38,288 nt of DNA from Crocinitomicaceae bacterium (lineage in GTDB: Bacteria > Bacteroidota > Bacteroidia > Flavobacteriales_D > Crocinitomicaceae): contig JAKVAS010000014.1 in assembly GCA_022448165.1 (NCBI GenBank), positions 2,713 through 41,000 of the forward strand, written 5' to 3'. Within the stretch, counting starts at the first letter, position 1; each line of letters starts with the position of its first letter. Under the pieces are notes generated by a model. That model worked only from the letters and a program-made list of their open reading frames with translations, did not search any database and had not been told where the DNA came from. The translations under genes and the position numbers were made by a program. This document shows, piece by piece, positions 1-38,288 of this stretch.

Positions 1-52
1 AAAGCATATGAAATTTCTAGAAGAACAAGCCCAAAACGAAAAGAAGAAATAA
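1..52 (+). CDS. C-terminal tail of a gene cut by the window start
   Basis: One frame is open from base 2 to a TAA at 50-52 and ends in a charged, lysine-rich tail (HMKFLEEQAQNEKKK). That is typical of a real C terminus. Another frame stays open to the TGA at 79-81 but gives a less protein-like sequence, so the frame choice is a judgement. The product cannot be named from 16 residues. Confidence 0.35.
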   Translation, partial: KHMKFLEEQAQNEKKK

Positions 53-77
53 ACTACCTACCCATTCATCCTAATAA

Positions 78-109
78 TTGACATTTCCTTACCAGAAATG
101 TTACGTTTG
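78..109 (+). promoter_or_regulatory. Bacteroidota-type promoter for the DUF5686 gene
   Basis: TTGACA begins at 78 (-33 element) and TACGTTTG lies at 102-109 (-7 element, consensus TAnnTTTG), with 21 bp between the TTG and the -7 box. Transcription would start near 113-114, giving a leader of about 100 nt before the ATG at 218. Confidence 0.55.
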
Positions 110-217
110 TCCATTATTGCATTATACTAACAACTATAATTTATAGCTTTAATGAATCAAACGCATAACAACATATAGTTGTAACTTTTCCCCTACCTAA
201 CTTGTTTTATCTGCAAC

Positions 218-2755
218 ATGCAAGCACACAACCTACTTACCGCAATCATATTTCTGTTAATCTCTACAACAGGGACAGCCCAACACTTACTACGGGGAAC
301 GATTACCGATGAACAGGGAATTCCTATTCCCATGGCGAAAATATTTGCAAAAAATGCCGCAGATCTAAGAACAATAGCTGATGATCAAGGACGCTATGAA
401 ATGCGGCTTTATGAGGGAGAATATTTCTTAGTCTTTAAAGCAACTGGGTACGACGAAAAAGAAGTCTATATCACGATAACCGGTAAAGAAGTTGAGAAAA
501 ACATAACGTTATACCCAACAAAAACACAAGATTTAATAGACGTAACGGTAAGCGCAAAAAAATCCAATCCTGGACGAGAAATAATGCTAAAGGTAGTCGA
601 AAAACGGGATCGGATTAACCCATGGAACCGACCTCATAGTGTCCAAGGATATATTCGTGCTACAGAAAAAATTGATCGTAAAGAGGAAAAGCCCGACAAA
701 CCAAATAAAAAAAAGAAAAAGAAAGAAAAGGAAAAAGCCTTATCGCCCGAAACCGAAAATACGGATCCTAATGGAATCGAAGATCCTTTTGCTGAACAGC
801 GCAAAGAAGACGAAAAATTAGCAAACAGTATGAACCTTATAGAGGTAAGCCTAACACGGCATTATCAATCTAAATCAAAAGTAAAAGAGATTAGAAATGC
901 ATTCGAACAACGTGGATCAAAGTGGAATAACAATCTATATTACACCACTACTGTAAAATCTAATTTCAACTTCTTTCAAAACTTACTACACCTCAATGAT
1001 CTTCATGAAACTCCTGTAAGTTCACCAATATCAGGACCAGGAATTCTTTCTTACAAATATCGACTCGAGAGCCAGTATAAAGAGAACGGTCAAAAAATCA
1101 ATAAGATTAAAATCATCCCTAGAAATACCGCAACAACAACTTTAGAAGGATACATCTATGTCATTGATTCTCTATGGCTAGTTCAAAAACTTGAATTAAC
1201 CATGGAAAAGGGAAACCTCAAAGTATATGATTACTTCACAATTTCACAAGAATTCGAGCATCCAGGAGACAGTATTTGCATACTAGCCAAGCAAGTATTA
1301 AGCTATGGCGTAAAATATAAAAATCAAAGTTCAACATGCATCACATATGCTACGTTCAATGATTACAACTTCAAGCCTGAATTTGATCCAAAATTCTTCA
1401 ACAATGAGGTTGCCGTTACGGAGCAAGAAGCGTATGAAAAAGACAGCACATTCTGGAAACAAGCCAGAGAAACAGAATTAACAGATGAGGAATCAAAATA
1501 TATCGCCGTCAAAGACAGCATCTATGACTCTCATCACCGAACAGAATATCTAGACTCAATAGATTCTTTATTTAACAAAGTCACCGCTCTAAAAGTACTC
1601 CTTTTTGGAGTAGATCACCGAAACAGGTCTAAAAAGACACAATGGACCATTGGCTCCTTAGCAGGAACAATTAAACCAATATTTATCGGAGGACCTCGTA
1701 TTGGACCGTCCTTCTATTTCTTTAAAAAATGGAATGATGAACGATCCATATCTCTTTTTACTCGTACCTCAGTTGGGATTTTAAATGGAGATCCAAAAGG
1801 GCTTATTACGGGAAGCTATAGATATTCCCCTTTTCATTTTGGTGATATATCTATACTTTTCTACCATCATTTTGATGCTATCAGAAGTTATGATGCTATT
1901 TCTCAAATCTACAAACGAGATAATTTTATTGAAACTACAAACATGGTCATTGAACATGACTATGAAGTTTTAAACGGCTTATTCTTTGAAGTCGAATTGA
2001 GTATTACAGAGCGCAGAAGTTTGGAAAAATACAAATTCTTTGACGGAATTGACGAATACTTGCCAAACAATGATCCAACGAAATTTGAGCCCTATCAAGC
2101 AGTTATTGCATCATTCGAATTAGATTACACTCCAGGTCAAAAATATATGCGAGAACCCAATAGAAAAGTAATTCTAGGATCACGTTGGCCAAATTTTTAC
2201 ATATCCTATGAAAAAGGTGTCCCGGGCATCTTTGGAAGCGATGTAGATCATGATTACTTGAGAGCAGGGGTTTTACAAACATTTAAAATCGGAACTATTG
2301 GAACATCTTCTTACCATTTAAAGACAGGATCCTTCCTAAACAATAAAATTGTGAAAGATGCCGACCAAAAATTCCAACGAAGAAGTGATCCGATTTGGTT
2401 TTCCAATCCACTTTATTCATTTCAAGGTCTGGACTCAACCCTACCGACAAGGAACGCCACTTTTGAAGCTCATTTCGTTCACCATGACAATGGGTCGATC
2501 ATCAATAAAATCCCATTCATGAAGAAAACAAGAATAGGATTAGTTTTCGGGTCCGGCGCCTTATACATTCCAGAGTTTAACTGGCAACACTATGAAATAT
2601 TTGCAGGTTTAGAACGTGTATTTAAATTTTCAAGACAACGTCTAAGAATTGGACTTTACGGAGTTATTTCTGATGGAAATCAAATTAGTCCTACCCCGAC
2701 TTGGAAGGTTGCATTCTCTTTGATGGACAATCGAGACATGCAGTGGAATTTCTAA
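218..2755 (+). CDS. DUF5686 / carboxypeptidase-regulatory-like domain outer-membrane protein
   Basis: An 845-residue exported protein. It has a signal peptide (about residues 1-22, ending TGTAQ) and then a carboxypeptidase-D regulatory-like domain at about 24-100 (RGTITDEQGIPIPMAKI, with a TTG-like DDQGRY turn). A very lysine-rich linker lies at about 150-175. The long C-terminal part follows the DUF5686 pattern: many alternating hydrophobic/polar strands and an aromatic C-terminal end (MQWNF), as expected for an outer-membrane barrel. The family is common in Bacteroidota and resembles the TonB-dependent receptor/SusC-type architecture without being a nutrient receptor of known substrate. The gene is preceded by its own promoter. 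Its stop codon directly touches the stop codon of the convergent gene downstream. Its function is unknown beyond an outer-membrane location. Confidence 0.85.
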   Translation: MQAHNLLTAIIFLLISTTGTAQHLLRGTITDEQGIPIPMAKIFAKNAADLRTIADDQGRYEMRLYEGEYFLVFKATGYDEKEVYITITGKEVEKNITLYPTKTQDLIDVTVSAKKSNPGREIMLKVVEKRDRINPWNRPHSVQGYIRATEKIDRKEEKPDKPNKKKKKKEKEKALSPETENTDPNGIEDPFAEQRKEDEKLANSMNLIEVSLTRHYQSKSKVKEIRNAFEQRGSKWNNNLYYTTTVKSNFNFFQNLLHLNDLHETPVSSPISGPGILSYKYRLESQYKENGQKINKIKIIPRNTATTTLEGYIYVIDSLWLVQKLELTMEKGNLKVYDYFTISQEFEHPGDSICILAKQVLSYGVKYKNQSSTCITYATFNDYNFKPEFDPKFFNNEVAVTEQEAYEKDSTFWKQARETELTDEESKYIAVKDSIYDSHHRTEYLDSIDSLFNKVTALKVLLFGVDHRNRSKKTQWTIGSLAGTIKPIFIGGPRIGPSFYFFKKWNDERSISLFTRTSVGILNGDPKGLITGSYRYSPFHFGDISILFYHHFDAIRSYDAISQIYKRDNFIETTNMVIEHDYEVLNGLFFEVELSITERRSLEKYKFFDGIDEYLPNNDPTKFEPYQAVIASFELDYTPGQKYMREPNRKVILGSRWPNFYISYEKGVPGIFGSDVDHDYLRAGVLQTFKIGTIGTSSYHLKTGSFLNNKIVKDADQKFQRRSDPIWFSNPLYSFQGLDSTLPTRNATFEAHFVHHDNGSIINKIPFMKKTRIGLVFGSGALYIPEFNWQHYEIFAGLERVFKFSRQRLRIGLYGVISDGNQISPTPTWKVAFSLMDNRDMQWNF

Positions 2756-4069
2756 CTAGAAATACTGACCAATCCCTACAATTATTCCATGCTGTGAGGT
2801 GTTCAGCATATTAAACCCATAATCTATTCGCAAAGACGTTTTATATGCATGTTTATAAATCGCTCTAAAGCCAAGCCCTGAATACACCTTCGCATTTTTT
2901 AGCGAAACAAGGTCTTGAAGCCTTCCGTTAGACGACCTCCATCCACCAACATCCGTAAACAACACTCCTTGAATAGCGCCAAATCCGTTCTCTAACAATG
3001 TTTGTCTCACTTCACTATTTAACGAAATAGTTCCTGTCCCTCTATCAACCCTATTTCCTACGCCCCTAATATTGAAATAACTATCAAGAACGTACGGAGT
3101 AAAATAATGCTGTGAATTAGTAGATAAACCAAGCTTCAATCGAAAAGCCAAGTTCATCTTGTTCAATCGTTTATAGTACTTTGTGGTATTTGATCCCGTA
3201 TATAGAATTCTATTAGATGAAAGAGAGTGTCCAACTTGAATCATAAATTCATTACTCCAACCGGAAAAATACTGCTCGAAAAAGTTCACATGCTTCAATC
3301 GATGTACTAATTTTCCAGCAAACTGTTCATTTCGCACAAAAACAGGCCCCAACGAAACAATCTCCCCCTCTTTCTTATCATATTCTTCAAGAAGATAATT
3401 CAGCGAAAAGTCGAAGCTTTGATTTTCATTCACATGGTAAATCCCCCCTATTTCTATTGAAATATTATCATTGTTATAGAAAATAAAACTTGTATCAACC
3501 CTAAGCGGCTCAATAAATTTTAACGCCTCAAAACTACCCAATCCCCCCCACTTATCCTCCTTGACGTATGGAACACGTGCTTGAAATGAAAATGAATGCC
3601 TTTTATTATATTGATAAAAACTCTTAATTTCAATTCCACGCCCTGCAAAATTAACATCAAACGCTCCTGTTCTAAACCAAGCATTTCCCTTTATCACTCC
3701 AAATCCAAATAACGGAAGTAAAGTTATACTCTCCCGACAAACTATCTCAACTGTAGCCTCGTTACCAACTATCTGAACAGTATAACTAGCCTCACTAACA
3801 CCTTTTAAATTCCGAAGCCTTTGTAAATCCTCATTTAGTCGAAGAGAATCTAACAAAACACCTGGCTTACACTCAATGAATTTAAATAAATAGCTTGGCT
3901 TACACTTCTTAAGCCCAACTACATCAATGGATTTAATTCGAACTTGCCCCATTGCTGAATTAAGACAACACAAAAAAAATCCAAACAAAATAAGTTTCCT
4001 ATTTCCTTCTTTTAGAAAAAAGAAAAGACGATCTAACCTCAAATAAAACTTATTATTATTTCTTATCAT
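2756..4069 (-). CDS. Omp85-family outer-membrane protein with a single POTRA-like domain
   Basis: A 437-residue protein. A signal sequence with an unusually long basic n-region ends near residue 41 (CLNSAMGQ). One POTRA-like domain follows at about 42-115 (VRIKSIDVVGLKKCK, LRNLKGVSEASYTV), then a beta-barrel. The sequence FNIRGVGN in the C-terminal half matches the conserved RG-containing loop-6 motif of Omp85 barrels, and the C-terminal residue is Phe, as in barrel-assembly signals. BamA of this phylum usually has about five POTRAs and is twice this length, so this is not BamA. It could be a short TamA/TpsB-like or patatin-associated-type relative. It overlaps the 3' end of the upstream minus-strand gene by 14 bp, so the two are an operon and probably translationally coupled. 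Confidence 0.75.
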   Translation of the reverse strand: MIRNNNKFYLRLDRLFFFLKEGNRKLILFGFFLCCLNSAMGQVRIKSIDVVGLKKCKPSYLFKFIECKPGVLLDSLRLNEDLQRLRNLKGVSEASYTVQIVGNEATVEIVCRESITLLPLFGFGVIKGNAWFRTGAFDVNFAGRGIEIKSFYQYNKRHSFSFQARVPYVKEDKWGGLGSFEALKFIEPLRVDTSFIFYNNDNISIEIGGIYHVNENQSFDFSLNYLLEEYDKKEGEIVSLGPVFVRNEQFAGKLVHRLKHVNFFEQYFSGWSNEFMIQVGHSLSSNRILYTGSNTTKYYKRLNKMNLAFRLKLGLSTNSQHYFTPYVLDSYFNIRGVGNRVDRGTGTISLNSEVRQTLLENGFGAIQGVLFTDVGGWRSSNGRLQDLVSLKNAKVYSGLGFRAIYKHAYKTSLRIDYGFNMLNTSQHGIIVGIGQYF

Positions 4070-4901
4070 CTTTTAAATTGAAGAAAACACCAAGAGATAT
4101 GGATGGAGCAGCTATAATATTCCTAGAATGCACGGCGAAACCAGCCTCTGCCATAACTCCAACATGATTATGAAATTCATAAAGAACTTGAGGTGATATT
4201 GCGAAGTACTCTTGATTATTCGAATAAATACTTGGGGAATGACTATCTGACCTCGAACCATTAAACATTGAGAATTTTGCGTCAACTTTAGCTATTGCAG
4301 AAAGTCGATTACTTCTCCAACCAAACTCTCCTCCAAATCTAATTTCATCAGAAAAATCATTCGTCCGATTATTAAATGCTCCATATGTGTTCCACCAAAA
4401 AGACTTGAATGAACTACTTAAATCCACTCTTCCCATTTGATTAAATTCTCCATCCCCAAGATGAATCCCACCATACCTACCTGCGTTATAATCACCCGAA
4501 TTGATACCAAGCCAAACAGATCCACTTAACTTGTATTTCCCATCCAAAATTTGATATTGTAATGCCAGATCAATATCCCCCAATCCAACTGCTTCATCCG
4601 CTAAGTGAAACCTTCCAAACTCATCCATTCCTTCTTCTTGCCTTCCAATTGTTAGGATTGGGGAATATACAATTCCCCCTAATCGATTTGTAATACCAAA
4701 CTCACCATAAATATTTGTTGTTTGAGCCATTGCAAAAGGTGACACCCCGAACATAGCATCAGAATTAGCCAGATAACTTCCAGCAATAATTCGATGAGAG
4801 AGCATAAAAAATCCTTCTCCTTTTTTCGGGGTCCATCCACCACCTGCAAATAATGACGTCGTAATTAAGGTCATCATGAATACGGTTATTCTTTTTCTCA
4901 T
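4056..4901 (-). CDS. Outer-membrane beta-barrel protein of unknown function
   Basis: A 281-residue exported protein. It has a signal peptide (residues 1-19, MRKRITVFMMTLITTSLFA) and then a sequence rich in alternating strands with many Gly and aromatic residues (GWTPKKGEGFFMLSHR, IYGEFGITNRLGGIVYSP, GLGDIDLALQYQIL). This resembles the alpha-type transporter / phenol-degradation MetA-like barrel families of outer-membrane proteins, but I cannot assign a substrate. It is the first gene of a two-gene operon with the Omp85-like gene. Its ATG overlaps the TGA of a six-codon leader ORF that has a perfect Shine-Dalgarno sequence. The main frame has a TAG just upstream, so no longer N terminus is possible. 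Confidence 0.75.
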   Translation of the reverse strand: MRKRITVFMMTLITTSLFAGGGWTPKKGEGFFMLSHRIIAGSYLANSDAMFGVSPFAMAQTTNIYGEFGITNRLGGIVYSPILTIGRQEEGMDEFGRFHLADEAVGLGDIDLALQYQILDGKYKLSGSVWLGINSGDYNAGRYGGIHLGDGEFNQMGRVDLSSSFKSFWWNTYGAFNNRTNDFSDEIRFGGEFGWRSNRLSAIAKVDAKFSMFNGSRSDSHSPSIYSNNQEYFAISPQVLYEFHNHVGVMAEAGFAVHSRNIIAAPSISLGVFFNLKDDKK

Positions 4902-4918
4902 AACGAGTTTGACGACAT
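4898..4918 (-). CDS. Six-codon leader ORF (MSSNSL) overlapping the start of the barrel gene
   Basis: On the minus strand an ATG at 4918-4916 opens a six-codon frame that ends in TGA at 4900-4898. The TGA overlaps the ATG of the barrel-protein gene (ATGA). The leader ATG sits 8 nt after the GGAGG of a perfect Shine-Dalgarno sequence. The main start is 25 nt from that sequence, which is too far for direct initiation. The arrangement therefore suggests that ribosomes load at the leader and re-initiate on the main gene. It is a prediction from sequence geometry only. Confidence 0.45.
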   Translation of the reverse strand: MSSNSL

Positions 4919-5393
4919 GCTAATCACCTCCTTACAAATCTTACTCAAAACCTTTTAATTCAAACTAATAAATCTCAATGTTTCAAAAAAAACACTAAAG
5001 AAAACCAACCCCATCAGCAACTCAATAAAAAAACTGAGATTCCAATCATATCAACAGGAAATCATGTTAAACCGTGAATTTATTGACAGTAAACAAACAC
5101 AAAGTGATGTTTTCAACAAATAAAATCCCAAAAAAGAGCAACCTTTACAATGCTTAACTATCTGCTGAAGAACAAATAAGATATACTTTGTAATTCTACG
5201 ATCTTGAATAAAGTGTGAAAAAAGTCTTAAGTAAATCGGTTTACTATAATGATTCAGGAGTTCAATTTATAGTTTAATTCATCTTCCAAAGTCAAAAACA
5301 ATTAAGTCTCCTTTCCATATCTTCACATGAGCGTGTTCTTCATGAAGTTTACACGAGAGTCTCACTAGTAAAACAATCACAATCAAAACCCAT
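4902..5393. other. Divergent intergenic region with an operator-like palindrome
   Basis: This AT-rich spacer separates the minus-strand barrel operon from the choice-of-anchor L gene. Besides the SD/leader ORF at its left edge it holds a 6-4-6 inverted repeat at 5230-5245 (AGTAAA-TCGG-TTTACT), the right size for a dimeric repressor site. A 10-bp palindrome (CTTCATGAAG) lies at 5338-5347. I see no clear TTG/TAnnTTTG promoter pair and no coding potential in either direction. Confidence 0.4.
4923..4933 (-). promoter_or_regulatory. Perfect extended Shine-Dalgarno sequence (AAGGAGGTGAT)
   Basis: The minus strand reads AAGGAGGTGAT, the full complement of the 16S rRNA 3' end. Genes in Flavobacteriia normally lack such sites, because their ribosomes sequester the anti-SD. 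I noticed no comparable site before the other genes in this window. Confidence 0.7.
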
Positions 5394-7295
5394 ATGAAAT
5401 CGACCTTAGGATTTTTATTCCTTTTCTTTAGTATTCACCTGAGCTGGGGACAAATTACGATTCAAAATACTCTTACTCCTGAAGAAATCGTTCAAAACGT
5501 TCTTTTAGGAACAGGAGTAACAGTATCGAACATTCAATGGAATGGAAGTGCTGTAGATGCTACCACAATAAAAACTAGTCTGGGAGAATTCGGAGGAACT
5601 CCGAATATTGGAATTCCAAATGGAGTAATTCTTTCATGTGGAAACATTATGGAAGCTGTTGGACCTAATGCTCAAGCAAGTAGTGGAGATAACACAGGAG
5701 TAGATGATTACAGCGCGGATCCTGATCTTCAAGGTCTTCAACCTGCAGGTGTTGCAATTCATGATGCTGGAGTAATAGAGTTTGACTTTATTCCTAGTGG
5801 AGACAGCATTTCTTTTCAATATGTATTCTCCTCTGAGGAGTATCCAGAATACGCACCACCAAACAATTCGGGATTTAATGATGCCTTCGGTTTCTTTTTA
5901 TCTGGACCAAATCCGGCTGGAGGTAATTATGTAGCTCAAAACATTGCTACACTTCCTGGAGGAAGTCCCGTGAGTATTAACAACGTAAATCCAGTTACCA
6001 ATACCCCTTTTTATGTTGATAATACTGGAGGTGCAAATATAGAATATGATGGATACACCATCCCATTAACAGCAGAAGCCTCTGTTACTTGTGGCGAAAC
6101 TTATCATATTAAACTCGGAATCTCAGATGCTGGTGATCGTGCTCTTAACTCTGCAGTATTTCTAGAAGCTAATTCATTTTCTTCAAATGCGATTCAAGTA
6201 TCTATTGTAACTCAAACGGGAGACACTTCAATCATTGAAGGTTGCGCAGGAGCAGACATTCACTTTATCCGTCCAGAAAATGATACTATCGACTCCTTGA
6301 TTGTAAATTTTGACATTACTGGTACTGCAACAAATGGTACGGATTATACACAAATCAATACCCCAATCACATTCTTGCCAGGAGAAGATAGTGTAACAAT
6401 TAATTTTAACCCAATTGCAGATGGAAATCCAGAATCATCTGAGAGTGTAATTATTACAGTATATACATTAAACCCATGTGGAGATACAATCACCTCAGTT
6501 GGAACACTCTGGATCATTGAACCCGAAGCTGAAGTCACTGTTAACAGTGAAACCCTCCCTTGCCCTAACAACTCGGGAGTATGGTTAGTAGCCACACCTG
6601 TATCTGGTATCCTCCCCTATAATTTCGTTTGGGATGACGGCACCAATAATGATAGCCTATTTGTTAGCACAAATACGGTAGGAATCAATAATTATACAAT
6701 AACCATGACGGATCAATGCGGTGAAGCAGCAACCGCCGTGAGTACAGTAACTGTTCAATCTTTTGAACCTGCTTCCTTCACAGCCTCACCAATAACAGGA
6801 ACTGCTCCTTTAGTAGTCAATTATACAAATACCAGTACTGCTGGAGATACATTTGATTGGACTTTTGGAGATGGTCAGTCAGACCAAACAAATACACCAT
6901 CTAATGTTAGTAACACCTTTAATGATATTGGGAATTACACAACCGTACTAACTGTTACAAGTAATGAAGGATGTGTTGACACCGCGAATCAACTTATTAC
7001 CGTTTACAATCTTCCTTCAATCTCAGCACCAAATGTATTTACCCCAGATGGAGACGGTATTAATGACTTTTATCAATTTACGGATTATGAGAACATTGCA
7101 AACTTTTCATGTCTAATAACAAATCGATGGGGAAGTGAAATCATTCAACTTGATGATATTACTGAATCGTGGGATGGAATGATAAATGGAAAACAAGCTA
7201 GCGAAGGCACCTATTTCTATATGTATACAGGATCTTCCTCTTCAGGGCATGAAGTTTCAGGACATGGTTTCTTCCATTTGAATCGAAAGAAATAA
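5394..7295 (+). CDS. Choice-of-anchor L / PKD protein with a gliding-motility (T9SS type B) C-terminal domain
   Basis: A 633-residue cell-surface or secreted protein. In order it has a signal peptide (1-19, ending LSWGQ) and a choice-of-anchor L domain at about 25-260 (VFSSEEYPEYAPPN, NDAFGFFLSGPN). A Calx-beta-like domain follows at about 270-375 (TATNGTDYTQ, FLPGEDSVTINF), then an SprB/PKD-like stretch and a PKD domain at about 460-540 (FDWTFGDGQS). The C-terminal sorting domain of about 85 residues begins APNVFTPDGDGINDFYQF and contains NRWG and YFYMYTG. The last domain directs export by the type IX system in this phylum. It stands alone between two intergenic gaps. The binding target is unknown. 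Confidence 0.9.
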   Translation: MKSTLGFLFLFFSIHLSWGQITIQNTLTPEEIVQNVLLGTGVTVSNIQWNGSAVDATTIKTSLGEFGGTPNIGIPNGVILSCGNIMEAVGPNAQASSGDNTGVDDYSADPDLQGLQPAGVAIHDAGVIEFDFIPSGDSISFQYVFSSEEYPEYAPPNNSGFNDAFGFFLSGPNPAGGNYVAQNIATLPGGSPVSINNVNPVTNTPFYVDNTGGANIEYDGYTIPLTAEASVTCGETYHIKLGISDAGDRALNSAVFLEANSFSSNAIQVSIVTQTGDTSIIEGCAGADIHFIRPENDTIDSLIVNFDITGTATNGTDYTQINTPITFLPGEDSVTINFNPIADGNPESSESVIITVYTLNPCGDTITSVGTLWIIEPEAEVTVNSETLPCPNNSGVWLVATPVSGILPYNFVWDDGTNNDSLFVSTNTVGINNYTITMTDQCGEAATAVSTVTVQSFEPASFTASPITGTAPLVVNYTNTSTAGDTFDWTFGDGQSDQTNTPSNVSNTFNDIGNYTTVLTVTSNEGCVDTANQLITVYNLPSISAPNVFTPDGDGINDFYQFTDYENIANFSCLITNRWGSEIIQLDDITESWDGMINGKQASEGTYFYMYTGSSSSGHEVSGHGFFHLNRKK

Positions 7296-7368
7296 GCCAT
7301 GTAAAGAGTGAAGTATGTTCTTTAATAAAATCTGTTATACAGTCGTTCAATAGAAGCACAATTCTTAG

Positions 7369-7376
7369 TATTTTTG
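7369..7376 (+). promoter_or_regulatory. Probable -7 promoter element for kbl (TATTTTTG)
   Basis: TATTTTTG fits TAnnTTTG and would place transcription start near 7380, about 16 nt before the kbl ATG. A convincing TTG at the -33 position is missing. Confidence 0.35.
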
Positions 7377-7396
7377 AGAATCAAAATTGAACAAGT

Positions 7397-8587
7397 ATGT
7401 ACGGAAAAATGAAAGAACATCTTCAATCCGAGTTGGATGCGATTGAAGCAGGAGGAATTTACAAACGTGAACGTATCATCACAACACCACAAGGAGCAAA
7501 CGTTCATGTAAGTACAGGAGAAGATGTTGTAATAATGTGTGCGAATAATTACTTGGGACTTTCAAGTCATCCAGATGTGATTCAAGCAGCTAAGGACACA
7601 TTGGATACGCATGGCTTTGGTATGTCATCTGTTCGATTTATTTGTGGTACCCAAGATATCCACAAGGAGCTAGAAGCAAAAATTGCCAATTTTTACGAAA
7701 CAGAAGATACAATATTATATGCGGCAGCATTTGACGCTAACGGAGGAGTTTTTGAACCTCTTTTCACTGCTGAAGATGCAATTATTTCAGATGCTTTAAA
7801 TCATGCCTCTATTATTGACGGGGTTAGACTTTGTAAAGCGCAACGTTATCGTTATGCACATTCAGACATGGAAGATCTTGAAAAACAATTAATTGCATCT
7901 CAAGACCAACGTTTTAGAATCATTGTTACCGATGGTGTTTTCTCTATGGATGGTGATATCGCGAAAATGAATGAAATTTGTGATTTAGCGGATAAATACA
8001 ATGCATTAGTAATGACAGACGAATGTCATTCTGCTGGATTCATCGGAAAAACAGGGCGTGGAGTTCCTGAATATCATAATGTAATGGACCGTGTAGATAT
8101 CATCACCGGAACACTTGGAAAAGCACTAGGTGGAGCTATGGGAGGATATACTACAGGTAAAAAAGAAATCATTGATATGTTACGTCAAAAATCGCGTCCA
8201 TATCTTTTCTCAAATTCTTTAGCACCATCAATTGTTGGAGCAGCCAATAAAGTGTTCGACATTTTAAGTTCAAACACAGAACTTCGTGATCGTTTAGAAG
8301 AAAACACAAAGTACTTCAAAGATCAAATAGTTGCTGCCGGATTCGACATTAAACCAGGAGATTCGCCAATCGTTCCAGTGATGTTATACGATGCAGCATT
8401 GTCGCAAAAATTTGCAGATGCATTATTGAGAGAAGGAATTTACGCAATTGGCTTCTTCTACCCTGTTGTTCCAAAAGATCAAGCTCGAATTCGTACACAA
8501 ATTTCAGCAGCGCACACGAAAGAAGATTTAGACAAAGCTGCGGCGGCATTTATTAAAGTCGGAAAAGAACTAAACGTAATCGATTAA
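7397..8587 (+). CDS. kbl: Glycine C-acetyltransferase (2-amino-3-ketobutyrate CoA ligase)
   Basis: A 396-residue PLP enzyme of the alpha-oxoamine synthase family. It interconverts 2-amino-3-oxobutyrate plus CoA with glycine plus acetyl-CoA, the second step of threonine breakdown by the dehydrogenase route. The sequence follows E. coli Kbl closely in recognisable blocks: [63 protein letters not shown] and TDECHSAGF. The Schiff-base lysine is K242 in [15 protein letters not shown]. Length is normal. The start at 7397 gives MYGKMKEHL; a second ATG 12 nt later is possible. Threonine dehydrogenase is not next to it. A GNAT gene starts 2 nt after its stop. Confidence 0.95.
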
Positions 8588-8589
8588 AT

Positions 8590-9093
8590 ATGATCACCAT
8601 TGGACAAGCACATCAAATAGATGAAATAATTTCAGTAACCAAAGCATGCGGAAGGCATCTATTTGAAAATGGAATTGATCAATGGGACGCTAATTATCCT
8701 GATCGTGAATCTATAAAAAACGACCTTGAAACGGAAAGTCTTTTCGTCTATCAAGAGGAAAATATCATTTTGGGACTTGTTGTTCTTAACGAGTCTCAAG
8801 ATGAAGAATACGCTGAAATCGATTGGCTAACCGATGATAATGCTAAAAATCTAATTGTTCATCGTTTGGCAGTTTCCCCCGAGCATCAAGGTAAAGGAAT
8901 TGCAAGAAAGTTAATGGATCACGCAGAAGCTTATGGAGTAAAACAAGGTTACACTTCCATTCGATTGGATACATTTTCGCAAAACCCACGCAATCAAAAA
9001 TTCTATCGTAATCGAGGCTATACAGAACTAGGAAGTGTCTTTTTAAAATATAAAAAAGATCATCCTTACTACTGCTATGAGCTGCTCCTCTAA
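8590..9093 (+). CDS. GNAT-family N-acetyltransferase
   Basis: A 167-residue cytoplasmic acetyltransferase. The acetyl-CoA-binding motif A is clear: VHRLAVSPEHQGKGIARKLM carries the Q-x-x-G-x-G/A signature (HQGKGIA) at about residues 95-112. It is followed by the IRLDTFSQNPRNQKFYRNRGY block that is typical of motif B in this superfamily. The substrate cannot be deduced. The start codon is only 2 nt after the kbl stop, so the two are surely co-transcribed. Confidence 0.85.
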   Translation: MITIGQAHQIDEIISVTKACGRHLFENGIDQWDANYPDRESIKNDLETESLFVYQEENIILGLVVLNESQDEEYAEIDWLTDDNAKNLIVHRLAVSPEHQGKGIARKLMDHAEAYGVKQGYTSIRLDTFSQNPRNQKFYRNRGYTELGSVFLKYKKDHPYYCYELLL

Positions 9094-9099
9094 GAAACA

Positions 9100-9131
9100 T
9101 TGACTTCGTTCAATAAAAAATTCTATCTTTG
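9100..9131 (+). promoter_or_regulatory. Bacteroidota-type promoter almost touching a start codon
   Basis: TTGACTTCG begins at 9100 and TATCTTTG occupies 9124-9131, with 21 bp between the TTG and the -7 box. Both elements match the consensus. The predicted transcription start (about 9135-9137) is at most a few bases before the ATG at 9138, so the mRNA would be essentially leaderless. Confidence 0.55.
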
Positions 9132-9137
9132 GTTGCA

Positions 9138-9437
9138 ATGAGAGCTTTACTAATTTTAATACTAGCACTTTTCATAGGACAGTTCGTTGCAACCTGCTCT
9201 GTAAACCTTCTACCTAAAGGTAAGAGTGAATTCGTATTAGATCTAGAAGAAGAAAAAGAGGATGGTGAAAAGGAAGTCGAGAAGGAAATCGATGAAATGA
9301 TTCAATATTACTCAACCTTCAAAGCACAAACACCTCAGAACTGCGGAGAAAATAATATTCGCTTTTTAGCAACAAATGCAGAATATCAAAAAGTATATTT
9401 AAGCACCCCTTATTCTCCACCCGACGTAACTGTTTAA
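9138..9437 (+). CDS. Small exported protein of unknown function
   Basis: A 99-residue protein with an N-terminal hydrophobic signal (MRALLILILALFIGQFVA). A strongly acidic, coiled-coil-like segment follows (LEEEKEDGEKEVEKEIDEM), then a short C-terminal part. It has two cysteines, C20 and another in QNCGEN, that could form a disulfide outside the cytoplasm. I do not recognise the family. The ATG at 9138 is chosen over the in-frame TTG at 9129 because the TTG lies inside the promoter -7 box. It lies 41 nt before the SulP transporter gene on the same strand, so it probably heads that transcript. Confidence 0.65.
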   Translation: MRALLILILALFIGQFVATCSVNLLPKGKSEFVLDLEEEKEDGEKEVEKEIDEMIQYYSTFKAQTPQNCGENNIRFLATNAEYQKVYLSTPYSPPDVTV

Positions 9438-9478
9438 ACTTCGAATTACGATTTTTTAAACATTGATTACAATAAATT

Positions 9479-11050
9479 ATGAAACAATATTTTAAGCACT
9501 TAGGTGCTGATTTACCAGCCAGTTTGGTTGTATTTTTAGTTGCACTCCCGCTTTGTTTGGGAATAGGATTAGCATCCACAACCGTTGAAGGAGTTGATGG
9601 AATGCCTAACATTTTTTCAGGACTTATAGCAGGAATTGTTGGCGGTATCATTGTTGGGGCTTTAAGTGGCAGTAGGATTGGTGTTTCTGGACCAGCTGCA
9701 GGATTAATCACAATTGTAACAGCTGCAATTGTAACACTTGGAAGCTTTCAAGCTTTTTTAGTTGCCGTAGTAATCGGAGGAATTTTTCAGATAATTGCTG
9801 GATATGCGAAATTGGGAATCTTAGGTAACTACTTCCCTTCATCTGTTATTAAAGGAATGCTTGCCGGGATTGGAATCACACTTATTCAGAAACAAATTCC
9901 ACATGCACTAGGGTGTGATAAGGACTTTTTTGGAGACTTGTCATTTTGGCAGATGGATGGTGAAAATACATATACTGAAATCGGTAAAGCAGCCATGGGA
10001 CCTGAAATGGGGGCTGTCATTATCACACTTGTATCTTTAGCGATTCTAATACTATTTAATCGTCCATTCATGAAGAAGATTGCTCTTTTCAAAATTCTCC
10101 CTGGAGCTCTATTTGTAGTACTTATTGGAGTGTTTTTGAATCTTATATTTCAAAACTCATTTCCCTCGCTTACTCTTGGTTCAACACATTTAGTAGAATT
10201 ACCCATTGCTCATTCTATACAAGAATTTACAAGCTTCTTTACGTTTCCTGATTTTAGCTACTTGACTGATTTTAATGTATACATTATTGGAGGAACAATT
10301 GCATTGGTTGGAAGTTTAGAGACACTTTTAAGTGTTGAAGCAACAGACAACCTCGATCCAAATAAGCATCATACACCGACAAATCGCGAGTTAAAAGCTC
10401 AAGGAGTTGGAAACATTGTATCGGGTATGATTGGAGGGCTTCCAATAACACAAGTAATCGTTCGTAGCTCTGCAAATGCAAATGCAGGAGGTAGATCTAA
10501 GGTATCTGCAATTGTACATGGTTTTTTGCTATTACTTTGTCTAATTTTTATTCCTCGACTTATTAATCACATTCCACTTTCAGCGTTAGCAGCAATTCTA
10601 ATCATGGTGGGGTATAAATTGACACGAATTGGACTGTTTAAAAAGATGTATCGTGATGGATGGGAGCAATTCATTCCATTTGTAGCTACCGTTCTGGGGG
10701 TTGTTTTATCAAACCTACTTATGGGAATTGGTATCGGAATTGTTTTTGCAATCTTCTTTATTCTTAGACGAAATTTCCGTCACAATTATTCAATCACTAC
10801 AGAAGAAAAAGGTGAGAAAACTCTAATTAAGATGACCCTTGCTGAAGAAGTAACCTTCTTAAATAAAGCAAGTATCGTTCAATACTTCTATGATGCTCCC
10901 GAAAACGTAACAATGATTATTGATGGAACGGATTGTAAATCCATTAATCATGATGTCCTTGAATCTATTCAAGACTTCAAAGATTTTGGTGCTCCGGAAA
11001 AAAACATTGAACTTACGGTTATTGATATTCCAAGTATTAAATTGAATTAA
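9479..11050 (+). CDS. SulP-family inorganic anion transporter, probably bicarbonate
   Basis: A 523-residue inner-membrane transporter with 10 or more hydrophobic segments. It starts with the typical LGADLPASLVVFLVALPLCLGIG and has SGPAAGLITI, the anion-binding region of SulP proteins. ETLLSVEATDNLDP and the helix IPLSALAAILIMVGY follow, then a short cytoplasmic STAS-like domain from about residue 430 to the end (VTFLNKASIVQYFYD, IIDGTDCKSIN). SulP proteins carry sulfate, bicarbonate or other anions. The immediately downstream beta-carbonic anhydrase and the gamma-carbonic anhydrase after it argue for bicarbonate or CO2 handling. This is an inference from context. Confidence 0.9.
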   Translation: MKQYFKHLGADLPASLVVFLVALPLCLGIGLASTTVEGVDGMPNIFSGLIAGIVGGIIVGALSGSRIGVSGPAAGLITIVTAAIVTLGSFQAFLVAVVIGGIFQIIAGYAKLGILGNYFPSSVIKGMLAGIGITLIQKQIPHALGCDKDFFGDLSFWQMDGENTYTEIGKAAMGPEMGAVIITLVSLAILILFNRPFMKKIALFKILPGALFVVLIGVFLNLIFQNSFPSLTLGSTHLVELPIAHSIQEFTSFFTFPDFSYLTDFNVYIIGGTIALVGSLETLLSVEATDNLDPNKHHTPTNRELKAQGVGNIVSGMIGGLPITQVIVRSSANANAGGRSKVSAIVHGFLLLLCLIFIPRLINHIPLSALAAILIMVGYKLTRIGLFKKMYRDGWEQFIPFVATVLGVVLSNLLMGIGIGIVFAIFFILRRNFRHNYSITTEEKGEKTLIKMTLAEEVTFLNKASIVQYFYDAPENVTMIIDGTDCKSINHDVLESIQDFKDFGAPEKNIELTVIDIPSIKLN

Positions 11051-11188
11051 TGGAACATAAAAACGAATGAGCGGAGCTTACGGTAATATGCTGAATTCTC
11101 ATTAAAAAAGATTATTCTACCCCATCCATACAATGAATAGTAAGAGAACGAATTAAAGTATCTATAAATACATTTAAAACAACAAATT

Positions 11189-11755
11189 ATGAACATTGAA
11201 CAAATCATCACTCGATTAAAAGAAGGAAATGAGCGCTTCGTAGCAGATAAGCTCGATGGAAAACTTCAAGATTCGGAACGTAGAACCGTACTAACAAATG
11301 GCCAAGAACCACATACAATTGTTTTGAGTTGTGCAGATAGTCGTGTTGTCCCAGAATTAGCTTTCGATGCAGGTCTTGGAGAACTTTTTGTTCTTCGTGT
11401 GGCAGGAAACGTAGCAAACACATCATCCCTAGCTAGTATTGAGTATGCAGTGGCACATTGTCATTCGAAAGTAATTGTCGTTCTCGGACATCAAAGTTGC
11501 GGTGCTGTTACGGCTGCTGCCGCTGGAGGGGACAACGGTCACAATTTAAACCATTTGCTATCACACATTGCACCTGCCTTAGCAGCATCCCCTGAAGGAT
11601 CAGAGATCAATGAAATTGTGAAAACAAATGCTCGCTTAAACGCAGATGAATTAATTTCTCGATCTTCAATTGTTCGAAACGCAGTGGAAAACGGAACTGT
11701 AAAGATCGTTTCTGCATATTACAATCTGGATTCAGGAAAGGTTGACTTTCTTTAA
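11189..11755 (+). CDS. Beta-class carbonic anhydrase
   Basis: A 188-residue zinc enzyme that interconverts CO2 and bicarbonate. The zinc ligands are plain: C48, H101 and C104, with the D50-R52 dyad in SCADSRVVPE and the second pair in LGHQSCGAV. The start of the fold (LKEGNERFV) and the C-terminal strand (VKIVSAYYNLDSGKVDFL) are those of the bacterial family, and the length is normal. It follows the SulP gene after 138 bp, in which I see no clear promoter, and ends at a terminator. It probably supplies or consumes the bicarbonate carried by that transporter. Confidence 0.93.
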   Translation: MNIEQIITRLKEGNERFVADKLDGKLQDSERRTVLTNGQEPHTIVLSCADSRVVPELAFDAGLGELFVLRVAGNVANTSSLASIEYAVAHCHSKVIVVLGHQSCGAVTAAAAGGDNGHNLNHLLSHIAPALAASPEGSEINEIVKTNARLNADELISRSSIVRNAVENGTVKIVSAYYNLDSGKVDFL

Positions 11756-11778
11756 AATACTATCAAACAAGATTATCG

Positions 11779-11813
11779 AAGCTCTCATCATATTGATGGG
11801 AGCTTTCTTATTT
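11779..11813 (+). terminator. Rho-independent terminator of the SulP/beta-CA unit
   Basis: A 12-bp stem (AAGCTCTCATCA with TGATGGGAGCTT, one G-U pair) with a 3-nt loop is followed by TCTTATTT. It lies 23 nt after the carbonic anhydrase stop. Confidence 0.75.
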
Positions 11814-11820
11814 CAAATAA

Positions 11821-11828
11821 TATCTTTG
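11821..11828 (+). promoter_or_regulatory. Probable -7 element for the gamma-CA gene (TATCTTTG)
   Basis: TATCTTTG fits TAnnTTTG exactly and directly follows the preceding terminator. Transcription would start near 11833, about 16 nt before the ATG. The nearest TTG (11793-11795) is 25 bp away, longer than usual. Confidence 0.4.
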
Positions 11829-11848
11829 TCACCTATAAATATGTTCAT

Positions 11849-12364
11849 ATGGCACTTATCAAGGAATGCAGAGGTAATACTCCTCAACATGGAAAAGATT
11901 GTTGGTTTGCAGAAAATGCAACGATTGTTGGAGATGTAAAAATGGGAGAGCAATGTTCTGTTTGGTTCAGCGCTGTTATCCGTGGAGATGTAAATACAAT
12001 AACAATGGGTAATAAAGTTAATATCCAAGATGGTGCAGTAATTCATGCTACATTCGAAAAAACAAAAACAACTCTTGGAAACAATGTTTCAGTTGGGCAT
12101 AACGCATTAGTCCACGGATGTACAGTTGAAGACAACGTTTTGATCGGGATGGGGTCTATCGTAATGGATAACTGCTATATCGAGTCAGGATCCATTATTG
12201 CAGCTGGAGCAGTTTTGAAAGAAGGAACGCGCGTTGAAGCAGGCAGTATATATGCTGGTGTTCCTGCTAAAAAAGTAAAGGACATTTCTCCTGACCTGTT
12301 TGAAGGTGAAGTGATGCGAATTGCGAATAATTATGTTAAATATTCTAGTTGGTTTAAGGATTAG
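11849..12364 (+). CDS. Gamma-carbonic-anhydrase-family protein (left-handed beta-helix)
   Basis: A 171-residue trimeric hexapeptide-repeat protein. Repeats such as NATIVGDVKMGEQCSVWF, NVSVGHNALVHGC and NVLIGMGSIVM form the beta-helix, and a C-terminal helix (GEVMRIANNYVKYSSWF) packs on it. The three histidines expected to bind metal are H66, H84 and H89. The short spacing between H66 and H84 shows that the acidic loop of archaeal Cam is missing, as in the YrdA/CaiE/CamH subgroup. Enzyme activity in that subgroup varies, so the assignment as an active carbonic anhydrase is not certain. It is separated from the beta-enzyme by a terminator and has its own -7 box. Confidence 0.85.
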   Translation: MALIKECRGNTPQHGKDCWFAENATIVGDVKMGEQCSVWFSAVIRGDVNTITMGNKVNIQDGAVIHATFEKTKTTLGNNVSVGHNALVHGCTVEDNVLIGMGSIVMDNCYIESGSIIAAGAVLKEGTRVEAGSIYAGVPAKKVKDISPDLFEGEVMRIANNYVKYSSWFKD

Positions 12365-12461
12365 AAACAATCCACTATAAAAGTGAATGGAATATCCTTT
12401 TTAAATAAGAGAAATTAAAAAAATCCGATAATTTCTACTTTGATATTTATAGTTTTGCAGC

Positions 12462-15314
12462 ATGATACGCCTCCTACTGTGCCTTATTTGTGTCAATATG
12501 GGCCATACAATGCTTGCTCAACACCCTCCATACTTTGTTCTTGGGAGTAAAGACTTTGCAAATACTGATATTTACTCTTTATATTACGATGAACCTGCCT
12601 CACTCTTGTATACAGCAACCGATAATGGTATGTTTTTCTATCACGGTGATGCATTTGTATCAATTAAAGCAGATCCTAAACAAAAAGGAAACTCTTTGCT
12701 TGATATTCAAAAAGGGAATGATCTGATCTATTGCAAAAACCTTAGAGGTCAACTTTTTTGTGTCAATGAAAAAAACAGGCTTGAACTCGTCTATGAACTC
12801 CCTTCTGATCAAGTCGGCTTATATTTTTGGTACTACGTAACTCAAGATACATTATGGATTATAACAAACAACTCAATATCTTCTTTTCCCATATATGGTA
12901 AGGAAATTGCAATCAATAAAGAAACCAAGTATCTGCAATTTTTTTTTAAAAATGGAGGGTCAATAGACAATTGCTCACCTATGAGTTTTGGTTCCCGACT
13001 ATCAACACCTTCAGCTGAAGAGTATATTGATATTCGGGAAGGTCAAGTAACTATTGAGGTAAGTCCTTTTAAACATCAAGGGCGAGACTATTTCGAAATC
13101 AACAATAAATTATACTCAACGAATATAAATGGTGATCTTTACGATCATAAAATAGGTAAGGTAATCTCAAATTATCAGTATAACGAATCTTTTAAGGTTC
13201 TTAATGACAATCTAGTAATTGGAAGGTGTCAAACTAAAGGCGTCCATTTCTTAACGCCAGAGGGAATCATAAATCAACCATTAAGCTTCAAAGAAAAATT
13301 CATTTCAGCGGTAACACAGTCATCAAACGGAACTATTTTTCTTGGAACCTTTAATAATGGTGTACTTGTAATACCCAATCTTGATTTAAAAGAAACCAGT
13401 ATTTCTGGAGAACTACTAACAAGTGTAGCAGAAAATCAAGGTCGTTTATTTGTATCCACTCGATCAGGCAAAGTTCTAGAAATGACTGAATGTGAAACAA
13501 AACTACTCTACCAAAGCAGAGAAAATTTTGATAAATTATGTTTCTCACCAATAAAAATAGGAGAAATCCCGAATAATCCAGAGATACTTCACTCCCCATC
13601 GAAAAGCATAACAAATCCTAAAGATATATGGAAGATTAATGATGATTCAATAATCCTAGCCCTATACAATCGCCTAACTTTGCTTCACAACAACAATCTT
13701 CATAAACTTCCAAAATATAGTTCGGGTAATGCTTTTATTAAAAATATTGTTCGCGGACTTCGGTTTCAATCAGTAGCATATTCCAAAACTGAAGACCAGA
13801 TATATTATGGAAATAATAAGGGGTTTTTTCAACGGGATTACTTAACTGGTAAAACCATTGAAATCAAACACAAAGGAAGGTCCATCTTAGTGAATGACAT
13901 TTATTGCCAAGACGCAAATACTTGGGTAGCTACTCATGGAATGGGTTTACTACTTTTAAAAAACGGGAAAGTTCAACGTTCATGGAATAAATCTAGTTCA
14001 TTAAAAGAGGCGAATATACTAAAGCTGAAAATGCATAATAAGCAGCTATTTGCCCTCACAATGTCTGGATTAGCAGCTTTAAACAATACCTCATTTTCTT
14101 ATTTAGGAATTGCACAGGGTGTTATTAACTCTTCTATAACAGATTTTGAACTCAGTGACAACAACCTAACATTAATGTACACATCTTCTGTCCTACAAAT
14201 ACCCATTAACGATCAATTCGACAAGAAGAAATACAAAACGGGAAAACTCTACCTTGATTCAGTTACTGTCAACAATAAAAGAATTCAAACTGAAAAACAA
14301 GCACAATTCAATTATGAAGAAAATACTTTTACCTTCTATTATGAGTTCAGGGCGATCGAAACTCGGAAGGAGTCTAAAATATATTATAAACTATCTTCAC
14401 TCAACGATGATTGGACTTTACTTCAGAATCCTGACCAAGGGAAGATCGTATTTAACGCCCTCTCAGATGGTCAATATTCGTTTCAAATGAAAGTTGAATA
14501 CCACGATAAAACAAGCTATTCCACAATATATGATTTTACCGTAGACAAACCTTTTTGGCGTAAATGGTGGTTTGTTACCTGCTGCATTATTTTCGCTTTA
14601 ATGTTTATTTCAATTTACTACAGATGGCGCTTAACTAATCAGCGAAAAAAGCTAGAGGCAATTAATCAAGTAAGCGCCTCAAAAATTACAGCAATTCAAT
14701 CTCAAATGAATCCTCATTTTATATTCAATGCTCTTAATTCTATCCAAGCATTGGTATTGAAAGGTGATACGGACAATTCATATAGTTTTATTAATAAATT
14801 CTCTCACTTAATGCGGAGGACACTAACCAATTCAGAAAAATCAAGTATCTCATTAGATCAAGAAATTGAGATTCTGGAAACATACCTTGAATTGGAGAAA
14901 CTCAGGTTTCGTCAAGATTTTTCTTATTCAATTAAAAACACTCTTGATGAAGAAGTTGATATTCCTCCTATGCTAATACAACCATTTGTAGAAAATGCAA
15001 TTATTCATGGATTACTTCCTAAAGAGGGTACAAAAGAATTAAAAATCAAGTTTGAAAAATTAAACAATTCATTAGTTTGCTCCGTAATTGATAACGGTAT
15101 AGGTAGAGAAAAAGCAAAAGAAATCTCTAAAAGAAGAAGAGATAATCATAATAGTTTTGCAACAAATAGTATTGAAAACAGATTAGATCTTCTGAAACAA
15201 AAATATGGGAACAATTTAGGTTATTCATTCAAAGATCGATTATCAGATACAAACGACGTAATCGGAACAGAACTTATTGTTGTCATCCCTTTATTCTACA
15301 ACAATGACAAATAA
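12462..15314 (+). CDS. Propeller-type sensor histidine kinase, LytS/YehU family
   Basis: A 950-residue membrane sensor. It has a signal peptide (1-19, ending TMLAQ) and then a large periplasmic part resembling two-component regulator propellers (repeats such as IFLGTFNNGVLVIPN and TWVATHGMGLLLL). A Y_Y_Y-like domain lies just before the membrane (YYKLSSLNDDWTLL, LSDGQYSFQMK). One transmembrane helix is at about 702-722 (WWFVTCCIIFALMFISIYY). The kinase core has the phospho-acceptor H752 in QMNPHFIFNALNSIQ and an ATPase domain with PPMLIQPFVENAIIHGL and DNGIGREKA. A TAGTTTTG at 12450-12457, five bases from the ATG, looks like a -7 box but lacks a -33 element. The LytTR regulator follows 60 bp later. 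The ligand is unknown. Confidence 0.9.
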   Translation: MIRLLLCLICVNMGHTMLAQHPPYFVLGSKDFANTDIYSLYYDEPASLLYTATDNGMFFYHGDAFVSIKADPKQKGNSLLDIQKGNDLIYCKNLRGQLFCVNEKNRLELVYELPSDQVGLYFWYYVTQDTLWIITNNSISSFPIYGKEIAINKETKYLQFFFKNGGSIDNCSPMSFGSRLSTPSAEEYIDIREGQVTIEVSPFKHQGRDYFEINNKLYSTNINGDLYDHKIGKVISNYQYNESFKVLNDNLVIGRCQTKGVHFLTPEGIINQPLSFKEKFISAVTQSSNGTIFLGTFNNGVLVIPNLDLKETSISGELLTSVAENQGRLFVSTRSGKVLEMTECETKLLYQSRENFDKLCFSPIKIGEIPNNPEILHSPSKSITNPKDIWKINDDSIILALYNRLTLLHNNNLHKLPKYSSGNAFIKNIVRGLRFQSVAYSKTEDQIYYGNNKGFFQRDYLTGKTIEIKHKGRSILVNDIYCQDANTWVATHGMGLLLLKNGKVQRSWNKSSSLKEANILKLKMHNKQLFALTMSGLAALNNTSFSYLGIAQGVINSSITDFELSDNNLTLMYTSSVLQIPINDQFDKKKYKTGKLYLDSVTVNNKRIQTEKQAQFNYEENTFTFYYEFRAIETRKESKIYYKLSSLNDDWTLLQNPDQGKIVFNALSDGQYSFQMKVEYHDKTSYSTIYDFTVDKPFWRKWWFVTCCIIFALMFISIYYRWRLTNQRKKLEAINQVSASKITAIQSQMNPHFIFNALNSIQALVLKGDTDNSYSFINKFSHLMRRTLTNSEKSSISLDQEIEILETYLELEKLRFRQDFSYSIKNTLDEEVDIPPMLIQPFVENAIIHGLLPKEGTKELKIKFEKLNNSLVCSVIDNGIGREKAKEISKRRRDNHNSFATNSIENRLDLLKQKYGNNLGYSFKDRLSDTNDVIGTELIVVIPLFYNNDK

Positions 15315-15374
15315 AATATACCATTCACAAAGATTTTTGTCAAATCTGATATTAATTTGTGTTTTTCGTAATCT

Positions 15375-16112
15375 ATGAGAGCTGTATTGATTGATGACGA
15401 AATTGCTTCGCGTGAAGTACTTGAAAACTTAATACTTAGGTTTGCTCCAGATGTTAATATTGTTGGACAAGCAAGTAATCTATTAAATGGAGTAGACCTA
15501 ATCAGAAAACACAAACCAAATGTTGTTTTTCTTGATGTTCAAATGCCAAATTATTATGGCTATGAAATCAATATCTTTTTTGAAGAAATCGATTTTCAAA
15601 TCATTTTCACTACGGCTTTTGACGAATATGCAGTCCGCGCCTTTGAATTGGCAGCACTTGATTACTTATTAAAACCAATAGAAATCGAACGTTTTCAAAA
15701 AGCAATTTCTCGACTACGAAAAAATGATAGTACTTTACGCGCAAAGAAGAAAATACAGCTATTCCAACAAAATTATCGTGAAGAATTTCCATCCAAAATC
15801 ACTTTACTAGATAAAGGGTTCCATCTCTCGGTCGACATAAATGAAATTGTTGCAATAGAAGGTCAGTCTGCATATTCCAAAGTATACTTGTTAAATGGTA
15901 AATCATATACACAGAGTAAAAACCTAAAGCAAATGGGGAATTTACTTTGCGATCATCCAAACTTCTATCGTTCACATAAATCATGGTTAATTAACAAGCA
16001 ACATCTAGTTGACTTTTCCAAATCAAAGCAGACAGCTCGAATGATCACCAGACTCGAAGCCAAAATATCAAGAGACAAAATGGAAAAGTTTGTTGCTTGG
16101 ACGCAACAATAA
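15375..16112 (+). CDS. LytTR-family DNA-binding response regulator
   Basis: A 245-residue regulator paired with the sensor kinase just upstream. The receiver domain (1-120) has the acidic pocket DDE near residues 7-9, the phospho-acceptor D54 in VVFLDVQMP, a TTAF switch and the K of LLKPIE. The C-terminal LytTR domain (about 145-245) shows the family pattern IVAIEGQSAYSKVYLLNGKS and FYRSHKSWLINKQHL. LytTR proteins bind paired short DNA repeats. The targets are not evident here. A strong bidirectional terminator follows at once. Confidence 0.95.
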   Translation: MRAVLIDDEIASREVLENLILRFAPDVNIVGQASNLLNGVDLIRKHKPNVVFLDVQMPNYYGYEINIFFEEIDFQIIFTTAFDEYAVRAFELAALDYLLKPIEIERFQKAISRLRKNDSTLRAKKKIQLFQQNYREEFPSKITLLDKGFHLSVDINEIVAIEGQSAYSKVYLLNGKSYTQSKNLKQMGNLLCDHPNFYRSHKSWLINKQHLVDFSKSKQTARMITRLEAKISRDKMEKFVAWTQQ

Positions 16113-16147
16113 AAAATGGGATTCAACCTTAACTGAATCCCATTTTT
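16113..16147. terminator. Bidirectional terminator between convergent genes
   Basis: A perfect 13-bp inverted repeat (AAAATGGGATTCA with TGAATCCCATTTT) with an 8-nt loop is flanked by A-tracts on the left and T-tracts on the right. It starts directly after the regulator stop codon and can serve both this gene and the convergent gene ending at 16165. Confidence 0.85.
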
Positions 16148-16164
16148 AAATTAATGACACAAAC

Positions 16165-17205
16165 TTATTTACCTATACATGTAGGAGAAACTGGTAAGAA
16201 GTATACATGTTTACCAATTTTAATTTTGTCAGAGAATCCATCTGGAGTTTTCTCAAAATAAACATATCTCTTTACTTGCATAAAAACACCGTCATTTCGT
16301 TCATATACAATATTAGCATTCATTCCTTTAGAGATAATTTGCTTTGTTGGATAACTATTATCATAATTCATTGTCCAATCACGGTCATTCAATACAACTT
16401 GATACACTTTTGCAACATCATTAAATTGAAATTCAAAAGCTTCCTTAACATCTTTAATTAACTTCTCATCTGTCATCCCTGCTTTACCACATCTACAATT
16501 TAGGTTCTGTAAATTATATGCTGATTCCGTTACCTTTAGAGATATTTCACCAGATGCTAATGCTTCCGTTTTAATCACTCCATCTCCATTTACTCCAAAA
16601 ATCTCAACTTTCATTGTTACAGATGCTCCTGGTGTTAGCTTATCTTTAACTCTAGATAAAAGAATTCGATAAGCATCCTCTTGTAAGGTATAATTGTCAA
16701 AGTATTTACCTGGAGCCGCATTCATTGAAATTCCAACTGAATAGTTTTGACTATCATAGAAGGATTTTGCACTGGCCATTCTTGCATAATATTGAGCAAG
16801 TTCTTCACGTAAATCTTGGGTAGTAATGGAAACATCACCAATTGTATATTTAATCTCAAGATTACTGCAATCGGTACAACCAGAATCAAAAGGCTTACCT
16901 AAATATGCTCTAAAGCCAAATGGTTTAGTGGTTCCAATAGCTCTTTCCGTAATAGAACTACTTTCACTATCTCTAGAAGAAGAAGAGTTATATTGAATTG
17001 ATTTCTCGTAAAAAACTATTTCTCCTGCGTGAGAATTGTGCCATTCGTTAAGTTCATTTAAACTCTTTTCTTCCTTTTTAGATGGTTCTTTCTTCTGTGA
17101 AGAACTTAATTTGTCTTTTAACCGACCTCTTAATTTTTGTGCATTTACATCATTTCCAACACCTGTTAGCAATAATACCGATAATAATAAGGTTATCCTT
17201 TTCAT
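16165..17205 (-). CDS. Exported protein of unknown function
   Basis: A 346-residue protein with a signal peptide (1-22, MKRITLLLSVLLLTG to NAQ). A Lys/Ser-rich segment follows (about 28-50) and then a mature part with two Cys pairs (SGCTDCSNLE and NLNCRCGKAG). The second pair gives a possible small metal or disulfide knot. The middle (KSIQYNSSSSRDSESSS) is low-complexity serine-rich. I recognise no catalytic motif. The C terminus does not look like a T9SS sorting domain, so it is probably periplasmic. It is convergent with the LytTR gene and shares its terminator. The start is chosen because it is followed directly by the signal peptide. Confidence 0.7.
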   Translation of the reverse strand: MKRITLLLSVLLLTGVGNDVNAQKLRGRLKDKLSSSQKKEPSKKEEKSLNELNEWHNSHAGEIVFYEKSIQYNSSSSRDSESSSITERAIGTTKPFGFRAYLGKPFDSGCTDCSNLEIKYTIGDVSITTQDLREELAQYYARMASAKSFYDSQNYSVGISMNAAPGKYFDNYTLQEDAYRILLSRVKDKLTPGASVTMKVEIFGVNGDGVIKTEALASGEISLKVTESAYNLQNLNCRCGKAGMTDEKLIKDVKEAFEFQFNDVAKVYQVVLNDRDWTMNYDNSYPTKQIISKGMNANIVYERNDGVFMQVKRYVYFEKTPDGFSDKIKIGKHVYFLPVSPTCIGK

Positions 17206-17658
17206 AAAAATTTGTTTGTTTTGACAACAAATCTCTAGCAGTTCACATGATTTTTCAACGAAATTTTGCGAATTGAATGAATCTTTTACGAATTGAAGTC
17301 CTCTCTCAAATCCTAAAAAAATAATACCGTTAGTAAAATTAATCGTTGAAAAATAGAATCATTCGTTTTACCATTTTAAGAGTTACATACAGCCTTGTTT
17401 ATTTTGCTTATCCATCGTCAAAAGAATCAATTACATTCACTTAATATAAAGATTCACTAGCTTTCTTTATAAAAGATGTATAGAGAAAAAACTCTATTAA
17501 TACATAAATACTCTAAAACTTAAAAAAGAGGAAAATAAACCACTATTGGGTAAATCACTATCTTTAGTTCAGAATAAATTTTACAAAAAACATCCTTAGG
17601 TTATTTAATATTGAAAACTCTCCTCTACTAAATAGATGTAATAAAACCATCGATATAC
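17206..17658. other. Divergent intergenic region
   Basis: This AT-rich spacer separates the minus-strand exported-protein gene from the plus-strand dipeptidase gene. It contains the paired direct repeats and a perfect 10-bp inverted pair (TTTTTCAACG at 17251-17260, CGTTGAAAAA at 17344-17353). A TATCTTTA at 17559-17566 is one base off the -7 consensus, without a partner. I see no small ORF with convincing coding features. Confidence 0.3.
17264..17297. repeat. Pair of 14-bp direct repeats exactly 20 bp apart
   Basis: TTTTGCGAATTGAA (17264-17277) and TTTTACGAATTGAA (17284-17297) differ at one base and are spaced 20 bp start to start, about two helical turns. They lie 59-92 bp upstream of the start of the minus-strand exported-protein gene. 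The geometry would suit an activator dimer such as a LytTR protein, but the target assignment is a guess. Confidence 0.4.
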
Positions 17659-18648
17659 ATGAACTTACCCGTTATTGATTTGCATTGTGATCTTCTTGCA
17701 CACATGTTAAAAACACCCAATCCAGATCCTTTCAAACAAGATGGTATTGGTTGCTCCTTTCCTGATCTAGTTAAAGGAAATGTAAAACTACAAGTGATGG
17801 CCATTTTTACAGCTACCCAAAAAGGAAGTACAGCATTGGCAATCCGACAAAGCGAAATATTTGCATCTTTTCTCACCAAATATCCAGATCACTGCACCTT
17901 GGTTCATGATACATCTACTTTGAGTGCAATTTCAACTTCTTCCAAATTAGGAATGATCGCTGCTATTGAAAATGCCTCAGGATTTTGTGAAGAAGATGAA
18001 CCTTTAGAAGATGGATTTCAACGATTGGAACAAATCATCAATAACGCAACTCGAATCTTGTATATTGGTTTTACTCATCACGCAGAAAATCGATTTGGAG
18101 GAGGAAATAACAGTAAAGTAGGGTTAAAAAAAGATGGAGAAAAATTGCTGCAATATTTAAACGGGAAAAAGATCGCTGTTGATTTTTCGCATACCAGTGA
18201 TGCTTTGGCTCACGACATTCTTGATTACCTCTCTACACATAATTTAAAAATCCCGATCTTAGCTAGTCATTCTAATTATAGGAAGGTCTTCAATCATGTT
18301 CGTAATCTACCGGATGACATTGCTGAAAAAATCATTGAACGCGGGGGAATTATTGGGGTCAACTTTCTTAGAGCATTTGTGAATAACGAAGATCCTAATG
18401 CCCTTTACGATCACATAAATTATGGTATTCAACTAGGAGGGGGCAACTCCATTTGTTTTGGAGCAGATTACTTTAGCACTGATAGTCACCCAGATCGATC
18501 AAGAATCCCATTTTATTTTAAAGAACATGAAAATGCAAGTCACTACCCCTCTATTATTCAACAAATATCAGAGCAAGTATCTCCAAATTCTATTGAGAAA
18601 ATCAGCTATAGCAACGTGATGGACTACCTAACAAAACTTTGGAATTAA
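17659..18648 (+). CDS. Membrane dipeptidase-like peptidase, family M19
   Basis: A 329-residue zinc dipeptidase. The family signature is the N-terminal H9-x-D11 (VIDLHCDLLAHML), followed by the bridging-Glu region (AIENASGF). The blocks VDFSHTSD, ILASHSNYR and RNLPDDIAEKIIERGGIIGVNFL, and the late FGADYFS, also match. M19 enzymes cleave dipeptides, including D-amino-acid-containing and beta-lactam-like substrates. There is no signal peptide, so it is probably cytoplasmic. It stands alone with no clear operon partner, and a 104-bp gap precedes the next gene. Confidence 0.9.
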   Translation: MNLPVIDLHCDLLAHMLKTPNPDPFKQDGIGCSFPDLVKGNVKLQVMAIFTATQKGSTALAIRQSEIFASFLTKYPDHCTLVHDTSTLSAISTSSKLGMIAAIENASGFCEEDEPLEDGFQRLEQIINNATRILYIGFTHHAENRFGGGNNSKVGLKKDGEKLLQYLNGKKIAVDFSHTSDALAHDILDYLSTHNLKIPILASHSNYRKVFNHVRNLPDDIAEKIIERGGIIGVNFLRAFVNNEDPNALYDHINYGIQLGGGNSICFGADYFSTDSHPDRSRIPFYFKEHENASHYPSIIQQISEQVSPNSIEKISYSNVMDYLTKLWN

Positions 18649-18752
18649 CCTTTAACTCAAAATATAACCGTGCTAAATAAAACAAGAAAAATGTTCTAAT
18701 ATCAATCAAAGATTCAATTGAATCCAATCAAAGAGATTCACCCCGTGAGTCT

Positions 18753-19412
18753 ATGTTAACATTACCAATTTTAAACATGAAATACTTAAAAGCTACGTAT
18801 TACATAGATTTTGAAAGTGAGACAATTCAAAACCTTGTTTCCTCATTAAAAAACGAAGTAATCTCAGATAAAGAAAAAACGATTGCTCTATATTTAATGG
18901 TTCGTGATAATTGGAAATATGATCCTTATAGTATAAGTCTAACTGAAGACAACTATAAAGCAAGTAATATCGCTATGAAATCAACCGGAAACTGCATCGA
19001 AAAATCAATCCTATTAATAGCCTGCTTAAGAGCATTAGAAATTCCTGCAAGACTCCACCTAGGGAAAGTGAAAAATCATATTGCAGTGGAGAGATTAACA
19101 GAAAAATTTGGCTCAAATGAACTGACACCTCATGGAATGGTTAATGTTTTACTAAATAACAACTGGCTTAAAATATCACCTGCATTCAACGCATCATTAT
19201 GTGCAAAGTTAAATGTTGAGCCATTAGAGTTTGATGGAGAAACTAACTCCTTTTTACAGAAATTCAATTCCAATGGGCAACTTTTCATGGAGTATTTAGA
19301 TGATTACGGCCATTTTGAAGATGTTCCATTAGCTTTTATGAAAAAAAACATAAAAGAACACTATCCACATATCTTTGATACAGATGAGGACATTACTGAA
19401 TTTAAGCTATAA
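18753..19412 (+). CDS. Transglutaminase-like (papain-fold) protein
   Basis: A 219-residue cytoplasmic protein. Counting from the ATG at 18753, C81 in STGNCIEKSILLIACLRAL is the nucleophile position of the transglutaminase-like fold. ALEIPARLHLG matches the strand that follows, and H127 in LTPHGMVNVLL is the catalytic His. The expected Asp of the triad is replaced by S142 (WLKISPAFN where VDP is usual). An ATG at 18777 (MKYLKATYY) is an equally good start and would remove eight residues. The substrate is unknown; such proteins can be proteases, acyl-transferases or inactive binders. Confidence 0.7.
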   Translation: MLTLPILNMKYLKATYYIDFESETIQNLVSSLKNEVISDKEKTIALYLMVRDNWKYDPYSISLTEDNYKASNIAMKSTGNCIEKSILLIACLRALEIPARLHLGKVKNHIAVERLTEKFGSNELTPHGMVNVLLNNNWLKISPAFNASLCAKLNVEPLEFDGETNSFLQKFNSNGQLFMEYLDDYGHFEDVPLAFMKKNIKEHYPHIFDTDEDITEFKL

Positions 19413-19521
19413 AATTCACTCTATCTAAAATAATCTCCCAGACCGATTCATAAGCAAATTTCCTGTTTAATTATTCGCCTCTCCTCTATTTCTTCTTAAT
19501 AAATTCCACTTGTTTTCTCAA

Positions 19522-20220
19522 TCAATTCTTCTTTCCTCCATACGGATTAGTTGCAAAATAATTCTGAAGATTAAAATTTCTGTCTTCGAATTTTTCAGGA
19601 AGAATTTTATAGTGCTGAATACGATCTATTCTGAACGATCGATACTCATTTCTCAAATGGCACCAAGCAATTAAAATCCATTTTTGAAAGGTTGTTATTA
19701 TTGCATGTGGTTCAATTTTACGAAAAGTTATATTAGTGTCATTTGCTTTACGATAATTAATTTCAATAAAATTAAAATTTGTGATCGCAAGTTGAATATC
19801 AGAAAGCGCGTTACTTACAAGGCTTTCTTCCTGATAATTAAACACATGAATCTTACCATCCAAAATCTCCCCCTTTGTCTGAATTGAATCTCGAAACACT
19901 GATTTTATTTTTATCATTGCATCTTCAAACTCTTTCAGAAAAGAGGTGTCCTGAGACTGTCTAATTAAATTCTCAGCCGTAATTAATGCATTGGCTTGTT
20001 GTTCAGTAAATTGAACTGGTGCTACAGAATAGCCATCCATAAGAGAATACCCCTTTCCTTCAATAGGAACAACTGGCACCCCAGATTCTTCTAACTTTCG
20101 AATATCTCTATAAATAGTTCTAATACTTACATCAAACTTCTCTGCCAACTCCGTAGCCGTGATCAAGCGTTTAGACTTGAGTAATGTTAAGATCGATATG
20201 AGTCTTGAGAGTTGAGTCAT
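19522..20220 (-). CDS. YafY-type HTH/WYL-domain transcriptional regulator
   Basis: A 232-residue regulator. An N-terminal DeoR-like winged helix-turn-helix occupies about 1-60 (ITATELAEKFDVSIRTIYRDIRKLEESGVPV). A WYL domain lies at about 140-205 (FIEINYRKANDTN, KIEPHAIITTFQKWILIAW, RSFRIDRIQ), which in other family members binds small ligands or nucleic acid. It is divergent from the DinB-like gene 249 bp away, and this pairing of a WYL/HTH regulator with a DinB or small stress protein is common. It probably regulates that gene and itself. Confidence 0.88.
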   Translation of the reverse strand: MTQLSRLISILTLLKSKRLITATELAEKFDVSIRTIYRDIRKLEESGVPVVPIEGKGYSLMDGYSVAPVQFTEQQANALITAENLIRQSQDTSFLKEFEDAMIKIKSVFRDSIQTKGEILDGKIHVFNYQEESLVSNALSDIQLAITNFNFIEINYRKANDTNITFRKIEPHAIITTFQKWILIAWCHLRNEYRSFRIDRIQHYKILPEKFEDRNFNLQNYFATNPYGGKKN

Positions 20221-20469
20221 TATTTGAAATAAACAAATTTAGATTGCTTCATAAACCCGATAATTACATCACGCGACAAACAATCATTGATTCTATAAAA
20301 GAGGCAGTTATCATAACAATCATTTACATATGTTCAAAAATAGGCAAACAAAGTGTCAGATTATGTCAGGGGTGTTAAATAAAGTAAAAACACCAATAAA
20401 TGACTATTCAGAATGAGAACAATTACATTTTATTTAATAGTTAACTTTAGCAAAAAAAGGAAGTAAATT

Positions 20470-20931
20470 ATGACTGAAAATAGGATGATAAAAGCTTTAA
20501 TGTCAGAGTATCATAAATCAACAATTGATTTAAAGCAATTACTTTCCAGAATTTCTGAAGATGACTTTCTAAAAATTTATGACTATCAAACAAAAGATCC
20601 AGACTGTAAATCTATACAAACAATCATTACTCACATTGTTCAATCTGGCTATACTTATATCAACTATATAAATACCATTAGTAAAATTGAATGGAGAGAA
20701 TATAAAAGCACTATTGCTAACACTTCAATTGGAATTATTGAAATTAATAAGATGCTTAATTATACAGAAGTTTCTTTACAAAGTATTCTACATTTTGAAA
20801 ATACCGAAATTAAACTCTGGAAGTTTGAAACTAGATGGAATGTGAGTTATGATTTTGAACAGTTAATGGAGCATGCAATCGTCCATGTACTAAGACATCG
20901 GAGACAAATTGAATCATTTCTAGAAAAGTAA
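20470..20931 (+). CDS. DinB/YfiT-like four-helix metal-binding protein
   Basis: A 153-residue mostly helical protein. The expected metal-binding histidines of the DinB_2 fold appear as H in IITHIVQSGYTY and as the pair in EHAIVHVLRHRRQIE near the C terminus. Length and helix pattern fit the superfamily. Many such proteins are thiol-dependent transferases; this one has no known substrate. A TAACTTTA at 20442-20449 is a possible -7 box. The divergent WYL regulator is its likely controller. Confidence 0.75.
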   Translation: MTENRMIKALMSEYHKSTIDLKQLLSRISEDDFLKIYDYQTKDPDCKSIQTIITHIVQSGYTYINYINTISKIEWREYKSTIANTSIGIIEINKMLNYTEVSLQSILHFENTEIKLWKFETRWNVSYDFEQLMEHAIVHVLRHRRQIESFLEK

Positions 20932-21068
20932 ATGTTGTAATATCGAATTGGTAAAACATAGTCTTTTTCAACTTCGACATTAATCTAGAATTGATTCTTT
21001 TCAAAATCATCTCTTCTTTTTATTAACTTCAAGAAAATTAACTATTCATAACAAAGAATTTAATACCG

Positions 21069-21097
21069 TTGCTAAATGATTTGAAGTTATAATTTTG
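21069..21097 (+). promoter_or_regulatory. Bacteroidota-type promoter for the GldH-like gene
   Basis: TTG at 21069-21071 and TAATTTTG at 21090-21097 are separated by 18 bp, a good match to TTG-N-TAnnTTTG. The expected start of transcription is near 21101, leaving a leader of about 37 nt. Confidence 0.5.
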
Positions 21098-21138
21098 CAT
21101 CCCAAACCTATTTAATAATTAAAAATAAACCTTAACCT

Positions 21139-21603
21139 ATGAAAAAAATAACTACACTTTTTGCAATAGCAATCTGTCTATTAAGTTGTAAGTCCGAAAA
21201 TCATGTTTACTCAGAACACCAAGAATTATCTCCAGCTGTAGAGTGGTTAAAAAAGGACTCTAGAGAATTTAAGGTTCCTATTAAAGACAACAGTATACCC
21301 TACAATTTCACTTTAGCTTTTAGATATGCGGAAGGATATCAATACCCTACTGCAAATGTTAAAGTCACGGAAACAAGTCCAAGCGGAATTGAGACTGTAA
21401 AGGAATATGAACTAAAAGTAAGAGATGAAAATGATGACTATATTGGTGAGGCAGGCTTCGACATCTGGGATAGTGAACATTTAGTAGAACCAAACAAAAA
21501 ATACAGTGAGACAGGAACTTACACATATGTAATTGAACAAAACACTCCTGTTGATCCTTTAAATTTCGCAATGGAAATTGGAATTGTTTTAGACAAAAAA
21601 TAG
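21139..21603 (+). CDS. GldH-like gliding-motility lipoprotein
   Basis: A 154-residue lipoprotein. The signal ends at C17 in the lipobox-like CLLSCK, so it should be acylated. The body has the GldH pattern as I remember it: a W and a hydrophobic strand near the N terminus, then IPYNFTLAFRY, GYQYPTANVKV, a Gly-rich stretch (EAGFDIWD), GTYTYVIEQ and a final strand MEIGIVLDK. GldH is a small outer-envelope lipoprotein needed for gliding in Flavobacterium. Its usual neighbours are not seen here, so this may be a second, divergent member. A good promoter precedes it and a chagasin-like gene follows after 54 bp. Confidence 0.5.
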   Translation: MKKITTLFAIAICLLSCKSENHVYSEHQELSPAVEWLKKDSREFKVPIKDNSIPYNFTLAFRYAEGYQYPTANVKVTETSPSGIETVKEYELKVRDENDDYIGEAGFDIWDSEHLVEPNKKYSETGTYTYVIEQNTPVDPLNFAMEIGIVLDKK

Positions 21604-21657
21604 CTCTCGTATACTGTTTTGGCACAAGAAATGTATAACTAGTATAAAACATGTACC

Positions 21658-22434
21658 ATGAAGTTACTCAACTTACTTATTCTCATCATAGGATTATCTT
21701 CCTCTGCTTTTGCACAAAAAAAGCAATTCAAACCTAAAAAGGGAATGAAGCAAATTACTCCAATTGAAATGTCTATAGATGTTGAGATTGGTCAAAAATT
21801 GTACTACAGTGGTGATGTTCATTCTTCTGTTGGGAAAGGAATGTCCGTTCGGTCTAAAAACGATTCAGTAATTCAACTGAAAGACACTCATTTCGCTTAT
21901 AAAAACCGTAAAAAATCTAAACTTCCTGGGGGCGATTCAGGCACCAAAACATTTATATTTGAAGCAATATCCGTTGGTAAATCAATTATTGTTATAGAAG
22001 AAAACTTTAGAGGAGATTTAGTAAATAAATATAATGTCGAAATTACCGTAAGAGGTAAAAATGAGGGTAAACTAAAAATCATTACCGACAAAAAACTAAA
22101 AGAAGAAAAAGATACTATTCAATTAATTCCTTTCAAGACAAAAGAAACAATTCAACTTGGACAAAAACTAAAATATACAGGAAGAGTACATGGATCTGTG
22201 GGTTCAGGAGTTAACGTATGGGAAGAAAATAACGGAGTACTAAAATTAATTGATTCTCAATTTCAATACGATCATCCTCAAGTTAAAGGAATGTCTGGAG
22301 GAGATGCTGGAACGAAAACTTTTGTTTTTGAACCAATAAAGTTAGGTCAATCAACCATAACAATTCAAGAGACCTATCGTGGTGAAATTAAAAATGAGTT
22401 CAAGATTATAGTCTACGTAGTAGATAAAAAATAA
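21658..22434 (+). CDS. Exported protein with two chagasin-like (I42) repeats
   Basis: A 258-residue exported protein. It has a signal peptide (1-20, ending SAFAQ), a basic linker, and two homologous domains at about 43-132 and 166-256, joined by a charged linker. Each repeat carries the series QKLxYxGxVHxSVGxG, then GGDxGTKTFxFE, then a strand and (F/Y)RG(D/E). The order and spacing resemble the three binding loops of chagasin-type cysteine-protease inhibitors (NPTTGY, GxGG, RPW), with altered residues in the first and third. The similarity is by eye; alternatively it is a generic Ig-like fold. It may be co-transcribed with the GldH-like gene. Confidence 0.6.
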   Translation: MKLLNLLILIIGLSSSAFAQKKQFKPKKGMKQITPIEMSIDVEIGQKLYYSGDVHSSVGKGMSVRSKNDSVIQLKDTHFAYKNRKKSKLPGGDSGTKTFIFEAISVGKSIIVIEENFRGDLVNKYNVEITVRGKNEGKLKIITDKKLKEEKDTIQLIPFKTKETIQLGQKLKYTGRVHGSVGSGVNVWEENNGVLKLIDSQFQYDHPQVKGMSGGDAGTKTFVFEPIKLGQSTITIQETYRGEIKNEFKIIVYVVDKK

Positions 22435-22469
22435 ATATTGATTAAACCTTTTATCATTTTACCAATCTA

Positions 22470-22488
22470 AAGAGTAGAAACTACTCTT
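22470..22488 (+). promoter_or_regulatory. Perfect 8-bp hairpin abutting the start codon of the next gene
   Basis: AAGAGTAG-AAA-CTACTCTT forms a perfect stem whose last base is directly followed by the ATG at 22489. No T-tract follows, so it is not a standard terminator. In mRNA it would cover the region where the ribosome binds. Confidence 0.45.
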
Positions 22489-24126
22489 ATGACAAAACTA
22501 CATACGTTAATTCTTGCAACGCTATTATCGATAGGAACAACATTTTCTCAACAAACTGTTGGACTATTTCTTAATACTCCCGAAGCGCTTGATGGTTACA
22601 CTATATTCGGGCCTCAAGATAGTTACAATACATATCTAATTAATAACTGTGGTGAAAAAGTTCACAGTTGGACAAGTCAGTATTTACCTGGTTTATCTTC
22701 CTACTTATTAGAAAATGGTACGCTTCTTCGTACAGGGCGTGTTATGGGTATGGGAGGAGGAAGTGGTATTGTGGAAATGCTTGATTGGAACAGCAATGTA
22801 ATTTGGAGTCATTCAGTTTCAGCAACCCACGGGAGGCAACATCATGACATTGAACTTTTACCCAATGGAAACATTCTACTGATTGTTTGGGATAAACGGA
22901 TGCAAGCAGAAGTTGAACAAGCTGGAAGTTCTACCCCTAATCCATACATAAACTCTGAGCAAATCATTGAAATACAACCAGACATTACCAATGGGGGAGC
23001 AACAGTTGTTTGGGAGTGGAAAGCTTGGGATCACCTAGTACAAGATGCAGATTCCAGTAAAAATGACTTTGGAGTCATCGCAGATTCCCCAGAACGAATT
23101 GATATTAATTTTTTGAATCACAACAGTACGGATTGGCTTCATTTTAATGGAATTGATTACAATTCCGAATTTGATCAAATCATTTTAAGTGTACATAACT
23201 TTAGCGAATTCTGGATTATTGATCATTCTACAACAATCAATGAGTCTTCAGGTTCAACCGGAGGGACTTTTGGTCAAGGTGGAGATATTCTATATCGATG
23301 GGGAAATCCTCGAGCTTATGATCAAGGTGGATTTCAAGATCAAAAATTATATCTCCAACATCATACACATTGGATTCCAAACGGTTTTCCTGATGAAGGA
23401 AAAATAATTTTATTCAATAATCAAGTTGGATCTAACCCAAACTATTCAACCGTTAATATCTTAGAATTACCTATTGATCAAAATGGCTTTTATACATATA
23501 CAGGAGGAAGTTATGGCCCTACAGATTTTGACTGGACTTATCAAGCCTCCGTTCCAGAGGATTTCTACTCAAATATAATTTCAGGAGCAGAACGTCTTGA
23601 GAATGGAAACACCTTGATATGCGAAGGAGTTGGAGGACGTTTTTTTGAAATCGACACCAATGGAACAACAGTTTGGGAGTATGTTAACCCCGTTAATGAT
23701 CTCGGTACAATTGCTCAAAATACCGTTCCAACATCCAACAATGTATTTAGATGCTCCCGATATACACCTGATTATCCAGGTCTGTCGAACGAGATATTAA
23801 CACCTCAAGGATATATAGAAACAGGGTCAACCTTTACCTGTGATTTATACCCAAATACGACAAGCTTAGAAAACCTTTATCAAGAAAAAATTAATTGTTT
23901 TCCAAACCCAACTTCTGGTCAATTAACCATTCAAAGTATTAAGTTTTCACAAAATACAACTTTCACAATTGTCAACCTCCTAGGAGAAAATATTACGGTT
24001 CCCTTTTCAATTCCTAATCCGCAAAAAAGAGTCCTTGATCTAAGCAAATTGGAAAATAGTGTCTATTTTATTGAATTAGACAATGGCTTCGAACATAAAA
24101 TAGTCAAAGTAACCGTTAACAAATAA
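22489..24126 (+). CDS. Arylsulfotransferase-like (ASST) secreted protein with T9SS sorting domain
   Basis: A 545-residue secreted protein. It has a signal peptide (1-20, ending TTFSQ) and a beta-propeller-like ASST domain at about 35-450 (HHDIELLPNGNILLIVWD, DWLHFNGIDYNSEFDQIILS, HNFSEFWIID, LQHHTHWIP). The type A sorting domain at about 465-545 begins INCFPNPTSGQLTIQ. ASST-family enzymes move sulfuryl groups between phenolic sulfates. I see His residues that could act in catalysis (GRQHHDIE, LQHHTHWI), but I cannot verify the active-site His. It is followed 22 nt later by a YHYH-type gene, so the two are probably one operon. Confidence 0.88.
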   Translation: MTKLHTLILATLLSIGTTFSQQTVGLFLNTPEALDGYTIFGPQDSYNTYLINNCGEKVHSWTSQYLPGLSSYLLENGTLLRTGRVMGMGGGSGIVEMLDWNSNVIWSHSVSATHGRQHHDIELLPNGNILLIVWDKRMQAEVEQAGSSTPNPYINSEQIIEIQPDITNGGATVVWEWKAWDHLVQDADSSKNDFGVIADSPERIDINFLNHNSTDWLHFNGIDYNSEFDQIILSVHNFSEFWIIDHSTTINESSGSTGGTFGQGGDILYRWGNPRAYDQGGFQDQKLYLQHHTHWIPNGFPDEGKIILFNNQVGSNPNYSTVNILELPIDQNGFYTYTGGSYGPTDFDWTYQASVPEDFYSNIISGAERLENGNTLICEGVGGRFFEIDTNGTTVWEYVNPVNDLGTIAQNTVPTSNNVFRCSRYTPDYPGLSNEILTPQGYIETGSTFTCDLYPNTTSLENLYQEKINCFPNPTSGQLTIQSIKFSQNTTFTIVNLLGENITVPFSIPNPQKRVLDLSKLENSVYFIELDNGFEHKIVKVTVNK

Positions 24127-24148
24127 CTTTTGAAAAAATCGACGAATT

Positions 24149-25333
24149 ATGAAACCTATTTTATCCATTGCATTCGTAACTATAACGTTGTTTTCAGCTG
24201 CACAATGTGATCCAATCCCTATTTTTGCAAATGACACAACACATGCAGTTTGTTTTGAAGAAGTTGCAAATACTAGACGTATTTACACCAACAATATTCC
24301 TGATCATGCTTATGGCCCTTTTGCTGGACCAAATAACATTCAAGGACAGGATTTTGAATACAATATGTGCTTGTACCCGACTTTAAACTCTGTTTCTACA
24401 CCTTTAACGGAAGATACAACCTCTCAGGGATGTGGTGGAGGAATTGTATTTGGAATCTCACACCAAGGAGTACTATACTCCCCATTTGCAAGGCTATATT
24501 GGGTAAACCCGAATACACAACAGGAAAATTTAGATTTCGAAATCGAAGCCGAGTATACACTTACAATGGATTTAAATGGAGGACATGTAAACAACTTGAG
24601 CCGCTATCACTACCATAATGTTCCAATTGACTATTTAACAAATGATTTAGGGATCGATGGCAATTCCCATTCCCCACTATTAGGATATGCCGCCGATGGT
24701 TTTCCAATCTATTACAAGTACTTGTATACCGATCCTATGGATGCCTTCAGTGGAATAACGGGATTTCAAAGTGACTATGAATTGTTAGTAGGTACTCGCC
24801 CTGGCGACGGAATCACAGCTCCTAATGGGGTATATGACGGAACATACATTCAAGATTATCAACAGATTCCTAATCAATCGGAATTAGATGAATGTGGTGG
24901 GAGGTATGGAGTAACTCCTGAATATCCGGATGGCACATATTACTATGTTCTTACTGACAACTGGCCATACATTCCTCGCTGTTTAAAAGGTCTATTTATC
25001 GATAACTCTTTTAAAATTGGACCTAATTGTCCAGCTTCAACAGCTACTTTAGATTGCTCAACCGAATCCACAATGAAAATTGAAATTTTAAAGGATGAAA
25101 TTGGTTTGAATTTTTTTCCAAACCCTACTCAGAATATATTACAGGTAGAAGTTAAAGAGCAATACAAGGAAAGAATCACTGCAATTAGTATCTACAATAC
25201 TAAAGGAAAACAGGCTGTTTTAGCAGGAAGCTACAAAGAAAGCATAGATGTAACACATCTCGTATCAGGTATCTATTTTGTACAAATCAACTTTGGGGAC
25301 GATCAAGTAACAAAGAAATTAATCATTAAATAA
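24149..25333 (+). CDS. YHYH-domain secreted protein with T9SS sorting domain
   Basis: A 394-residue secreted protein. It has a signal peptide (1-19, ending FSAAQ) and the YHYH domain, named for the motif seen here at residues 153-156 in RYHYHNVP. The domain continues with GYAADGFPIYYKY and TYYYVLTDNWPYIPRCLKG. The C-terminal T9SS type A domain begins FFPNPTQNILQVEV at about 322. The domain is Cys-rich (GCGGGIVFG, DECGGRYG) and may bind a metal through the HYH cluster. Its function is not known. It lies between the ASST gene and a small gene that starts at the very next base after its stop. Confidence 0.85.
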   Translation: MKPILSIAFVTITLFSAAQCDPIPIFANDTTHAVCFEEVANTRRIYTNNIPDHAYGPFAGPNNIQGQDFEYNMCLYPTLNSVSTPLTEDTTSQGCGGGIVFGISHQGVLYSPFARLYWVNPNTQQENLDFEIEAEYTLTMDLNGGHVNNLSRYHYHNVPIDYLTNDLGIDGNSHSPLLGYAADGFPIYYKYLYTDPMDAFSGITGFQSDYELLVGTRPGDGITAPNGVYDGTYIQDYQQIPNQSELDECGGRYGVTPEYPDGTYYYVLTDNWPYIPRCLKGLFIDNSFKIGPNCPASTATLDCSTESTMKIEILKDEIGLNFFPNPTQNILQVEVKEQYKERITAISIYNTKGKQAVLAGSYKESIDVTHLVSGIYFVQINFGDDQVTKKLIIK

Positions 25334-25783
25334 ATGACATTCTTCTCTCTAATAGCACTAATATCGATGCTTCATGTAGGTCAACTAGCTCAGTACAACT
25401 ATTCAATTGTAAACGAAAAGGTACAACTTAAAATAACTCTTGAGTATTCCGAAATGAAACAAATGCAATTAGATAATTCTTGCGACCCCAATACTATGAC
25501 AGCACTTTGTATTTCAAATTACATAATCAAAAATTCACTTATGAAAATCAACGATCAACCTGTCAATTTTGAGCTTATGGATTCTTTTATATCTAATAAT
25601 CATTTAATCATCACATTACACTCGCAAAATACCTATAAAACAATCACATCGATAGACATAGAACAAGCAACGTTTTATGAATTCTTCGAAGAATATCGAA
25701 ATCGTGTGTCTCTTAACTTAGACAAGTTCAAAGGTTCATATATGCTAACTAAAAATAAGAATAGCATAAAACTTAATGAATAA
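25334..25783 (+). CDS. Small exported protein, possibly DUF6702-like
   Basis: A 149-residue protein with an N-terminal hydrophobic signal (FFSLIALISMLHVGQLAQ). Its mature part has two long strands, a central hydrophilic region, and an ending (YRNRVSLNLDKFKGSYMLTKN) that recalls DUF6702 as I remember it. The Cys in DNSCDPN and in ALCISN could pair. The start codon is directly next to the stop of the YHYH gene, with no gap, so it is translationally linked and probably acts with that protein or its folding. The family assignment is weak. Confidence 0.5.
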   Translation: MTFFSLIALISMLHVGQLAQYNYSIVNEKVQLKITLEYSEMKQMQLDNSCDPNTMTALCISNYIIKNSLMKINDQPVNFELMDSFISNNHLIITLHSQNTYKTITSIDIEQATFYEFFEEYRNRVSLNLDKFKGSYMLTKNKNSIKLNE

Positions 25784-25914
25784 CAATCTCGTTCAATTAT
25801 CCCCTTTAAAATAAAATTGATTTTCTTCTTCAATCGTAACTCTCACGTTATTGTTTATATTATCCGCATTAGGAACTAAATATAAAATCCCCTACAAATA
25901 GTAAAGCTATTCAG

Positions 25915-26757
25915 ATGCCAATTGAGAATATACCAGAAATCTATATTAAAGATAAAAACCAAAATCCTGATTTATTCGTTTATGATTTAAAAATGACCAA
26001 TGATGTTGTCAAAAGCAAAGTCAATTTGGGTATGAATATGTTTAGTTTCTTACAAATTGGGAAAAAACAGGTTCATTTCGCTAGCGCATCCATTACTGTT
26101 GACAAAGATCAATCTTTACTCCTTAAAAGAGGTAACTGGTTATGGACAGAGCTTCTTGATTCAGAAGCCGATTACTTTTGCAAACTGTTATTCTTTTCAG
26201 AAAACAAACTCAAAGATTTTTTGGAAAAGCATACAGAATCTCTTCTGGTAAAAACAGACATAAAGCCATATTTTACAATACATAATGATCAATATATTCG
26301 TTCATACTTGGCTTCACTTTCAACAATTATTGAGACCCCAACAACCTTTATAGAGAACTTACTCTCTGTTAAATTTGAAGAACTAATGCTTTATCTTCTA
26401 CAGAAATATGGAGATAATTTTGAAATTTATCTTCGATCTCTAATCCAAAAAGAAACATCTCCTTTTAAAAAGATTATTGAGGACAATACTCATTCCAATC
26501 TAAAACTTGAAGAACTCGCCTTTTTATGCAATATGAGTCTATCAACTTTTAAACGACGCTTCGTTGGCGAATACAAAATACCACCTGGAAAATGGCTACA
26601 AGATAAACGCCTCCAAAACGCAAAGAAAATTCTATCACAAGGTAATCTAACCCCATCTGATATCTATCTAGATTTTGGATATAACAGTCTTTCAAATTTT
26701 AGCATTGCATTTAAAAACAAATTTGGTTTTAGTCCAAAAGAAACCCTCAAAAAGTAA
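25915..26757 (+). CDS. AraC-family transcriptional regulator
   Basis: A 280-residue regulator. The C-terminal 100 residues form two helix-turn-helix motifs: LKLEELAFLCNMSLSTFKRR followed by LTPSDIYLDFGYNSLSNFSI and the signature FKNKFGFSPKE. The N-terminal 170 residues are a sensing domain without a cupin signature that I can recognise. The gene is preceded by 131 bp and has no visible partner on the same strand. The GlcG/HbpS-type gene 105 bp downstream has its own -7 box and could be a target, which is a guess. Confidence 0.9.
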   Translation: MPIENIPEIYIKDKNQNPDLFVYDLKMTNDVVKSKVNLGMNMFSFLQIGKKQVHFASASITVDKDQSLLLKRGNWLWTELLDSEADYFCKLLFFSENKLKDFLEKHTESLLVKTDIKPYFTIHNDQYIRSYLASLSTIIETPTTFIENLLSVKFEELMLYLLQKYGDNFEIYLRSLIQKETSPFKKIIEDNTHSNLKLEELAFLCNMSLSTFKRRFVGEYKIPPGKWLQDKRLQNAKKILSQGNLTPSDIYLDFGYNSLSNFSIAFKNKFGFSPKETLKK

Positions 26758-26838
26758 AACGAGTTAGTTTCTTCAAAATTGACCTCTTTTCATAAGTTCT
26801 TGAACTGTTTTAATAAATCAACTATATGCCTCTCAAAG

Positions 26839-26846
26839 TACATTTG
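26839..26846 (+). promoter_or_regulatory. Probable -7 element for the HbpS/GlcG-type gene (TACATTTG)
   Basis: TACATTTG fits TAnnTTTG and would give a leader of about 12 nt before the ATG at 26863. I see no TTG at the expected -33 distance. Confidence 0.35.
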
Positions 26847-26862
26847 TTAAAAACAGTAAATT

Positions 26863-27261
26863 ATGAATATTACATTAGCTCAAGCTGAAAAAATTATATC
26901 ATCAGCAAAAGAAAAATCAATTGAAATCAACACAAAAATGAATATTGCCATTGTCGATTCTGGAGCACACCTCGTTGCATTTAGTAGAATGGACGGTGCC
27001 TGGCTCGGATCACTAGACATTGCAATCAAAAAAGCGAAAACAGCTCGACACTTTGACATGAATACAGGAATCATTGGAGAACTATCTCAACCTGGATCCC
27101 CATTATACAATATTGAACATTCAAATAATGGACTGATTACTTTTCCAGGAGGTGTCCCAATAAAAAATGCATCTGGTGAAATTATTGGAGCAATTGGAGT
27201 AAGTGGAAGTTCAGTTGAAAACGATCACATAGTAGCAGAAACTGGAGCGTTATCAATATAG
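26863..27261 (+). CDS. GlcG/HbpS-family (DUF336) protein
   Basis: A 132-residue single-domain protein with the recognisable family blocks: [68 protein letters not shown] and DHIVAETG. There is no signal peptide, so it is a cytoplasmic member. HbpS of Streptomyces binds haem and senses redox, while GlcG is found with glycolate oxidation. The haem or metal ligands cannot be fixed from sequence alone. A perfect terminator hairpin follows 29 nt after the stop. Confidence 0.88.
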
Positions 27262-27290
27262 TTTTTAACCTTAATCATAAGTCGATATTT

Positions 27291-27330
27291 GAAAAAAGGA
27301 TAACCAGAAATCGTTATCCTTTTTTCATTT
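27291..27330 (+). terminator. Rho-independent terminator, perfect 14-bp stem
   Basis: GAAAAAAGGATAAC and GTTATCCTTTTTTC form a perfect 14-bp inverted repeat around an 8-nt loop, with T-rich DNA after it. Confidence 0.85.
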
Positions 27331-27352
27331 TCAACGAACGTAAAAAACAATT

Positions 27353-27368
27353 ACAGTTAACGAACTGT
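27353..27368. promoter_or_regulatory. Operator-like palindrome upstream of the radical SAM gene
   Basis: ACAGTT-AACG-AACTGT is a perfect 6-4-6 inverted repeat, 71 bp before the ATG of the radical SAM gene. There is no T-tract, so it is not a terminator. It could be a repressor site. TATCTTGC at 27413-27420 is a possible degenerate -7 box further down. Confidence 0.3.
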
Positions 27369-27439
27369 TCATTGGGCATAATTCAATTGGAAAGAAAACC
27401 GCTATCAAATTGTATCTTGCAAGAGATATTTAGTGCTCG

Positions 27440-29629
27440 ATGAAAGATTTTTTACTGATTACTCCCCCATTCACACAACTCAACACGCCTTATCCAGCAA
27501 CGGCTTACCTAAAAGGTTTTTTGAATACAAAAGGGTTTAGCTCTTATCAAATGGATTTAGGGATTGAAGTAATTCTTGAGCTTTTCACATCTAAACGACT
27601 TGGCTTCATCTTTGAAACAGCCTTTGAAAATGGTTACATTCAATCAGCAAATTCACAACGAATTCATTCATTAAGAAATGAGTATATTCAATCAATTGAT
27701 TCCGTAATACTATTCCTACAAGGTAAAAATCCAACATTAGCTCGGCAAATATGCACTATGAATTTTCTTCCGCAAGCTTCTCGATTTGAAGAGCTCGCAG
27801 AATTGGAGTGGGCATTTGGATCTATGGGAATTCAAGATCAAGCAAAACATCTTGCCACACTATATCTTGAAGACATTTCTGATTTTATAACGGAATGTAT
27901 CGATGAAAATTTTGGGTTCAGTCAATATGCGGAAAGGCTTGGGAGAAGTGCAAGTAACTTTAATGAAATCTATGAGCAGCTGGAGGAGGACTTAAATTAT
28001 ATTGACTCCATTTCACTACAACTTCTCGAATTAACAATTCAGGAATATCACCCGAAATTAGTTTGTCTTTCTGTACCATTTCCAGGAAATCTATTCAGTG
28101 CATTTCGGTGCGCCCAATACATTAAAGAAAAGCATCCGAGTATAAAAATAGCAATGGGTGGAGGATTTCCAAATACAGAACTAAGATCACTAACAGAACC
28201 TCGCGTTTTTGATTTCTTTGATTTTATCTCACTCGATGATGGAGAACTTCCCATAGAACTCATCTACAAATCACTTAGTTCTTTCAATGAAAGTTTCAAC
28301 TTCAAGCGAACCTATATTCGTGAAAATGGAGTTGTAATCTATAAAAACAATTCTCAAGTAAATGACTACCGTCAATCAGAATTAGGAACTCCTGACTACT
28401 CCGACCTTATGCTGGATCGATACATCTCAGTAATTGGCGTTGCTAATCCCATGCATAGTTTATGGAGTGACGGAAGATGGAACAAACTTACGATGGCACA
28501 TGGTTGTTATTGGGGAAAATGTACTTTTTGCGATATTTCCCTTGATTACATTAAACTTTATGAGCCACTAACAGCAACGCTCCTGGTAGATCGAATGGAA
28601 GAAATTATTGCCCAAACTGGAGAAACAGGGTTTCACTTCGTAGATGAAGCAGCTCCACCAGCCTTAATGCGCGCATTAGCAATCGAAATTATTCGTCGAA
28701 AATTAGTGGTTACTTGGTGGACAAATATACGTTTCGAAAAAAGCTTCACATCAACTCTTTGTACATTACTCAAACACTCTGGATGCATTGCTATTTCCGG
28801 TGGACTAGAAGTAGCATCCGATCGGCTATTAAAATTAATTGACAAGGGAGTGTCAGTTGAACAAGTTGCACGTGTAACGCGTAACTTAACTGATTCGGGG
28901 ATATTAGTCCACTCCTATTTGATGTATGGATATCCAACTCAAACTGTACAAGAGACAATAGACAGTTTAGAAATGGTTCGTCAACTTTTTGAGTTAGGAA
29001 TTATTCAATCTGGTTTTTGGCACCAATTCGCGCTCACAACTCACAGTCCAATAGGAGAAAGTCCCGATGAATACGGATTAGTTCCTGAATATGACTCTAT
29101 TTCCTTTGCACACAACGATATCCAATTCAAGGATAAAACAGGAATAAATCATGAAAAATTTAGTTTTGGATTAAAAAAATCGTTATTCAATTTTATGCAT
29201 GGAATTGGCTTTGATATACCCGTTAATGATTGGTTTGAATTCAAAGTTCCGAAAACAAAAATTAGAGCTGACTTTATCGAATTGGCCATTAATTCTGAAC
29301 CTTTCCCTGTTGCAAAACCTAGTTCAAAACCTATCTGGTTAGGTGGAACACCATTAATTTCTAATTATTCAGTTACTAAAAAGGGTAAAACGAAAGAAAT
29401 GACGGAATTAACAATTCACTTAAAAGATGATTGTGTTGAAGTCAGCATGGAAGAATCCAAAGCCAACTGGTTTCTGGATCAAATTAAAACATTATCAATT
29501 TACAATACTGATCAACGTACAATTGCTCAATTAAAGATTGATTTCGAAGCCAATTTTGATGATTTTGAGATCTTCTGGTATTCAAAAGCAATTATGACAC
29601 TCAAAGAAACTGGAATACTCATTATCTAA
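27440..29629 (+). CDS. Cobalamin-binding-type radical SAM protein with CX4CX2C motif
   Basis: A 729-residue protein. The N terminus (DFLLITPPFTQLNTPYP, LKGFLNTKGF) is the first part of a B12-binding-like Rossmann domain, which resumes only at about 205 (LVCLSVPFPGNLFSAFRCA, IKIAMGGGFPNTE). About 150 mostly helical residues are inserted between. No DxHxxG motif is seen. The radical SAM core begins with three cysteines C356, C361 and C364 in HGCYWGKCTFCD, a CX4CX2C spacing rather than CX3CX2C. It continues with FHFVDEAAPPALM, SGGLEVASDRLLKLIDKG and SYLMYGYPTQ. About 130 further residues follow. Substrate unknown; methyl transfer or another radical modification is possible. The next gene, a 60-residue membrane protein, starts 77 bp after its stop. 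Confidence 0.88.
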   Translation: MKDFLLITPPFTQLNTPYPATAYLKGFLNTKGFSSYQMDLGIEVILELFTSKRLGFIFETAFENGYIQSANSQRIHSLRNEYIQSIDSVILFLQGKNPTLARQICTMNFLPQASRFEELAELEWAFGSMGIQDQAKHLATLYLEDISDFITECIDENFGFSQYAERLGRSASNFNEIYEQLEEDLNYIDSISLQLLELTIQEYHPKLVCLSVPFPGNLFSAFRCAQYIKEKHPSIKIAMGGGFPNTELRSLTEPRVFDFFDFISLDDGELPIELIYKSLSSFNESFNFKRTYIRENGVVIYKNNSQVNDYRQSELGTPDYSDLMLDRYISVIGVANPMHSLWSDGRWNKLTMAHGCYWGKCTFCDISLDYIKLYEPLTATLLVDRMEEIIAQTGETGFHFVDEAAPPALMRALAIEIIRRKLVVTWWTNIRFEKSFTSTLCTLLKHSGCIAISGGLEVASDRLLKLIDKGVSVEQVARVTRNLTDSGILVHSYLMYGYPTQTVQETIDSLEMVRQLFELGIIQSGFWHQFALTTHSPIGESPDEYGLVPEYDSISFAHNDIQFKDKTGINHEKFSFGLKKSLFNFMHGIGFDIPVNDWFEFKVPKTKIRADFIELAINSEPFPVAKPSSKPIWLGGTPLISNYSVTKKGKTKEMTELTIHLKDDCVEVSMEESKANWFLDQIKTLSIYNTDQRTIAQLKIDFEANFDDFEIFWYSKAIMTLKETGILII

Positions 29630-29706
29630 TAAAAAACACTTCTTTAGATAAAAAAGAATCACTTTTACTAACTTACCAATTCACCTAGTTAATATCAGAT
29701 TCAATT

Positions 29707-29889
29707 ATGACTAATGAAAAAATAGTCAGTTTGGGGATCACTATAGGAGTAGTTCTCGGAACCACTGTCGGAGTAATAACAAATCATCTTCTTTTTTGGC
29801 TTAGCACTGGAGTAATAATTGGTTCGGCAATTGGAACCTCCTTAATGAAACACCGAAAAGGCAAAAGAGATAATAATTCAACAAAATAA
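29707..29889 (+). CDS. Small membrane protein (60 residues), glycine-rich hairpin
   Basis: A 60-residue protein with two hydrophobic segments rich in Gly and small residues (LGITIGVVLGTTVGVI and FWLSTGVIIGSAIGTSL) and a basic tail (KHRKGKRDNNSTK). It is probably a two-helix inner-membrane hairpin of the glycine-zipper type. It sits between the radical SAM gene and the sigma-factor gene. Its stop codon is 1 base before the first promoter box of sigZ. It could be a precursor-like or stress-associated membrane peptide, but nothing shows this. Confidence 0.6.
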   Translation: MTNEKIVSLGITIGVVLGTTVGVITNHLLFWLSTGVIIGSAIGTSLMKHRKGKRDNNSTK

Positions 29890-29890
29890 A

Positions 29891-29919
29891 TGCGTCTTTA
29901 TTCAAACCGTACGTCTTTA
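29891..29919 (+). promoter_or_regulatory. Two-box ECF-type promoter of sigZ
   Basis: TGCGTC at 29891 and CGTCTTTA at 29912-29919, 21 bp start to start, are repeated with the same spacing before the Cys-rich peptide gene. CGTC is a known -10 core of many ECF sigma promoters. The predicted start of transcription is near 29924, just before the sigZ ATG at 29932, which suggests autoregulation. Confidence 0.55.
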
Positions 29920-29931
29920 AAATAAAAAATC

Positions 29932-30465
29932 ATGACAACTGAAGCAATCTGGAAAGATTTCGCGAGCCAACTGCTAGGCTTTATTAAGGCCCGAGTACAT
30001 AGTCCTGAAAATGCCGAAGATATTCTACAAGATGTTTTTATAAAGATTCACCAACAATCAAATCATCTGAATGATAAAACAAAACTAACAAGTTGGATTT
30101 ATCAAATAACTAGAAATACAATCATCGATTTTTATCGAAAAAAGAAAATCACCTCCTCGGAAAATATCATTTCTGAAATTAGTGAAGAAGTATCCCCTCT
30201 AACAGATTTTAAGTTTATTCATTGTTTAATGCCTTTTGTAAAAGAATTACCAAAAAAATATAGAGAAGCATTAGAGAAAACTATATATGGAGAATTCTCT
30301 CAAAAAGAATATGCAAAAGAAATAAACCTATCCTATTCTGCTACTAAATCCAGAGTTCAAAGAGCAAGAAAAATGGTCAAAGAATTATTCGTGTCCTGCT
30401 GTAATGTTAAAACAGACAGTTATGGAAATGTAATTTCTTCAAGGCATGACAATTGCAACTGTTAA
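29932..30465 (+). CDS. sigZ: SigZ-type ECF RNA polymerase sigma factor
   Basis: A 177-residue sigma factor with region 2 at about 8-75 (FIKARVHSPENAEDILQDVF, then KLTSWIYQITRNTIIDFYR) and region 4 at about 110-165 (LPKKYREALEKTIYGEFSQ, EYAKEINLSYSATKSRVQRAR). The short tail CCNVKTDSYGNVISSRHDNCNC-type ending carries four Cys and the YGNV motif that I associate with the SigZ group. There is no separate anti-sigma gene next to it. The Cys tail could be the sensor that makes the factor respond to metal or redox. Its own gene and the peptide gene behind it share a promoter pattern. Confidence 0.8.
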   Translation: MTTEAIWKDFASQLLGFIKARVHSPENAEDILQDVFIKIHQQSNHLNDKTKLTSWIYQITRNTIIDFYRKKKITSSENIISEISEEVSPLTDFKFIHCLMPFVKELPKKYREALEKTIYGEFSQKEYAKEINLSYSATKSRVQRARKMVKELFVSCCNVKTDSYGNVISSRHDNCNC

Positions 30466-30468
30466 TCT

Positions 30469-30497
30469 TGCGTCCTTTTGAAGGATCTCCGTCTTTA
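30469..30497 (+). promoter_or_regulatory. Second copy of the two-box ECF-type promoter, upstream of the Cys-rich peptide
   Basis: TGCGTC at 30469-30474 and CGTCTTTA at 30490-30497 have the same 21-bp start-to-start distance as the copy before sigZ. The 15-bp spacers differ (5 of 15 bases match), so the boxes themselves are conserved. The start of transcription would be near 30502, 25 nt before the peptide ATG. Confidence 0.55.
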
Positions 30498-30526
30498 GAA
30501 ATAGAAAAACAATTAAAACAAATGTT

Positions 30527-30613
30527 ATGAAAAATCAAAAAACATGTTGCAACAATCAAAATGAAAACTGTAACTGTACATGTCAACCAAGCGAACCTCA
30601 AAGTTGTTGCTAA
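30527..30613 (+). CDS. Cysteine-rich 28-residue peptide
   Basis: A 28-codon ORF with seven cysteines among 28 residues: a CC pair after MKNQKT, then NCNCTC in the middle, and a final SCC. A CC and C-x-C-x-C pattern like this suggests a metal-binding, metallothionein-like peptide rather than a disulfide-bonded one, since there is no signal peptide. It has its own SigZ-type promoter and is followed 2 nt later by a perfect terminator. It is probably real although too short for most gene finders. Asn/Gln-rich composition is seen. No homolog is known to me. Confidence 0.65.
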   Translation: MKNQKTCCNNQNENCNCTCQPSEPQSCC

Positions 30614-30615
30614 AG

Positions 30616-30648
30616 AAAATGGGCTGTTTTCAATAACAGCCCATTTTT
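30616..30648 (+). terminator. Rho-independent terminator, perfect 13-bp stem
   Basis: AAAATGGGCTGTT and AACAGCCCATTTT form a perfect 13-bp inverted repeat with a 6-nt loop, followed by a T-tract. It begins 2 nt after the stop codon of the Cys-rich peptide, which supports that peptide gene. Confidence 0.85.
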
Positions 30649-30704
30649 CCATTTGAATACCTTATTTACTTAAAATCGCCAAGGTATTTATCAACTTAGA
30701 CTAA

Positions 30705-32012
30705 TTAATCTTGGTTATCTAAATTCCAATATGCTGCGGTCTGTCCATATTGAAAATGTATTCCATTCTGTGAGGGATCATTTTTGAATAGATACAAATC
30801 GGGATTCTTTTGAAACAACATAATGATATCTGAGCCGCCAAATTTAAACTTCCCAAATTCCTGTCCTTTAATTACTTCTTGTCCAATTTCTAATCTATCT
30901 GTATACATATCCACACCCGAAACTTGAGCCATTCCAATTGGTAAAACCGCAATTTTCCCAACAGGAGAACCTGTATCAACAATAATTAGTCCACGGGCCT
31001 GTGTAAACTCATACCCATCAATTGCATTGTCAGGAGCATCCCATTGTCCATCGTCTTTCAATTCAACATCCAAAAACACCTTTCCGAGAATCGCCTTTAA
31101 TTCCAATAATTTACCTCTCACTGGAGTATGGAAACGATGATAATCAAATGGACTTAAAAAATAATGAACAAAAGTTCCTCCGTAAAAATCACTCGCGTAT
31201 TCGCTTCCATCCAATAATTCAGCAATTGTACCTATTGTATGTGTGTTTTTAAGTGTTAACGATGTACTATTACCATCTGGCCCCAATACATTCCCTTTAT
31301 CGTCAATTGGATACTCAGCTTTGAAAGTACAATCAGCTGCTGCAACGATTGTCTTATTATTATTCGGCTCAGCAATTGGTCGCAAAGGTGTGATCCCAGT
31401 TACTTCATCTGCCTTGTTAAATTCACGATAAAAGAATTGATTAAAAGTTTCCCAATTTTTTTCTCCCTCACTATAAAGTGGAAAGTTATACATTCGATCA
31501 TGTTTGAACGAGTTTAATGTTTCTTTTGTTAAGGAATCTTTGGAATCTAAGAAATCCCCCCAAGTTCTTACAAATTTCACCAACCAATCAGCAAACTTAG
31601 GATACTCTTGAAGCGTTTTATCAGAAGTTTCTCCCTTTTGGTCAACTAGCCAATAAAATTGACAAAGAAGGTCATACACCTTTTGGTTATATCCGTTCTT
31701 TTCTCCATTACTTTTCCAAGCATTTGGATACATTGGATCATTTTCTTCATTTGGTATCAATCGTACATACAAATCAAGATAATTCAAATAATTGTCAATC
31801 GTGGTTGGCCATCCATTACCTTGAAAGACACGGTTAATCGCACTATATAATTCAGTATTCAGTTGATTTTGGGCTGATGAAACAGCAGTATTTAATGAAA
31901 GAACTAGAGCTTTTCTCATTCCTCGATCTTCTTCCAAAAGATCATTCAGTTCCTCTACAACTGGATAATATGAATGTAGACCTTTAACAGATTTGATGAC
32001 TTCGTCAATCAT
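30705..32012 (-). CDS. PsiD-like phosphatidylserine-decarboxylase-family enzyme
   Basis: A 435-residue protein with two parts. The N-terminal helical half (about 1-210) resembles the PsiD-like decarboxylase extension (NYLNYLDLYVRLIP, LCQFYWLVDQ, WETFNQFFYREF). The C-terminal half (215-435) is a phosphatidylserine decarboxylase fold with SDFYGGTFVHYFLSPFDYHR, FHTPVRGK and the self-cleavage site G392-G393-S394 in KFGGSDIIMLF. Ser394 would become the pyruvoyl cofactor. The canonical enzyme is membrane-bound and cuts at LGST; this one has no membrane segment. It may decarboxylate an amino acid (tryptophan-like) instead of the phospholipid, which is inferred from the fungal PsiD group. It is divergent from the lectin gene. 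Confidence 0.8.
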   Translation of the reverse strand: MIDEVIKSVKGLHSYYPVVEELNDLLEEDRGMRKALVLSLNTAVSSAQNQLNTELYSAINRVFQGNGWPTTIDNYLNYLDLYVRLIPNEENDPMYPNAWKSNGEKNGYNQKVYDLLCQFYWLVDQKGETSDKTLQEYPKFADWLVKFVRTWGDFLDSKDSLTKETLNSFKHDRMYNFPLYSEGEKNWETFNQFFYREFNKADEVTGITPLRPIAEPNNNKTIVAAADCTFKAEYPIDDKGNVLGPDGNSTSLTLKNTHTIGTIAELLDGSEYASDFYGGTFVHYFLSPFDYHRFHTPVRGKLLELKAILGKVFLDVELKDDGQWDAPDNAIDGYEFTQARGLIIVDTGSPVGKIAVLPIGMAQVSGVDMYTDRLEIGQEVIKGQEFGKFKFGGSDIIMLFQKNPDLYLFKNDPSQNGIHFQYGQTAAYWNLDNQD

Positions 32013-32066
32013 AATTTAGTGGTTTTAATTTTTTAAATAACTTACAACTCGAATATAGCATAAGCC

Positions 32067-32078
32067 CTTATTAATAAG
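32067..32078. promoter_or_regulatory. 12-bp perfect palindrome between the divergent genes
   Basis: CTTATTAATAAG lies 55 bp upstream of the decarboxylase start, directly to the left of the tandem repeats. It is a plausible dimer site, but AT-rich palindromes of this length can occur by chance. Confidence 0.3.
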
Positions 32079-32082
32079 ACCA

Positions 32083-32168
32083 GTACAAACACCTAATTAC
32101 ATAGAAGTACAAATACCTGATTACATAAAAGTACAAACACCTGATTACATAGAAGTATAAATACCTGA
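32083..32168 (+). repeat. 24-bp tandem repeat array in the decarboxylase-lectin intergenic region
   Basis: Units start at 32083, 32107, 32131 and 32155 (the last one partial, 14 nt). The unit is GTACAAAYACCTGATTACAT plus ARAA, and units differ at one to three positions. The array is unspaced, so it is not a CRISPR. It lies within the 229-bp gap between two divergent starts, where a DNA-binding protein could recognise each unit. Confidence 0.8.
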
Positions 32169-32241
32169 ATCACTAAATGCTGAAAATTTATCACTAATAA
32201 TAATAATCTTTACATTAATTATTAATCAAAAATCGTTAAAA

Positions 32242-33039
32242 ATGTCGATTTATCACGTACAAAACAAATGGGGAGATTCTCCATTACAAGAAGGCGGAAT
32301 CTTTGTTTTAGGTTCAAGAAGTAATCAAGAATTAGTGGATATCAATATCAATTCAACTGATGGTGGTAAAACTCTTACTGGAACTATAACCTACAAAGGT
32401 GAGGGCCCTATTGGATTTAAAGGGGTACAAGTTGCCGGAAACAATTACAAGGTAGAAAATGAATGGTCTAATACTTGGAACGATGGTGGAAATTGGGTTA
32501 TTGGAGCCAGAGATGGTCAAAATGTAGTAGCATTAAAAGTAAGTGCTATAGAAAACACCAAAGATTTAAAAGGAGAAGTTACTTATAAAGGAGAAGGACC
32601 TATTATTTTCCAAGGTAAGGAAACTGCAGGTAGCCCTTATGAGGTACAAAACCAGTGGGGAGGATCAAATTCTCCATGGAATCCAGGAGGAGTTTTTATT
32701 TTAGGCTCACGTGATGAGCAACAACCAATTGCATTAGATATAAAGTCTAATGACGAGGGTCAAACTTTTACTGGTACAATGACTTATGAAGGAGAAGGAC
32801 CTATTGATTTAGAGGCAACATTCGTTATGGGGAATGTTTACAGCGTGCAAAATAAATGGGGTGGTCCTTGGCATTCAGCTGGATACTTCATTATTGGTGC
32901 GAGAGAAAATCAAAGAGCGGTAGCGTTAAACGTTTCTTCTAATGATGAAGGGCAAACTCTTACTGGAAAAATGACTTATAAAGGAGAGGGGCCTATCGAG
33001 GTTACTGCATCAACTATTAATAAGTTAACAACGGCATAA
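32242..33039 (+). CDS. Four-repeat OAA/MBHA-type high-mannose lectin
   Basis: A 265-residue protein without a signal peptide. It consists of four homologous repeats of about 66 residues (1-67, 68-131, 132-198, 199-265). Each follows the pattern of Oscillatoria agglutinin: x-Y-x-V-x-N-x-W, then GSR/GAR plus Q, then TYxGEGPI. Four repeats equal the size of Myxococcus MBHA and Burkholderia BOA. In that family W-G-G of one repeat and R and E of another form each glycan site. R and E are kept in all repeats, but the WGG loop is WGD in repeat 1 and WSN in repeat 2 and intact only in 3 and 4. It is divergent from the decarboxylase gene and ends at a strong terminator. Confidence 0.93.
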   Translation: MSIYHVQNKWGDSPLQEGGIFVLGSRSNQELVDININSTDGGKTLTGTITYKGEGPIGFKGVQVAGNNYKVENEWSNTWNDGGNWVIGARDGQNVVALKVSAIENTKDLKGEVTYKGEGPIIFQGKETAGSPYEVQNQWGGSNSPWNPGGVFILGSRDEQQPIALDIKSNDEGQTFTGTMTYEGEGPIDLEATFVMGNVYSVQNKWGGPWHSAGYFIIGARENQRAVALNVSSNDEGQTLTGKMTYKGEGPIEVTASTINKLTTA

Positions 33040-33367
33040 TTAATCTAATTGCACGTTAAAAACTGCCTGAAAAGAAATCTTTTCGGGCAGTTTTTATTTT
33101 TTTAATAATGGTCAGTTTTTAACCGTAATCTTATAATCTTTGTCATTACGAATGAAACCTCGTGTAATGAACTAATCTGCTAGTTGATTAACTGATTGCT
33201 TCTTTCGTTCCTCTATTGCAATTACGCGCATTATTTATTGTGTTAACAGTAAATAAACTCAAATTAAAGCCTCCTTTAAAACCACTAAATCAAAAGATAA
33301 AATGATTCTTTGGTAAATCTCGATACATTAGGTAGTTTTAACCCCGCGATCAAATTAGACTAGAAAG
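33040..33367. other. Intergenic region with terminator and a candidate promoter
   Basis: After the lectin terminator there is no ORF of note. A candidate promoter for the methyltransferase gene is TTTG ending at 33312 with TAGTTTTA at 33333-33340 (20 bp apart, last base off consensus). It would start transcription near 33345, about 23 nt before the ATG. Confidence 0.4.
33058..33103 (+). terminator. Rho-independent terminator of the lectin gene
   Basis: A 17-bp stem (AAAAACTGCCTGAAAAG with CTTTTCGGGCAGTTTTT, one G-U pair) has a 4-nt loop and is followed by ATTTTTTT. It starts 19 nt after the lectin stop. Confidence 0.9.
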
Positions 33368-34084
33368 ATGAGAAAGAAAATTAAACGAATAAGAAAAGCG
33401 AAATATCTATTATTCAAAAATCGTATTCACAGGATACTTCCTTCATCTAAGTTGAATTTTGTCGGACATCTTTCTGAATTGTCAGAATGGATTTCAGAAC
33501 ATAGGAACCTGAAATTCTCAACCTTCCCTGTAAAGAAATTTGATTATACCCAACGTGAAAAACTTTATCAGTTTGTTGTTGATAAGGAGATCGCTGGTGA
33601 AGATATTGATTATTTAGAATTTGGTGTAGCAAAAGGACTATCATTTAAATGGTGGTTAGAACACGTTAAAAATGAGAACTCATCTTTCTATGGGTTTGAC
33701 ACTTTTACGGGGCTTCCTGAAGATTGGGGGCCATTCAAAAAGGGAGATATGTCTAATGGTAATGAACCTCCTAAATTGAATGATTCAAGACATTCTTTTT
33801 ATCAAGGGATTTTTCAAGATACATTATATAACTTTCTTAAGGATTATAAAATTGGGAAGAAAAAAGTAATACACTTAGATGCTGATTTATATTCCGCAAC
33901 TCTCTTTGTTCTTACTACTCTCTCTCCTTATTTAAGAAAAGGAGACATTCTTTTGTTTGACGAATTTAACGTTCCTCTTCACGAATATAAAGCATTCACA
34001 GAGTGGGCTAATTCTTTCTATATTAACTACACTGTTGTAGGGGAAGTAAACAACTATTTCCAAGTTGCCATCCGAATAGATTGA
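33368..34084 (+). CDS. TylF-like class I SAM-dependent methyltransferase
   Basis: A 238-residue protein. After a basic N terminus it has the SAM-binding motif I in YLEFGVAKGLSFKWW at about 80-95. It continues with FYGFDTFTGLPEDWG and the metal-binding acidic residues HLDADLYSAT and LLFDEFN. These are the landmarks of the TylF/MycF O-methyltransferase family, which methylates sugars of macrolides and is common in surface-glycan clusters of bacteria. The substrate here is unknown. It is a single gene, with no other sugar genes beside it. Confidence 0.85.
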   Translation: MRKKIKRIRKAKYLLFKNRIHRILPSSKLNFVGHLSELSEWISEHRNLKFSTFPVKKFDYTQREKLYQFVVDKEIAGEDIDYLEFGVAKGLSFKWWLEHVKNENSSFYGFDTFTGLPEDWGPFKKGDMSNGNEPPKLNDSRHSFYQGIFQDTLYNFLKDYKIGKKKVIHLDADLYSATLFVLTTLSPYLRKGDILLFDEFNVPLHEYKAFTEWANSFYINYTVVGEVNNYFQVAIRID

Positions 34085-34245
34085 ATTGTTTCAAGTAATG
34101 TTTAAATTTCCAATCACAAACAGACGTCAGTTACTACTTAGGAATAATAAGCCTCTCATATTTATTCAACCTGAAGTATAAAGCAGCGTTTTTTTATTAA
34201 GTCCTATCAAAAGTGGATTAGCTGAGTTCTGTTCAACGAATTGAA

Positions 34246-35478
34246 CTACTCAACAACTAAATACTTGCTTCCTAATAGGTTTCCATCACTTGATACAAGC
34301 TTAACCAAGTAAGTACCTGCATTCAATTCATTAACGTAAAACTCTGTAGATCCCCCTTTCCCATTACCTTCAACCAACTTTACAATACGTCCTGTTACAT
34401 CTAAAACCGTTATGGTAAACTCTTGATCTGACACATAATCGATCGTTACTTGTTTAGAAGTCGGATTAGGGTACATATCTAATCGCGACAAGTTTTCTTC
34501 CAGTTCTTCTTGATTCACAAAACTTGAACACACTAATGGAAATAAAAAATCAATTGAATGCGAAAGAATGGAATCTGTCCCTGCAACAGAACCAAAATAG
34601 CTCACGTGCCCCGCGCTTCCATCAATTGTGATTAACTCAGTCGTTAAACCATCACTCTGAGCTTGTGCATGCATCACTTGAGACCCCTGCATTGAAATTA
34701 TCGGAAAAGAAAAAATTGTTGCAGATCCATTTCCGTAAGGAACAACTTCATCAAGTTCATCATGAACCGAAAAAATTGCGGGGTCATTTGCATCAATATA
34801 ACTTGCTGACCGAAGTGCTCCAGAAAAATTTACGATTCCAGAAACCTCATCGCTATACTGTGTATTTGAAGAACTGTTTCCAGTCCATCCTCCATTCGCA
34901 GCAATTAAACTAGCCACATAAGGCTGCACAGTATCGGTTGAATCTAACATTGCTGCATGAGAAGCCACAATTGCTCCTGCAGAAATTCCACCTACAAATA
35001 TCAAGTCTGTATCAATTTTATATAAATTTCCTTGATCCGCATCTTCTCTAAAGAAACGAATTGCAGCCTTCATATCTGACACAGCTTTCAAAACTTCATC
35101 CGTCATGGTAACTGAATCAGGTAAAGGAAACAACGGCCCATCATACAAACGATAATCAATAGTTGCACAAGCATATCCCTTGGATGCATAGAAAGTACAC
35201 AATGAATGTAATTCTTCCCGAGTTCCTCCTATAAAACTTCCTCCGAATGCTAGAATGATTAATGGACGCTCTTGAGCTAAATCTCCAGAAGGTTCAAAGA
35301 AATCCAGCTTTAAATCAGCATTCACACCATTAATTGTTGTAGAATTTCCAAAAGTTATTCCTAATGTACTATTAACTGGAAATAATGTCGTCAAGTATCT
35401 CGATCCATCACAGCTCGAATTTTGCGCATCAATTATAAATGATAACAAGGAAACAAAAAATAGTAGTGTGTATTTCAT
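34246..35478 (-). CDS. Secreted alpha/beta-hydrolase (esterase) with T9SS sorting domain
   Basis: A 410-residue protein when started at the ATG 35478, chosen because it gives a clean signal peptide (MKYTLLFFVSLLSFIIDAQ); an upstream ATG at 35568 would add 30 residues before it. The hydrolase domain has the oxyanion region LAFGGSFIGGTREE, the nucleophile S166 in GGISAGAIV, a probable acid D243 (HDELDEVVPYG) and the base H291 (DGSAGHVSYFG). It resembles carboxylesterase/lipase-type enzymes. The C-terminal 75 residues are a T9SS type A domain (LDMYPNPTSKQVTID). The enzyme should be exported to the surface or medium. The natural ester is unknown. Confidence 0.85.
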   Translation of the reverse strand: MKYTLLFFVSLLSFIIDAQNSSCDGSRYLTTLFPVNSTLGITFGNSTTINGVNADLKLDFFEPSGDLAQERPLIILAFGGSFIGGTREELHSLCTFYASKGYACATIDYRLYDGPLFPLPDSVTMTDEVLKAVSDMKAAIRFFREDADQGNLYKIDTDLIFVGGISAGAIVASHAAMLDSTDTVQPYVASLIAANGGWTGNSSSNTQYSDEVSGIVNFSGALRSASYIDANDPAIFSVHDELDEVVPYGNGSATIFSFPIISMQGSQVMHAQAQSDGLTTELITIDGSAGHVSYFGSVAGTDSILSHSIDFLFPLVCSSFVNQEELEENLSRLDMYPNPTSKQVTIDYVSDQEFTITVLDVTGRIVKLVEGNGKGGSTEFYVNELNAGTYLVKLVSSDGNLLGSKYLVVE

Positions 35479-35990
35479 TATGACTGATTTAGATTGCAAT
35501 ATACTGATAAAAAATACTTGTCGTAAATTATTGGTTCGATACTTTTCAAATAATCGTTTTATTGTCATTTGTCAACTTGGACGCACGCACACTTACTAAA
35601 ATGAAGGGGCAATTTCTAGATTGTATTTCTCGGCAACTCTACTTTTATAGATTCTCCCTTTAAGATTAAAGTCACTTATGGAGTAAACCTCTCAATCCTA
35701 ATGCAAATAACGAAAACAGAGATAAATCCATTTAAATTAATGTACTGTAAAAATTGGATTCATTAACCTAAATGAAATGAAAACAGCTTTTATAGCCACA
35801 GAAGACTACATTTATTTCATCAAACAATATAGCTCAAAAAAACAACCCGAAATCACCTATATCACTGACTTCAAAACAGTTTAATCAGTAAGTACAAAGG
35901 TAGAATAAAGGAATCCTAGAATACAACTATTCGTTCATTTGAAACGTCTGATCAATAGATAATACTTGTTATATTGTTGACATTCAAACT
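35479..35990. other. Divergent intergenic region, nothing convincing
   Basis: The spacer between the esterase and the large adhesin-like gene is AT-rich. A 35-codon ORF at 35777-35884 is possible but lacks support. I see no clear TTG/TAnnTTTG promoter pair, terminator or repeat. Confidence 0.3.
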
Positions 35991-35996
35991 ATGCTC

Positions 35997-38288
35997 ATGA
36001 AAAAATCTCTCTTATTTTTATTTGTAATCACTTCATTTTTTTACAGTTTTGGTCAAATTGTTGACCCTTTTTCCATTCGGCATCAAGCCAATCAAAAAGG
36101 AGGCATCGTAATGCTAGCAAATGTATCCGTTGGTTGTTCTTGTTCAGCAAATAACGAAATGCCTCCAGGTGGAAGTGGTGACAATAATGGATTCTCAATG
36201 AATTTTGTAGATATCGATACAGATCCATCTACATTTATGTCATCTTCTGATCAGCTTGGGCTGGCTAATTGTAGTGAAATTACATGGGCAGGGTTGTATT
36301 GGACTGGAAAGTTAGATAATCAGCCTTCCAGCACACCTAACTGGAATATTCGAAACCAAATCAAAATGAGTATTAATGGGGGCGGATACATGGACTTAAC
36401 CGCAGATGAATTAACAGACAATACTACAGGAAAAACAAATTATTTCTGCTTTAAGGATATTACCACCATTATGCAGGCAAACCCCATTGACGCGACCTAT
36501 AGACTTGCTAATATTGTTACAGAAACCGGATCAAACACTTTTGGAGGATGGACAATCGTAGTTGTATATAATAACATTTATGAATCAATGAAAAACCTTA
36601 CCGTATTTGATGGCATTGCCAATGTAAGTGCTGGTTCTTCAGGTACTGTAAACATTCCTTTGAGTGGATTTTTAACTCCTCCTGTAGGAGCTGTAAACTT
36701 TGAACTCGGCGTGGTTGCCCATGATGGTGATCGAGGACAATCTGGAGATCAAATGGAATTTAACGGCGCTGGAACTTTTGTAAACATTAGCGATGCTATT
36801 CATAATGCGAACAACCTATTCAACAGTACAATCTCTAATGGAGGTGTTCTAACCCCCCTTAGAATTCCTAGTTACAATAACAACCTTGGACATGATGCCA
36901 ACATATACACTCCGGACAATAGTGGCTTTAATTATATTGGGAATGCTGCTACAAATGCAGATATTCGTATCTCAACACAATCGGAAACTGTTTTAACAAG
37001 TGTAATTACATCAGCAATTGACATTTATGAACCAGACCTTAGAGCATCTGTTTCTTATACGGATTTAAATGGAGGAACAGTACAACCAGGAGATATTCTT
37101 GAATATTCTATCAGTGCTAAGAATATTGGGTCAGACGTGTCAATAGGTACTATTCTAACCGATACTCTTGATGATCGATTGACCTACATCCCTGGAAGTA
37201 TAAATATTACATACGGCCCCAATAGTGGGCCTAAAACAGATCCTATTGATGCCGATCAAGCTGAATTTATTGCTGCAGATAACGTTATAGTTGCTAGAAT
37301 AGGAACCGGTGCAGATGGGATCAATGGAGGAGAAGTTGTAAACTCCCCAACGGGAGCTGATAGTACAGTCATTACTTTCCAAGTTGAATTAACAGATGAT
37401 TGCGCCGTCTGGCAATGTGGATCCGTACTAGAAAATCAGGCATTCCTCTTTGGAACTGGACAAATTTCAGGAATTACTAATGGAAACGGAGGAGCTTCTG
37501 ATTTGTTAGATCAAAATGGATGCCCCTCACTAGAAAGTGGAATTGTAACGGTTGATCTAAATGCATGTGCTGATACCGTAATTACCTATACGGATTCACT
37601 ATGTGTAGGAGAAACCTTAATGCTCAACTTCCCAAATTCTGGATTCTTAGATTATCAATGGACAGGGCCAAATGGCTTTTCGTCTACAATTAATGATCCA
37701 TCTATTCCAAATGTTCAACTTACAGATGCTGGCGATTATGTTCTACATGTTTTCTACAACGGTGTTGAATGTATTACAGATACAACAGCTCCTGTTTTCG
37801 TCTCAGACAACCCTACCATTCAACTCAACGAAATAAGAAGTGACTCATGTTTCAACCTAGGTGATGGTTTTATTGATATTTCTGGTGTGGGAAATGCGCC
37901 TTTCACTTATACTTGGTCAAATCTTGATAATGATTCTTTGGCTGATGGATTAACTGCAGGAACTTATGACGTAATAATTGAAGATCAGTATGGTTGTACT
38001 GCTGTGGATACATTCACAATTACTGAACCTACATTACTAGAAGTTATTACAGACATCACATCAGATTATAATGGTCAGGATATTAGTTGTTTTGGAGCAA
38101 TGGATGGAAGCGCAAATGCCGCCGGTTCTGGTGGAGTCGGGCCTTACACCTACCTCTGGACTCCTAACAATCAAACTACTCCGGCAATATCTGCCTTGGA
38201 CACTGGAACTTACGTAGTAACCCTTACAGATAGTAATGGTTGTGAAGTAATGGATAGTGTTACGCTTGTTCAACCAGATAGTATTTCT
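35997..38288 (+). CDS. Large SprB/DUF11-type surface protein, 5' part (cut by window end)
   Basis: An uninterrupted frame of 764 codons runs to the last base, so the gene continues outside. It has a signal peptide (MKKSLLFLFVITSFFYSFGQ) and an N-terminal domain of about 330 residues (TWAGLYWTGKLD, GGWTIVVVYNN, FELGVVAHDGDRGQSGDQM). A DUF11-type repeat follows at about 345-470 (LRASVSYTDLNGG, PGDILEYSISAKNIG), then an Ig-like stretch (DYQWTGPNGFS). At least two SprB-type repeats end the visible part (SCFGAMDGSANAAGSGGVG, TYVVTLTDSNGC). Such proteins are usually very large T9SS cargo with a gliding-motility-type C terminus, which would lie outside. An ATG at 35991, two codons upstream, is an alternative start. 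Confidence 0.85.
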   Translation, partial: MKKSLLFLFVITSFFYSFGQIVDPFSIRHQANQKGGIVMLANVSVGCSCSANNEMPPGGSGDNNGFSMNFVDIDTDPSTFMSSSDQLGLANCSEITWAGLYWTGKLDNQPSSTPNWNIRNQIKMSINGGGYMDLTADELTDNTTGKTNYFCFKDITTIMQANPIDATYRLANIVTETGSNTFGGWTIVVVYNNIYESMKNLTVFDGIANVSAGSSGTVNIPLSGFLTPPVGAVNFELGVVAHDGDRGQSGDQMEFNGAGTFVNISDAIHNANNLFNSTISNGGVLTPLRIPSYNNNLGHDANIYTPDNSGFNYIGNAATNADIRISTQSETVLTSVITSAIDIYEPDLRASVSYTDLNGGTVQPGDILEYSISAKNIGSDVSIGTILTDTLDDRLTYIPGSINITYGPNSGPKTDPIDADQAEFIAADNVIVARIGTGADGINGGEVVNSPTGADSTVITFQVELTDDCAVWQCGSVLENQAFLFGTGQISGITNGNGGASDLLDQNGCPSLESGIVTVDLNACADTVITYTDSLCVGETLMLNFPNSGFLDYQWTGPNGFSSTINDPSIPNVQLTDAGDYVLHVFYNGVECITDTTAPVFVSDNPTIQLNEIRSDSCFNLGDGFIDISGVGNAPFTYTWSNLDNDSLADGLTAGTYDVIIEDQYGCTAVDTFTITEPTLLEVITDITSDYNGQDISCFGAMDGSANAAGSGGVGPYTYLWTPNNQTTPAISALDTGTYVVTLTDSNGCEVMDSVTLVQPDSIS

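Follow-up and report, generated by a model that had tools for sequence, protein, structure and literature searches.

A Putative SigZ-Type Promoter before sigZ and a Cysteine-Rich Peptide Gene in a Crocinitomicaceae Genome, and Its Recurrence beside sigZ in Several Phyla

Introduction

A 38,288-nucleotide stretch of the genome of a Crocinitomicaceae bacterium (assembly GCA_022448165.1, contig JAKVAS010000014.1, positions 2,713 to 41,000 of the forward strand; below, the window) holds a gene for an ECF sigma factor of the SigZ type between two copies of the same pair of short boxes. One copy precedes sigZ; the other precedes a short open reading frame (ORF) rich in cysteine. Are these boxes promoters that the sigma factor encoded between them would read, and what might such promoters control? 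The original prediction, made from this stretch alone, was that SigZ drives both itself and the peptide. No SigZ role or regulon was found in the literature on SigZ and ECF sigma factors that could be consulted (open-licence papers, in parts only). The papers cited below by PMC number were likewise available in part, and what we take from them extends no further than those parts.

Results

The Cassette of the Window

The elements of the cassette are as follows.

29891..29919, forward strand: SigZ-type promoter copy 1 (putatively autoregulatory); -35 TGCGTCTTTA, -10 CGTCTTTA, 15 bp between TGCGTC and CGTC
29932..30465, forward strand: sigZ, ECF sigma factor of 177 amino acids (sigma2 and sigma4; TIGR02959; Pfam PF04542, PF08281)
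30469..30497, forward strand: SigZ-type promoter copy 2, before the Cys-rich peptide; -35 TGCGTCCTTTT, -10 CGTCTTTA, 15 bp between TGCGTC and CGTC
30527..30613, forward strand: Cys-rich peptide of 28 amino acids with 7 Cys (CC, CNCTC, CC), metallothionein-like by composition
30615..30648, forward strand: 14-bp hairpin after the peptide, a probable transcription terminator (fold -21.8 kcal/mol, z -4.66)

The boxes had been described as two identical pairs, TGCGTC at 29891 and 30469 and CGTCTTTA at 29912 and 30490, with 21 bp from the start of one box to the start of the next, and we find them so. The 15-bp spacers match at 5 positions when compared by eye, and each copy does begin one to three bases past the preceding stop codon: one base (29890) separates copy 1 from the ORF at 29707-29889, and three separate copy 2 from the sigZ stop. 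In copy 1, CGTC starts 20 nt before the sigZ start codon. The genome-wide search that the original prediction proposed, for TGCGTC-N15-CGTCTTTA in the 3.39 Mb assembly (3,392,760 bases, 306 contigs, 86.5% complete), returns these two copies and no third at zero or one mismatch, an outcome in favor of the prediction; a family-derived pattern, TGCRTCYTTN{12,13}CGTC, also finds exactly these two (reversed control: 1). Because the assembly is only 86.5% complete, a third copy may have been missed. The eight further matches that appear at two mismatches look like chance: counting everything up to that level, the reversed control gives 12 matches and the real pattern 10. Within the window, only the two named copies are free of mismatches; loose matching gives no excess, for at up to three mismatches there are 3 matches against 1.61 expected and 24 of 100 shuffles do as well. 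A scan for sigma-70-type promoters listed one site, under the shuffle mean of 4.6. A simple terminator scan did not list the hairpin.

The product of sigZ scores 177.8 bits against the SigZ model TIGR02959, above the curated cut-off of 168.65, and 188 against the equivalog NF007215, below its cut-off of 212; the protein is thus SigZ-like without being a member of the narrow equivalog. With sigma2 (PF04542, 52.4 bits) and sigma4 (PF08281, 37.7 bits) as its only regions, it meets the criterion for an ECF (group 4) sigma factor, and its best structural matches are ECF sigmas (e.g., SigW, 5wur, E-value 2.3e-5). No anti-sigma gene adjoining sigZ was recognised among the window ORFs or by NCBIfam and Pfam family searches.

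Several neighbors were considered as further parts of the module and rejected. The 60-amino-acid ORF at 29707-29889 was tried as an anti-sigma factor; in the 65 loci tested its only match is the window itself (locus L148), and it has no significant family match (15.2 bits to a plant malate dehydrogenase model, far below the cut-off). The phosphatidylserine decarboxylase gene lies on the opposite strand and has no match outside the window locus. The product of 27440-29629 is a radical SAM protein of the B12-binding kind, whose closest models are those of PhpK and of RiPP methyltransferases, with scores far below their cut-offs. When seven window proteins were compared with the 65 loci, this protein alone recurs beside another sigZ, in a single locus (L011), where a relative with 47% identity lies about 1 kb beyond sigZ. 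The cassette therefore seems to stand alone. Elsewhere in the window, 26863-27261 encodes an HbpS/GlcG-like protein (PF03928) adjoining an ExsA_N/AraC regulator at 25915-26757, and 32242-33039 encodes a 265-amino-acid protein with about four repeat copies containing "QNKWGG" and "ILGSR"-like parts, which by eye has a lectin-like look.

The Motif Tracks sigZ across Loci and Genomes

We collected SigZ loci by the protein alone, 105 including the window, of which 104 have distinct proteins, four repeats having been removed. One set holds the best 34 of 76 loci found by similarity to the window SigZ (L009-L042), the 42 weaker ones serving as a control. The other, of 74 loci, was gathered with TIGR02959. 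Of 47 SigZ-type matches in 395 genomes of the window's phylum, the best 30 entered it; the phylum of a Geobacter MAG (247 genomes) gave 4 loci, that of Paenibacillus (348 genomes) 22, and the class of Thiomargarita (274 genomes) 18. A site counts as beside sigZ if it lies no more than 300 bp upstream of the start of the gene, or in the interval that opens 60 bp ahead of the gene's end and closes 300 bp past it.

An exact TGCGTC-N15/16-CGTC stands beside sigZ in 54 of the 104 loci; with reversed boxes the count is 1 and with complemented boxes 0. Allowing one mismatch gives 79 of 104 (controls 10 and 4), which leaves 25 loci with no motif beside sigZ at that level; at two mismatches the test loses power (88 of 104, controls 36 and 32). 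The 42-locus control set has 7 sites at one mismatch, counting both strands. One of its members (L069) is a truncated SigZ preceded by the motif, so the true control is 41 loci.

Might the boxes instead be a direct-repeat operator for some unrelated DNA-binding regulator? CGTC is common to both, as such an operator would have it, and we nevertheless give the idea very little weight. The exact sites beside sigZ have a strand bias: 71 share the strand of sigZ and 2 are opposite. When the distance between TGCRTC and the second box was varied from 8 to 24 bp, 37 sites fell at 15 and 53 at 16, and three at the 15 other spacings together (90 of 93 at 15 or 16), the sharpness expected of a -35/-10 pair. 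The boxes of 109 sites, chosen at up to one mismatch, are conserved by choice; the unselected flanks are kept as well. TGCGTC is followed by C or T and then by a run of T (89, 93, 86, and 78% T), as in SigW promoters (PMC6713349), and CGTC is followed by T in 87%. The motif also tracks an ECF sigma gene.

This last point holds at the level of whole genomes. Among the 395 genomes, 46 have a SigZ-type match of 126 bits or more; the strict pattern TGCGTCYTTTN{11,12}CGTCT occurs in 15 of these and in 6 of the remaining 349 (p = 3e-11). For the reversed pattern there is no association (2 of 46 versus 17 of 349, p = 0.67). We set the 126-bit line ourselves, where the scores leave a gap; replacing it by the curated cut-off gives 6 of 14 and 15 of 381 (p = 2e-5). 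The strict pattern is absent from 31 of the 46 SigZ genomes. In the 34 genomes of the similarity-set loci there are 36 matches, in 25 genomes, against one control match; 33 lie within the SigZ loci of that set, and the other three are in one genome (G422), where one of them precedes a second SigZ-like gene (L127). In 42 SigZ genomes of other groups, the R-form of the pattern gives 40 matches in 34 genomes, again against one control match, and by coordinates 33 of the 40 lie about 1.2 kb or less from sigZ. Three genomes (G412, G419, G426) belong to both sets. Among the other seven R-form matches, one, on a different contig, precedes a protein that by eye resembles an ArsP-type permease found at another locus (L240 and L206, respectively); the ArsP-like gene is a possible target in trans.

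A blind count over the phylum, by comparison, finds 25 matches in 21 of 395 genomes, with control matches (counted by eye) in 19. Motif frequency taken blindly is thus a weak test, and only conditioning on SigZ or on the SigZ locus separates signal from chance. Sixteen of the 25 blind matches have a SigZ-type gene no more than 1 kb away (in G242 that gene scores only 116.6 bits); among the nine that have none, one (G345) sits before a SigZ-like fragment.

K139, S140, and R144 are kept in 96, 91, and 97 of 99 aligned SigZ proteins (five of the 104 sequences, L193, L195, L174, L023, and L190, were left out of residue counts as incomplete or misread frames), and from their place in the recognition helix we infer that they correspond to residues with which SigW contacts the -35. 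In the B. subtilis SigZ promoter, C at -34 is opposite Gly and Ser, while SigW has two Thr that read A-34 (PMC6713349). Of the 99 proteins, 71 have Gly and 15 have Ala at position 137, which fits TGC in place of TGA. We consider it strongly supported that the SigZ encoded between the boxes reads them as promoters, with TGCGTCYTTT as the -35 and CGTCT as the -10, a conclusion inferred from comparison of sequences.

Inferred Autoregulation Is Mainly a Bacteroidota Trait

The comparison supports the proposal that SigZ drives itself and the peptide, in that the motif stands beside sigZ in several phyla and tracks it; there are no transcription data. In the window, copy 1 satisfies the criterion for an autoregulated ECF module, a promoter of its own type before the sigma gene. 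Taken beyond the window, the autoregulatory half has to be narrowed. Within one mismatch, 31 of the 54 Bacteroidota loci have an upstream copy (21 have both copies), as do 1 of the 23 Bacillota loci, 2 of the 18 gammaproteobacterial, none of the 4 of the Geobacter phylum, and 1 of the 5 others, so that Bacteroidota contribute 31 of the 35 loci that have one. A downstream copy is found in 33 of 54, 18 of 23, 13 of 18, 2 of 4, and 2 of 5 of the same groups. Since the upstream copy is rare outside Bacteroidota, where the promoter usually precedes only the neighboring gene, the general rule appears to be that SigZ drives its neighbor, and self-control is added mainly in Bacteroidota. In one published account, the sigma genes tested, sigZ among them, are said to report on their own sigma factors (PMC13055313). 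In seven Bacteroidota loci the sigZ start codon follows the first base of CGTC by only 12-13 nt, from which we infer a leaderless or nearly leaderless message.

The Cysteine-Rich Peptides and the Cysteines of SigZ

Small Cys-rich peptides recur at these loci. In 25 of the 105 loci, all in the Bacteroidota set, a Cys-rich ORF is found no more than 450 nt from sigZ; on the opposite strand none of the 105 has one. The promoter is present at up to one mismatch in 22 of the 25 (exceptions L039, L166, and L167), and two more loci (L156, L164) have a Cys-rich peptide after the promoter. In six loci (L036, L039, L166, L167, L168, L170) the peptide precedes sigZ. Apart from the density of Cys, the peptides have little in common. 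Motifs such as CXC and CC are typical of bacterial metallothioneins; the window peptide resembles these in being short and Cys-rich with both motifs, and differs from them in that it matches no NCBIfam or Pfam family. It does not meet the criterion for a known metallothionein family, and metal binding is inferred from its composition only.

Two other readings of this ORF have to be weighed. It might go untranslated, the second promoter making a small RNA; the transcript would indeed be short and end in a hairpin. This is hard to reconcile with Cys-rich ORFs at the same position in so many loci and never on the opposite strand, or with four Flammeovirga peptides of 41 amino acids (L016, L019, L020, L022) that keep all 11 Cys while their other residues vary, and we judge it very unlikely. 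The peptide might also be translated without being a chelator, as a modified (RiPP) product or as a feedback inhibitor of SigZ. Here one can point to the radical SAM gene upstream and its relative near the L011 cassette, and to the fact that the peptide and the SigZ tail are both Cys-rich. Yet that gene recurs in only one of 64 other loci (flanks of 1.5-3 kb), and the peptides are alike in little but Cys density; we judge it improbable. A chelating thiolate peptide remains our preferred reading.

The cysteines of SigZ itself are also conserved. C156, C157, C175, and C177 form a tail at or after the end of sigma4 (CC...CNC), and C98 lies at the start of the sigma4 region; in the 99 aligned proteins C157 is kept in 96, C156 in 88, C177 in 88, and C98 in 76. 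In the AlphaFold model the last helix (135-157) ends with C156/C157, and C98 is within helix 93-104. The model has a mean pLDDT of 82.2 and a pTM of 0.46, and its domain arrangement is therefore not trustworthy. Solved structures align to the family profile no further than about position 155 of 176, which leaves the tail without a solved counterpart in the matched structures.

Genes That Follow the Promoter

What does the promoter precede elsewhere? We classed the genes that follow it (89 entries in 87 loci) by BLAST to representatives, ten representatives or odd cases each being checked against NCBIfam and Pfam. The checks identify an arsenite methyltransferase, arsM (L172; NF008823, 369.6 bits, cut-off 263), two ArsI/CadI metalloenzymes (L151 and L212; NF041414, 125.5 and 179.4 bits, cut-off 116), HgcA (L031; 419.9 bits, cut-off 275), PhzF (L169; 177 bits, cut-off 76.2), ArsP_1 (L211; 259 bits), and DUF2703 (L179; 131 bits). 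The gene at L011, classed by BLAST as DUF2703, is actually a Cys-rich peptide, and the Cys-rich class of L210 is spurious. By locus, there are 12 arsM, 10 ArsI/CadI, 5 ArsP-type permeases, 17 DUF2703 (18 less the misassigned L011), 1 HgcA, 1 PhzF, and 2 ferredoxin-like genes; 16 of the 89 fit no class.

The small Cys-rich peptide is a frequent target in Bacteroidota. In the Bacillota set, DUF2703, often with extra CC ends, is the commonest (15 loci; L176-L197 and L200), and several ArsI and DUF2703 targets have Cys-rich ends. arsM targets span five taxonomic groups and ArsI/CadI two. In flanks of 1.5-3 kb, arsM- or ArsI-like genes occur at 28 of 104 SigZ loci and at none of 42 control loci. 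When any of arsM, ArsI, ArsP, or DUF2703 is counted in the fetched flank, the figure is 54 of 104; the 42 control loci (flanks up to 3 kb) show one weak ArsP match (L043) and nothing else. Several of these names are not specific to arsenic. ArsI/CadI also covers cadmium, and the ArsP-type permeases have similarity to Cu/Zn or SaoE efflux models as well, in every case below cut-off. DUF2703 is likewise not arsenic-only. It is described as having a thioredoxin fold and, in a Rhodococcus ars cluster, is induced with the cluster (under 10-fold) (PMC6514093).

In one locus, from a Salinivirgaceae MAG (L031:3001-4700), hgcA (NF040863) directly follows sigZ and a perfect SigZ-type promoter. In Pseudodesulfovibrio, an arsenic-responsive ArsR is reported to control hgcAB (PMC10349881), and in other cases ars genes are found close to hgcAB (PMC7438021); the word "sigma" is absent from the main text of both papers. 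As a separate observation, a Lutibacter locus (L141:840-3200) has two SigZ-type promoters facing each other, whose targets, named by eye, are a PLP-dependent aminotransferase/C-S lyase-like gene and a flavodoxin-like gene.

Discussion

Promoter identity, spacing, the link to SigZ, and the conservation of cysteines are the parts of the argument that sequence comparison supports. On these we propose, as a probable reading, that the SigZ of the window is autoregulated and drives a Cys-rich thiolate peptide, with a thiophilic metal or metalloid as the likely gate and the peptide as its chelator; the gating, the role of arsenic, and the chelation are inferences. A metal(loid) entering the cell would be bound by thiols of SigZ, at the conserved Cys of the sigma4 end and tail. 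The metal-bound SigZ would then engage RNA polymerase and fire its own promoter and that of the peptide; of the whole chain, it is the promoter step that we regard as well supported by the comparative evidence. The ribosomally made peptide would chelate the same metal(loid) and, by competing for it, shut the loop down. The only visible product of the window module is this metallothionein-like peptide.

Which metal(loid) would it be? Arsenite is our leading candidate because arsenic enzymes stand out most clearly among the enzyme targets (arsM, in five groups). With the same promoter logic, the signal in this host could instead be Cd, Zn, Cu, Hg, or a general thiol or electrophile stress, and we rate this only slightly short of an even chance. 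CorE responds to Cu and CorE2 to Cd and Zn (PMC8999054). The flanks fetched around the Cys-peptide cassettes showed no arsenic gene, and elsewhere the motif precedes genes that by eye look like sulfur metabolism (a hexapeptide-transferase protein in L028, the PLP enzyme in L141). Against a non-arsenic signal stand the arsM and ArsI/CadI targets, with the taxonomic spread given above. Against arsenite in the window it also counts that no arsM gene above cut-off was found in its 86.5%-complete assembly (one match, 134.6 bits against 263).

It is tempting to generalize. We suggest tentatively, as a conjecture that could well fail, that SigZ (ECF238) is a stand-alone class of arsenic-sensing sigma factors, in which arsenite would bind the CC and tail cysteines, and that its code, TGCRTCYTTT-N11/12-CGTCT, extends from Bacillota to Bacteroidota. 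Bacteroidota would often have swapped arsM, ArsI, or ArsP for thiol peptides, and one lineage would control hgcA. If this is true, a cross-phylum promoter code with chemically agreeing targets gives SigZ a testable function, and a thiophilic-metal or arsenic sensor would be a sigma factor, not a repressor. It would also point to a group of small Cys-rich peptides, those of the 25 loci above, and the hgcA link, seen in one locus, bears on the control of mercury methylation.

Comparison with Known Systems

Some of this is already known and some was not met in the literature. The open-licence papers available in part hold no report that we could find of a cross-phylum promoter, of Cys-peptide targets, or of arsenic-type targets of SigZ; the 2021 ECF classification and the CorE2 paper were outside this survey and may contain the group's promoter logo. 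What was in print is a B. subtilis SigZ -35 with C at -34 (PMC6713349). The window SigZ belongs to the same TIGR02959 family as that protein, which one source lists only as "ECF" (PMC10141391), and the C at -34 fits TGC.

Promoters of the SigW type are also similar. The SigZ motif differs from them inside the -35, where it has CGT (or CAT) instead of AAA. The -10 of SigW-type promoters is CGTA. Their -35, TGAAAC, shares with the SigZ motif a TG start, a C end, and a run of T after it (PMC6713349).

Among sigma factors, CorE and CorE2 of Myxococcus xanthus also invite comparison. ECF238 is "also called SigZ" (PMC9239204) and includes CorE2, while CorE, on which the former ECF44 was founded, has no class in the new scheme; the review that places CorE2 in ECF238 itself doubts the merger (PMC8999054). 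Neither factor has a known anti-sigma; both are activated by metal through a C-terminal Cys-rich domain (PMC8999054, PMC3107203, PMC9023288) and control a small metal-stress regulon (PMC8999054, PMC3107203). In place of peptides or arsM, CorE targets a copper oxidase, copper ATPases, and a heavy-metal-associated protein. The window SigZ likewise lacks a recognised anti-sigma and meets the criterion of a Cys-rich C-terminal extension for CorE-like factors (former ECF44). It differs in the spacing of its Cys and in lacking the CXC of the sigma2-sigma4 linker, and because it has a single linker Cys (C98) in place of CXC we do not file it as CorE-like. About 85% of ECF238 also lack the linker CXC (PMC8999054). 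The window SigZ may nonetheless work as the CorE-like factors do, metal activation being inferred.
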